DNA of 64,000 bases from positions 1,254,501 through 1,318,500 of the forward strand of contig OZ029921.1 in the NCBI GenBank assembly GCA_964023275.1, given 5' to 3'. The translations under genes were made by a program, and so were the position numbers. The notes beneath the pieces were generated by a model. That model saw only the letters and a list, made by a program, of their open reading frames with translations. It was not told the origin of the DNA and made no database searches. The DNA is from Norana najaformis (Eukaryota; Annelida; Clitellata; Crassiclitellata; Hormogastridae). This document shows, in pieces, positions 1-64,000 of this stretch. Position 1 is the stretch's first letter. Each line of letters begins with the position of its first letter.

Positions 1-3000
1 GGACAAGTCGGACATCCGAGGGATCGTTCATTACAACATTTCCAAGACCGTCGAATCGTACATCCAGGAGATCGGAAGAGCGGGAAGAGATGGAAAGATC
101 GCGTACTGCCATCTTTTTCTTGACTCACAGGTAGTTACTGCATTTGTGCATGGTTTCAGGTGAGGAAAACCATTGTAACACACCTATAATACACAGAGCA
201 TCTGCAAGATTATTTTGGCAAAATGTCCCTTGCCCGGAAAATCCCCTGTTGCTCCCTGTTTGCTACTGCCCCCCAAGTCAGCTTGACTTCATTGGGTGGG
301 TTGTACCTGTATGTGGGAGCCCACCAGTTATGGCTTTTCTAGTTACCCATGCATTATTGGGTTAAAGGTGAACTTTTTTTCTTAGAACTCAACAACACAT
401 ATGTTAGGCAGGCTTTTATGACATACTTAAAAGGTGCAAATATTGAGTGTCTGTTATTATTATTTATTATAATTATTATGAAAATATTTTTCACAAAACA
501 CACAGAAATAGTCAGTCACCAGGTAAAAGTAAATATCTAGATGTCTAGATACACAGTGGTCGAAATGTTGGGGCTGTTTCCAAGTGAGTCCTAGTTGGGT
601 TGTTAAGTTTATTCATTTGTGGCTGTCGTCTGTTTTGGATAGGGTCAGGACAACAGCGAGTTGCGACGCCATATTTATTCGCGTTCTGTTGATCGATCGT
701 CAGTGAAGAAACTCGTGCATAGAGTATTTACGCCCTGTAGATGTCGCTACCTGCACAATCTGACGATGGTAAGGCTGTGTTTTTGTTGCATTAGACTTGT
801 TTTTATAACAGCCGTAAAAGGGACGTTTGCAGAAAATTTACAAAGCTCATTCAAAACAAATGTGTTCTGTATGTGGTGTCTTCATTAGCGGATGCTTTGT
901 GCATTAAGATAACAATGCTATCGAAGTCATTAGATTAGATCAGATCTTCGTATCTGATAAAAAAAGCTTCATAACATTTATCCACCCAAAGCTTCAGCCT
1001 AAAACTTGAGAAGAATGTGGTACTTCAATTTCTGCCTAAAATGTTTGTTGTCCCTGGCGAAATTCTGGAAAATGCTATGAGGCTGCATCACAATTTTCTG
1101 TTTTAGGAGAAGTCTTTGGCAAATGATGATTTCGATTACTCTGAACTTGACAAGCCCTGGGGCCTTGACGAAAAGGCTTCAGAAACCGTCAGCCAAGACC
1201 CCAGGAGCGAGCCACAATACCAACAATCAGCCGCTGAACATTCCACTGAGCTTCTGAGAAATTTGGACGGTGACTACAACACGGAATTTGAAAAGATTAG
1301 TACCTTGAACGATGTTGAGGCAGTTTCACTGGACTCTGACAAGAATTCAATAAGAGATAAAAATGATGTTGAGTTTTTGGAAAAATCTGATGTCGTGGAA
1401 AGAGAATTATTGGCAGAGGAAGCCATGGAAAGGAAATCAGCAGAATTAGAAATGGAATTGAATTCTCTTTTGCCGTTAAAGAAATCCAATTCCTGTAGTC
1501 CTAACGGAAAGGAGATTTCAGAAAACGTTCATCGAAAACCACGAATTTGTCCAGGTCACGAGAGAGCCCTACCAATCGAGGAATTGGTTCAAGAGTTAGA
1601 CATGAAAGAGGAAGGTACTGGACTAAGCTGATCTAATCTTCTTTAGTTATAACTATTACTAATTATTAATAATTACGATTAATACTATTATTTGGTCTAA
1701 GTTTCTGTGGAGCAAGACTGATTAATGCAGTTCAAAACAGCAGAGTCAAATTTTGCACTTACATTATCTCTGCTGTTGGTTTTCCGAACATTCAGTCTGC
1801 ACCATAATATGTTACACATTACATTTGATGATACTTTCTAAAGGCGCTATATAAATGTTTAGTTACATTCCTTTGCATTGTAGGCATTTCAACGTTGTTA
1901 TGTTATCTGGAATTACATCCCGATAAATGGATTTACAATTTACAACCGGTCTACGCTAACTGCGCAATCCAGTGTTACAGCGGACTCAAGCAGCTGCAAG
2001 CCATTGCAAAAAAGGTTTGTTACCCTAAGGATTTTTAGTTAATGTGGTGTGATTTTCAGTGGGTGGTCTGCTTTGTCTGTGGCCTAACGGTTGCAGGTTC
2101 AAGCCAGCTGAGTGGACTCCATGTAAGACCTCTGGACAAGTTGTTTGTGCCCACATGAATGCCTCTGTTGCCAACAGTATAACATGGTACCAGCATAAGC
2201 TGGGATGTAAATGGTAATTGTTGTGATGCACTGGCCCCACGTCCTGGACCTTGAGAATCCTTGACTGGAAGCTCAAGGGCCGAAAAGTGGAAATGAGCAT
2301 CTTCCCTGCCTTCTAGGATCTCAACCGAATAATTCATTGAAAAATGAGCAGGGTCAAGGTCATACGGTCACTGTAGAAAATCGTGTACATTAGTGGGATG
2401 TGGGAGCTTTAAGTTTTTTTTTCAACCAGGCTTTTCCAACAGATTATGATTTTGACTGTGGTTTCACTAGATGGCAAATGCTGCCGCTATATAAGTCTAA
2501 ATAAATGATTAAACTAATCGCTGATTGTTGAATTCTAGTGTCCCCCGGTTGCTGTTGCGATCGCTCGACAGAAAAGAAAGACCGTTCAGACGACAAAGAG
2601 GTTGGAGTTCAACGTCGTCGAACTGAGTGACTTTATGGGTTGGGAGTCGGGACCGGTCAAGAGAGAACTCAAACTGCTCCAGTGGGAGTCTGGTCAGTTT
2701 ACTTTGGCTCCTTTTGGTCAGTTGCTCCAGAAATTTATTTAGCTCCTTTTGATAACTCCATTTACTAGATTGCCCAAATTAATTTATCTTTGCTTACAAA
2801 ATTTCCATAGTCTAATAAACTCAAGACTTGTCTGTTTCAGCTTGCTTACTCACTCTAGCCTGAGTATTGGTTTCCCTTACCATTTGGGTTTTGACTGAGC
2901 TTCTCCAACAGGTCATCCTACGATTTCACTTGAAGCAGCCATCAATTGATGCCTCGTGTGTTACAAGTTATTAGATTAGGTTAGATTAGAGATAAATGTG

Positions 3001-4800
3001 GTAATGCAATTTGTGCAGTTACAATTACATTACCTTTTTTGCTGTTTTTAAGGTCCAAGTGGGCTTCAAAAGTCTGGCGTCCTTGTGGAGTTCCGTGACC
3101 TCGCATTTCATCTGAGATCCCCAGGCGATCTGACGGACGACGAGATTGATGACGTGATCAATTTTCTCGTTGAAAGACTGGAGACTCAGGAGAGAACAGA
3201 ACTCTTCCATCTCCAGAACTTCTATCAGATGCTTCAAAGGTTGCTCTCCTGATTCTAATCGACGATTCTATCTGACCTAATCTAAAATCATAGGAGCACA
3301 AATGTGTGATTGCATCATAGAATAATAGAATATGGCATTGTTTGATGGTTATTTCAAAGGTTGAATTTCTCAGACATGACGACTCTGATTTAAAATTCTA
3401 ATCTGATGCTGCACCATTTTCTGCTGACACTGAGCTTATTTTCGCCGCTTTGAACGCATTGTTATTATAAAGTGTGGGTGTTTGTCTCAGGCTAATGAAG
3501 ATTACTTGCTTACTTCCTTAATCTAATCTAAAAACTTCTAGGCATTAACCAAGGACGACTTCCAATATTGCTCTGTTATACATAGAAATTCTACATTCAT
3601 TCTGTGTTCATTCACTCAGTACATTCCTACTTTGCTAGGTACTATTTCTGCTACGGTACAAATATTGATTATTGCGGGCATCATGTAGTTTCTTCTGTAA
3701 ATTAATAAATAATAAGGTAATAGTAAAAATAAATTAGGTAAATTTATATAGCCCAAATTGAGGCCATACAAAGATATTTAAGGTGCATAAACATTTTTGG
3801 TGATCATTTAAAATTTTTGTTGCAGCATTTCGTACAAAAGCTGTTGGTCGTGTGCCGATCGGATCGATGAAGACAGGTCAGAAAGACTGAAACAGAAGCT
3901 GCAGGAATATCTCGAATACTGTCCACCTCTTGAAAACGGCCAGATCACGGCACTTTCCTTTACGAGAGAGATGGACGTTAAAATTTCCAAAGAGTTACAC
4001 GAGGTATTTTGGAATTAACAGGCCATGTTATGTAACTGAATTTGCCTTCATCTTAACATGTCAAACATTCATATAGCGCCCTTGTTAGAATTTTGAAAGA
4101 ATTACACAAGGCATGTTATGGAATTAATAGCCATATGATGTAATATATTTAATCTAACTTTGTACCTATGGTGCCCCTCGATGTTAGCTCTTCTTCTAAA
4201 TGTAAATGTACACGTTTTTCTGTAGCAACCGTATGTTCTCGACCCTGCTCATTTTTCAGTGAATTAATAAAGTGAGATTCTTCACCACCGCTGCCCGTTT
4301 GAATGGGGGCCACGACATTTAAGGTCCTTGTGTATGTACCGTGCTAGCCCTAGATTAAAATCTCTGAAAAAGCCACAGCCACCAACTAGGACGCGAACCG
4401 GTGATCCTCACGCACAGAGGGTCCTTGACGTACAACCAGTTTAGCTATCTGGGCCAGTTTACACATGTGTGCTTGCATATGAATTTGTTGTCCTTTATGA
4501 ATTCTAATATTACTTAGGGGTACTTAGAAGTTACATTACTATACCTTTCACTTTTGTTTGCAGCCGAAATGTGATTACGAGTCCGCCGTAAGAGCAGACG
4601 TTTCTGCTTTTATCCATCTCTACCGGCCGGAGCACGCTCTGACTGGAAGAGCGATTGCACGTGTCTTGCATGGAATCGACAGTCCTTGCTTTCCGGCTGC
4701 AGTCTGGGGAAAGGTTCGACGCTTCTGGCGATGTCACCTCGACGTTGATTTCAACCTACTGCGACAAATAGCCACCAAAGAACTGATCAGAACGAGATGA
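1..4800 (+). CDS. RECQL4: RECQL4-type ATP-dependent DNA helicase, C-terminal part (5' end outside window)
   Basis: Eight exons join in frame: 2-130, 649-768, 1107-1614, 1884-2014, 2539-2692, 3053-3239, 3826-4003 and 4564-4800 (stop TGA). All introns are GT-AG. The first exon holds the end of the helicase core, including motif VI (QEIGRAGRDG). The C-terminal RECQL4-specific region follows: PGHERALPIEELVQELDM in exon 3, LLCYLELHPDKW in exon 4, GVLVEFRDLAFHLRSPGDLT in exon 6, and ARVLHGIDSPCFPA...RRFWR in the last exon. These blocks match the order in human RECQL4 as I remember it. The family unwinds DNA and helps start replication and repair double-strand breaks, in the nucleus and mitochondria. 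The N-terminal Sld2-like part and most of the helicase lie upstream of the window. The middle of exon 3 is acidic and poorly conserved. I see no break. Confidence 0.95.
2050..2395 (+). repeat. SINE-B copy joined to a SINE-A 3' end (RECQL4 intron)
   Basis: The head has a tRNA-like B box (GCAGGTTCAAGCC, near 2,093). The shared SINE-B body follows (ggacaagttgtttgtgc ... actggcccc.cgtcctggacctt ... gctcaagggcc). From about 2,325 it runs into the SINE-A 3' end (gaaaaatgagcagggtcaag, then gtcatacggtcactgtagaaaa), so one element probably inserted beside or into the other. Confidence 0.75.
4212..4468 (-). repeat. SINE-A copy, tRNA-derived (RECQL4 last intron)
   Basis: On the minus strand the head reads like a tRNA gene: A box TAGCTAAACTGG, then B box GGTTCGCGTCC about 45 bases on. 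A body shared with six other places in the window follows (aaatgtcgtggcccccattc...gggcagcggtggtgaag...actcatttttcagtg in plus-strand terms). The sequence sits between RECQL4 exons 7 and 8. Confidence 0.8.
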
Positions 4801-5854
4801 TTAGCAGGTAGAGAATGATTAGATTAAGTTAGATAAAATAAATCAGATAATTAAATTTCGAATGATTAGCAACTGAAGGATTGATTAAGAGGAAACTAAA
4901 TCAGAACTGGATGAAAATTAGCAAATTATTAATATGGGAGAAAGGGAGATTCGTATGGAGGGGAGAGAGGAGGGAGACGGGCAGAGAAAGGGAGACCATG
5001 ATTTTGTGTGGTCAGGTTGGGAGCACCTCTGACAAGTTTTCTTCAAGAGGCACAACACAAATTTATGTGCAATTACGATTATGAAGATCGAGGAAAAACG
5101 ACACAGATAATACTAGACATTTGAAATTATTTTTCACGGCCCAAACGATACAGAAATGTTCTTACTCTTGTTTTATTAAAAATTAAACAGATTCTTCATA
5201 GTTTCCACATAATCCAATAGAATGCATTCATTTATACGTATTCATATTATATATATTTATTCATTTATGTAGTGCATTATTAGAGCTTTCCAAGTGTGCC
5301 ACCTTTATTTAGTACACAAAGTTGGAGTTGAAGGTGTTCAGTTGAAAGATGGAGGCAGAGCCGGAGAAGGCCTCCAATCAGCAAACACTAATGTGCACAA
5401 AACGGTTGACCAATGAAAACCCATTCAAAGCTATTACCTAGCACCATAATCACTTTCCACATTTTTGCCATGGAACTTAAATGCAACAGTAATGTAATGC
5501 AAGGTCACAGAGGGTATACCGCAAAATGTAACACATTTATAACAGTGTAATATAAATGTAAAACTGTAACACTAAATGTAACAGTGTACTACCTGTAACA
5601 CTGTCAATACTCGACCCACTGAAGTTGTATCCACCCAATTACCAATTCTAACTCTAGAATTAAATGGGCAAAGGCCCTAAATTTTACCAAAAAAATTCAT
5701 TTGTATTTACAAATTTTAATCACAATCCAACAAAAATTACAAACATATACAACTGGTAACAAATCCTAAACAATTTAAATTTCGTAATTTAAACTGCATC
5801 TCACAATGTAAAGTATTTCACGCATTTTAAAATGAAAACAAAAGGCAGTTACTG
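4801..5854. other. Intergenic, no gene seen
   Basis: AT-rich sequence after the RECQL4 stop. It holds a short degenerate tract built on tgtaacac (about 5,510-5,610) and no exon with both splice sites and a recognisable product. Confidence 0.6.
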
Positions 5855-5955
5855 TGTAGGGACCTTGAACAGTCCTTTGCTCACAATTGCTCAAAGCGAT
5901 AGACTAATGCTTACTCATTAGACAGCGGCACTTATTAACTGAAGAAATAATATGA
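5855..5955 (+). repeat. SINE-C 3' fragment
   Basis: The run ttactgtgtagggaccttga, then acagtcctttgctcacaattgctc...tagacagcggcacttattaa matches 61,785-61,890 and 41,290-41,380. The tRNA-like head is missing. Confidence 0.65.
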
Positions 5956-6784
5956 TTAAGACCAGTCAACTCTAACGCCAACAAGAACCTTGAAAATGAA
6001 ATCGTGATTATCCCGTTTGTCACTCGACGAAATTACCTCTGCATTTAACAACGTGAAATTGTTTGGTATACAACAGTTCTGTTTCTGTTCAGTTGATTCA
6101 TTGAAACATAAAACCAGCAAGAAATCATAATTCCTCGAAAATGGCAGGATTTTAAAAAACACAGCAACATATAAATGACATTTTCTCACGGAAAGTTATT
6201 AAACTGAACAAGTTCACTCTATCACTATCACTTTATCTTCAGTCTATCAAGAAATTACTTGACGACCCAAAGCATAACTGCTATTGAAGAAATCAACTGC
6301 AACATAACAAATAGTAATTGTAAGGTAACAAGCTACCCTGCCATAACTTACTAGCCAATTCCTCCACACCACCATGTCTTGGGTCCAAAACCCAGGCTCA
6401 GTGACACCACACAACACTACTTCATGGCAAAAGTTAAAGTGCATGTGTGTCGATTTTGCTGCAGTGAATCTACTGCAGAAAACCAGACAAACCCCTTGGC
6501 AGAACTTCGTTACCATTTGGTCTCACCTTCTGACAATTTACATTACAATAAAGTTTAGATGAAAAGCTAATTTGATTTAAAAGGTTAAAACAAAAATCAA
6601 ATCAGACTGCTGTTGCTGCACCTCAGCCAAACAATCCTTTAAACTGAGAAAGGACATCTGGTGACCATCATTGGCGGTTGTGTAATACACGATTTTCCTT
6701 ACCGTACGTTATTCTTAAAAAGCGTACAAGAAGCAAACGGTTACTCTACCATGCCTTGCCCTACACAGGTATAGTATTTAACAC

Positions 6785-7165
6785 CGTTATAAATGCAGAA
6801 CCACAAGTGCATGGTACTAGAGAGAGGCCTGGAATGCCCTGGCCATGCTGAACTGTTTCCATCCACTCCGCTGGTTCTGCGGTCATTTAGATCGGGACTG
6901 AAGTCTCATCTCTTTAGAATTGATTAGCCCCTCGTCTTCCGGTCCTTGTGGATCTGTCCACCGGATTGCAATTTTGGACTGCAGTATTGCTTATCATTGC
7001 TTGGTACCTCTTGCATCACAAGAAGGTGCTTCCAGATCAGATGGCCAGGGACTTTGCATGCACCTGTCACAAGCAGTCTTTACCAGGGCTTGGCTGTGAC
7101 TGCCTCTGAGTAGGTATCTCAGATGGGCGCTACATTAATGCTCTAAATGAATGCATACATGTATT
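6785..7165 (+). mobile_element. CR1-like LINE 3' end (remnant)
   Basis: Around 6,885-6,930 the plus strand encodes a peptide ending in LRSFRSGLKSHLFRID followed by a stop. This is the usual C-terminus of CR1/L2-type reverse transcriptases. A 3' UTR follows and ends in gatgggcgctacattaatg...taaatgaatg, the tail style seen on many repeats here. The rest of the reverse transcriptase is absent. Confidence 0.65.
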
Positions 7166-7819
7166 CGATTCCAACCAGCCAATGTTCTGAAACGACTTCT
7201 ACACCACGAACACGGCATTAACCAAAACGACAAACCGTCTGACAACTAAACATTAAAACTTTTTCAAAATGTAACCTCACAAACAAAATCCTCAGTATCA
7301 CAAATCACGGAAAACGGAACAACCTGCCAACAGACCACGGCACAACAAATCACATTTTGTCTGCCTACCAAAGAACATATAACACTTCGAAATGGATAAC
7401 TGTGTAATGCGACCCTTCTCTTTTTCCTATTTCATTTCACAAAAAATTCAAGGTTCATCCTTTTCCAGCTACCTGCGCTTTCGAGGTGCATTCATAAATT
7501 AGCGAGATAATAATCATCTGATTAATAATAATAATAACTCGAACTGGTGCTGTATAAATGCTATGCATGAATGACCAACATGTAACATAGCAGAAAATTT
7601 ATGTAGCCCCTTTTAAATATCCACCAAGAAGAACTTTATGCACCAGAAACAATGTCTTCAAAAGCCAAATTCAGAACCGCTGTATAAAGTGGTTTTATTA
7701 TAGTTAGGCCATTATCATAAACAAATACATAACTCACTAACTCCCAACTTGTTATACTGAACAAAATTTGATTCCATGTTACTTCAGAATCTGTGTTGTA
7801 ATCAAGTACGTTGTAAGCG

Positions 7820-8450
7820 GTCTTCAGTGTACTTTACGATGCCAACGCTCATGATAACGCTGAGTTCGTCGAAACTGAATGACACTCATAGACCTGGAAA
7901 AGTGAACATTCAGATGCAGGACATGACATCAACCTAGTGACACATGACATGGCTAAAATGACACTATGACACGCATAACTCAACCAAAACACACGACTAT
8001 GCCTCTCACCTACGTGGTCACATGAACTCCCATGCAGCATCACCTGTCACAGGCATCTGATATATCAGTGACATGATTTTTGACAAGTTCTTGTTGGCAC
8101 AGAAATCGCAGTCACAACGAGATAAGATTTTTCCCGAAAAACGTCGTCCGTTAAATTTTATCGATGTGTCAAGATGTGACGTATCATCTTCAACTGTGTA
8201 ACTGATGCCAGATTATGCAACACACCTGCGACCATGACGCTACTCCTCACGACATAAGTCAATGACAGACAAACAGACGTCATGCATGACACAAGTCGAC
8301 GATCATTGTGTAGTGTCAGCAAAACACAAGCAACCAAGACACTGACACGATACAGATGTCTTGTCAGTGATTGGCCAAGCTGGCAAATGATGTCAGGTCA
8401 GTCGAATAAGCAGGAAATCGAAGAGACTTTCAATATCGTTAGGCTGTTCA
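7820..8450. repeat. Degenerate tgacatgac-rich tract
   Basis: Irregular repetition of tgaca/atgaca words on both strands over about 600 bases, without a stable period. No gene is seen. Confidence 0.4.
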
Positions 8451-8689
8451 CGTTTCTGTCGACACCAGGCCAATATTTCAGAAAGAAGCGAACCAACTGA
8501 GAGTTCGCGACTTAAGACGATTTGGCAAATGACATCCATCTAAAAACAGTCAATCAGCAGGCAACATTATCTATACAGTAATATGCTTAAGAGCAATCTG
8601 GCTTTAAGTGTGTGCTGGTTCTATCTGGCGAATATGAGAACTAAAAGGTCACTTAAAAAGGTGAAATCTAAACGTACATACCTTTTGGC

Positions 8690-8905
8690 CTCGAACCTAC
8701 TCATTTTTCAAAGAATTAATTGGGTGAGATCCTTCAACACCGCTGCCCGTTTGAATGGGCGCCACCACGCCATTTAAGGTCCCCGTGTTTGGACCGTGCT
8801 AGCCTGAGATTCAGATCTCTGAAATAAGCCATGATCGGGATGCGACCCGGCATCCTCACACTCAGAGGCGCCTTGACGTAGGCGTGCAGCTAACCAGCGC
8901 TATGG
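8690..8905 (-). repeat. SINE-A copy
   Basis: The same body as at 4,212-4,468 (tgggtgagatccttcaacac, then cgctgcccgtttgaatgggc) and the same tRNA-like head on the minus strand (B box GGGTCGCATCC, A box TAGCTGCACGCC region). It is slightly more diverged. Confidence 0.75.
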
Positions 8906-9234
8906 CATAAAATGCCAAGATAGCACCACAGAAGGAAATGCTAAGGAAGCACCATCAGAGGGGAACTCTGGTTGAAATCCAGCTGAACCCACCTGACTGA
9001 TCTGAGTATTTCCGGCGGTGTCATATTGCAACTCGGAGGCTGAAGAAGCTGAAGCGCTGAGCCACTGGAGCAGAGCCAGCAGCTGAGGTTCCTGGCCAAA
9101 CGCTCCATCAGGACAGTGTTCAGCATTGACAGACCTCTGCAACAAAGTCAAAGATCATCTCCCATTAGACATCGAAGCCATCAAACTATGACGTAACACA
9201 CTGTTGCGAAACAGTTTACTTCACAAAAACACAA

Positions 9235-9530
9235 ATCGTAATTAGCAAAGTAAAGTATCCCATACCCAACATGTCAGACATAGGAGAGGCACTCATTTCC
9301 TTTTCTTTAGGCCCTTGAGTCGGCGATGGTCCTGGACACGGGGCCAGTGTATCGCAGGACTGCCGTTTATTTCCCAGCGTATGCCGGTACCAAATTGTGC
9401 TGCTTGGTGACAGAAGCACTGTGTGTGCAAACAACTTGTCCAGGGTCGTTACATGGAGTCGAACTCGCAACAGCATGATCAATGACCACACGCGTTACCA
9501 ACAGACCACCATGCCACACATCGTAATTGC
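9235..9530 (-). repeat. SINE-B copy
   Basis: On the minus strand the head is GTGGTCTGTTGGTAACGCG, then B box GAGTTCGACTCC. The body has the ggacaagttgtttgcacaca and ggccccgtgtccaggacca blocks seen in the other copies. Confidence 0.8.
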
Positions 9531-9746
9531 TACTGAATAAATCAACTGTAATATAACACAACAAAACAGACTCATTTCAGTGTAATAAATTGCAACTGAA
9601 ATGTAAGACACATTTTGATACTAGTTAACTGAAATGTAACAGTGATCGTAAAGTAACATTGTGACAGGTAGAGTTCAAAGTAAGATGGGAAATCATTAAT
9701 CTACCATCAAACAGGGACAAGATAAATTGCTTTAAATTTTGAATCC

Positions 9747-11848
9747 TTAAATCTTGATACAGACCTTGACTCTTTGCAGTGGACTGCTTCCAGCCACTAT
9801 CTGTACAGCTTCGTCAATCAACTGATTGGCAAATTCGCTAGCAATCTCCTCCAGGCCCAACGGTGTCCTACCATCAGGCAATAGTAGCCTCCTGGTGAAG
9901 CACGTTCCCGGATGAGCCCCCGACTGGGCATCGCTACGGCAACTGGCATTCCCGGCAACCGCGACGTGTCGGGCTGCCTCGTGCTCGCTGACGGTCACGA
10001 TCTTTTGTGCCATATCATCGGCAAAGCGTAGTAAACCCAAACTCGGCTTTTCTGTGGTGGTCTTACATGGTCGGGTACCCTCCAAAGTTGGCTGCAAGGC
10101 TTGAAGCGAATTCTGGAGAGATGTCTTTCCAAAAAGCTCGACGAGCGCGTCGTCAAACGCGTCTACGAGCAAATCCTGCACGTACCAGTCCATAGACGTC
10201 GGGGGCTTCTCGATGCAGAGTCCAGCTGATGTGCTGAAGAGACCAAGGAGATATTCCCGCGATGAAGAAATCTTCCACACGCTCCGCGAACCTTGACCCA
10301 AACTGTGTCGAGAACACTCGCTGTTCTTAGCCGTTCCAAGAAACGTCCTGTCTCCCGCCTGGGCGCACAGGGAACCCGCACGAGCGGAAGTACTTGGAGG
10401 ATGCAATCGGTGGATATCCTCATCAAATGACTTGCTGGAAAACTGCTCGAGGGGTTTCCGAGCGTGTCCCACCGTCCACGGCAGATCAGACGGCGTATCC
10501 TGGAATGATGTTTGATCAGACAGAGATGGGACTGAGTGGCGATGACCAGTTGGAGCGATCCAGATCTCTTCAACGTGACTCTGCCGCCTGCTGCCGTCCC
10601 TGCTGCCAAAGTGGTAACAGTAGACGTCGACCGCCTCGCGGAAAATGCTGTTCAGGAAATCAGTCACGAAATCATCCAGTTCTTCCTTGACGCGTTCGCA
10701 GCCACGACAATGTGGCAATGGCATCACCTTTCCAGACGCTGCGGGAAAACCGGATGCCTGGTGAAGCTGAATGCTCCTCAGTTTCATCTCTTCAGGCTCT
10801 CTAGTATTTTCTGGGGATTTTTTTCGTTCAGCTGTTTTCTCACCAATATTTTGGAATCGACCGAAAGGTGCTGAGGTGCCTGCTGATGAAGCTGTTGCTG
10901 CTCCTTCCTTGGCATCTCTTGCGGCACCAAGCATCTGATTCATTCTCTGTTCACGAACAAGTTCCTCTATCTCGAGCTTTGAATCCTGTGCAACCTCGTT
11001 TATCAGGTTATCGACGAAGTGGTCCAGCGCCGTTGGATTGCATGGCACCGACATCAAGTTCACGGAGGCAGGCGTCAGAACGGCGCTGGCACCAGAAGAC
11101 AATGGTACGCCGGCGCCACCTTTGATCGGCTTCGGCTTTGCAATGTCTTTTGGACGATCGACAGAGAACTTCTGTGGCATTCTCGATCGAGTGTTGCTCG
11201 CATCTGTGAGCTCTGATGCCACGGTGCCAAATGCTCCTGCAGCAGCAGCGGCACCAACGACATCTTCCTCCATCAAAGACATGGCACCCGATTCTTCCTC
11301 AATAACGGACGTCTTGATGATGGAGCGCTGGAAGTTCTCGCAGTACTCCTCCATCTCGGAGCTGTAGTCCGTCGAGCTGCGTTTTCCGGCGCTACTTCCG
11401 CTGCTGGACGAGCTCCGGCGCGACATGTCACTCATTCCGGAGCTCCGCCTCCGACCGTATCCACTGAATATGTTTGGCGCGTCACCAGACTCGGATGCAA
11501 ACGAAGACTGGCACTGCAGGGTTGAGCCACGGCGGCTTGACTGTCCACTGCGACGGCGGGCAAACGTCGCGATGGGTGGCGCATCATCCGGTGTCAGACA
11601 TGTGTCGACGTCGAGCGACATGGCACGTGACAGGGAATCGGGAAAGCTGTTACTGCTGTCGGTTGACGAGTTGCTTCGCCAGGATGAAGCGTTTCGTGTG
11701 GGTCGCGTTCGGTGCAGCAGAGGCCGGGACCCAATTTCGTGGGCAAACGATGGGGAGGGCTTAGAACAGAGCATCTGGGGATCAGAAAAGGAGCCGAGGG
11801 ATTCGGACGACAGAAGAAGATCTGTCTCACTTGTCTCTTCGGCAACAT
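9747..11848 (-). other. AKAP-type tail with six amphipathic helix motifs (exon 8)
   Basis: In predicted protein numbering the motifs are YCENFQRSII (about 578), FVDNLINEVA (about 687), FVTDFLNSIF (about 803), YVQDLLVDAF (about 964), FADDMAQKIV (about 1018) and FANQLIDEAV (about 1082). They share a pattern of aromatic, small hydrophobic, two polar, two hydrophobic, two polar, two hydrophobic residues. The last resembles the AKAP-IS peptide core (QIVDNAIQ). Linkers are Ser/Arg/Pro-rich, with runs such as RRRSSGMSDMSRRSSSSSGS. RII binding is inferred, not shown. Confidence 0.7.
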
Positions 11849-14800
11849 CTGCAAGGTTAAAGGTCATTCTGGATACCTAAACTGCATTAATATCTAATTC
11901 TTGCATTTATATAGTGCCAATAATAAATCACAGACAAATAATAAACAGATGCCAGACAGTGTCCCAACCAGGAAATGCACCACTACATTGTACCTCGTTT
12001 GTGAAGCCCTTCAGCCAATTTTCAACTCAACAAGCAAATTTTACTGAATACCAATGCTGATTAGTACATGACAGTTTTGTTGAAGACTTTGTATCTATTT
12101 ATACATCCACCTATGTATGTCTTTTGATAACACATATCAAAAGACTTAGCACAGCACCGTTAAGTATTTCTCAGAAGGGCTGCATGCATGGCTCGCTGTC
12201 TAACAGATCCAAACAGATGAGTGTGATTCAAAGTAAGCTGAAAATGCATGCTGAGCAGAATTTTACGATAGTGGTATCAGCCCAGAAAGGACAACTTCTT
12301 CAGCTCACCGCTTACATTAACCATCTTGACACCATAGATTAAGATTTAGATTCAGAATTTAGACTGCACGCATAAAAATGCAGTAAATAAATAAATAAAT
12401 AAGCAAATAATTGGGTGCCAAGCTTCCAAGTTTGCATACCCTCCTCAAGAGCACTGCTGCTTTCTGTTCCACCCAGGACGTCGTCGGAGTTCCCCGAAGC
12501 CAGGGCTGGGTTGTCCAAGGGTCGAGTCAATCCCGCGGATTCCGAACGTAACCCAGTCAGCATCCTGGACAGGAAACTGAGGATAGTGTGCTGGCGATAC
12601 GGACGACGCACCTCCCCCGCAGAAGAATCGATGAGGCAGACACTGGTTCTACTCTCAGCTGCAACCTGCAAGCGAGTAAGTAAAATCCATCAACTATAAG
12701 CCTAAGAAAACTGAATATTCAAAAAATAGAGGTAATGCATGAATGTATGAAAGTATGTATGCACTGTATATATGTATGTATTCAATGTATGTATGTATGA
12801 TTATCCTTATTTATATAGCGCCTTTTAAGAACCTCACCAGGCCGCTAAACACGGCTATCTAAAAGATCGAAAAAGCTGGGACTTATGAAAGGTTGAAAAT
12901 GTTTTTTTTGCATTTACTGTGATGGAATAGAATGCATTTTTAGTGGAGGACTGTAATACAATATACTAAATATTTATATACAGCCATTTCAAAGAAACTC
13001 CCATGCAATGTAACCTGCAAGTAAGTTAGCAAGTCATCAGATGAAAGTGAAAACACACTTGGAAGAGCAAACCGTAACAGGCAGCCTAGGCTATGACGTG
13101 TAAGTGACCTCATTTTTCAGCTCTGCTCTTCAAGTGCGTTTTCAGTTTCAGTTGATGACTGGCAAACTTACTAGCATGTTACATCATGCATGAGAGTTTC
13201 TAAGAAAATGTGCTAAATAAATATTTAGTCAAACATGCTAACCAGTAGACTATCTCATACCCCACTTTATAGGACACAAGTTTCACATGCATTAAATGCA
13301 GAGATACTGTTAAAAAGCATCAAAGTGAAAACTCAAAATGGACCACTTCTTCTCCCACTCCAACATAATCAGCGCAATCACAGTTTTCCGTTAAACCTCA
13401 ACTGCAAGCATTACCTGCGCTGACTCATCCGACGAAGCGTGAACTGCGACAGAATCAGGAACTGAAGTGACAACTGAACCATGACCCAAACTGAGCTTTG
13501 AGTCAACAAGAGAACCATCGGTCAAGTCAACACCCGAGACATAGAACGCTTCACCGTCTGCCAGACATTCGATGAAGAGCATTCCCGACAACAGCTCAGC
13601 CTTCTTGCAAAACCAAACGTCTTCCTATAATAAGCAAAACACTACAAACACTGTACACAAAATAACTAACAATTAATGTCATGAACAGACATCACATCAG
13701 CCACTGTAGTCATGGCGGTCTATCAGTAATGTCTCTGGTCAATGATCATGCGGCTGCAGGTTCAACTGCATGGAATGATCCAGGGCAAGTTGTTTGCGCA
13801 CAATGTGGACCAGGAATTCGTTCATCGGTTTCTATGTGTCTGCGTGTGACCTGCCAGCAGAGACCTTCTCTATGCAAGTATTATTCAGACAGACGAACAT
13901 CAGTTAGACAGACTAGTGAGAAGTACTTTTGCGAGGTATTTAAAGGATCGCCAATGGCAACATACCTGCGTCTGACCAGAGCCAAGAGCTGATCCTCCAA
14001 AATGTTTGCTTCCAAATACAACCTAGAAATAATGACAGAAAATCCCTAAACAGAAAAGCAGATTTAAAAAACTGAAAACATACACACCGTTATCGCTCAA
14101 ACACGATACCCTGGCTGAATACAAAATGGTCAAATACACAAAAAAAATTAAAAAGCCGACAATTATTTTTGCGTACGTAGAAGCAAATACCTTACCTTTT
14201 AAAAAATGTCAGTTAAATGATTACCCAACCTTACCTTACCTCACCCTAACTTACTGTGCTACTGTTCATAAAAGAATACTTACCATGTCTCCATAATCTT
14301 GACACAATAGTGACCAAGTACCTTCCTAAACTGACAAACTCTGAACATGGAGTCAACTCCGGATGGGGATCATGTGGCTCTATGTGTGTGTGGGAACCTG
14401 CAAGTGGTGACTTTTCCAGTTGCCTGTGCATTTGTTTGCTCACAGACAAACTTTCTATTTTAGTGACCTTTGGCACCAATTTAGCACTTGACTTGACCTG
14501 AACTGATCTTTGACCTGACCTGACTTGATCTTTGAAGTTAGTTTCTACAGAACTTACCTGCACAGTTTCTGCAGAAGTGTCTGACCAACTGTGGCCTGAC
14601 GTGTGAACGATAACCGGACACAGAGGCTGAGCCGAACACATCCAGTCCTCTCCTTTTGGCACATCGTCGTGTCGTAATACCTGCATAAAGGTGATATACT
14701 GTCATTTCATAATTAGCTAACAAATATTTCCAGCTATAATCCAAGTAACGACTCTAGACAAGTTGTTTGTGTACACTGCGCCTCTGTCGCCAAGCAGTAT

Positions 14801-16692
14801 AATTTGGCACCGATGTAAGCTGGGAAGTAAGCGGCTAGTCCTGCAATGCACTGGCCTCGTGTCCAGGACCTTGGGATTTGTCCATTGCCGGCTCAAGGGC
14901 CTAAAGAAAAGAAAAATCAGCGCCTCCCCTACGTCTCACTTGTGGGTTATGGGATACTTCACTTACTTAAGAGATATGCAATGAATCAAGCTACAAGAAA
15001 GGTTCAATGTAGGAAAATCTTGTTACAGCAGTTACCTCATAATAAGAAGATTTCAGTGTTCATAATAGAAGACCCAAGCAGACCCAAGCAAAATTTAATG
15101 TCACATGTATACAGCACACCAACTGGCACATGATTTGCAAAGTAGGAAAGTCGTCATGACGTACTTACCTTTCGGGAAAATGCTAAGTTTCCTAGTGGTC
15201 TAGAATGAAGCTCTGATACAGTAGAAAAATAGCGGAGGATGTATCTCAGTTTCTCACATTGAAAATCACTAAAACAGAACAAAAACCCAGCAATAACCTA
15301 GTGAGGATCACACAACATCATTTCCACTAACCATGGATAATACTGAAAAACATATGAAGGTCCTCAGGTGAGCTGCAGCACAATCTTACCTGTCCAGGTG
15401 AAAAAAGTTGTTTTCTTCTACATAACTGTTATCACAAATTTATGTAGTGCCACCTCAAGAGAAACCCATCTAAGGTGTACCTGATCTTACAACACAAAAC
15501 CATGCTCAAACATAACGATTTTCAAGCGCTACGAGACTATGATGTGATCACACAACTTCACTTCCACTAACCGTGGTTGAAATGATAACCAAAATACGCT
15601 GAAGATCCTCAGGTAAGCTGGAGAACAATCTTACCTGTCCAGGTGAAGAAAAAAGTCATCGAAACTGAACATAATGGTTGAACGTAATGATTTTCAAGCA
15701 ATAGAAGACTATGAAGTGATTGCACTTCATTTCTGTATCGTGGTTAATACGATAACTAAAATACACTGAAAATCCTCAGATAAGCTTGAGAATGATCTTA
15801 CCTGTCCAGGTGTAGAAAGAAGTCATCAAAGCTGAAAATGCTTAGTCGTGACGATTGCTGGAGACTAGCAACGTGAGAGGGACATCGTCCTGGAAAAAGG
15901 CAGAGGAAAGCGCATGACACGAATGACGCGGCCAACCTCTTCGGTATGACACGCACCTCCTCTGCAGTTGAAGAAAAACACAAGTATTATTTTCTATTAT
16001 TCTAAATGTTATAACATTTTTAAACTTGGATAGACATGATCTCTCAGTACTTACAAAAATGGAGCAAAAAGTGTCATTATTATCAGTTTTTAAAACCCGA
16101 GGTAAGTGAAATCCCTCAGAAGATTAAGACTGTTCTAGAGGGAGTGGAAAACTATTCTTTGCAAGGGACAGCGCAGATTTGAAGGGCTAATCACTCTGAT
16201 ATTGTTATTATTTCATTTGTTAGTATTTTCTCTTTTTCTCCCTTTATCAAGTGATCGCAAACTCAAGATTTCTACTTTGCCCGACCTCTTTTCCACTCTT
16301 TCCATACATTATATGCAACTGATCAAAATTAGCTACACACCTCGTCGCTGTCTCAATATCTCCAGCCCATTTTCAGGCCTCAGACTTTCGATTTCCAAAG
16401 CAAGGTCAACAATCCACGGAAAAACGTGATCGATGTAGTTGTAGCTCTCCTTCAGCGTGGTTTTCGAGTCTAGGAACACACGTAGTCCAGAAAAGACGTT
16501 CCTCGTCTTTGATTTCGCTCCCGTGCCAGCCATCGCTTCACCAAGATCGGAGTGTAAAACATCGTGAGCCCGCTGAAAGGTTGCTATCCAGCTGTCTGCC
16601 GATCGAGAAGCCTTGCCCGCAGTCAAAATTGCCCGAACATTCGGCCACGACTTGTGGTCACAGGGAAAAACGACAAATCGGCTGTCTGCCAT
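9747..16692 (-). CDS. PARG-like pseudoenzyme fused to a multi-helix AKAP-type tail (1,109 aa predicted)
   Basis: Exons on the minus strand: 16692-16341 (ATG start), 15961-15802, 15268-15169, 14680-14558, 14022-13966, 13624-13415, 12665-12440 and 11848-9747 (stop). All junctions are GT-AG, phases agree (1, 2, 0, 0, 0, 0, 1), and the total is 3,330 nt. Residues 1-409 follow the PARG fold: FPCDHKSWPNVRAIL; the PWIVDLALEIESL/LEILRQ helix; FVSCAFLCLFP; FSFDDFFLHLD; CEKLRYILRYF; PLCPVIVHTSG; the signature loop; and ALASGNSDDVLGG. Residues 410-1109 are Ser-rich low-complexity sequence with amphipathic helices of the PKA RII-binding type. The expected activity (hydrolysis of poly(ADP-ribose)) is probably lost because key acidic residues are replaced. 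The large last exon also has an ATG at 11,867, but the phase-1 acceptor at 11,849 fits exon 7 exactly. I do not know a named orthologue. Confidence 0.85.
12985..13209. mobile_element. Foldback (hairpin) element in intron
   Basis: The left arm (about 12,985-13,069, including gtaagttagcaagtcatcag) is the imperfect reverse complement of the right arm (about 13,124-13,209, including gatgactggcaaacttacta). The loop is about 54 bases. It lies in the intron between exons 6 and 7 of the PARG-like gene. This is MITE or foldback-like architecture; I see no coding sequence. Confidence 0.7.
13415..14680 (-). other. PARG signature region of the pseudoenzyme (exons 4-6)
   Basis: Exon 4 ends in TVQ, exon 5 reads VVFGSKHFGGSALGSGQTQ, and exon 6 begins EDVWFCKKAELL. 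Aligned without gaps to human PARG (LQVDFAN...GGG...QEEIRF; numbering from memory), D737 becomes Val247, N740 becomes Ser250, and the third glycine of GGG becomes Ser256. Q754 and E755 are kept as Q264 and E265. The catalytic E756 becomes Asp266 and Y795 becomes Asp305. Scaffold positions around them (E..L, LF.E.L, E, G) are kept. Confidence 0.8.
13700..13820 (+). repeat. SINE-B 5' fragment
   Basis: catggcggtctatcagtaat, then B box CAGGTTCAACTGC and the ccagggcaagttgtttgcgc block. Confidence 0.65.
14745..14965 (+). repeat. SINE-B 3' fragment
   Basis: The run gacaagttgtttgtgtacac through cgtgtccaggaccttgggat and gctcaagggcctaaagaaaa. The tRNA-like head is missing. It lies in the intron between exons 3 and 4 of the PARG-like gene. 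Confidence 0.65.
15300..15850 (-). repeat. Triplicated exon-2 end plus intron in the PARG-like gene
   Basis: Three diverged copies of a roughly 190-base segment end near 15,410, 15,670 and 15,850. The rightmost contains the real 3' end of exon 2 and its donor. The middle copy keeps the peptide FSFDDFFLHLD and the donor CAG|GTAAG. The leftmost keeps only the donor and part of the coding sequence. The shared intron block reads (plus strand) atcctcag.taagct.gagaa, then the donor core atcttacctgtccaggtg. Confidence 0.75.
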
Positions 16693-16811
16693 TGAGCAAG
16701 GTCGAAATGCTAGACAACGACCTCAGTTGCTCATCACAACCTCAAGTTTGTGAGTCTCAGACATCACAGTGGAACCTATGCATCGTAAGCACCAAAATTT
16801 CTGTAAGATAT

Positions 16812-17040
16812 TTTAGATGGAGTGGGACGTGGTGGTGTAATGATATGTTCGATGCCTCGTAACCGGAGGGTCGCGGGTTCGAATCTACCTCACGCCACTG
16901 GGTAGCGACCTTGGACAAGTTGCTCACCCACAATTGTCTGTGAGGAAGGCAACGGGAAACCACCTCACTCATCTCATCCCGGGTGGCATAAAGCCAATGC
17001 CTTCGGGCAGAAAACTCATCACCATCATCATCATTTTAGA
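16812..17040 (+). repeat. SINE-D, tRNA-derived, just upstream of the PARG-like gene
   Basis: The head is GTGGTGGTGTAATGATATG with B box GGGTTCGAATC about 45 bases on. The body shares gaccttggacaagttgctca with SINE-B/C and ends ...aatgccttcgggcagaaaac, then a short CAT tract. Confidence 0.7.
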
Positions 17041-18130
17041 TGGGCGAGTCACGTTAAGTTTAACATATATTCTGTCACTAACATATAATACGAATTTATA
17101 CAAGTGTAAATCTTTTCAATAGTTTGTTAAGAGCAAATAATATATTATTCTGTAGCCTATATGACAATCGCATCTATATACAGAGGCCTACATTCATAGC
17201 GCTTTTGTAAGGTACAAAAAAGGCGCCATACAAATATGTGGACATAAGTTAAGGCGCCATCTTCCGGTCCGCGCTACCTCACAAAGTGACCGCATATGTA
17301 TCACATCAACTGCTTTGTAAATTTTATTAAGCAAACTTCTATACCGCGAGACAAAGAAATCATCAGAAAGAAATTACCCTTTATAGCCAGTTTACAGGAA
17401 ACACCCGATTCCACGGCTAACCATTTATGAGCCTCTCTTGGCCGATATGTAATGCATTCGCATATTTATATAGCGCCTCTCAAAAACCAATGGCGCTTTA
17501 CACCTACGCACGTCACCAGCCGATTTAGAATAACCGTGCAATTTCACCCATTCAGACTACAAAAATTTTAAAACAGGCTAGAATTGACATCACTGTAAAC
17601 CCTTTACTATAATACTGGTCAATTTTCTGCATAACATTAGCAAATTTTCAACGGTCTGTTAGCAACCATTGGACGTAATATTTTTATGCGAGACCAGACG
17701 ACTTCCGGTAAATTCAACTAAAAGTGGATTAGATCTCAAGATCAACATTACTACGCCTAAATTATGCACAGTAATAATAATAGTCATCCCGATACAAACA
17801 CAAGGTTCATGCAATCAAAAAGTTTGGGATAGACTGGGACACAGTGACAGTACGGATTGAAGTTTTGGCTCATGCTGTTCCATGAAGTTACTTGGGATTT
17901 CGCTGATAGTTTGCACAAACATTCGCTAGATGTCGCTACATCACTAAAACCGCCGCCCAGAGCCTGTAATTTTTGCACGAAAACCCTAAATGCTAGGATT
18001 ACTAGCAGAACTGTTAATGGATTTTATGACACTGGTATTGAACCGCCACGCTTTGTGACCACAGCTGGCCCACATCCTAGACGTTATTGTGGAAATAGGG
18101 TCAAATGTGGGCCAACTCTTGAACCATAAA
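17041..18130. other. Intergenic, no gene seen
   Basis: Ordinary AT-rich sequence. One atttatatagcgcctctcaa motif (near 17,465) of the kind found at many repeat ends here. No exon could be supported. Confidence 0.55.
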
Positions 18131-18204
18131 CTTAGTTCAAAATTCAGTTTATTCACAGGCGTTCAGTCAAAACAAAAACGATAGGCAAAAAGGGTTCAGT
18201 TCTA

Positions 18205-19141
<937 letters not shown>

Positions 19142-19164
19142 CAATCATTCCACCCCGAAGACAT

Positions 19165-19425
19165 GGGCGGCGGGCCAGACCCGAAACAAAGCTCGTCTAA
19201 GTAGGCCGGCTGTCATCACCAGACCCGCAATAATGTCTTTAAAAAGTATTGTGTGGGATGGGCAGTCAGTGAAGTAGACACACGTGCATGCAAAGGATAC
19301 TGCCTAAATTTATAAATACAGCCAACAAGGCTTTTACACTTGCATAAAGGCATACGTTCCAGCTGCCTAATCTGCCATAAACATAGATAAACAGACAGAC
19401 AAACACAGAGACAGACAGACATCCG
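19165..19425. repeat. Dispersed repeat, copy 1 of a pair
   Basis: Blocks gtctaagtaggccggctgtc, gtgtgggatgggcagtcagt, ttccagctgcctaatctgcc and ataaacatagataaacagac recur in the same order at 20,160-20,520. Nothing coding is recognised. Confidence 0.6.
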
Positions 19426-19434
19426 AGATTACGA

Positions 19435-19556
19435 TTCATTCCAGCTCCGTTGATCCTCTGAGCCGGCAATGGATGAATCCCAAGGTCCTAGACACGGGCC
19501 CATTTACTTTCCAGCATAAATCGTTACCAAATTTGACTGCCTGGTGACAAAGTTGT
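19435..19556 (-). repeat. SINE-B fragment
   Basis: Reverse-complement match to the ggccc.tgtc.aggaccttg block and the neighbouring SINE-B body. Confidence 0.55.
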
Positions 19557-19960
19557 AATCGTAATCGTAATTCTGAGATTTCTACAGCGCCCAACGAAAG
19601 CCGCGCCGCGAGTACCAGCTTATTCACAGGCGCTCAGTCAAAACAAAATCGATAGGCAAAAGGGTTCAGTTCCATGTCAAGATCCAAAAGTCAGATGGAG
19701 AGACAGGGTGGCAGCTACGGATGGTGGTGTTTGGGGTTGAAGAGGAGAGAGAGATGAGGAAGAACGGGCGTCAGGGTGCAATCTGTGAAAGAGGAATGTT
19801 TTGAGCTTTCAATGAAAGGCCGAAGCAGAAATTGCAAGCGGTGGAGCATCGATGAGTTTGTATGATGGGTCAGAAAACTGTGGCAATTCTGGGGGGAGTT
19901 TATTCCAGAGTGGTGTGGCACGTGTGTGCAAACATTCTTCCCTCCACATCAGTTTTTTTT
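19556..19960 (-). mobile_element. LINE 3' end with (GATTAC)n-type tail
   Basis: On the minus strand a peptide TRATPLWNKLPPELP is followed by a KLKTFLFH-type segment, a typical non-LTR reverse transcriptase C-terminus. Then comes a 3' UTR (ctgagcgcctgtgaataagc, then tgg...ctttcgttgggcgctgtaga) ending in a short GATTAC tract at 19,556. The coding remnant is broken. The same 3' end occurs without coding at 18,130, 23,140, 49,085 and 63,505. Confidence 0.65.
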
Positions 19961-20028
19961 CTATATTTCTCACCGAAGATTCATTTCCTCCAACATTTTG
20001 TTCCTGCCCTTAAGTCTTCCCCACTTAA

Positions 20029-20030
20029 TA

Positions 20031-20103
<73 letters not shown>

Positions 20104-20135
20104 GAACAATAACAAACAATAATAATAATAATAAA
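20029..20135. repeat. (TAA)n microsatellite
   Basis: About 100 bases of TAA with a few interruptions. Confidence 0.95.
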
Positions 20136-20159
20136 ATTTATATAGCGCCGTAGCACAGC

Positions 20160-20520
20160 CGAGGCCGAAGAAAAGGGCGCTGTTCAGGCTTTTCCCATTT
20201 AATAAGGGATCGGTGACCAGCCAGATCCGAGAAAGGGCGGCAAAACTATTTTAAGTAGGCAGGTGTATTACGTATGGATCTGGCAACGCCACACTCACAG
20301 CGAAACCTTTAAAAGCAGGTGCTCAGCGGGATGGGCAGGAAATAACATGCATGACTAATTATATGCAAACAAAGAAATCAAGCGTCCGAAATGTAGTAAT
20401 AACGTCAACAATCCTTCTCGAATCTGCAGGCAGCACAGTTTCCAGCTGCCTAATCCGCCATAAACACAGACAGGCCGACAGACAAGCACAGGGACAGCCA
20501 AACGTACAGTCCAAAGGAAT
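20160..20520. repeat. Dispersed repeat, copy 2 of a pair
   Basis: Homologous to 19,165-19,425 and longer. It shares the tttaagtaggcaggtgt, gcgggatgggcagga and ttccagctgcctaatccgcc blocks. Confidence 0.6.
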
Positions 20521-20952
20521 GTGAAGGAGTGGTCAACACGTGCATAGGATTCGTGTAACCAGCGCGCGATTTGATCTAATGGTCTTTTTCAAAACCGTGC
20601 TGTCACCTAGCGAATATAACTGACATTAATGAACCTGTACTGCCATCTTGCTAATGCAATTAAAACATTTTTGAAAAGAATTATGGTTTTACTTTTGTCT
20701 ATGCTCAAAGAATTGTCTTTAGGTCCAATCCAAGGAATCTATATGGGTCCAATCCAGTCTTTATTAACGAAAAATTTGGGATCTAGAATTAAATAAGTAA
20801 TTTTATCAGAGGAAGTAGAAAGGAAAAATGTGTTCACTAAATGTGGCCTATAGTTCGACACCTCTATTTGGGGATCAGTTACGCTGGTCTTTCTGATGCA
20901 AATTTTTTTCTTGCGGTGCTACTTCACAGATTTACATTGACACCAATGTTCC

Positions 20953-21227
20953 CAGAGGCGTCAATCATATGGGTGTCCCCCGGAACCCGGGCTCAGGCAA
21001 TATTTTGAGCATGAGAGCTCGGCCATTGGTTGGCCAGCAATATTTTACCTGTAAAATCAGTAAAAGGCAGCTATGTACTGATAAAGTTCTCATTCTTCCT
21101 GTATTAGGCCTATTCTTGACCCCCATACTAAGGACTTTGCCTCTGGAACCCGACAAGGGCTATGGGCCCAGACCCCACTTTAGGCCCGGGCCCCTCCAAT
21201 GTTCACTATGGATCGACGCCTCTGAGA
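20953..21227. mobile_element. hAT-like non-autonomous DNA transposon, short copy
   Basis: Terminal inverted repeats CAGAGGCGTCAATC and GGATCGACGCCTCTG. Length about 275 bases. The interior equals the two ends of the copy at 18,397-19,141, so it looks like an internal-deletion form. No coding capacity. Confidence 0.75.
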
Positions 21228-21600
21228 GAGAGATCTGATAAATCGCTTTAACGGTTAACTTTAAGCCACACAGGTCATAGGCAGGCGCATAAAACTGTAT
21301 ATTTATACTCAGGGACCGACAGCGCAATTGATATTTTAGTAATATCATATATATATATATATTCCAAGCCTATAGGTCTAACAGACCCAGTGGGCCCTTT
21401 ATAGCAGACTTGAGCAGGGTCTTAGATAAGCCTTAGATCTGGACCTGTGTCGCGTTCCAAAGTCCGCCATAGTTCGAGCAGACTTCACCTCTTTCGCGTT
21501 ACGGTGGATCACAGACGAGGTCTTCTTCTTGACAGATCGGCCACCCGATCGACGCTGTCCTCTATCCAGCCCTCGGAAAACTCAGAACCTGTTCCAGATC

Positions 21601-24441
21601 ATGCCTTCGACGTCGAGCAGCGAGGACAATAATTACTTCCGGTTGCCGAGGCTGCCCTGGCTCGTCGTGGTTCCGCCCGGATTGGCACTTCTCGCGGTAA
21701 GGATAGCGCTATATAACCGACGAATTATATTACGCGTGCATATCGGTTTCATACTGTACAATATGTGAAGTTTTATAGCGCTTTCTAAAGCAATTTACAG
21801 ACTCTACAGTATCCTGACAGCAACGTGACATACGAAGCCCGTATGACAGTATTCCCATATGGGCTCCATTTGTCCCATATATGGATCTACGTACATCACT
21901 ATGCATTAAACCCAACTGAGAGACTATGAAACCAACTATCTTCGAATGTACTCTTGAAGATACAATGATGAAAGTAAAATGCCTATAATAAAATACTACT
22001 ACTACTACTACTACTACTAATGATGATGATGATGATGATGATAACAACAACAATAAAGTGGATTTGTGTTAAATGTTAACTCTGTACAGACGCAATCAGA
22101 GGAGTTTTCTTAAAGAGGCGTTACATAAATATCAGTTTTAAATTACATTACACATACTGATTTTAGGCAGCGGCGCTGAAGCCTGATCTCATACCGTTCG
22201 ACTACCTTGGTCCGCTGAAAGGAATCCTAGAGAGGGCTATAAAAGATCATCCGACTGTAGTTCGACGAACGTTAGTTACTTCCTTACTTACCCACCTAGC
22301 TAGATTCGTAACGAGGTAAATTAAGATCTTTGACAGCTGTAATGTAAAAGAGATAGGGCCTACGTTACGACTAGTAAGCATGCATATTCGCACACATAGG
22401 GCAGTTACAGTCAGGTAGAGTAAGAAAGACAGACAGACAGACAGACAGACAGGAAGAGAGATAGAGATAAAGACACAGATAAAGTCAGACAGATAGACAG
22501 GCAGGCAGACAGGCAGAGAGACAGAAATATAAGACAGGGAGAGAGATAAGGACAGAGACAGAGAGAAAGGCAGGCAGGCAGACAGGAAGAGATATAGATA
22601 AACACAGAGAGACAGACAGGCAGACAGACAGACAGACGGCTTTCTGCTACGATAGTCATGCTTTCTCTCAAACTGACCACCAATCACCTCTTGCGGAGAA
22701 TTGACTTGATATAGCGCCGGCGAAAGAGCCGGTTTCCCGAACACATTTATTGTGTGACGGGCACGTAGGCCTACATTACATCATGTTACATCAAATTAAC
22801 TACATATTATATGGCTGGCTTTTGTAACTTGTCTCTGTCATTTTCTTCAGGGCTGCCATCACGTTTCTGATGCATGGTCTCGAAGCCATTTACGCTACAC
22901 GCTTTGCACTGTAGGTACTATTATATCGCTTGCTACCTGGTTATTTTACATGTACCCGCCCCAATAGCAACGTCATGTGAAGTCCATATGACAGAATTCC
23001 CATGTGGGCTCCATATCTCTTACCACGTGGGACCACTTACCCTTTTCTCTCTTTCTGCTCCAATTTCAAACACCATCCACCGTAGCCGTCTGATTGTCTG
23101 ACTCCTGGATCTTGACCTGGAACCGAACACTTTCTGCCTATCGATTTTATTTTGACTAAGCGCCTGTGAATAAGCAGGTTCCCACGACTTAGCTTTCGTT
23201 GGGCGCTGTAGACATCTCGAGATTACGATCACGACACACGAAGCCCGTGCGGGAATATCGGCGACTGTGAATGTGACGAAAAAGCGCGTCAACTTTACAT
23301 GCTGGCGACACCTAGTTTCAGCTTATGCAAGCGGTCACGATGTTTTCCATTTCACTACAGTAGCGAATGTATAATATTTGCCATATCGTCATGTACTTCA
23401 CGAGGTGTCTGACTCGTTTAACACTCTTTGACCTTCTCTAACACTCTCTGACCTTCCAATAAGGCAGCTGTAAAAAGACACAAGGTGTCGCTAGCAAATA
23501 CCGTGGGTAAATCATTGCGAACGCACTATGGTTTTCACTTCCACAGAGTCCTCTGTCGTTGTGTGGGCTTCACGTGTCCTACTATTGGGACGGTAACCTG
23601 AAGAGAGCATATCCTCTCCCCTTTTCTTTCCACCCCTTCTCTTTTCTACCCCTTCTCTTTCCTGCCCCTTCTCTTTCCTATTCCCCTTCTCTCCCCTTCT
23701 CTTCTGTCTCCTTTTCTCTCCTCCTATGGGCCTCTGAAAATCGCTACGTGTGTAGCTAGTAAACATTTTCAAGCGAGTCATTGAGACTCGATTACTTCGG
23801 TCGGTCATTTCGAGTGGACAAATATAGATACACTGGTTTGTTTATTACCAAATCAACATGGTTCGATTTTTGTTTGTAAACAGTGGGGGGGAACCATAAC
23901 AAGATCACAATGACGGAAATGAACCAGGATGAACCAATTAAAGGCTATAGCTACAGACAGACAGACAGACAGACAGACACACACACACACACACAAACAG
24001 ATGCACCCAGATACACAGACAGGCAGACAGACAGACACACACAGACGTACACACACAGATACGCAGACGGACACACACACAGATACACAGACAGACACAC
24101 AGAGATATATGGACAGGAAGACAGACAGACACACACAGACACACAGATATACACACAGGAAGACAGACTGTCAGGTCCGAGTCAGACAGCGAGACACAGG
24201 CAGACAAACAAGACAAATGGAGGGAGGGAGGCAGACTGACAGCAACAAGCATACGGACAGACAGACATACATGTATGGGGCAGACACAGAGACGATCGTT
24301 ATTTCCGGTTGTTGCCTGTATTTTGTCAGTCGGAAGAAGCTGGACCTAGGAGTGGCACTGGCGTGGGGACTACAGACCTTCATCTACGGTGTCTTCTCCA
24401 TCATTCCACTGCGCCGTCACTTCAGGAAGAAGAGGTCATAA
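21601..24441 (+). CDS. TMEM254: Transmembrane protein 254 family (138 aa predicted)
   Basis: Four exons: 21601-21696, 22167-22315, 22851-22910 and 24330-24441 (stop TAA). Phases are 0, 2 and 2, and all introns are GT-AG. Recognisable blocks are a first membrane segment (LPWLVVVPPGLALLA), IPFDYLGPLKGILERAIKDH, a middle segment with MHGLEAIYA, and a last segment AWGLQTFIYGVFSIIPL ending in the basic tail RRHFRKKRS. These match human TMEM254 (IPYQNLGPLGPFTQYLVDHH, IHVGESLYA, LQTFFFGI, basic tail) as I remember it. Function in the family is poorly known; it is a small multi-pass membrane protein. The exon 2 donor choice adds about 14 residues relative to human. That is the least certain junction. 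Confidence 0.85.
22420..22640. repeat. (ACAG)n-rich microsatellite in TMEM254 intron 2
   Basis: ACAG/GAGA tetranucleotide tract with interruptions. Confidence 0.9.
23140..23240 (-). repeat. LINE 3' UTR fragment (GATTAC-tail family)
   Basis: taagcgcctgtgaataagca, then ggttcc...ctttcgttgggcgctgtaga..tctcgagattacgat. Same element end as 19,556 and 63,505. I am not sure which strand is the element's sense strand. Confidence 0.55.
23950..24270. repeat. (ACAG)n/(CA)n microsatellite in TMEM254 intron 3
   Basis: About 300 bases of ACAG, CACA and GATACACAG repeats directly before the last TMEM254 exon. It gives long spurious open frames on both strands. Confidence 0.9.
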
Positions 24442-25825
24442 AGGTCATGCACCCTGCAGAGGCCCCATCTGAGGTCACATGCAAAGGGGTCACACGAACT
24501 GGACACACACCATGACGAACCGTCTAGGGAGTCCATGAAGGGACTTCCAACCAAAACAAGCAGTCTAGGACAAAGGGTGGAATTCTTTTTATCCAGATTT
24601 TCATAAATGAAAATATATTACCTTTTTTTCATAATAAATAGTAATTACTCTAATTCAGAGACAATCGTGTTTCCTCTGTAACCTTCCTTCCCTTTTCCAT
24701 TAGGGCCGCAGAATTTTTTTACCTCCATAACACTTTGACACACACCAGAACATCAAGCATGTCACATACAATTCCTGCTAGAAATTTGAACAGTTCCAGC
24801 TGATGCAAAATGAACCTCTTCCGATAAACTTTAGAACTGTTGTTACGCAGCTATGTTTCATTGCCTTTAAGAGACACCTAAACGGCACTAGAGGCTATAA
24901 ATGTTCTGATATGTACATAAATATACAAACATATATAAATACGTGCATATATATACATATATACATGTCAAACATACATCACACATACATATACATACAC
25001 GCACATTCACATATACACATATACGCACATTACAAAGCAAGTTCTGCTATTACACTGTATGAAACATGGCCGCCAACTTCACAGAGCTTTACAATATGAT
25101 CTCTTTGTAGCATACTACTTGCTATGGCCCTCTAAGGGAGCATCATGACATGTTCCTGCGTAAAGGATTTCCACTCCAAAGCATTTCAATACCAACAAAC
25201 GGATTTCAAAGCCATCTTCAAAGTGTTTAATAATCTTTGACCATTGCACGTAATAATGACACCACAAATAATAGCACCTTCATAACTCGTAAACAAAGTG
25301 TCCGGCGGTTTCAACCAAGGTACAAACTGTTTAAAAGCCTAATAAAAATTTACATATAATTAATTACCGAAACAAATTATTCTTTCCTCCTTGTGCATTC
25401 AGCTACATGTAATTATCTGACTTACAATATGTTTACCCTGTAAACAAATCCAGGGAAAACATAATGTAATTCAGATGCACAAACATAAGTCGTAATATGC
25501 ATGTAATGTAATACAACTTGAGCTATCTATTCAGAAGCCCTGTTTAATATTATGGTACCGTCACAACGGCGGTAAAAATACTGTTTTCAGGTCTATTCCA
25601 AAACTTGCTCCGCACTGGTGCAAAGCTGGCAATAGATAATCACTTGAAATGGACGCAAGCAGACCAAGCAAAAGCTACCTCCACGCAAAGCTGTGACTAT
25701 ATTCCACACAGTTAGTTGCCTACGACAAGACTATTATCTGCAAACTATGCAACTGCATACACGTTGGCAGATGCTCCCGGCGTCTGAACACAAGGCAATC
25801 TAAATAAATACGGCTAGAATGTGTA
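24442..25825. other. Intergenic, no gene seen
   Basis: AT-rich sequence with an ACAT/ATAC tract near 24,905-25,030. A weak peptide (FIAFKRHLNGTRGYK, 24,860-24,905) resembles a LINE C-terminus but is too short to call. Confidence 0.5.
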
Positions 25826-25829
25826 CGCA

Positions 25830-26290
25830 AGAATAACGGTATTGTCCATGCACAGGTTTGCCAGAATAACGATACTGTCAGAACGTGGTTATCGGAATTC
25901 GATTGGAACATACACCAAGGCTTCAGAATTTTAGATTGTCAGAACAACCAAAATATGAGGTTGTACACATCAAAGGTTGTCAGATTTAAAATTCGGAATT
26001 ATCCTGAACCTCAGTATTATCGGAATATCTGAACTTTACAACATAGTTACAAACTCAGAACATGCATCTTATAACAACTAGGGTTTCAGGATATTGCACC
26101 AGAATTTAACTCCAGACTGTCCGTCTGTGAAGCATGATTGTCAGAAAATGCAAGTCTCAGATTATTGAACTCCTAGCTGTCAGGATTTACAGATATCTGA
26201 TTATTACTGCATAACTGGCAGAGCATAAAATGGTGAACTGTCAGAATTTAAAACGGTAGACTCAGAACTGTCAGAATATAACCAAAGAAT
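25830..26290. repeat. Degenerate tandem repeat
   Basis: The words tgtcagaa/ctgtcagaattt recur about every 30-40 bases, with strong divergence. Confidence 0.4.
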
Positions 26291-26970
26291 GTTGGAACAA
26301 ACATGTTTAAAATCGCAGTTAAAATCGGAGTTTTTGGGGAACTTGCCTCTACTAATTGTCCCACTGCCTCTTTTTATGGTCCCATAGTGATATTCCCAAA
26401 AAATTCACAGTATTTGAATTTCATAGTGGGCCAACACAAGTTGTAGATGTGACCCTCTTTATGGCTGTTAGATCTAAATGCCTCTTGCCACAGAAATCCT
26501 TGGTATCCACACAACTTTAACCCACAGTTAAAAGAGAAATGTCTGAAAACAGACGAGTCTAAATTTAAACCCAGTCTGAATTGTAAAATTATTTTAATTA
26601 CGTAGAGGAGATGGGCATCAAAACAGAAACTATATTCTCTTGTTTCAACAACAAAATGCTGGATTAAGAAAATTTCCTGGGTGGTTTAAATCATCCAGTA
26701 ACAAGACTATGAAGAAATTTGCAATGTAATGTATTCCGTTATTTATCTAGCTCCTCTTCATGATTTTTCATACAACAAAGAATATCAGACTGTCATAGCA
26801 AACTAACACAAAACTTTGCCAGCAGCAAACAAACTAACATCAAAAAACTACAAAGAAAACTGTTGACCTGATCTTTTAAAAAAACAAGGCAACCACGAAC
26901 TGGCAGAGCAAGTAATAGTAACGTAAGTCGATGCGGGTGTAAACATAATCTTTGATGGCGCTCCCACATT

Positions 26971-27043
26971 TCACCATTTTTTAGTTCGGTTTGTGACCGA
27001 TTGGGACTTCTTTTTTGAGAAGAAAGTAGTACTGTCCTCATCA
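26971..27043 (-). CDS. SCHIP1: Tentative last coding exon of SCHIP1
   Basis: The acceptor TTGTCAG at 27,044 joins the phase-2 end of the previous exon to give [15 protein letters not shown]... and a stop at 26,971. Vertebrate SCHIP1 ends RHAESQQKHMAEKMPAK instead, so only length and basic character agree. Confidence 0.35.
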
Positions 27044-27480
27044 CTGACAAGTATTCCTACTCAGAGCTGGCTTCCAACTAACTTGGACTTGAGTCGCGTG
27101 TCGTATTCCTGCGCTCTTCTGTTTAAACACATAGAATGCAAAGCTAAGGCAAGTTAAAGTGAGGTAATATTAGGAAAGGTGATTACTAAGGTAAGGTAAA
27201 GTAAGGTAAGGTATGATAAGGTAAGGTAAGGTATGATAAGGTAAGGTAAGGTAAGGTAAGATAAGGTAAGGTAAGGTCAGGTAAGGTAAGGTAAGGTAAA
27301 TACAACTAAAGAGAAGACCCACAACACTCTGAGATGTTCTTCAAATGTGCTACAGAAGTATTCAGCTAAACACCATAGTGACTAGACAAGCTGTCTTTGT
27401 GATCAGTATGGCTTGCTTAGGAGCATTTGTGTAGCGCCTTCGGAGGACCTCCCAAAGGCTCTCATCATCATAGCCATCAC

Positions 27481-27531
<51 letters not shown>

Positions 27532-30500
27532 CATCATCATTGCCATCACTTTCATATAAATCATCCTCATTTTACTCCTCGTCTTCCTCCTCCTCCTCCT
27601 CCTCCTCCTCCTGCTTCTTAACATCCTCATCGTCGTCGTCGTCATGCTCCTCCCCTCTTCATTCTCGTCACGCTGCGTCAGCCGTTACCTTGTAAGGTCT
27701 TCAATGTCGACAAGCATTGAATCCTGTGCCATGTGAAGATCATCCCGTTCGACCAGCAGCTCCATCAGCTCAACATTGAATGCTACAGACACACAAGTAA
27801 AACTGGCTCACATTTAACATAACTGTACACAGCTTTCTATAGCGACCGTATGGCCACGACCCTGCTCATTTTTCAATGAATTTATCGGGTGAGCACTTTT
27901 TTTGAGTTACTTAAAAGATGAGCTACATTAAGTGTCTTTAAAAACACATACATGCAGTTAACGAGCAATTAATTAATCACTGACTAAACTAACAGTGCCT
28001 TGTGAGGTACATAAAAGGTGCTAAATAAATGTTCACATACATACATACATACATACATACACACATTTATGCACACACACATATACATGCATACATCCAT
28101 ACATACATACACATATATACATATATACACACATTTATGCATACATACACAACATACTCATATATACATACATACATACATACACACACACATTTATGTA
28201 CACACACACACACATACACATATATATATATATATGGGCCAGCAAAGAAGTTTAATTAATTAATTGATTAATTAATTGGAGAGGACATACATTCGATTTG
28301 AGCATGCATGTCGTTGACGACGACCTGTAGTTGGCCGAGATTCATTCGTCTCAGCATCGGTTTTGTCAGCCGACCGGTCTTTCCGTCACCGAATCCAGGA
28401 ATACCAACCTACGAAGAACAGAAGCACCATAAACATAATCATAATCATCATGGTCATAAGCACCATAATCATAATCATCATCAAAGTCATAATCAAAATC
28501 ATTACAATCATGGTCATAATCACCACAATCAAGGTCATAATCACCATAATCAAGGTCATAATCACCATAATCATAATCATCATGGCATAAGCACCATAAT
28601 CATAATCATCATGGTCATAAGCACCATAATCATAATCATCAAAGTCATAATCACCATAATCAAGGTCACATTCACCATAATAATAATCACCATCATCATG
28701 GTTGTTGTCATTACCATAATCATTTCCATTTTTCTCGTCACCTTCACCATCATCACAATTATCACCACCACCACCATGTTGATCATCACTGTCGTCATCA
28801 TCACAACCACCACCATCCTTTCATCATCACAGACAATGAAGTCATCGTTGTTAAATACACATTTCTCTTTCTCAGCCCAAACCACAAACTTCGACAGGCG
28901 CCTCGTGACAGAGTCATCAACATTCGTCACAATTACTTCAGTCACTCGTAAAAGTCACTTACAATATCCGCTATCGGTGACTTCCTCCGTGACTGCTTTT
29001 CCAGCTGGAGTTGCATGTGAGCCATCGGACGAACCTGGACAACAAACACATCAAGCCGATGATTTACATGACGGAATGTGGCTTTGCTTTGCAAAATACA
29101 GACCATCAATTTGTGCTTTGTGCATTTAGCTGTCAGAACTGGTGAGGTTTCCTGATTGGAAGGAATTTAGTAACAACTGAAAAGAAGAGAGAACTTAATG
29201 GCGTCATGATCTATTCGGTAACATACTTGGTCTCTAAACTAACGATTGCGGGTTCAAACCTGCCCAGCAGACTTCGTGTACCGACCCTGGACAAGTTGTT
29301 TACGTAAAGATTTCTCTGTCATCAAGCAGTTGACTTTTGTACCGGTGTAAGTCGTGAAGTAAACGGTAGGCCCTAAGTCTTGTGATGTACCGACCATGTG
29401 TCCAGGACCTTGGAATTCGTCCACTGCCAGCTCACAGGCCAAAGAGCAGGTATTTTCCAGGCATAAGATTCAGATTTATTGATACTTTGCGCCTAATAAT
29501 ATGCTTTATATAAACAAATTGAAATTCCATCTTTTATGTGACTCTTAGTAATGCCCTGACAACTGACGCTAACACGGTGGTCCATACAGGTGGACCTTAA
29601 ATGGCGTGGCGCCCATTCAAATGGGCAGCATTGGTGAAGGATCTCACCCGATTAATTCATTGAAAAAATTAGCAGAGTCGAGGTCATAAGGTCGCTATAG
29701 AAATAAACGTTTACATTTACACTTACACTGTAAAGCACCCTAGAAGTAGCTCGCTAATCATGGCGCATTATAAATGGTCTCATGGAGAGTAAGACTGCAA
29801 ATCTTTTGCTAGGAAGGAGTGGGTTTTGACGCCGTAAACCCCCATAAGTACAGTCTTAGGGTAAAGGATCTCCCTGACCGAAGTGCAACAGCGACAACCG
29901 CAGTGCAACAGTTGCTCATAAATTTCAGCAACCGTCCACAGTTCCTCGTCTCTCCCTGTCGTCATTTCACATGCAAATGAACCAGCTCATGAATAATTCA
30001 TGTGCACGGCTGGCCAATAAAGCTTCCAGACTCCGCTTCCCTGAAAGGCAGGCACAGGGCGAGGAAAAAGGTGCAATGGACGGCCTGGAAAATATGCAGC
30101 AAAGCCGGAAATTTGCCAAGCGCGCTGTGGAGCCAAACGCAGCCGCGTCTCCCATCGGTCGCCATTGACGAGTCAATAATGACGACGTCAACATTCACGA
30201 CACATCGAATTATGTCTGCTCCTCCATGAGGCGATCGTTAAAGATGTCTGTCTGGACGTGGACTGCTTCGTGCATAACCTCTAATAGCAACTGGACGCAT
30301 GTACAAGTAGCTTATCTGATGCACTTATAGATTCACTTGCGTTAACTATGTCCTATATATTCACATCTATGATTTATTGATTGATTGATAGGGCTCCCTT
30401 TATTGACTTGTCTCACACACACACACACACACACACACACCACCACCACCACCACCACACCACACCACTGACTTGTCAATATATATGTATATATATACAT

Positions 30501-33500
30501 ATATATCTATACATGTACAATTCATTGATTTGTTGTTTGATTGATTATGGATTGATTGATAGCCATTTACTAATTGTCCATCCACCTGATCCTACCTTTA
30601 CCTGATCATTACCATTATCACCTGTCGTTGCTTACCTGTGCCAGCGCCAGTCGTGCCTCTGCCTGAAGCCTCGCCTGTCTCGTGAAGAAGTCGAGCTCTT
30701 CCTTTGGGGCGCTGGTGGTGCTAAGAGGCACCATTGACTGCAGGGAATTCTTGGACGATGCCAGACTGGTCGAAGACGACAGCGAATGAAGCACCTGTAT
30801 GCAAACAACATGAAAAAGGAGCTACATAAAGGCTCTCATGCATATCAATTTATTCATTTCCCTACATATCATAAAGTTATGCTGTGTGGCAGGTTCTTAA
30901 AGACGCTATATTAATCTCCAGACAGATGCATGCATAGGTAAACACACTTGCTTTGTCTAAAACTGTCCTCAGCCGAGGACTGGCTGCACCACGGACAATT
31001 TTGTGCCGTCTGTTTCTGTCTTTTGTCTCCTGTAATAACTGGTCGAAAGATAATTCAGTCCACGACTTGATGTTATTGATCCATGTCATCCTGAGTCTTC
31101 CCCGAGCACGGGATCCAGGAACTGAGTCTTGGATGACCTCTTTCGCTAGGCAGTCTCTGCTCTTTCGTAGCACATGCCTGAAGTATGAAAGCTTCCTCTG
31201 TTTGTTTGATCCAAGTAGACTCCACGCCTGCCGTCTCTAGGACCCACTCGTTGTCTTCTTAGCAGTCCGCGGTACTGTAACAATCTAAGAATCGTACACT
31301 AGAAACCTCAAAAACCGCAGAAAGGCTCACAGATTGTCTGGCCGTTTGTATGTGTGTCTGGCTACAGGAAGCACGGAATTTCTGGCTACCGGTCCTCACC
31401 GTTAAGACTAAGAATTTGAAGTGGCCCATTGAAAGAATGGTTCTCAATTGTATCCCAACGGACCATTTCTACATCGTCCCCTTAAGAACTTCCCCAACAG
31501 ATTCTGAGTAGAAACTCTCACTTGAGCTCTCTTCCTCAGTTTCTGCGCCTCCTCTCTCCTCCACCACGTCTATCACAGCACCACAATCCGAATAACAATA
31601 ATATCCACTTTGTCGGGAACCGATGAAGCTGATAACGACCGACCGATCCTAGCCGAGCGGCCACGAAGAACTACGGCAAATAACGAAACTTGTACTTAAT
31701 GTCGATAAGCCGACACCAGATCTCGAAACACCAAGAACAGAATCCATAGCGTCGCAACTACCATCCAACCTCATATCAAGATGAAGCTCGGTTTCGATTC
31801 GTAGCCACGATAACCGCTTCCCAAGCGCGATAGTAATCCATCAACCTCGCTTCTGCTCGTTGACGATCGTGTTAACCAAACTCCGTTACGCCGAGCCGGA
31901 TTATCTCGGTTTCGACTGGGGTGCGTGACCTGAATCTTCCCCGGACACGCTCCCAAGAGGAAACGCAGATTTTCCGTATTACTTGGTCCTGTATCGATCT
32001 TGCCTCGCGGAATGGATTCGGCTAGGATCGATAGGCATGAAGCAGTTTTGAAAATGCGTTCGGGTTGGCGAAGCAAAAGAAACTGGTGACGATTTACGAT
32101 CGCTGCGCAACCGGAAAAGCTTCGGACCGCTTAAAACAATTCGGCTGCGATATTATTTATGTCGGAAATGTGTATTTATTGTCAAATGGACGCTTCTATC
32201 AGTGTATACGACTGATTAACAGTGGCCATTTTCTCGATACATCTGCAAGTAATGGTCTAATGGTTAGCGCACCAGACTCACAATCTAGAGAACGAGGTTT
32301 ATATCCCCGTCTATATAGAAAAATGTTTTGATATTTTCTGCTCCATTTGTGGCTCATAGCAAATCTGGCCATAAAATGAGTACACCGACCGTACGCTGTC
32401 GCTGGGAAGATCAGGCAGGAAAGAAAAGGACTGACCACCTGCCCATATATGCCGAGGCTAAGAAAATGAAGTCGCTAGGATTCTTTATGGGGCAACTGAT
32501 TGATTGTAATGTATGTACATCATTTTTTCAGCCTCGGCCGTATTACGACTGTACACTGTCGGTGGTAAGCTGAGGCAAAGCAAAGGACTGGTCATACGCC
32601 GAGACTAAGAAAATGAAGTCGCTATGATTTTTATGGTGATACTGATTGACTGTGGTGTAAGTACAGTGCTCTTTTACCATACTACGGCGCTCAGTAAATC
32701 ATCTTGTTCTTATTAATACGGGATTATGGGAGAGTTGTTTTTATGTGCGATTTCCCTGAATGCAGGTGGTTTCCAGCTGCAGTACCTGGCTGCCAGACTT
32801 GACGGATCGGTAGTCCTCCCTGGAAGATGATGATGAAGACATCCTCTCGACCATGAAACCGGTTTCCGCTGCGGATTCGGCCTCGGTCGAAGCCTCGTTG
32901 ACAAAGCACATCTGAAGGTTCATGGCACTGTGCAGTCGCACCTGGAGACTGGGCTTCTTGAAGAGGCGGTCAGAGGCACCGGCGCCAGTGGTGCCAAAAT
33001 GATCTTCATCCAATCCCATCGCCAGCTTCTGTCGTATCTTCTCGCGGTCATTCCGCTGTGACTTCAAGCAGAAACAAACAAGCAAGTGGCAACGTGAATG
33101 AATTTGATTGATTTATTGAATGGATTGATTGATAGCCGGTTACTGACTTGTCAATATATATGTACATATACCACTGATTGATTGGTGGATTGATTAATTG
33201 AATGATTGATTGCCGAATGAATGAATGAATGGAAATACGTTTCCTGTTGCATCAAAAAACCACTCAAATAGCTACCAGCCAGCCTATCGCCCCATCAGAC
33301 ACTCCATAAAACAATCTTATTATTGCACCCCATCAGAAATCTCACTGAAACAACCTTCCTATCACAAGAAACTCCATGAAAACAATCGCCCTTTTGCACC
33401 CCATCAGAATCCCAATAAAACAATCTTCCTATCGCATACTTAAAGGAAGTCTATTCCCATAAACAGAAACACCCACAGAAAACAACTAGCCAATATGCAC

Positions 33501-36500
33501 CCCATCAGAAGCCCCCGTTAACAACAACCACCCAAGAACACTGCATCAGAAGACCCCACGAAAAACAACCAGCCAATCGCACACCATCAGAAGCCCCATG
33601 AAAAACAACCAGCCAAACGACCCCATCAGAAGCCTCGTGAAAAACAACCAGCCAATTGTACCCCATCAAAAACCCCCATAAAAAACAACCAGCCAATCGC
33701 ACCCCATCAGAAGCCCCATGAAAAACAACCAGCCATTCGCACACCTCGCAGAGCGCCACAAATCTCCGGCAGTAACTCTGACCCAGAAAACAACGGTAAA
33801 TAATTGGACGGCCAAATTACAGGCGGGTTTATCGATCGCCAAGACAGTCGGAACGAACGTTAAACGAACGCGGCGGAGGCCAACAAGACTGTTTCCCCGT
33901 CGAACACACGCGGATGCCCGCCAGGATTAGCGCGGACACATAAAGTACGGCCAAACGACTGAATAGTTCGTTAAAAATTATGTACGATGGAAAATTTCTA
34001 CCTGAAAAGTAATTGTTTGCGAGCGTCTTAAAGATGGCGGACAAAGATTCTGAATGAAGAAAGATAGTATGCGCAGAAAATAGTCCCAAGAGGGGCGGTG
34101 CCTCAATGCTTAGCATCTCAATGAATAACGCAATTTTTATTTTGCGCTATCCCTATAGATCGTAAACGAGAGAATTTCTAAAGTGCTACTTAAAAGCTAA
34201 GCGTAGGGCACCAGCCTATTCCCCAGGATCAAGTCAGTCCAAAGAAACCGTGTGAAGAGCAAGGCCCGCCTGCCAGAAGACCATAGGAAGACAAGGGGAC
34301 ACAGAAGCTGTGCGACACAGCTGTTGAATGCTAGACCTGCAGTGCGGAACACGCAGGTTTAATCCAGGTCAAAGCAAACACTGCAATGGACCTTGAGCAA
34401 GTTTTTGACACAATCAACTGTTTGGTAACGTCTATACATGCATGTAGCCACGTATGCATATATGCATGTATGTATATATGTATATATATTGGTATGTGTA
34501 AATGTTTTCATGTTTGTGTGTATGTATGTACGTGTATGTGTGTGTATGTATGTATATGTGCATGTTTGTATATGTGTATGTATGTATGTATATATGTATG
34601 TAATTATGTATGCATGTATGTATGGATGGATGTGTATATACGTATATTTGTGTAGCTATGTATGTATGTATATATGCATGTATGTGTATGTATGTACATG
34701 TATGTGTATGTATGTATAAGTGCATGTATTTATGTAAGCATATATGTACCTAAACCTACCTTATAAGAATTATTTCTCAAAGGCACTGAGACACAACCAC
34801 GTGACCGATCTCAAAAGACAGAACTGACAAATGGCAAATCAATAGAAGCCTCATCCTCGTCATAAGCATGAAACAAAAATATTAGAAAAATCCGAAAACG
34901 CGAGGTAAATTAAACTGTTGCACTCTTCAGCCGCCACTAGGTGGAGCCATCTTCTAAAGACGTCCACAGTTCTGAGACGAACTCCAGCCCAGGTCAAGAC
35001 GAACACTCACACGATACACGAAAATAATGAGGGGAACTAAAAGGCGAACCCTGCCTAGGACAGACGGGGAATCGATCTCAGGGGCTTAATAAAGTCCCTG
35101 CGAATGTGGCAGATGGAGTAAGACTACCAACTCATAAAGACGACTGATGGAATAGGAGTACCAAGTCACACACACGCACGCATTCACGCACACGCACATG
35201 TACAAGGCCTGCAGGTAATGCTGAGCCGGTGAATAAAAACTAAAAAGCATTGGGCAGGATAAGATTTACTCGTTAACTTTACATTCGATAAAAATAGTAA
35301 TGAAAAAGGACTCTGACTTTAAATGTCAGACTTATACTACCGCTTAAGGCAGATAAGGAAAGGTTATGAAATTTATACCTTTTTCGTATGTATGCACTGT
35401 AAGTGTAGTCATCAATTTGTATAGCGCCTGTTCCCGAGAAACTAAGCAGAGACGCTCTATGTACGGAAAGGTATGGTGTTAAGAAGGCATGGTCCTGAAA
35501 GGCTGATAGGCATAAAAACAATGATCCTGAAAAGTATGGTCTTGGAAGGCATGGCCCTAAAAGCTATATAGTCCTAAAAAGCAAAGGTCTCGTAAAAATC
35601 AAGATCCCATAAGGAATGGTCTTAAAAGATGTGGTCCTGAAAGGCATGGTCCTACGGGAAATGGATGTCAGAGGCATTAACGGAAATACATGGAACTGAG
35701 AGGCCAAGAAATTATCCCACAAGAATGGTCCTGAAAATACAGTCTTGTATGCATGTATGTATGTACGTTCGTATGCATGTATGATCTGTCTTATGGTCTG
35801 TGTTGCCTAGCAACAAGGCGTCCACTTCCTGCACTTTGAACAAAATGGAGAAGGATTCTTCAACACTGGGGCCCAAATCCATGTGGTTCCAGTCAACACT
35901 GGAAATCACTCAAGAAACCACGTCCGACTATTGGAGCACGCAAGTTTAAGAAACCCGGAAACTAACTGTAACTCTTCACCCACCCAGCCCCATTAACCCT
36001 TTCACTGCGAACACGACGGATTAATTCCGAGGCGCAAATCCTTCCGGCAAGATCTTGATCCGCATGGCAGCGCCTCGCCGGCCGTCCGACGAGGAACGTC
36101 GATCACGGCGGAGCGACCCGCGCGCCGAGCGTTTCAAATTCACGCCGAGCAGACGATTTCATCAATGCTTAAACAGGCCGCAAGCCAGCGTAAAGCCCAA
36201 CAGGACGCAATTATGCTGGAGTGGAAAAAAGCCGATGTCGTATATTTTGCGACTAACTACAGTCGCTGGAAAGCCACAGGTGAGCAACGTTCATTTGCAT
36301 TCCATGCTCGCTGGAACGCGAGTGACAGTCCCCAAATGGCAAACCGACTTTGCGTCCTCGGAATTAGAAAACGCTGGGAGTCCCGCCCTTTCCTTCCGAC
36401 TGGGGGCGACCGCTGAGGAAAGGGATTAATTGAAAAGAATGGCTCTTTTGCAGCCGGAATTGGACTTGCAGGCGTACACTAAGGCCCCGTTGTTGAAACG

Positions 36501-38500
36501 TCCGAACAATTCTGACCGAATTCGTTCGGACAACAAAGGGACTGAAAGTGGGGTAATGTAAATGTAAACCAATCGCAAATTCATTTAGCTCCTCTATCAG
36601 CGACAGTTCGCACTCGTAGATGTAAATTCGAAAATTTCTACAGCGCCATTTCCTGTCACAAGCCAGTATAGGAACCACATGGATTTGGGCCCCAGCAAAT
36701 TCGTATTGGCAAGCTGGCAGGGTTAATAGTTAAGCGCTGTGCACCAGCTTATACATGAGCACTGTGTCAAGTCAGAGGGTTTCCAAAGATACCGTAGGGA
36801 GTTCAAGGTTCTCTTGCCGGAAGACCAGAAAGGTTCACATGGCTCCCTACACCATGACCAACTATTTCCACCGTAGCCCATACCGTCCCCCCCCACTCTA
36901 CTCCCGGATTTTGCCTTGACACCGAAACTGACCAAACCACTTGGCTCTTGCGGACTCGACTTGATAGAGTATCGGTGAATAAGCTGGTCTCCCTCATGAA
37001 GCTTTTGTGTGGAGCCGAGAAATATCGTTAATTTACATTTACATCGACCCCATTAATCTCTGTGTTACAAACCGAACGCTCTACCCAATCGGCTACCCTG
37101 TCCATAAATACGAAACCATACAACACACTAATAAAAGCTACTTACCTCTGAATCTTCTTCGTCTTCAGTGTTCTGTCTTTAGTCACGGGGTCCAAGAGTC
37201 CAACGACGCCACTCTTCTCTGTTCTGCGCCCTCTCCTTAACTTCTTTATAGCCCCGTCTTCTTTCTTTGTCCATCATCCAGTCCAACAGCATACAGTATT
37301 TCTTGGTCTTCCTGGAATCTTCTTTCCTTTAATTCTTCCTTCAATCACTCTCCTCAGGAGAGAATTTCCACGCAATATGTGTGACCAATCCAGTTCATTT
37401 GTCTCCTCCTTATTGTATTGACCAGTGTCCTTTCTTCTTGTACCAAGTGTAACACCTCCTCATTTGTTTTATAATACTTCCAGCTGATTTTGGCCAGTCT
37501 TCTCCATACCCACATTTCAAATGCCTCTGAGTACAGTAGTTTAATGCTCTACATAAATCTGCCAATACCATACACTACCTTTACGGTGAACTATTACAAT
37601 AATGGAAAGCTGTTTAGTGTTTACCTTCGACAGTTGTTCTTTCTCGATGGCTCTTTGAAGTTGCTCCTCCAGATAATCCCAGTTCATGTAGGGCAGTGTC
37701 GTCTCGATGTTGTAAACGTCAAAATCTCCACCGCAATCCTCCGGAGTCTTGCGAACGGAAAGCCCTTCTCTGAAGACCGTCGATTCTGCACAGTTTCCAC
37801 TTCGGCAAGCCGGCTCCTCCGTGGAGAAATCCCTCGCGGCCTTGGCCACTAACGGCGAACGGGTCATCGAACCCGTCTCGGAAACGGAAGTGTTCGTCTG
37901 TTCGTCCGCCGACATCGACAGGTCGGAAACCTCCGGAAAGAGGTCTGCATAGTCCGTGACCGAACGGGAGTCGTCGTTCGGAGTTCCGGTTCCGCTCTGC
38001 GCGGAAATCCCGGACTCCGGGCAGTCAGAAAAGTCTGAGGAGCACCGTGCGTTTCGTTGAGATGTTTTCGTCGGCATGTCTGCGTTTCGAAGCGCCACTC
38101 CTGGAGGACTCATGACGTCGTGAAGCAAGCACGCTCTTGCGAAGCGACCCGCAAGAGACCCACCGCGGTAGGAAGACGCCCGGTCGGACAAGCAGACGTC
38201 ATCGCAGGCGGCTTCAACGTCGACGAAAACGCCAGCCGACGATGCGGTTGTGAAGGTGTTTCTCGAATCGTTGAAGCGGAACTCGTTTTCTTCGTTTCGG
38301 GAAGACGCGACGTTCCGTACCAGCCTCGGATCGGTAGATCCTACATCTGTCTGCTTGAGAGTGGATGTACTGTTGGCAATCCCAGTATGATCCAGTGTCG
38401 ACAGTCGTTCTGATTCCGACGCGTTGCGCAACGGAGATGGTGACAGGGGGTTTGCCTTGGGAACGCTCGACACCCTGGTTTCACCTGACGGCAGGACCAT
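26971..38500 (-). CDS. SCHIP1: Schwannomin-interacting protein 1 family (555 aa predicted)
   Basis: Exons on the minus strand: 38500-37625 (ATG in AAAGATGG context), 33061-32786, 30794-30636, 29034-28963, 28408-28291, 27782-27689 and tentatively 27043-26971. Phases agree throughout. The long first exon is Ser/Asp-rich and ends [18 protein letters not shown], matching [20 protein letters not shown] of IQCJ-SCHIP1. Then come [78 protein letters not shown], and [24 protein letters not shown], the conserved coiled-coil C-terminus. In vertebrates the protein binds merlin/NF2 and ankyrin and works at the axon initial segment and cell cortex. The last exon gives an unconserved basic tail ([15 protein letters not shown]) and is uncertain. 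Confidence 0.9.
27165..27300. repeat. (GGTAA)n pentanucleotide satellite
   Basis: Near-perfect aaggt/ggtaa repeats, about 25 units, inside a SCHIP1 intron. Confidence 0.9.
27465..27640. repeat. (CAT)n then (CCT)n microsatellite
   Basis: CAT trinucleotides with a CCT block, within 100 bases of SCHIP1 exon 6. Confidence 0.95.
27838..27893 (-). repeat. SINE-A 3' fragment
   Basis: tatagcgaccgtatggccac, then gaccctgctcatttttcaat, the 3' end of the SINE-A consensus. Confidence 0.6.
28030..28240. repeat. (ACAT)n microsatellite with (TA) end
   Basis: Long ACAT/ACAC tract next to SCHIP1 exon 5, ending in a short TA run. Confidence 0.95.
28430..28830. repeat. ATCATA/CACCATAATC minisatellite
   Basis: Units such as ataatcatcatggtcataag and caccataatcaaggtcataa alternate between SCHIP1 exons 4 and 5. 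Because the units lack stops, one plus-strand frame reads as a His/Asn-rich peptide and others as Ile/Met-rich peptides. I do not treat these as genes. Confidence 0.85.
29195..29455 (+). repeat. SINE-B copy
   Basis: A degenerate head, then B box GGGTTCAAACC, ctggacaagttgtttacgt, gtgtccaggaccttgga and gccagctcacaggcc. Confidence 0.75.
29565..29715 (+). repeat. SINE-A 3' part
   Basis: gtggaccttaaatggcgtgg, then cgcccattcaaatgggcagc and agagtcgaggtcataaggtc. Opposite orientation to the copies at 4,212 and 8,690. Confidence 0.75.
30410..30475. repeat. (CA)n/(CAC)n microsatellite
   Basis: CA dinucleotides followed by CAC trinucleotides. Confidence 0.9.
30945..31240 (-). mobile_element. LINE reverse transcriptase C-terminal fragment
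   Basis: The minus-strand peptide includes [39 protein letters not shown] and VRGAASPRL. This is the well-known end of many animal non-LTR retrotransposon ORFs (VPGTRRRGRQR..W.D.I..WT). Only the last 95 or so codons are present, and the upstream part is missing. Confidence 0.75.
31250..32230. other. SCHIP1 intron, no gene seen
   Basis: Unusually CG-containing, non-repetitive stretch (about 31,560-32,160). An open frame of 101 codons on the minus strand (32,076-31,771) has no recognisable motif. Confidence 0.45.
32235..32330 (+). repeat. tRNA-like SINE head
   Basis: GGTCTAATGGTTAGCGCACC then GAGGTTTATATCCCCG reads as a diverged A and B box pair. It could be a tRNA pseudogene; the arms do not pair well enough for a working tRNA. 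Confidence 0.45.
33270..33750. repeat. About 40-bp minisatellite
   Basis: The unit is roughly caccccatcagaagccccat plus gaaaaacaaccagccaatcg, about a dozen copies, best preserved at 33,560-33,740. In a SCHIP1 intron. Confidence 0.85.
34150..34300 (+). repeat. Dispersed repeat E (LINE 3'-end-like)
   Basis: agaatttctaaagtgctactt, then agtcagtcc...ctgccagaagaccataggaa. Related to 36,610, 45,955 and 53,310. Confidence 0.5.
34430..34740. repeat. (TATG)n microsatellite
   Basis: About 300 bases of TATG/TGTA repeats. Confidence 0.95.
35460..35735. repeat. Degenerate ggtcctgaaaggcat tandem repeat
   Basis: Words such as tggtcctgaaagg and tggtcctaaaag recur every 20-25 bases, diverged. Confidence 0.55.
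35993..36429. mobile_element. piggyBac-type TTAA MITE
   Basis: TTAA at 35,993-35,996 and at 36,426-36,429 flanks inverted ends CCCTTTCACTGCG and (inverted) CCCTTTCCTCAGCG. The interior of about 430 bases is GC-richer than its surroundings and has no transposase. TTAA duplication and CCCTTT ends are typical of piggyBac-mobilised elements. Confidence 0.75.
36600..37020. repeat. Dispersed repeat E / GATTAC-tail fragments
   Basis: Pieces ttcgaaaatttctacagcgc, tagttaagcgctgtgcacca, then gtcaagtcagagggtttcca, and a reverse piece aataagctggtctccc. This looks like nested or rearranged copies. Confidence 0.45.
37190..37530 (-). mobile_element. LINE reverse transcriptase C-terminal fragment
   Basis: Minus-strand peptide pieces [30 protein letters not shown] and [10 protein letters not shown], then, in another frame, [15 protein letters not shown] and GRPRNTV. 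This order is typical of jockey/RTE-like ORF2 ends. At least one frameshift separates the pieces. It lies 100 bases from the donor of SCHIP1 exon 1. Confidence 0.75.
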
Positions 38501-38844
38501 CTTTGCCAGCAGCTGTGACTCTTTGAACTGTGTTAGGATGATGAACAGTGTCCACAGTCATCCTATGTCGGATGACTAAGTTTTGAGAGAACTCGTTCAA
38601 AAGCAGTGTCAAGAACTCGTCTGCGTCAATGCGTCAGACCTTGCAGTTCAGACCATGTCTTTGTCTTATTTGACTGAAATCCTGATTTTTCGTTTTCGGT
38701 TCGCAGAGAAATTCTAATTTTCTGAAAATAGATATATCTTTAGAGGACAATAGTAAACAATGCATCGGACAACATACGAATTTCATCAGCTGACTGCGCT
38801 GATAAATGTACGTTTTCTACAGCGATTTCAGTGACATTAATCTC

Positions 38845-39005
38845 GGGTTAGCACGGTCCGTACACGGGAACTTAAATGGCGTGGCGCCCATTCAAACGGG
38901 CAGCGGTGGTGAAGGATCTCACCCGATTAATCCATTGAAAAATGAACAGGGTAGAGGCCATACGGTCGCTATAGAAAAACGTTTACATTTACATTTACGT
39001 TTATT
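38845..39005 (+). repeat. SINE-A 3' part
   Basis: acggtccgtacacgggaact, then taaatggcgtggcgcccatt...gaaaaatgaacagggtagag and a tttacatttac tail. About 350 bases upstream of the SCHIP1 start. Confidence 0.75.
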
Positions 39006-39754
39006 TATCGTAGCCCCCTAACATACACCCAGACGATCCTGTTTGATTACCATAAAAGTTCATAGGACACTCAGGTTGTCCGAAAAAGCAACATCAAGGA
39101 CCAAAGACAAAAGAGGAAAACGCTTGGCAGAATTGCGATTGCTTATCCCGACCGTATAAGAACCAATATCCCACGGATTCTGGGGGCGTTTATCGGTTTA
39201 TTTGCCCATTTTAGGCTGACAGTTTTATCAAAGGATGGAAATGATAAATGGCTTTAGACGGCATTCCAAAGAAGGCGCGATGTGCCAAGAGATAAGTGGG
39301 TAAATGTCTCAATTTCTGCTTCTGTCTGTCTGTCTGCATGCCTGTCTGTCTGTCTCTCTGTTTGTCTCTGCCACCCCCGCTCACTCTGATCTTGCCCATC
39401 GGTCATACCCATTTCTTCCAACCATTGCACCCTATTAGTTTCCTTTCCCAAAAATTCTACTGAATTCCCTCTCACAATAGTAAATATATCAAAGCGCTAC
39501 AGTATTGTCAAGTCAAAGCGCAATTCAACGGCATTTTCATATTTAAGACGAATTTGGCCGCAAATGTAAACAATTCCAAGACACAAAATGGCAAAAATTT
39601 AAAGCAAAAAACAGGTTAAATCGCTGGCCTTACAGCCTGAAAACGGCGAAATATTAACTACGTGCAGTTGTACATCAGAAATGTTATTACTCGCAAATGA
39701 CCAATATTAATGCAAAAATTAGTGAAATACGCACTGTTAGAAATAGAAAATGAT

Positions 39755-40230
39755 TAAAGAAGAGGGAAGAGAATGAGGAGGGGCTTGCATAAAAGGAGAA
39801 GGAAGAGGGAAAAAGGAGGAAGGGCTTGCTTGCATAATAAGGAGAAGGAAGAGGGAAGAGAATGAGGAGGGGCTTGCATAAAAGGAGAAGGAAGAGGGAA
39901 AAAGGAGGAAGGGCTTGCTTGCATAATAAGGAGAAGGAAGAGGGAAGAGAATGAGGAGGGGTTTGCATAAAAGGAGAAGGAAGAGAGAAGAAGGAGGAAG
40001 GGCTTGCTTGCATAATAAGGAGAAGGAAGAGGGAAGAGAATGAGGAGGGGTTTGCATAAAAGGAGAAGGAAGAGAGAAGAAGGAGGAAGGGCTTGCTTGC
40101 ATAATAAGGAGAAGGAAGAGGGAAGAGAATGAGGAGGGGTTTGCATAAAAGGAGAAGAGAGAAGAAGGAGGAAGGGCTTGCTTGCATAATAAGGAGAAGG
40201 AAGAGCGGAGGAGAATGAGGCGTAGCTGGG
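39755..40230. repeat. 89-bp minisatellite
   Basis: gaatgaggaggggcttgcat starts at 39,771, 39,860, 39,949, 40,038 and 40,127, exactly 89 bases apart. A last, shorter unit begins at 40,213. Each unit contains ggaggaagggcttgcttgca. The strand is almost purely purine and leaves one minus-strand frame open (Ser/Pro/Leu-rich), which I do not consider a gene. Confidence 0.95.
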
Positions 40231-40865
40231 AGATGGACAGAAAAAGGGAGGCGGTGAAGAGATGGAAGGATGTGAAGGAGACAGACGGAGGAAGAGGAGT
40301 GAGACGAGAAGGGTAAAGAGGAAGCAGAAGGGATGAAAGGAGGAACAGAAATAGGAGGAAGTACAGGTTGAAAACGAAAACGAGGAAGGGGCGGAAGAAG
40401 AGGAAGAAGAAGGGAATGCGAGGAAAAAGAGGATGAGAATATGAAGAAAAGCAGGAGGAACACAGGGAGGAAAGGGAATACAGGGAAGCGGAGGAAGAAA
40501 GGAGGAAGAGAGGTGGATGTTGAGAAAGAGGAGAAGGGAAAATTGGAGGAGGTTAGGAAGAGGGAGGAGAAGGAGGAGGAGGAGAGACTGACCAAAACAA
40601 AAAATCGCCGTCCACTATCCATCACTGTTTTCTTAGACGGAAGAGCATGCGCGAAAGGCGTTGACAGGAGCTGGGCAAACAGGATGCAGGCAGGTATAAG
40701 GGTGCAGAGAGGGAGGAGGCAGAAAAGAAGGCAGGAAAGGAGGAGATATAGAAGGAGGGAAGCAGGGAAGGAGAATGCCAGGAGGGAGGCAGACAGGCAG
40801 GCAGGAAAAGAGGATGCCGGGAAGAAGGGAGGCAGGCTACGGGAAAGAGACTCCATAACAACCTG
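40231..40865. repeat. Purine-rich (polypurine) tract
   Basis: Over 600 bases dominated by A and G (gaggaag, ggaggaag words), continuous with the 89-bp array. It holds no stable period. Confidence 0.7.
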
Positions 40866-41204
40866 TTGAATGGGAGTCAATCAATAAGCTGGACGTATGC
40901 ATCAGCCAGACTTGCAGGATGTGAATTCGAATCCGCATTAACGCAGCCACACCACTACGCAGTTTGTACCGGCGTGTAGCACCGCTGTAGTCATGGAGCT
41001 ACATAAATAATTTGTAGTTCATAGCAGTGTGTAGTCACATCTGTAGTCGCAGAGCAACATAGAAATTTATGATGTCTGGCAGTCTGCAGTATTAGGTGTG
41101 GTCATACAGCTACATAATTTGTCGTCTGCAGCAGTGTGTAGCATGTCACAATAGTCACGAAGACATTTCACTGTGTGTAGTAGAGTGTAGTCATGGCTGT
41201 AGTT

Positions 41205-41380
41205 TGTTGGGACACAGTAGCGTATTGATTAGAGCGCTCAGCTTGTAACGCGGAGAGTACTGGTTCAAGCCTCCCCTTAGACGGTTACCGTCTTGAGCAA
41301 GTCCTTCACTCACAATTGCTTAGCGCCATCGATTGATGCTTAGTCACTAGATAGTGGCGCTAAATAAATGCAGAAATAAT
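41205..41380 (+). repeat. SINE-C copy, tRNA-derived
   Basis: Head TAGCGTATTGATTAGAGCGC with B box TGGTTCAAGCC, then gtcttgagcaagtccttcac and the 3' end tagatagtggcgctaaataa. Confidence 0.7.
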
Positions 41381-41894
41381 AGTAAGAAATAAAGTAGTCA
41401 TGAAGCTACATCAAATCTTCCAGTATCGATTAAACCACAGAAACTCATCTTCCACAGTCTGTCGCTGCGGAGAAGTAAACACACGACAGACGATGGGTGA
41501 AATCGCTGAATAGCAATCGATCAGAAAGAACTGATCGAACTGAAAGGAATCGATCGGGAAGAAGAACGCATAAAAGCGAAGCACTGTCACGACAAAAGCA
41601 GCCGACATGGGAATGACAGCTCGTGATGGGATGTCAGCAACTTTGACAAATTGTTGACGGAATATTTGTCCATGCGTCTTTATATGCGTATGCTGACTGT
41701 GACAGCGATGGAATTATTACGCGTTGCTGGAATTCATGAACAGCTGGAAATATTGCTGAAATTATGATTAATGTCGATTCACTATTTTTACTACTTTTAG
41801 TCCAAAGCACCACAGATTCAGGTGTACTGACACTGCGCGCGTTATAAGTGCTTTAATAAACAAAATAAATAAACAAAATAAGTCAAACATCATC

Positions 41895-42019
41895 AATGTT
41901 ATTATCATCATCATCATCATCATCATCATCCGCTTCTTTAATTATTATTATTATTTTTTAAATTATTATTATTACTATTATTGTTATTATTATTGTTATT
42001 CTTATTGTTGTTATTCTTA

Positions 42020-42054
<35 letters not shown>

Positions 42055-42060
42055 TTATGA
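41895..42060. repeat. (CAT)n and (ATT)n microsatellites
   Basis: A short CAT run followed by about 120 bases of ATT with interruptions. Confidence 0.9.
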
Positions 42061-42719
42061 ATATGGATTACGGTATTATTATCAACAGATGCCAGGGAGG
42101 CTGTGTAAGAAGACACTGGAAATTTTGTATGAATAATGAATAGCGAATTAATAATTATCATGAATAATTAATTATTATAAATTCCTGGAAACTGTGATGA
42201 ATGTTGACGTTAGGCATCGATCCCTCGACCGCACGTTGACACAGATAACATGCATACATTAATTATTTACCACAAGTGATAGATGCCAGCACACGACGAA
42301 AGGCCTAGTGGAAGCGCACTGCACTTTAAACATACTGTCCAGCGATACGAAATCAAAACTTTGTTGTCCACTCTTAACGAAAGCGAAATGCCGGACTGCA
42401 AGTCCTTTTGAGTGGACATCTTGGGCAAATTCACCAAAAGGCTGGAGTGATAATAATAATGCATAATAATAGTAAAAGTAATAATAATAATTATTATTAT
42501 TATAACAACAACAACAATGTTTCAGCTTCCCTATCTCTAACACTACCGTAATCGTTACATCGGCCTAATTCTTGTATGAAGTCACCTATCCTATTCCTGC
42601 ATGAAATCACGAATTTCTCTTTTCTTTTAGATTAATATTTTCAAGAATGCCATTGATCACTTTATTTCGCACCGTTTCTTCATATTTAAAATCTCTGCTA
42701 TATACAGTAAAGTGTCCCA

Positions 42720-43005
42720 ATTCCCACAAGTGAGACGTAGGGGAGGCACTCATTTCCTATGCTTTATGCCCTAGGGCCGGCTGTGGACATACCCCAAGGT
42801 ACTGGACACGGGGCCAGCGCATCGCAGGACTTGCCGTTTACTTCCCAGCTTACACCGGTAATACATTCTACCCCTTGGTGACAGGGGCACGGTGTGCGCA
42901 AACGACTTGCCCTGGTTTCTGGTTCCCTACACGGAGTCGAACCCACAACCGCATGATCATTGATCAAACACATGACCAACAGACCACTGTATATCAACTG
43001 ACATT
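42720..43005 (-). repeat. SINE-B copy
   Basis: Minus-strand head with B box GGGTTCGACTCC, then ggcaagtcgtttgcgcacac and ggccccgtgtccagtacctt. One of the best-preserved copies. Confidence 0.8.
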
Positions 43006-43045
43006 GTATCCAATGCTTAACTCAACTCTGCTATACATACAGAAC

Positions 43046-43047
<2 letters not shown>

Positions 43048-43092
<45 letters not shown>
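43048..43092. repeat. (TA)n microsatellite
   Basis: About 44 bases of alternating TA. Confidence 0.95.
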
Positions 43093-43094
<2 letters not shown>

Positions 43095-43669
43095 AGTCTA
43101 GACGTTTTTCCTTGCCTGAACATGTCTAGACATACGTGTCTGAGGCAAAACACAACACTGCGCATGTCCGAGAATGCACGCCCGAGATGTACGCGCATTC
43201 CAGTCTCCTCGGGTCATCTAATACAGGCTGTTCATAAAATCGGTTGGCAGTAAGTAGGGTTGATGTTAAACACTGACGATCACTTCAGTAGCAAATGAAA
43301 CACTGGATCACACAAACGAGGGCGGCTGCCCTACTCTTATCGAATCCCCAGGGCGCCGCATTGCCAAGGCAACGGCAGATAACATTCCCTCGCCGGCAGC
43401 GCATATCTGTGGATGTCCGGTGCTTAAGGACCATCTCCTCCGGTTGCTGCTGCAACTCCAGAACGCTTGCCTCCATTTGGCTCTTTGATATCATCTTCTG
43501 CTGCGCGCAACGAGGGCCTACAAGAGGTTCCTAAAGGCGCTATATAAGGGTTTACATACAAACATACGTTTCTGTTGTACAGATGCAATCAGTTGCAGTT
43601 TATTCAATAACGATATCAGCCTAATAATAACATGCCTATGAATAATAGCAATAATAATGAAAGTGATGA

Positions 43670-43681
43670 TGTTGTTGTTGT

Positions 43682-43747
<66 letters not shown>

Positions 43748-43814
43748 GGATAACCAAACCAGAGTTTTTTCCCGAAGCGTTTTTCATAAATCCCGAGGGA
43801 TCATAAGTACCTTG

Positions 43815-43872
<58 letters not shown>

Positions 43873-43889
43873 GTAATAATAGTAATAAA

Positions 43890-43941
<52 letters not shown>

Positions 43942-43980
43942 GTAATAGTAATAGTAATAATAATAATAACAACAACAAGT
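43670..43980. repeat. (GAT)n and (AAT)n microsatellites
   Basis: About 75 bases of GAT, a 75-base gap, then about 155 bases of AAT with AGT interruptions. Confidence 0.95.
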
Positions 43981-44293
43981 AAAAACTAGCAACTCCAGAA
44001 TGATTCACCATAATTGTTTCAATCCTGACGGATCCTGTATACCTTGGGTAAAAAGAAATATTTGCCATTCCGATGCAATTACTAATTAATCGGTGGAAAA
44101 TTCCCCCAAAGTCCTGAAGGATGATGTAATCATAATTTCCCGGCTTCTTCAGCACCCAAAAACAGCCGAAATATTCGGTTCCAGTATACCTTATCCACAG
44201 GCAGTCAGCCAAAACCAGATGCCCATCCTGAGGATAGAATTAATGCAACCATGAAAACAGCAGCAGTCGTATTAGTAGTAATTTAATACTCAC

Positions 44294-44342
44294 CGTAGCA
44301 TCTTCCTTCGTAATTCGATCGAATGGCTTCCGTTTCAGCCAT
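44294..44342 (-). CDS. Possible first coding exon of an unidentified minus-strand transcript
   Basis: ATG in a fair context (AAACACATGGC) opens MAETEAIRSNYEGRCY and ends in a strong donor TACG|GTGAGT. It lies upstream of SCHIP1 on the same strand, so it could be an alternative 5' exon. The best acceptor to the left (43,509, GCGCGCAG) gives only 25 more codons before a stop. Unconfirmed. Confidence 0.25.
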
Positions 44343-45254
44343 GTGTTTTTCCTTCCAGGTTTCTACCCTCCGCACCCTTCAACCACGCCGCTATACTCAG
44401 GAATTCCGGGTCTTACGTCAGCTCTATCGACAGGATCGGACTTTTCCTGTTAATATGCACCAGTCTGGGCCCGAACCGGAAGAATAGAAGGCTGGATGGA
44501 TGGACGGGTGGAAGACCTCCAGCCAGAACCACTGGCGCCATCTGGCTCAGTGCCTGCAGCCTCCGCAGCTGCGGTGCCAATGTCTAGGACTCAACAGGCC
44601 GGAGACGCTGGCCAATCAAACGTCGAAGACTACGAATCAGACTGAGCGACTGAGCTAAACGCATTCACGCAACGCATGTAGTCTATGTCGGCACCGAGTG
44701 TGCGCCGAGCAGCGTACTTTGGGCGACTGTGGAACACGGACCGAGTCTATAGTCTAGTAGGCATGTTCTATTACTGCTCGCTGCATAATTTCACGACTTT
44801 GTTTATACTGCCTTCTCTTGTTCCACTTCAATACGTCATGTTTTCAATTACACTAATTAATACAAAACAAAGGTCATTAATACGACCAAAATACAATGTG
44901 ATACAACGAAATTCCTTGTGTTGTCGCTTAATGTAACTGTGGCAACTAGACTTTCTTCCCATGTATATTTTGGACGGTCACCCATCCACTCGGTGTGGCG
45001 TGAAACTTGGTGCAGTTTGAAGACATTTCAGGACCGCAGCAAAAGCAGTTCTGAAAAACGTTGATTGGTTCACGTCACCGATGACATCAGAAAGCCGTCT
45101 GCTCCACCTTCGTTCGTCAAAATCACGTTTTATCCTATTTACGACTGCACAAGCACAGAGTGTTTAGGCGATTGCGTTGGCTTCAATTCTGCCAGTTAGT
45201 ATAATTTGGTTTTATATCAAAATTTACTATCAAACTAACAAACTACTTTAAAAT

Positions 45255-45425
45255 TCGCCTCTTTTTTGTGCCTTGCCAACAAATGTGGGCGGAGTCAGAA
45301 CTTTCTTCGACTCGGAACCGACTTGACACCACACCTTGGCAACAAAAGTGGGCGAGTTGGAACCGTCTTCTGCCCGGAACCGATCTGGCACCACACCTTG
45401 GCAACAAAAGTGGGTGTGGCCGTGT
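45255..45425. repeat. About 70-bp tandem repeat, 2.5 copies
   Basis: caccacaccttggcaacaaa, then agtgggcg and cggaaccga recur at about 70-base spacing. Confidence 0.7.
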
Positions 45426-45950
45426 TGGGCTTTTCCCCTCTGCCTTTCTCGTGGGGACGCGAGATGTTCCAGTGGTTATTGCTCTGGACTTTCAACCAAG
45501 AGCTCGGGAGTCAAATTTCCACCATGGTACTGTACCACAAATCAGCTATAAAATGAATACAAAATCAGTGGGAAGATCTGGCGACGAAGGAGAGGGCTGG
45601 CCTCCAATGCGAAAAATCGAGACAAGGGCATATGCGCATAACACAAGCCGAAAAGCTGGTCAGTTTTCGATCAGACCGGATTTGCCGCCACACCGTCCGG
45701 CTGAACACACGACCAAAACCCAGCGGGGGGCAGTATCGGTCAGTTGGTCAGTCGTCTGACCGATATGTAGGACAAGGACGAAGCAGCATATCCTTGAATA
45801 CCAATCAGGGAGCTAATCGGACAGCCGCGTCAATAAATAACTGCTCCCTGTAACGTAATGTAACCTGACATTTTGTAGCGCCTTTCTGGAACTCATAATG
45901 GCGTTACATAAACGTGTAAACGCCACAGTAACTGTGCTTTACTATCAGAC
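45426..45950. other. Intergenic, no gene seen
   Basis: A 163-codon open frame starts in the tandem repeat above and shows no recognisable motif. A tgtagcgcctttctggaact repeat-end motif sits near 45,882. Confidence 0.4.
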
Positions 45951-45954
45951 AACT

Positions 45955-46130
45955 GATTTTGGTAATCGTAATCGTAAACTCGAAATTTCTAAAGCGCTAC
46001 TTAAAAGCTAAGCGAAGATCACTAGCTTACTGATGATCGCTGCGTCAAGTCAGTGGGGTTGTTCAAAGATGCCACGTCAAGAACCAAGTCCGGTTGCCAG
46101 AAGACCAGAGAGAGAAGGGGAGAGAAGCTG
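45955..46130 (+). repeat. Dispersed repeat E copy
   Basis: ggtaatcgtaatcgtaaact, then cgaaatttctaaagcgctac and gcgtcaagtcagtggggttg. Confidence 0.55.
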
Positions 46131-46214
46131 TTCAGTTGGGTTGTGTTTAAGGTGAGAGTAATGGGAAGGCAGCGAATTCGATGGATCAGGATGGGATTTC
46201 TTGAAAAAGTGAGA

Positions 46215-46530
46215 CTTTTTTTCATCCATCCATCCATCTATGGATCAATCAATCTATCCTTCTGACATCCATCTGTCCATCTTATCCCTCCCTCCCTCCC
46301 TCCCTCCCTCCCTTCATCCATCCATCCCTCCCTCCATCCATCCATCCATCACATAACCTCAGACTAGACGGCCAACCATCTCTTATCAGCCCATCCGCCC
46401 ATCCATCAATCCATTCAGCCCATCGACCACTGACCGACACCCCACCCATCAACCCAGACAGCCTGGACTTCCCCACCCACCCACCCACCCACCCACCCAC
46501 CCACCCACCCACCCACCCACCCACAGCAGC
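46215..46530. repeat. (CATC)n, (CCCT)n and (CCCA)n microsatellites
   Basis: Three tetranucleotide blocks, ending in about 48 bases of CCCA. Confidence 0.9.
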
Positions 46531-46689
46531 TGCCCACTCGTCAGGGCCTGGAACGAACAGTCTGTAGACGAAGATTGCAGCAGGCACCGTTCGTCCTTAA
46601 TTGGAGTCTGTGTGTCTCAGGAAATCGCTTTTCACCATCAGTAAACAAACCTACGTTGTCTACAAGACTCTAAAAGCACAAGCTGGACA

Positions 46690-47060
46690 GATGTATGTAT
46701 GTATGTATATATATATATACATATGTATGTATGCATATGTATGTATGTATGTATTCATGTATGCATGTATGTATGCATATATATGTATGTATGTATGTAT
46801 GTATGAATGTATGTAGTCATGTTATATGAGGTCGTGTTATAATGAGGTCAAGCTATAAGGTCATGTGAGAAACTGATGAGGTCATGTTATAATAAGGTCG
46901 TGTTATGAGATCATATGATAAATTGATGAGGTCGTGTTTTATTATGGTCATGTGGTGAGGTGAAATATGAGGTCAGAAGGTCACATGATCGATAATGAGC
47001 TTACATCATAACATAATATAATGGTGATGATGATAATAATAATGATAACAATAATGTCGT
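46690..47060. repeat. (ATGT)n microsatellite and gaggtcatgttataa degenerate repeat
   Basis: The first 125 bases are ATGT. Then tgaggtcgtgttataa and tgaggtcatgttata words recur every 25-35 bases. Confidence 0.75.
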
Positions 47061-47679
47061 GTTATAAGGTCATGAGGATAAGTAGGTAGTGATAATAACA
47101 TTATATTCCCAAGTTAACTAACTTTGTAATCTGAATTCCAAACAGGATTATATCAGAATTTCTCAAATATTAACGCATATCATAAGGAGATTCAAGTGTA
47201 GACTATCTGGTAGCTTAGAACAGTTAGTATGGTCTGCTACCAGACATCTTTGTCTGTTCACTCAACTGTATTTTTGTGCACCACCATTGTAAACTAAAGT
47301 AAAATAATTGCTCGCTTATTTCATGCCACTCCTTTGAGGTGTGGCACTCGAACTGAAGCACACACGCGACAATAGCAATCAAGCAACCGGACAACGTCAC
47401 CAGCCATGAGCAACGGCCACTGTGCACTGCCATCAGACAATTAACTTAGAGCTAGATTAGTGTCTGCCTCTCCCAGACGTTACGCTGACGCACGTCTGGT
47501 AGAACTTGGGCTAAATAAACGCGATGACTCAGCAAGATGGCCGCCTCAGCTGAAAGCATCCGAAAGACTAAGAAAACAGAATGGCCTAATAAAAAGGAAT
47601 TGGCTTCTGAGAGGATCAGAAAAGGCGCTGTATAAATGCCTCGTACATTATGGAATAAGTGCTGGGTAAAGTCCATAAT

Positions 47680-48545
47680 AGATGGATGGATGAAAGGAGA
47701 AACAGAAAGACAGTGGGACAGAAATTAAAAGAGGGAGGGAGGGATAGAGGGGGACAGGGGAGAGGGGAGAGGGAAGGAAAGACAGACAGTGAGGCAGAAA
47801 TCAAAATTGGGAGGGGTGGAAGGAGGGAGAGACAGACAGACAGAAATTAGGGAGACAGACAGTGGGACAGAAATTAAGGGAGTGCGGGAGGGAGTGGAAG
47901 ACGAAGATATGTCGAATGAATGAATGGCTGGCTGAATGGATGAATGGATGGATGGATGAATGGATGTATGGATGGCTGGATGGATGGATGAATGAATGCA
48001 TGGATGGCTGGATGGATAGAAGGAAGGAAGGAAGATTTAACGATGAGTAGACCGATTTGACTGGGGATCTTCGTGACCATCACGAATTACTGGAATCGCA
48101 TCTTCCCATTCTCCGTCTTCGGGAGCGACTGAGTGGCCTGCCGTACTCCGGCCCTTAAAACCTCCCACTTTCAAGCTGATTTAGCAGAACTTCTTACGAA
48201 AAGCCCCTAAGTAAAACCCTCTTCTGCCTAGAATAAGTACACAAGACGAGTATTTACTTACGCCAGGATAATCAAAGAATGGATAAAGGAGGATAAGGGT
48301 GGATGGATGGATGGACGGACGGACGGATTATTGGAGGGGAAAGAAAGAAGGATGGATGGATGGAGAGATTGATTGATTGATGGAAGAAAGGAAGGAGGGA
48401 CTGATGGATGGGTGGACGGATGGAAGAAAGGAAGACAGAAACAATTGATGGAAAAATGGATGGATGGAAGAATGGATGGATGGATGGATGGATGGATGGA
48501 AGGAAGGATGGAAGGCAGGATGGAAGATAGTAGGATGAGAGTGTG
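47680..48545. repeat. Purine-rich tract with (GGAT)n blocks
   Basis: GACA, GGAGAG and GGAT tetranucleotide blocks at 47,685-48,030 and 48,290-48,540, separated by about 250 bases of ordinary sequence. Confidence 0.85.
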
Positions 48546-49384
48546 GGTGGATGAGTAAAATGACGGATGGAAGTAAGGAAAAGAAAAGAAAACCAGTGAA
48601 TAGATGTACGAATTCCTGAATGCAATCATTCTTTTACTCACCCGATAAGAAGGCTGATTAGTTCCAAAGTCTGGGTCTTAGGTCGACCTAACCTGTCTAC
48701 CCACGCGCTCACATGCATACACGCACAGCCGCTGGTCCAAATTCCATCACTCGCTCGTTAAGTCCTTTTCCCTTTAGGAATAATTCTTCACTCGCTCGAT
48801 AAAATCCGCTTCCATGGATTAAATTCGGACGATATCAACAACGCTTCAAGCGTTGGAAATCGAGCATTTAGTCGATTGAAGGCAGTAGCTAAACTTGCAG
48901 GGTTCCGAACTTAAAATCGGCTCAGCAGCATCCACCTCTGGCTAACTCATGATGGACGTTATGACGGGGAGATCACTCACCACAGCTGAGTAATGCTCGC
49001 ATCCGAGGGAGCTCACTTTCCATAACTCCGCCGCCATCTTTAACCGTTATTTATGTATGTAGACTCACGTCATATCTATATACTTAGCTTTCGTTGGACG
49101 ATGTAGAAATCTCGAGATTACGATTAAGACTACGATATTTAAATATGCATGTGATTTCAGTGTATGTCTTTTGTGAATCTCTATTACAATTTTAAAAATA
49201 AATTGCAATTATAATTGTGTCATCGAAACACACTCCGTCTCTTAGCCCGCTATCATCTCTCCTCTGGGGTCGTGCAGTAAGGACGTCTGCAAAGAAGGAT
49301 GGGTCATCCAATGCGGGAAAATGCGACAGAGGAGGGGTTATGTCCAATGCGGACGTTAGCATCTAAATTTAGTTCATATACATG

Positions 49385-49406
49385 TATATATATATATTCA
49401 TATTCG

Positions 49407-49500
<94 letters not shown>
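49385..49500. repeat. (TA)n microsatellite
   Basis: Over 85 bases of alternating TA after an interrupted TA/TATTCA start. Confidence 0.95.
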
Positions 49501-49501
<1 letters not shown>

Positions 49502-50380
49502 TAATTTCGGTACAGCCTGTACTTTAAACACCAAACTTCAGTCAGACAACAGAATGTACTCCTCTAGATCAGCATGAGTAATTTCTGTTAATGAAATGAT
49601 GTCTTGTGCAGCGAAAACTGTAAAAAAATCCAATCGACGTCAACGGACTTTGATGTCATAAGATGTCGTTAAACATTGGAACTACTAATTTCTGATAACA
49701 AACCTAATAAATAAATAACACAATATATATATTTAAAATATCTATTCTAATGCTTACTATGAACTGTAAACTATGTAGCTGATGGTGATTTAGTCTATCA
49801 TTCATAGTATTTTATTTAAGTTAATACAATAATACTGTTATTTTTGCAAATGTAATTACCATAAACTCCTGAATTTACACATATTTTCTTCATAGGCCAC
49901 TACTTTGACATTTTAATCAAATATAATACTGTTAAGTATTTATAAACACATACATGAACACAGAAATGAGCAAGAACATGTTGGAATATAATAATACTTA
50001 AGAAATGTATATAAATATACGAATTATATATATGTATAAATGAAAAATAATATTACTTATATGCATACAATAAATGGTTCGGCATTAAATGTCACACATG
50101 CACTGCAGATCATATCAGTAGAATAAAAGATTTTAAATGACAAGCAGAAGTCTATGCCAAAAAGGCAAAGTAAGGTTTAATAGTCGACATTTATGGCATG
50201 CTTCTCACGGATGATCTGTTGACATCTTTAAAAGCATAACTAGAGTTTTCTTAACCAATAGCACAGAAAACTTTTAATACATGATTTTGTGCTTGAAAAT
50301 TGGCACAAAACAGAAAACAATCCTTATATGATTTTGATTACCCTTTCCACATCTTAGTCCGTCAATTTCAAGATCAGCGG
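49501..50380. other. AT-rich intergenic, no gene seen
   Basis: Strongly AT-rich, with no exon or repeat family I can support. Confidence 0.55.
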
Positions 50381-50434
50381 CAGCCATGCACCATCGACCT
50401 TCGTTCAGTGCAATGCCTGGATTCACCCACTTCA

Positions 50435-50630
50435 CTCACGCCCTTCTGTTTGCGTCGTGTCAGCTTCAATTAGGCGCCATATTCCCAAGCGTCCTTCACG
50501 GAACTTGCCGTCTAAGAATAATTGCACAGCGTCTGTCGACGTGTCGTGTCGGGCCTCGTGCAACACGTGCTGTGGAACGCCAAGAGCCGTCCTCTGCATG
50601 CGTGCGGCGCCGCAGTCACTCAACTCAGTT
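50435..50630 (-). CDS. Unidentified exon-like open frame
   Basis: The minus-strand frame includes MQRTALGVPQHVLHEARHD and VQLFLDGKFREGRLGIWRL and ends at a donor GGGC|GTGAGTG (50,431 side). Composition looks protein-like and CG-richer than its surroundings. I do not recognise a family, and the acceptor side is poor (no pyrimidine tract). Confidence 0.25.
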
Positions 50631-51768
50631 GGAACACTCCAGACGCTAGGTGGCGCCAGCATGAGTGGGCCGGCCCGATATGAAGAGTGACGTCCACAGT
50701 CGTGGTCGACTTTGGTTCTGTCGGAAGTCTGCGTGTGTGCGGCTGAGGCTTAAACCTCGGAGGTAAGGCGCAGGGCGAGCGAGGTGTAGTTGAGCACCGG
50801 CTAGTGAGCGCACACATCTAGAGACTGCGGCTGGCGGTTAACCGGATTTATGTACTTTGTAAGGGAGGTCACTAACAACACGCTAGGGTTTTATGTATGT
50901 CGTATCTATGTAAGCATTATGTACATATGCACGTGTGTAGGTATGTAAGTATACATTTTCTCTAGCGACCCTAATATATTCTCATTTCTGATCTTTCTTC
51001 ATTGGCGTTTTGCATAGGCGCCACACTGCTTAAAGTATTAGTAAATGTAAATGCACAATAAATTTGTCGGATGACATCCATCACCACCGCTGCCCGTTTG
51101 AGTGGGTTCCTAACCATTTAAGGTAGTAACAGTAGTTGTAGAAGTATCCAAATCTTATCCTATCTTGCATACTTGAGGCAAAATCTAGGTTTACAGTCTC
51201 GTATTTTAAAATCAAAGACACAGTTCACATCGTTGCGCAATAATTTGAAATATGTCGCAATACAACACAATACAATGGTGCATTTATAGAGCGCATTTAC
51301 ACAGTAATGTCTGTAGTTACACTACATTGTCAGTCAGTAAGTAGGGCAGGCTTAGACAACGAAAGATGAATGGCTTACTGGTTTAAGGTCTTTGGTAAAC
51401 TTCGGAGACAGAACAAATTGTTTTACAAGTAGTTCTAGTTCTTGTGGTGTACAACCATGAAGCTGATTTGAGTCGGAAGGATTTGATTGGTTAGGTACAG
51501 ACCAATAGCAAGTGCCCACTTTCAAAAGTAATGGCTTCTACTGTGGTTAGAGAGCTTCAGACATAAACTTTCTGATGGCAAACACGCTGATAAAAAGAAA
51601 GACACGTTCACTGTCGGCTGCAGTATACAGCCATTGCAGAGTCTTACAAAACGGTCGTTTGGCAGTTGTCCAACTCCTTCACAAGGACGCAGTAATGGTC
51701 CACAGTGACTGCTTGAATACTAGACATTTTATGAATAACGAGCATCCATTAATGTCTCCTATTTCCAG

Positions 51769-51902
51769 ACATTGCTTTTAAGATTGCAAGATTCAATTTA
51801 CACGGACTACATTTCAACCTATTCTGACGTTACACCGGCGGAAGAACTACAGATGACGTCACTTCAGTTGGCGATTACGTCAATCTGTTGGGACACGAGT
51901 AG
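51769..51902 (+). CDS. Unidentified possible internal exon
   Basis: A strong acceptor (tctcctatttccag) opens a frame with LLLRLQDSIYTDYISTYSDV and ELQMTSLQLAITSICWD, ending at AG|GTGCTT. 134 nt, phase 0 to 2. No family recognised and no partner exon found nearby. Confidence 0.25.
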
Positions 51903-52724
51903 GTGCTTGCTTCGTTTGTCGGGAAGACGAGACATTGAAGCGTGGCTCCACCTGGCGAATAGCGGTCGAACTTCTCCTCGAGGAGACCTCGAGTGAAGTT
52001 TAGCAGTCCTCTTCTCTTCGTCTCGTGCAGTTGCAAGGTCATGGTGAACCTACAGGTCGTTCTTCGAACACACAAATGTAATTTTATATACATATATAGG
52101 CACCTACACACCTTTCACACACACACACGCACGCACACACACACATAGCTAATTCGGTAGCGTTTGTTTACGAGAGATCGTCGGGTCGCTTGCCAAAAGT
52201 GAATATTGTTAGGAATTTGTGTATCTCGTTAGCTAGTAAGAAATTCACTTCTTTAAGAACAGAATCGAGTGGCAGCAATCGGTATAAATTGTCATTGACT
52301 TCTTTTTCTCAGCTTCGGCATATGAGGCTAAGAAAAAATTAAATTATAGAAAAATGAACAGGGCAAAGGCTACATGATTACAAGAGAAAGTTTACAATAA
52401 ATTTAGTATTCTGCAAATGTGCTCCGAGTCAGGGTGCTCACTAAACTGTCGCTCAAATCCGCCAGGGTTTTTGTTATAGTTCAAGCTGATTGTTTTGCCT
52501 AAAGGAACATTTCTGTAGCGCAAAGATTCTGTCAGCTGCCATAAACAGTATCTGTAAAGACATCTTTTTGTGTCGAATGGTTCACTGCACTGCTTCTGTA
52601 AAAACTGCTCACCTAGTTCTGGCTGCGTCCATTGTAAATCCCATGACTGTGACGTTCTTCAGGAAGACTGAGATAACTGTGTCTTGCGTCGCATTCACCA
52701 CCTTCAGAAGTCATAAGAAGTGAC

Positions 52725-52915
52725 CAGACGTCGTAAGGAGTCATCACAGATGATTAGAACTTACAAGGCTCATTACACGAAGTCATGAGGAGTCATTATA
52801 AGCCATAAGCAGTGACTTGGCATAATAAGGAGTCATCACAGATGATTAGAAGTTACAAGGGTCATTGTACGAAGCCTTGAGGAGTAATTATAAGTCATAA
52901 GATGTTACTGACACA
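52725..52915. repeat. About 95-bp direct duplication
   Basis: aaggagtcatcacagatgat, then tagaa.ttacaagg.tcatt.acgaag..ttgaggagt occurs twice in tandem. Confidence 0.75.
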
Positions 52916-53309
52916 ACATGAGCTTAACATTATCGACATAACATTAAAGTAACATCACATTGGTATAACATAACATTTATTCACTTCTCCTCAGATTCTC
53001 ATTTCTATGCGACTTTTGGCGCGTTGAAAACTTTCGTAATTGTAATCTTCATAACATAAAATTAACATAACATAACACAGCATAACATAGCGTTAAATAA
53101 ATTCGAGTTAATTAAAATGCAAAGCTGTTTAGCTAAGTTTGAATGCATACTAACATAGTTTTTGAACCTGGGGTCGAAAACAGTTCTGTTGACCGTTGCA
53201 TTGAAATTCGTGAACTCTACCTCTCCATACAAGGCTATAAACGCACAAAGGCAGGCGAGTAAGTAAGATATTCGGCATAAACAACTGCATAGGTCTTCAT
53301 AAGTAACCG

Positions 53310-53470
53310 TAAGCGTGATCGTGATCTTGACAGTTTATAAGGTTCTGCTTAAAGCTAAACGTGGAGCACCAGCTTATTAACGAGTGCTGCGTCAAGTCAG
53401 AGGGACTGTCCAGAGATACCGTGCGAAGACCATAGTCCGTGGGCTAGGAGACCAGAGACAGCAGGAGAAA
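53310..53470 (+). repeat. Dispersed repeat E copy
   Basis: gtgctgcgtcaagtcagagg, then gactgtccagagataccgtg and taggagaccagagacagcag. Confidence 0.55.
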
Positions 53471-53960
53471 GAGGGGCTGTTACGGGGGGTTGTGCTTAGG
53501 TTAAGAAAAACTGGAAGGGGGCGGACTGGATCGATTAGGGTAAGAGCCTCGGAAGAGGAGGGACTTCAGGTTTGAATAGAAAGCCTGCGGAGTTTATACG
53601 TATTCAATGCATGTATACAGAAGCATATGAATGGGATTTGCTATAAGAAAATTATTATAAGATTAACAATGGCGGAGATGATGCGGATGCAGAAGCAGAT
53701 GATGATGATGATGATGATGCTTAAAGAAACGATGAGGATGATTACAACGATCATCATCAACTTAAAAATCATACTACCCGAATACTTCTTTTCCTCTACT
53801 TCATTTTTTCTCTTAGGCCTACGTCCTCCTCCCTCTCTTCTTCCTCCTTCTCTCTCTGTCTCTCTCTCGGTCTCCTCCTACTTTGCCTCCTCTTCATTTC
53901 ACTGCCATCACCAAATAAGTCAAAGTTAGGTTTAAAAATTTTATAGCAATATTTACTTAC

Positions 53961-56594
53961 TAGTGGAGGCGTCATCTGTCAAAAAGAAACAAACGGAAAC
54001 TCTTAATTGTAATGTAATTGTAATTTAAGATTAATAAAGCGCCTCTCAGAGAATAAACTCAACAGGGGTGTTCCCGACCCGAACAAGTAAAATCACCGTT
54101 AAACAGTACAGTCTTCAGGCGCCTGCGAAACCCTGAGAGGGGAAGAGAGAGGAGCTCGAGTCGCAGATCTCGAGAGAGACGGTTCCATAATGAGCGAATG
54201 AATGAAAGCGTGAATGAATGAACGAATGAATGAACGCCTGAATGCATGCATGCATGCATGAATGAATGATTGATTGATTGATGGAATGAATGAATGAATT
54301 AATTAATTGGCCGATCAGTCAGTCAGTCAATCAGTAATTCAGTCTGTCGGTCAGCGTCATCCGTCTATCCAGTCATAATCTCGATTTGATGTTTCAAGCT
54401 GTACTTATACTTACCCAGACTAAAGGTGTTGGAATTGCACAGCTGAGCCACCACTGTCAACGCATAAATTAATTGGCAAAATAAATTAATAAATCAAAAT
54501 ACATACATTCAAATGAAACATGTGCAAAGATTTAATCTATATAGCGCTTCATAAAATTGAAGAAATAGTTCAAAGTATTGTAGAACAGTTCTGAACAGAA
54601 CATAACAGTTTAAAGCAAACCAGAACAGACCATAACAGTTCAACGCATTTCAGAACAGTTCAAAGCAAACCAGAACACACCAGAACAGTTCAACGCATTT
54701 CAGAACAGTTCAAAGCAAACCAGAACACACCAGAACAGTTCAACGCATTTCAGAACAGTTCAAAGCAAACCAGAACAGTTCAACGCATTTCAGAACAGTT
54801 CAAAGCAAACCAGAACACACCAGAACAGTTCAACGGATTTCAGAACAGTTCAAAGCAAACCAGAACACACCAGAACAGTTCAACGCATTTCAGAACAGTT
54901 CAAAGCAAACCAGAACACACCAGAACAGTTCAACGCATTTCAGAACAGTTCAAAGCAAACCAGAACACACCAGAACAGTTCAACACATTGCAGAACAATT
55001 CAAAGCAAACCTGAACAGAGCAGAACAATTAAACGCGTTACAGAACAGTTCGACGTAGGTACGAACAGTTCCGCACAGAGCATCGATGGGTAAGAATATT
55101 TAGAGTTGTGTGTCATCTACCTATTCGAGTGCTATAGTAGCATCCACCAATGCAGGCTGCTGTCATAGCGAGACCAAAGAACAGCCAGAAGACATCTCTG
55201 CAACACATACAGGAACGCGGGGATGTTGTTGAGAAACCGTGGCCAGCTTCCGCCAGGTCTCTTGAAGCGGACTCTGCAATATGCGACAGTTATTCAACCG
55301 GCAAAGCAAGGCAAGGTAAGTTAAGTATGGCATGGTAAAACTAAATTAAGTACAGCTAGAAAAGGCCAAATAAAGTATGGCAAGGCAGGGTAAGTTAAGT
55401 AAAATAAAGTATGGCAAGGCAGGGTAAGTTAAGTAAAATAAAGTATGGCAAGGCAGGGTAAGTTAAGTAAAATAAAGTATGGCAAGGCAGGGTAAGTTAA
55501 GTAAAATAAAGTATGGCAAGGCAGGGTAAGTTAAGTAAAATAAAGTATGGCAAGGCAGGGTAAATCAAGGCCAAATGAAGCATGGCAAGGTAGGGTAAGC
55601 CAATTTTTCACTATCATTATTAGGGCCTACTCGTGAAAAAAATGCAAATTCGATCACTGACCATTACATGTTGCTTTTTGCCGAGTCTACAATTGGAAAA
55701 ATAGGAGAGAACGAATAAATAAATGAACAAACAAAAGAACTATCGAAAGCACGAATGAAGAGAGGAATGATGAATGAATGTAAAGCATGCAAAAATATGT
55801 AAAAGGTATGAAGAATTTAAAATTTTATTTTACTGTAAATTTGTTCCAGGTAGGATTTAAAAAAGATTAAGAATATGCAATACTGAGAAACATAGACTGA
55901 GGTAAATTTACACAAAGCAGAATGTAAATTTACACAAAGCAGAATGTAAATTTACACAAAGCAGAATGTAAATTTACACAAAGCAGAATGTAAATTTACG
56001 CCGTAAACTACTGTAACTCACAACGGTGTTGTAATTGGTGTTGAAGCTGTTCAGATGAAACATAGTCGCTTCCGGTGGTGGCTCTGGTAATGCCTGTCCC
56101 TTTCTTCCGGTTCCGTTTAGCGGGAGGGCATTACAGGCTGGGTAAGAAGAAGGGGAACAAGACGGGGGTTGGAGGAAAGCCCCCTGGTCTTGCTGTACTG
56201 GGCCGTTGGACCCTGCAGATCCGTTTTGAGGACTGAGGGTGTCGTCATATATGTCATCATTGGTGGGTTGAGAGATGGGCATTCCACCCTTAGTGGGTCG
56301 TGGGGAACAGGCAACCTCATCGTGAAGACCTAAGTATGAGCTGGGTGGTTTCAAATCAATATCCAAGTTGGATGGTCCTCTTTGGCCGTTTGGATATGAG
56401 TCGGGTGGTTTGTCCTCCAGGTCAATGTAGGAGTCGGATGTTCTTGTTTCCAGCTCCATGTAGTCTTTACCGTCCATTCCATGGCTTGCAGTGGATGATG
56501 CTCTTGAATTCATTTCGCCCCTTTCTGGAAAATTCCGGAGTCTCTGCAGCAACAGAACTAATGCGAAATAGAATCTCACGAAATTTCTGCACAT
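53961..56594 (-). CDS. Probable single-pass membrane protein with tyrosine signalling motifs
   Basis: Exon 56543-56022 (or from an in-frame ATG at 56594, with no splice) encodes a hydrophilic region with YMEL, DSYIDLEDKPPDSY, a second copy-like LDIDLKPPSSYLGL, and DIYDDT. These resemble phosphotyrosine docking sites. It joins in phase to 55271-55121 (membrane segment DVFWLFFGLAMTAACIGG followed by CYYSTR), 54453-54415 and a 15-nt micro-exon 53975-53961. The last three junctions are all phase 1. The 3' end is unresolved. No family is recognised. Four-pass TMEM272-like proteins are one possibility, suggested only by the style of the membrane segment. The order means the tyrosine motifs precede the membrane helix. 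Confidence 0.45.
54000..54205 (-). mobile_element. LINE 3' end (WNRLSR family)
   Basis: The minus-strand peptide SLWNRLSRDLRLELLSLPL is followed by SGFRRRLKTVLF and a 3' end agaggcgctttattaatctt. The C-terminal remnant of a CR1/L2-like reverse transcriptase. Same family as 63,155-63,400. Confidence 0.7.
54590..55045. repeat. 50-bp minisatellite
   Basis: The unit is cagaacagttcaaagcaaac, then cagaacacaccagaacagtt and caacgcattt (50 bases), about eight copies with a few shortened ones. Lies in an intron of the membrane-protein gene. Confidence 0.95.
55365..55600. repeat. 34-bp minisatellite
   Basis: The unit is aaagtatggcaaggcagggt plus aagttaagtaaaat, about six copies. Confidence 0.95.
55905..55998. 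repeat. 22-bp minisatellite
   Basis: Unit gtaaatttacacaaagcaga plus at, four to five copies, each containing the small palindrome gtaaatttac. It ends about 25 bases from the donor side of the 56,022 exon. Confidence 0.95.
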
Positions 56595-56639
56595 CTTAGA
56601 AGGACCGCATCTGACTGACTTACTGACTTACTGACTGAC

Positions 56640-57855
56640 TGACTTAGTGTCTAGCTGGTCAACTTGTAGTATATTGACTACTAGATAACTGACCGAATGA
56701 CCCAGATTAGGATCAGCCAATTGGACTAAGCAGGAATCTGACCCAATTAGCAACAACACGGTAGGACTATGTACTAAAAATGAAACTCAGAATTCTTTTT
56801 ATACTTACATGTAAAGTCGACGAAATTTCGCTCTCTTTGAAACTTATCTTCGAAATTGTTCCATAGAATGATCAAAATAAAGTTGAAACACCGTAGCAAA
56901 CTTAAAATTCGTACTTAGCAGTACTTAACACTAAACGAGAGTTTTCGTACTACGCTGTTAGTACAGTTTCAAAAACTATTCTTCAATATGCGCCCGTAAT
57001 TGCGCCAGTGTGGAAAAACGTTAGACACTGATGCGTGAAAATTAGTTGCTAGACACTAATGTGGACAGTAGGCTTAACGTCTTATAATAAAAGCAATCGA
57101 TGTGTTCCACAATCAGACGTCTAACGTGGTCTCCAGTATTCCGAAAGCAGTTTCAGTTAACTGTGTTGTTTTCACCAGATAAGTTTGACTGATCGTGACG
57201 ACCATACAACTAGGCTACTATGATCAGGTTCCGTGAGATTCGAGCCTTGAAAAACTGAGCAATTTTAATCAAATATCCTGTTTCAAAAAAAACACTCATA
57301 TCTGATAGACTCCAGTACGGAGCCTCCGAAGTGACATCTAAAAACGAGCGGAAAATTAATTTTTATGTCGTACTACTACTGCTACTGTCTTTTGTACAAC
57401 GTTTTAACGTGCATGTCACTTATGAGGCTCCACACTGCATATGGCACGTGCACACTGTGATTAATCATACATGAGACCAGGATGGTGCAAAAGCCTGATA
57501 CTACATGAGCCGGCGTCACAAATGCACGCGGAAGTTTCTGCATCCGGGAGTGGTTTAGACTTCAGACCTTAGATAGCAGAATAACTGGTTCAGTTATGAA
57601 GCCAGAAGTTGGTGGCCCCTGGCGTCTGTTTGGTTGATTAACAAGTTGACGGTTTCGCTGTTTGATTGATTTATCTGTGGTTTTGTTGATTGATGAAATT
57701 ACTGTTTGATAATTGGTTGTTTTTTAGGGTTGACCTATGATTGAACTATATGAATTTCATTTACTGACTTATGTTTATTCTCTTACTGAATGTGACAAGC
57801 TTACTTACTTATTTACTTACACACTTACTAACTTCCTTACTCACTCACTCACTCA
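56640..57855. other. Intergenic, no gene seen
   Basis: AT-rich, with a few actgactt/gttgattga words. No exon supported. Confidence 0.5.
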
Positions 57856-57859
57856 CCCA

Positions 57860-57995
57860 CCTATACGGATACGGACCGTGCTAGTCAGAGATTCAAATCT
57901 CTGAAATATGCCAATATCAGTATGCGAACCGGCATTCTCACGCACAGAGGCGCCTTGACGTACGCTTTAACCAACGTAGCTAACCAGGCCAGAAT
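57860..57995 (-). repeat. SINE-A 5' part
   Basis: Minus-strand head with A box TAGCTACGTTGG and B box GGTTCGCATAC, then the ggcatatttcagagatttga block. The 3' half is missing. Confidence 0.7.
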
Positions 57996-58364
57996 ATCCT
58001 GGTAGGAGTAAAGCATTCGGCTCAGCGCATGTTATCATAATTTCACAGAAATTACAGACCTACCGAGTAAATTATGTTTGCATAACAAAATATCTTCCAC
58101 GCATACATATGTTTACTTTTGCAATTACACTAGCTCTAATGATACTGCTCCAGTATCAGTGATGTTTGCCTTCGTTCCAACCGTTGGCCTAGATAAAGTT
58201 TTCTGCTTTTAATTTTCTCTCGAAATGTACATAAAGTTAGACTTTTTCAAATATTGCATCGTTTTTTGCTGACGTTTTGCTCCTTTTTTTACTGTTTTGT
58301 ATGCTGTAAAGTGTGGGCGTTTGTCTGTCGCTAATAAACATTACTTTCTTACTCATTGATAAAC

Positions 58365-58560
58365 GTGTGTATATATGTATGTATGTATGTATGTATGTAA
58401 GGTATGTATGTATGTAAGGTATATACAGTATGTATGTATGTATGTAAGGTATGTATGTATGTAAGGTATATACAATATGTATGTATGTATGTATGTAAGG
58501 TATATATGTATATATTTATGTATGTATGTATGTATGTATGTTTGTATGTATGTAAGGCAT
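58365..58560. repeat. (TATG)n microsatellite
   Basis: TATG blocks broken at intervals by taaggtat. Confidence 0.9.
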
Positions 58561-59524
58561 GCATGAGTTTCAAGCTTGTTATTTAAAGCGAATGGGTGCT
58601 TCAGCATGAATGGTATCACGTGACTGCTTCAATGGCAATCTCGCGGTAACACCTGCTCATAAACCCTCCATTAGCGAACATCAGATTCTCTGCCTACGTC
58701 CGGTGAGCTATAAAAAGATTATTACAGAGAAACAGAGGCGTGTTACTGGTCTGGCTACATTTACCGCAATGGGCCTTATTGATGTCGTCACGTGGTATTA
58801 GTTACCGACACAAACAATTGACCCTGTGACCTCAAAATGGAAATGTTGAACTGACCGTTATGAAAGACGCACAATTCATTAAATAGTTTAATGACTTATA
58901 ATTTAAGAAAATATAAAATTAGCTGTGAATTAATTATCAACTTTTATAGCGCCGGTGTATAACGTACGGATGAACAGAAGTGCCAAACCATGGCCAGTGA
59001 TCGAATTTAATTCAACGAGTCTGCTATTTAGCGCGTGTGGTCTCGACATAACCTATTTTAAAGTTCCGAGAAGACAGAGACACACACACACAGACACACA
59101 TAGAGGGACAGAGACACAGAGACAGAGATACGGCTTTTGGTGGCGTACTGAATGAGTGCACTGCGATGCTCGAATTCGATCCCCGACTCAAGCCTTCTTC
59201 ATTTCACCAACCAGTTCATATTTCTCTGCAAACAGACAGGTCAAAACACAGCTAAAGATATCCACTTGCACTCCTAGCACGACTGTGGCCTTAGGCTCAT
59301 CGGCATAAGTTGTCTAGTAGTAGGACAGTCGATAATATGACGCATTTATCATCTTGTAACAGAGTCATACATTGTCTCGTACCAGACACAATCGAGTCTG
59401 TCAGTAGGCCACATTTATTGTTGTGGTAACAATCGTGACAGTAGTTATCGTCGTAACGATGACGCCGAAGATACCGATAGTGATGATTACGAAGAAGATA
59501 ATAGTGATAAGAGCCGCGGTAATT

Positions 59525-59532
59525 ATGATGCT

Positions 59533-59563
<31 letters not shown>

Positions 59564-59635
59564 AACGATGGTGATAACGATGATGATAACGATGATGATG
59601 ATAACGGCAACGATGATGATAACGATGTGCTGTCA
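59525..59635. repeat. (GAT)n microsatellite
   Basis: GAT trinucleotides with AAC interruptions, just 3' of the last recognised PGRMC-like exon. Confidence 0.9.
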
Positions 59636-59654
59636 TAAATAATTCGAAGCCGAC

Positions 59655-59977
59655 CTTTGAACTGCATTTCCCAGCGTTCCAGACTTTCTTTCTGTGCTGG
59701 AGTGAGGTCAGAAAGGTCATCATACCCTTCCGGCGTTGCCATGGTCATCGTTGCCAGGCAACGGGACGCATCACGCCCAGCGAACGCCTCATACGGACCT
59801 CCTGTGCAAAACAAAGAACTGTTCCTTATTTAGATGTTGATTATGTAACATTAGGCCTAACAAAGTTTATTTAGCGCCTGAATATAAATGCGCTACATAC
59901 AAAGAGACAGAGATAGAGAGAGCCAGACACACAGAAAGAGAGATAGACAGACAGACAGGCAGATAGATCGATCGATC

Positions 59978-60031
<54 letters not shown>

Positions 60032-60628
60032 TAGATAGATAGATAGACAGATAAATAGATAGATAGACATATATATATAGATAGATAGACAGATAGATAG
60101 ATAGTAGATAGGTAGATAGATAGATAGATAGATAGATAGAGACAGGGAGAGAGACACAGAGAGAGAGACAGAGAAGGGGATAGAGAGAGAGACAGAGAAA
60201 GGGACAGAGAGAGGAACAGAGAGAGACAGAAAGAGAACATAAAGCAGACAAATAGAGACAGACAAATAGAGACAGACATTTAGCCAGAAAGGCAAACAAG
60301 CAAACAGACAGACACTGACTAAGACGACTCGATCCACTAAATCAGACAAAGCGAGAAGCTAGCGCCTTTTATCACAACCTATATCGGATGCAATATCGAA
60401 GACCCACCCGGTCCGTAGAACTGTTTTCCTTTGTCGGTGACATCAAAGACGTTTCCGTTCAATGCCACATAGATCGGCGTCGTTTGATCTTTTCCGTCGA
60501 ACGCCCGCAACTCCTCTGGGGTGAAGACACGTTTTTGATTATCCTCGCCAGACATAGCAATCTTCCAGTTCAAGGCCACTCCGAGGAAGCAGGAGCTCAG
60601 AGAGGTTGATCGGAGCTGATCCGCTGAT
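59655..60628 (-). CDS. Membrane-associated progesterone receptor (cytochrome b5-like heme) family
   Basis: Exon 60628-60408 (strong acceptor cttctgccttcccgcag) and exon 59801-59655 join in phase 1. The frame gives [48 protein letters not shown] and [20 protein letters not shown] ending MQFK. This is nearly the PGRMC1/2 core ([52 protein letters not shown]). The Tyr residues that bind heme in this family (FYGPEGPY) are present. An in-frame ATG at 60,555 could start a short cytosolic form. The frame upstream ([15 protein letters not shown]) may be the end of a membrane anchor. The usual last exon (a VGxLL-type segment) was not found, and the exon 2 donor (GTCGGC) is weak. Members carry heme to P450 enzymes and others. 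Confidence 0.8.
59900..60300. repeat. (GATA)n/(GACA)n microsatellite
   Basis: About 400 bases of GATA, GACA and GAGA tetranucleotides in the PGRMC-like intron. Confidence 0.95.
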
Positions 60629-60670
60629 CTGCGGGAAGGCAGAAGTGTTTCTTTTCCTATATTCACTACC

Positions 60671-60862
<192 letters not shown>

Positions 60863-61029
60863 TCATCATCACACAGTATACAATGAATACTTAACTGCAT
60901 AAGAGATCTTTTGCGGTTCTATGCAATAGGCCTAAGCATTAAAACCAGCTGTTTATAAGTAGTTACATACCTATGCACGCATTTACCTCCTAAGGTTCGA
61001 AAGGCTGCTATTGCGATAATCTCGTAAAA

Positions 61030-61260
61030 TGGAGGCATTCATTCGATTAGCTTAAAGATTAGATTACAGATCAGATTACAGACTGGAAATACAGGTCAGA
61101 TCACAGATCATATCACAGATTAGATTGAAGATAAGATCAAAGGTCAGATTAAAGATTAGATTAAATAACAGTTTACTTATTAGATGAAAGATTAGATTAC
61201 CGATATTAATACCTGATTATGACACTGATTAGATTTAGAATCGAATCAATTCAGATTAAA
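61030..61260. repeat. Degenerate agattaga repeat
   Basis: The words cagattacagatc and gattagattaaag recur irregularly. A similar ctaatct/agtctagtc tract lies at 61,610-61,760. Confidence 0.6.
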
Positions 61261-61281
61261 GCTGAACAGTCTTTGGAACTT

Positions 61282-61307
61282 ACCTGCTAATCTTGATCAC
61301 CAGGGCC
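61282..61307 (-). CDS. Tentative upstream micro-exon of the PGRMC-like gene
   Basis: ttttag|TGGGCCCTGGTG...AGCAG|GTAAGT gives WALVIKIS and joins the 60,628 exon in phase. Short, so chance is possible. Confidence 0.25.
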
Positions 61308-61784
61308 CACTAAAAATCTCCAAACGAACCGTCTTAAAGGTACTCTTCCATTTATACAGCGCTGTAAACTCAGGTGTGCAAACTCAGGTGGAAGGGACTA
61401 ATTAACGTTCATACGTCTAATTACCAATTCACTGTAAAAGCGGCCGGTTCTTTGAAGGTCTGGAAAACCCATCCGCACGGGGTCTGGGTAGAATGAGGCT
61501 GATAACAAATGGATTCTGGTGCTTAAATATATTCGTTCCACTACGTTTTATCGTTAAAACTCTAAAAATTATGTGGTCGTGTCCTTGCCGGTTACCATAG
61601 ATAAAACGCGAATCTAATCTAATCTCATCTACTGTAGTCTAGTCAAGTTAAGTCAAGTATAGTCCAATCTATCATGCAGTCGAGTCTAGTCTAGTCAAGT
61701 CAAGTCTAAACTCCGCCAATCTTACCCAGTTTAGTCTAGATTCATCTTATCTAGCCTACTCCTATTGTTACGAATTCTACGGTT

Positions 61785-61890
61785 ACTGTGTAGGGAACTT
61801 GAGCAAGTCCTTCATCAACAAATGCTCAGTGCCAACGATTGTTGCTAAGTCATGAGATAATGGCGCTTAATAAATGCAGAATTATTACTA
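61785..61890 (+). repeat. SINE-C 3' fragment
   Basis: ggttactgtgtagggaactt, then gagcaagtccttcatcaaca and atggcgcttaataaatgcag. Confidence 0.7.
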
Positions 61891-62099
61891 TTGTACTCCA
61901 CCCGATGCGCTTTCGCCTTTCACTTCTTGGTCACAGCAGCACAGGAAGCTATAAGCGATTAACCTGGTTGTCATAGTTACAGTAAGTCACCTTTAATTAA
62001 CGGACCAAGGTGGATCCGCCTGATCTGCTCACGTGAAAAACAACGGCACTAAATCCCTACAACTCCTGAAAAGGTATATCTTTCCCTCGCCATTTCAAG

Positions 62100-62105
62100 A
62101 GAGGC

Positions 62106-62164
<59 letters not shown>

Positions 62165-62165
62165 G
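62100..62165. repeat. (GACA)n microsatellite abutting an exon
   Basis: About 16 perfect GACA units. They end about ten bases from the end of the hydrolase exon at 62,174. Confidence 0.95.
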
Positions 62166-62173
62166 ATGAGGAC

Positions 62174-63753
62174 CTGCGTCGCTGGCTTGGCAGGGAGTGG
62201 CAGTTGGGTCAGTCGCAGGGCCACCGCAGCGGCCAGGTTGCCGCCATTGCTATCACCTGAACTCCACAGAAACAGACTTGTCTAATTATCTGACTGACTG
62301 TCTAACGGACTGACTGACTGACTGCCTGACTGCCTGACTGACTGCCTGACTGACTGGCTGGCCTTACTGGTTGTTAGATTACCTATCGTTACCTTTCTTT
62401 ATCTTACATTAGCATACCTTACCTTAATTAACTTACCTTAACCTCTTTTTTATTATGAATTATTGATTTCATTTGCGACATCTGTATTTGAACCCGGGAC
62501 GCAGAGATTAGCTAGTGACTCTGAACATTTATGAAGCGCCCTATGGCTGTCTATCACGCAGGCGTCCACAAGTTACTATATAGAGTCGCCACCTGGGGAC
62601 TGAATGGTTTAAAATCTATTGTGGATTTGAAGCGCCATCAAACTGATGGCTGGGACATTATGATAAAAGCGCCATAGAAGTCTCTAGGTTAGATTTGCCT
62701 CCGATGAGGCGCTATACAAATTTGCGATTGCATTTACAATTACCCATGACGGCGATTCGTTTTGGGTCGACGTTGTAGTCAATGGTTCGTCCGATGAAGT
62801 GGACCGTGGCCGACACGCAGTCATTGAACGGAATCGGATAAGTCACTTCCGGTACACGTCGGTACCTACCAACTTCCAAGACCCACTTTCTCACCGAAGA
62901 AAGACTATAGCACACAATCAAACATACACGCTCAAAATGCGCTTTATAAATATTTAGATACATGCAGGCATCGGCAAAAGGACCTCTGTCTAGGCTGGTA
63001 TTTCCCAAATGTATGTATTCGTTATCGTAACGGTAATACTGTTGGTAATCGTTATCGTTAGATATGGTTTTGGGAGTGGTATTGGAGGCTATGGAAGTAG
63101 AATGGACAGGATAGTATGGTTGCAACAGTGAAGTTTCCTCTAGTGTTATTGTTGTAATCTGACATTTATAAAGCGCCACTTCAAGAATAGACTCATCAGA
63201 AGCGCTCCTGACCCGAACCAGTGAGACCACTGGCAAATAATACAGACTTCAGGCGCTTGCGAAACTGCGGAAGAGACAAACTGAGGAATACTAGCCGGAG
63301 CTCTCGGGAAAGGCGATTCCAGCTATTGGGTCCAACATAGGCAAAGCTTCTAGACTGCGCTGTAGCAGTGCGCATACGAGGGACAAAGAACAAAGTATGG
63401 TGGTGCTATCGTGGTGTTATTGTTGATGTTGGTTACAGCCTCCACCACCACCAACATAACACTACACCAAAACTACCTCGATGGTGATGGTGGGGTGGTT
63501 GTAGTACTTGACTGAACGCCTGTGAATAAGCTGGTTCCCTCGATTTGCTTTCGTTGGCCGCTGTAGAAATCTCGAGTTTACGATTACGATTTCGATTACT
63601 TCAGTAATAAAGGCTCACAAAATTTATGACGAATTCCAGGATGAGAACATAGATTCGCACGATCCACGGCTGATCGATGGAAGGAGGCAGAGGCTTGTAG
63701 AGCACGTACGATCGACAGACGGTCAGAAGGACGAAGAAAACCAGACCCTTCAT
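62174..63753 (-). CDS. Arylacetamide deacetylase / NCEH1-like hydrolase, incomplete
   Basis: Three pieces in the right order on the minus strand. Exon 63753-63619 (ATG start) gives a membrane anchor MKGLVFFVLLTVCRSYVLYK and PLPPSIDQPW, like AADAC's IYTPLPDNVEEPW. Exon 62865-62744 gives YRRVPEVTYPIPFNDCV and DYNVDPKRIAVMG. Exon 62256-62174 gives GDSNGGNLAAAVALRL, the nucleophile elbow GxSxG. Junctions 2 and 3 agree in phase (1). The exon carrying the HGGGW oxyanion-hole motif should lie between 62,866 and 63,618. I cannot find it; that interval holds a LINE remnant and other repeats. The C-terminal exons (catalytic Asp and His) are also not found. Family members are ER membrane ester hydrolases. 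This may be a pseudogene or a broken assembly. Confidence 0.7.
63155..63400 (-). mobile_element. LINE 3' end (WNRLSR family)
   Basis: Minus-strand peptide FAYVGPNSWNRLSRELRLVF followed by QFRKRLKSVLF, then a 3' end gaagtggcgctttataaatg. It lies where the missing hydrolase exon would be expected. Confidence 0.75.
63505..63600 (-). repeat. LINE 3' UTR fragment (GATTAC-tail family)
   Basis: tgaacgcctgtgaataagct, then ggttccctcgatttgctttc and ctcgagtttacgattacgat. Same family as 19,556-19,690; the sense strand is not settled. Confidence 0.6.
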
Positions 63754-63759
63754 CTTAGG

Positions 63760-64000
63760 CTGTAGTGCAATGTAAGTAACATGATTCTGTTTACTTGCAT
63801 GTATTCGAGAACTGCTATAGCGCTTTTTTCTACCTCACAAAAAAGCATGTCGTTCTTTGTACGACAAAACCTGTTGAGATACACAGTGTCCCTCAACACC
63901 AGATATACAGCCATCTGTATTCTCTTTTCTGCTAATCCTCTCTGCTGTGTTCTCCTCCCGACTCCTCTCCTCGACTCTGTCCTCTCTCCTCTGCTATTTT
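63760..64000. other. Window end, no gene seen
   Basis: Upstream of the hydrolase start. A tatagcgcttttttctacct repeat-end motif (near 63,817) and a CT-rich end. Confidence 0.45.

Follow-up and report, generated by a model that had tools for sequence, protein, structure and literature searches.

A gene in the annelid Norana najaformis, lying in the 64,000-nucleotide stretch of contig OZ029921.1 analyzed here (the window), quite probably encodes a 1,200-residue protein in which a Ser-rich insert of about 730 residues, carrying four conserved PKA-anchoring-type helices, interrupts a PARG fold with changed catalytic residues, and which likely serves as a non-enzymatic kinase scaffold comparable to AKAP11 and SPHKAP. 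The gene structure, the PARG domains and the location of the insert, the ortholog P0004, the changed catalytic positions, the conserved helix motifs and the RRxS array can be read from the sequences themselves. An earlier note on this DNA had proposed that a PARG fold, a likely pseudoenzyme, and PKA-type helices occur in one protein, which is supported by Pfam and PDB matches, P0004 and motif counts.

Gene Structure and Relatives

The gene is predicted from the genomic sequence to comprise ten exons on the minus strand, from 16692 to 8393 (Table 1). All introns are GT-AG and the phases agree. A stop codon lies in frame upstream of the ATG in exon 1, and P0004 starts at the same place. The earlier model had eight exons and 1,109 codons. 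Its place, strand, start, GT-AG borders, phases, 409-residue count, codon count to 9747 and the single junction that it names, 12,440/11,848, all stand, but it ends too early and misses exons 9-10: the stop at 9747 is reached only by reading past the donor after 9765 into the intron, and exons 9-10 carry the coding sequence onward. Neither an Rfam scan at gathering scores nor a tRNA scan gave any hit in the window.

P0004 is one ORF of 1,234 amino acids on a 4,368-base contig. It is homologous over all ten exons (33-61% identity per exon, aligned residues), holds the PARG part and the insert in one frame and is continuous across the point corresponding to the 12,440/11,848 junction. A homolog search with the whole protein gave two exon-8-type ORFs among 7,993 candidates scored, and a search with residues 1-390 yielded no hit with E ≤ 1 among 7,994 candidates. 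With residues 566-720, seven were found at E up to 10 among 3,170 (the earlier two and P0003-P0007). P0001-P0003 and P0005-P0007 are represented only by exon-8-type ORFs.

Table 1. Exons of the predicted gene and features of the insert (window coordinates).
Feature	Position	Strand	Residues	Remarks
Exon 1	16341..16692	-	1-117	start codon; initial part of PARG helical domain
Exon 2	15802..15961	-	118-170	PARG helical domain (PARG_cat_N match residues 81-203)
Exon 3	15169..15268	-	171-204	end of PARG helical domain
Exon 4	14558..14680	-	205-245	first part of macro domain (PARG_cat_C from residue 215)
Exon 5	13966..14022	-	246-264	VVFGSKHFGGSALGSGQTQ; former catalytic loop; Asp737 = Val, Asn740 = Ser, GGG = GGS
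Exon 6	13415..13624	-	265-334	macro domain; first residues E-D at place of PARG catalytic E755-E756
Exon 7	12440..12665	-	335-409	macro domain to about residue 375, then insert begins
Exon 8	9765..11848	-	410-1104	bulk of Ser-rich insert; relatives P0001-P0007
Exon 9	8993..9136	-	1105-1152	final segment of macro domain, including GAFG phosphate loop; Asn869 = His
Exon 10	8393..8539	-	1153-1200	stop; C-terminal end of PARG-like region
PKA-type site cluster	11373..11558	-	507-568	five of the insert's six RRxS and one KRSS
Conserved block	11283..11378	-	567-598	SSTDYSSEMEEYCENFQRSIIKTSVIEEESGA; partly predicted helical
Predicted PKA-anchoring helix A	10947..11033	-	682-710	TALDHFVDNLINEVAQDSKLEIEELVREQ; consensus in 7/8 relatives; best-scored helix, block pLDDT 59-77
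Predicted PKA-anchoring helix B	10608..10679	-	800-823	LDDFVTDFLNSIFREAVDVYCYHF; consensus in 6/8 relatives; helix at low pLDDT
Predicted PKA-anchoring helix C	10128..10193	-	962-983	MDWYVQDLLVDAFDDALVELFG; consensus in 6/8 relatives; helix at low pLDDT
Predicted PKA-anchoring helix D	9795..9854	-	1075-1094	LEEIASEFANQLIDEAVQIV; consensus in 8/8 relatives; helix at low pLDDT

A PARG Fold Split by an Insert

Both Pfam PARG domains match the window protein within residues 81-297 (PARG_cat_N, E 2.6e-17; PARG_cat_C, E 1.3e-16), and solved PARG chains match it in a PDB search (best E 2.3e-17). The PARG fold placed in the N-terminal part by the earlier note is thus recovered by profile search. Together, the Pfam and PDB matches span residues 66-297 and a portion of the last 96 residues, and residues 298-375 are covered only in a joined match, in which the protein with the insert removed gives a single collinear PARG_cat_C alignment (profile 32-206 of 207, E 2.1e-14). 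Taken by themselves, exons 9-10 match PARG_cat_C at E 0.0016, with the unrelated family EACC1 slightly ahead (0.0013). In P0004, the first PARG_cat_C stretch runs to residue 355 (profile 2-160) and the last 96 residues alone match profile positions 162-205 (E 2.2e-4); hence, the insert falls between the two pieces. When P0004 is taken at full length, its C-terminal stretch obtains a score of -0.2 bits with the best PDB chain.

The PARG macro domain ends only in exons 9-10, which places the Ser-rich stretch with its helices inside this domain, as an insert of about 730 residues whose first boundary was drawn by eye at about residue 375. The assignment of the first 409 residues to PARG therefore holds for residues 66-297 by Pfam and PDB and on to about 375 in the joined match, but the macro domain ends in exons 9-10. 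A tail fused behind PARG, as first described, is rejected because exons 9-10 complete the macro domain. The window protein shares with PARG the order of helical domain, macro domain and C-terminal part, and differs from it in its changed catalytic and ligand residues and in the insert.

Catalytic and Ligand Residues

The roles of the PARG catalytic and ligand residues are taken as described in PMC3519477. The catalytic signature GGG...QEE with Asp737, Glu755 and Glu756 is absent from both full-length proteins: Asp737 is Val, Asn740 is Ser, Asn869 is His and GGG is GGS in the window protein as well as in P0004, and QEE is QED in the former and EDV in the latter. In the Tyr-clasp stretch, the window protein has no Tyr at all between residues 292 and 357, and P0004, read by eye, has none either. 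Among the ligand residues checked (Asn740, Asn869, the Tyr clasp and the GAFG loop), the window protein keeps GAFG alone, and P0004 has GAYA in its place. The ligand pocket thus differs between the two proteins and is not conserved. Judged from these substitutions, the PARG part of the window protein is likely a pseudoenzyme.

PKA-Anchoring-Type Helices and the RRxS Array

The motif counts use the PKA-anchoring consensus known from the literature. It matches seven times in the insert (0.80 expected), a count reached by none of 2,000 shuffles, and RRxS occurs six times (0.51 expected; likewise none of 2,000). Local shuffles reach the observed insert counts in 0-2 of 2,000 cases. Residues 1-375 exhibit no excess of either motif (anchoring consensus, 1 vs 0.93 expected; RRxS, 0 vs 0.21). 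The anchoring count is weaker in P0005 and P0006, where 86 and 20 of 2,000 shuffles reach it, respectively. The repeated anchoring-type helices reported earlier are thereby confirmed as motifs. Moreover, three RRxS positions of the site cluster are kept in eight of eight relatives.

An AlphaFold model of exon 8 (mean pLDDT 33.8) serves solely as a weak pointer to helices; of helices A-D, only A has block means above 55. The exon-8 ORF has eight PDB matches, all antibody light-chain-like (best E 0.033), which we judge to be chance. The four helices and the RRxS array likely reflect PKA anchoring.

Alternative Interpretations

It is conceivable, if rather unlikely, that the PARG part has lost cleavage but retained binding of poly-ADP-ribose, and recruits PKA to places of ADP-ribosylation; PKA anchoring is common to this reading and to the scaffold that we favor. 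In favor of this reading, the window protein still has the GAFG phosphate loop and one of the two Glu residues of QEE, ligand binding is reported to survive in bovine PARG mutants that correspond to D737N and E755N (PMC3519477), and PAR binding has been proposed for the human AKAPs (PMC11377751). However, both full-length proteins carry substitutions at Asn740 and Asn869, the Tyr-clasp stretch has lost its Tyr, and P0004 possesses neither GAFG nor QEE. With Asn740, Asn869 and the Tyr clasp changed and GAFG kept, a protein-binding scaffold appears likelier than an ADP-ribose reader for the PARG part. An ADP-ribosyl hydrolase that is still active, with Asp replacing the catalytic Glu, and also anchors PKA is very improbable. 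QED does provide an acidic residue at the Glu756 place, but P0004 has Val there, Asn740 and Asn869 are changed, and Asp737 is Val, where the Asn mutant of bovine PARG is described as dead (PMC3519477).

The helices might instead bind a partner different from PKA, such as other docking domains of the RIIa/Dpy-30 type, making the protein a general scaffold. The anchoring consensus is short and fits other amphipathic helices too, and PKA anchoring is read here from this motif. Four separate conserved helices adjoin a conserved array of PKA sites, however, and the related human proteins anchor PKA (PMC10460453), so that we regard a non-PKA partner as unlikely. Extremely improbable is a division into two neighboring genes, one PARG-like and short, made up of exons 1-7, and the other AKAP-like, with its start in exon 8. 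Upstream of the acceptor, the frame of exon 8 stays open as far as 11876, and six relatives are seen only as exon-8-type ORFs, but phases agree at every junction and the macro domain lacks its last part without exons 9-10. We reject the division on the single ORF of P0004.

Probable Connection to AKAP11, SPHKAP, AKAP3 and AKAP4

Macro-domain homology to PARG was reported in 2024 for the C-termini of human AKAP3, AKAP4, AKAP11 and SPHKAP (PMC11377751), and one table row lists the lamprey gene g7740 ('PARG_homolog') with PARG_cat and AKAP_110 (PMC11788884). The statement that no described protein couples PARG and AKAP is thus partly wrong. As in these human PKA anchors (PMC11377751), a PARG macro-domain half is located at the C-terminus of the window protein, behind PKA-anchoring helices that are identified by motif only. 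In contrast to the human AKAPs, the window protein keeps the helical half of PARG and the first macro half, and has neither an FFAT-like motif nor an AKAP_110 match above cut-off. AKAP_110 is annotated together with PARG_cat in g7740, which is known from its table row without domain order, insert or function (PMC11788884), whereas Pfam gives no AKAP_110 match in the window protein even at E 10. P0004 matches AKAP_110 at E 0.094 as a whole and at E 0.0015 with its last 96 residues (profile 605-672 of 690), both below the Pfam cut-off, and the match overlaps residues of its C-terminal PARG match. An FFAT-type motif is reported in AKAP11 and SPHKAP (PMC10460453); one FFAT-like VAP-binding pattern, which by eye fits the three printed AKAP motifs, occurs in none of eight proteins. 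TASOR and TEX15, with reported PARP-like domains, likewise place an ADP-ribosylation fold in proteins with other work (PMC11377751). Their fold is that of PARP, whereas the window protein has that of PARG. Neither is known to anchor kinases.

A presumed human AKAP11 N-terminal fragment gives no significant match to P0004 (BLASTP E 1.0) or to A2 (hhalign E 0.27, probability 0.2%). The non-significant hhalign match is located at the macro-domain place predicted for a split AKAP11 domain.

On balance, AKAP11, SPHKAP, AKAP3 and AKAP4 are probably pseudo-PARGs, in which a PKA-docking region was inserted in the macro domain of a PARG copy and the enzyme died; the animal studied here would keep the whole dead enzyme as a folded platform, and vertebrates would have lost the N-terminal portion. 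The window gene looks like the unreduced form of this family, though without an AKAP_110 match of its own, and may represent a stage between PARG and the vertebrate AKAP11-type kinase anchors that has survived. A PARG copy would have gained the insert and lost catalysis, with the N-terminal portion lost in addition in the vertebrate AKAP3/4/11/SPHKAP line.

In the favored scaffold, the PARG halves would fold together around the insert into a platform that binds a partner. The insert would loop out, and its helices might dock PKA regulatory-subunit dimers, up to four per chain, thereby clustering the kinase; for SPHKAP and AKAP11, PMC10460453 gives a capacity of two PKA holoenzymes each, of type I in the case of AKAP11. 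Upon a rise in cAMP, the released catalytic subunit might phosphorylate the RRxS array that lies close to the docking helices, and thus switch the binding of the scaffold.

Implications

Although a comparison of 22 metazoans, ten of them invertebrates, counts the pair of PARG_cat and AKAP_110 as a cyclostome-specific product of domain shuffling (PMC11788884), the window gene, as that of an invertebrate, suggests that this architecture may predate cyclostomes. AKAP11 is described as a risk gene for bipolar disorder and schizophrenia (PMC11952666), and the role of its PARG-like C-terminus is given as conjecture in the available part of PMC11377751. The window protein, with its fold retained in full, shows a possible origin of this piece of AKAP11. 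With it, one can test whether ADP-ribose or solely a protein partner binds to the fold, and how an enzyme was turned into a kinase scaffold.

Gene Structure and the Full-Length Ortholog

The minus-strand gene comprises ten exons (see table below), which join into a coding sequence of 3,603 bases including the stop codon and encode a protein of 1,200 residues. All nine introns carry GT-AG borders with consistent phases, and the start ATG is preceded by an in-frame stop at a distance of eleven codons. The earlier note proposed eight exons, of which the start, the 409 residues preceding exon 8 and the 12,440/11,848 junction hold. Its 3' end does not, as the stop placed at 9747 lies in an intron past the exon-8 donor, and exons 9 and 10 were missed. 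Around exon 2, three imperfect copies of a ~101-base stretch occupy 15327-15839, the outer ones 62% and 85% identical to the middle copy. The copy at 15739-15839 spans the exon 2 donor together with the last part of that exon, and intron 2 thus holds imperfect copies of the exon end.

Exons of the ten-exon gene
Feature	Position	Strand	Basis
Exon 1	16692-16341	-	gene model
Exon 2	15961-15802	-	gene model
Exon 3	15268-15169	-	gene model
Exon 4	14680-14558	-	gene model
Exon 5	14022-13966	-	gene model
Exon 6	13624-13415	-	gene model
Exon 7	12665-12440	-	gene model
Exon 8	11848-9765	-	gene model
Exon 9	9136-8993	-	gene model
Exon 10	8539-8393	-	gene model

Homolog searches returned seven relatives, P0001-P0007. 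P0004 is an intron-free ORF of 1,234 aa, on a contig of 4,368 bases, and is likely transcript-derived; it contains both PARG domains and aligns with the window model from first to last residue (47% identity overall). Identity per exon ranges from 19/58 aligned residues in exon 7 to 19/31 in exon 3, and residues without a P0004 partner number 26/70 in exon 6, 17/75 in exon 7 and 48/695 in exon 8. Two adjacent genes are very unlikely, since a single P0004 ORF runs through all ten exons. The other six relatives (P0001, P0002, P0003, P0005, P0006, and P0007) are exon-8-type ORFs with 29-77% identity to the window ORF.

An Interrupted PARG Fold

Both PARG domains are matched in Pfam, PARG_cat_N over residues 81-203 (2.6e-17) and PARG_cat_C over residues 215-297 (1.3e-16). 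PARG chains make up 15 of the 16 solved-structure matches with E ≤10 (best 2.3e-17), the sole exception being katanin (E 0.87). The last part of PARG aligns with exons 9-10 (residues 1105-1200). Searched alone, these exons reach a best E of 0.036 against PDB chains, with PARG accounting for 11/15 matches, and score 0.0016 for PARG_cat_C versus 0.0013 for the unrelated family EACC1. The corresponding P0004 region matches PARG_cat_C at profile positions 162-205 (2.2e-4), and the first PARG_cat_C stretch of P0004 ends at position 160. When the whole of P0004 is compared with the best PDB chain, its C-terminal stretch reaches just -0.2 bits. Judged from sequence, the Ser-rich stretch is an insert of ~730 residues inside the macro domain, because exons 9-10 are PARG-like and omission of residues 376-1104 yields a single collinear PARG_cat_C match (positions 32-206 of 207, E 2.1e-14). 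The insert start at about residue 375 is a by-eye boundary.

The active site of human PARG contains the conserved acidic residues Asp737, Glu755, and Glu756; Asn740, Gln754, Tyr792, Asn869, and the GAFG loop contact the ligand, and Tyr795 belongs to the Tyr clasp (PMC3519477). In both the window protein and P0004, Val occupies the Asp737 position, Ser that of Asn740 and His that of Asn869. The QEE motif reads QED in the window protein and EDV in P0004, and the GAFG loop reads GAFG and GAYA, respectively. In the window protein, the stretch between residues 292 and 357 lacks Tyr altogether. Because catalytic and ligand positions are changed in both proteins, PARG activity is predicted to be lost.

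Predicted Anchoring Helices and Candidate Kinase Sites in the Insert

The pattern scored here is what we take to be the PKA-anchoring consensus. It occurs seven times in the insert (0.80 expected), every match lying inside one of the predicted helices A-D (residues 682-710, 800-823, 962-983, and 1075-1094). The PKA-type site motif RRxS occurs six times (0.51 expected), five of them in residues 507-556. Each count was reached by 0/2,000 shuffles, and by 0 to 2 of 2,000 when shuffling was confined to blocks of 20, 30 or 50 residues. Residues 1-375 show no such excess (anchoring consensus 1 versus 0.93 expected, RRxS 0 versus 0.21). The P0004 insert is similar, with seven matches to each pattern (0 or 1 of 2,000 block shuffles). 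Anchoring counts are weaker in P0005 (3 versus 0.70 expected; 86/2,000 shuffles), P0006 (5 versus 1.14; 20/2,000), and P0007 (7 versus 1.62; 3/2,000).

Across the eight proteins, the consensus is fitted by helix A in 7/8, B in 6/8, C in 6/8, and D in 8/8, and RRxS at alignment columns 485, 512, and 513 is present in 8/8. A block, SSTDYSSEMEEYCENFQRSIIKTSVIEEESGA (11283-11378, minus strand), is near-invariant in six of the eight and still discernible in P0006 and P0007. The AlphaFold model of exon 8 is mostly of low confidence, with a mean pLDDT of 33.8. Besides helices A-D, it predicts helical segments at residues 569-591, 939-946, and 1011-1041; block means above 55 occur in helix A (59-77) but not in B, C, or D.

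Relation to Known Anchoring Proteins

The C-termini of human AKAP3, AKAP4, SPHKAP, and AKAP11 are reported to be homologous to the PARG macro domain, the N-terminal portion having apparently been lost, and PAR binding has been suggested for them (PMC11377751). In a comparison of 22 metazoans, ten of them invertebrate, PARG_cat and AKAP_110 are tabulated together for a lamprey gene, as a cyclostome-specific pair (PMC11788884). Among the papers listed in a literature search that covered a minority of subscription journals, none beyond these two described a complete PARG fold carrying a PKA-anchoring insert. AKAP_110 matches the last 96 residues of P0004 below the cut-off (0.0015), overlapping the PARG match, and has no match in the window protein. 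SPHKAP can bind two PKA holoenzymes and AKAP11 two of type I (PMC10460453). The FFAT-like motifs described in two such AKAPs (PMC3261905) have no counterpart in the window protein or its relatives (0/8 with the one pattern used).

Neighboring Features

Judging from the neighboring ORFs, the window is animal DNA. Nine window ORFs were scanned, giving one SCHIP-1_C and one cytochrome-b5 match. The ORF at 32744-33112 (minus strand) matches SCHIP-1_C strongly (2e-19) and probably belongs to a schwannomin-interacting-protein gene as one of its exons. By eye, two ORFs in 59404-60918 (minus strand) resemble exons of a cytochrome b5 gene of the PGRMC type; of the two, 60382-60918 (minus strand) alone matches Cyt-b5, just below the cut-off (1.4e-4). 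Long TA and GA repeats lie at 18205-18390, and further simple tracts show up as repetitive ORFs in other parts of the window.

A Putative PKA Scaffold

We take the window protein as a non-enzymatic PKA scaffold. The probably inactive PARG fold may serve as a platform for a putative partner, and the long loop formed by the insert would dock several PKA dimers. The anchored kinase would then phosphorylate the array of kinase sites near the docking helices, which might act as a switch.
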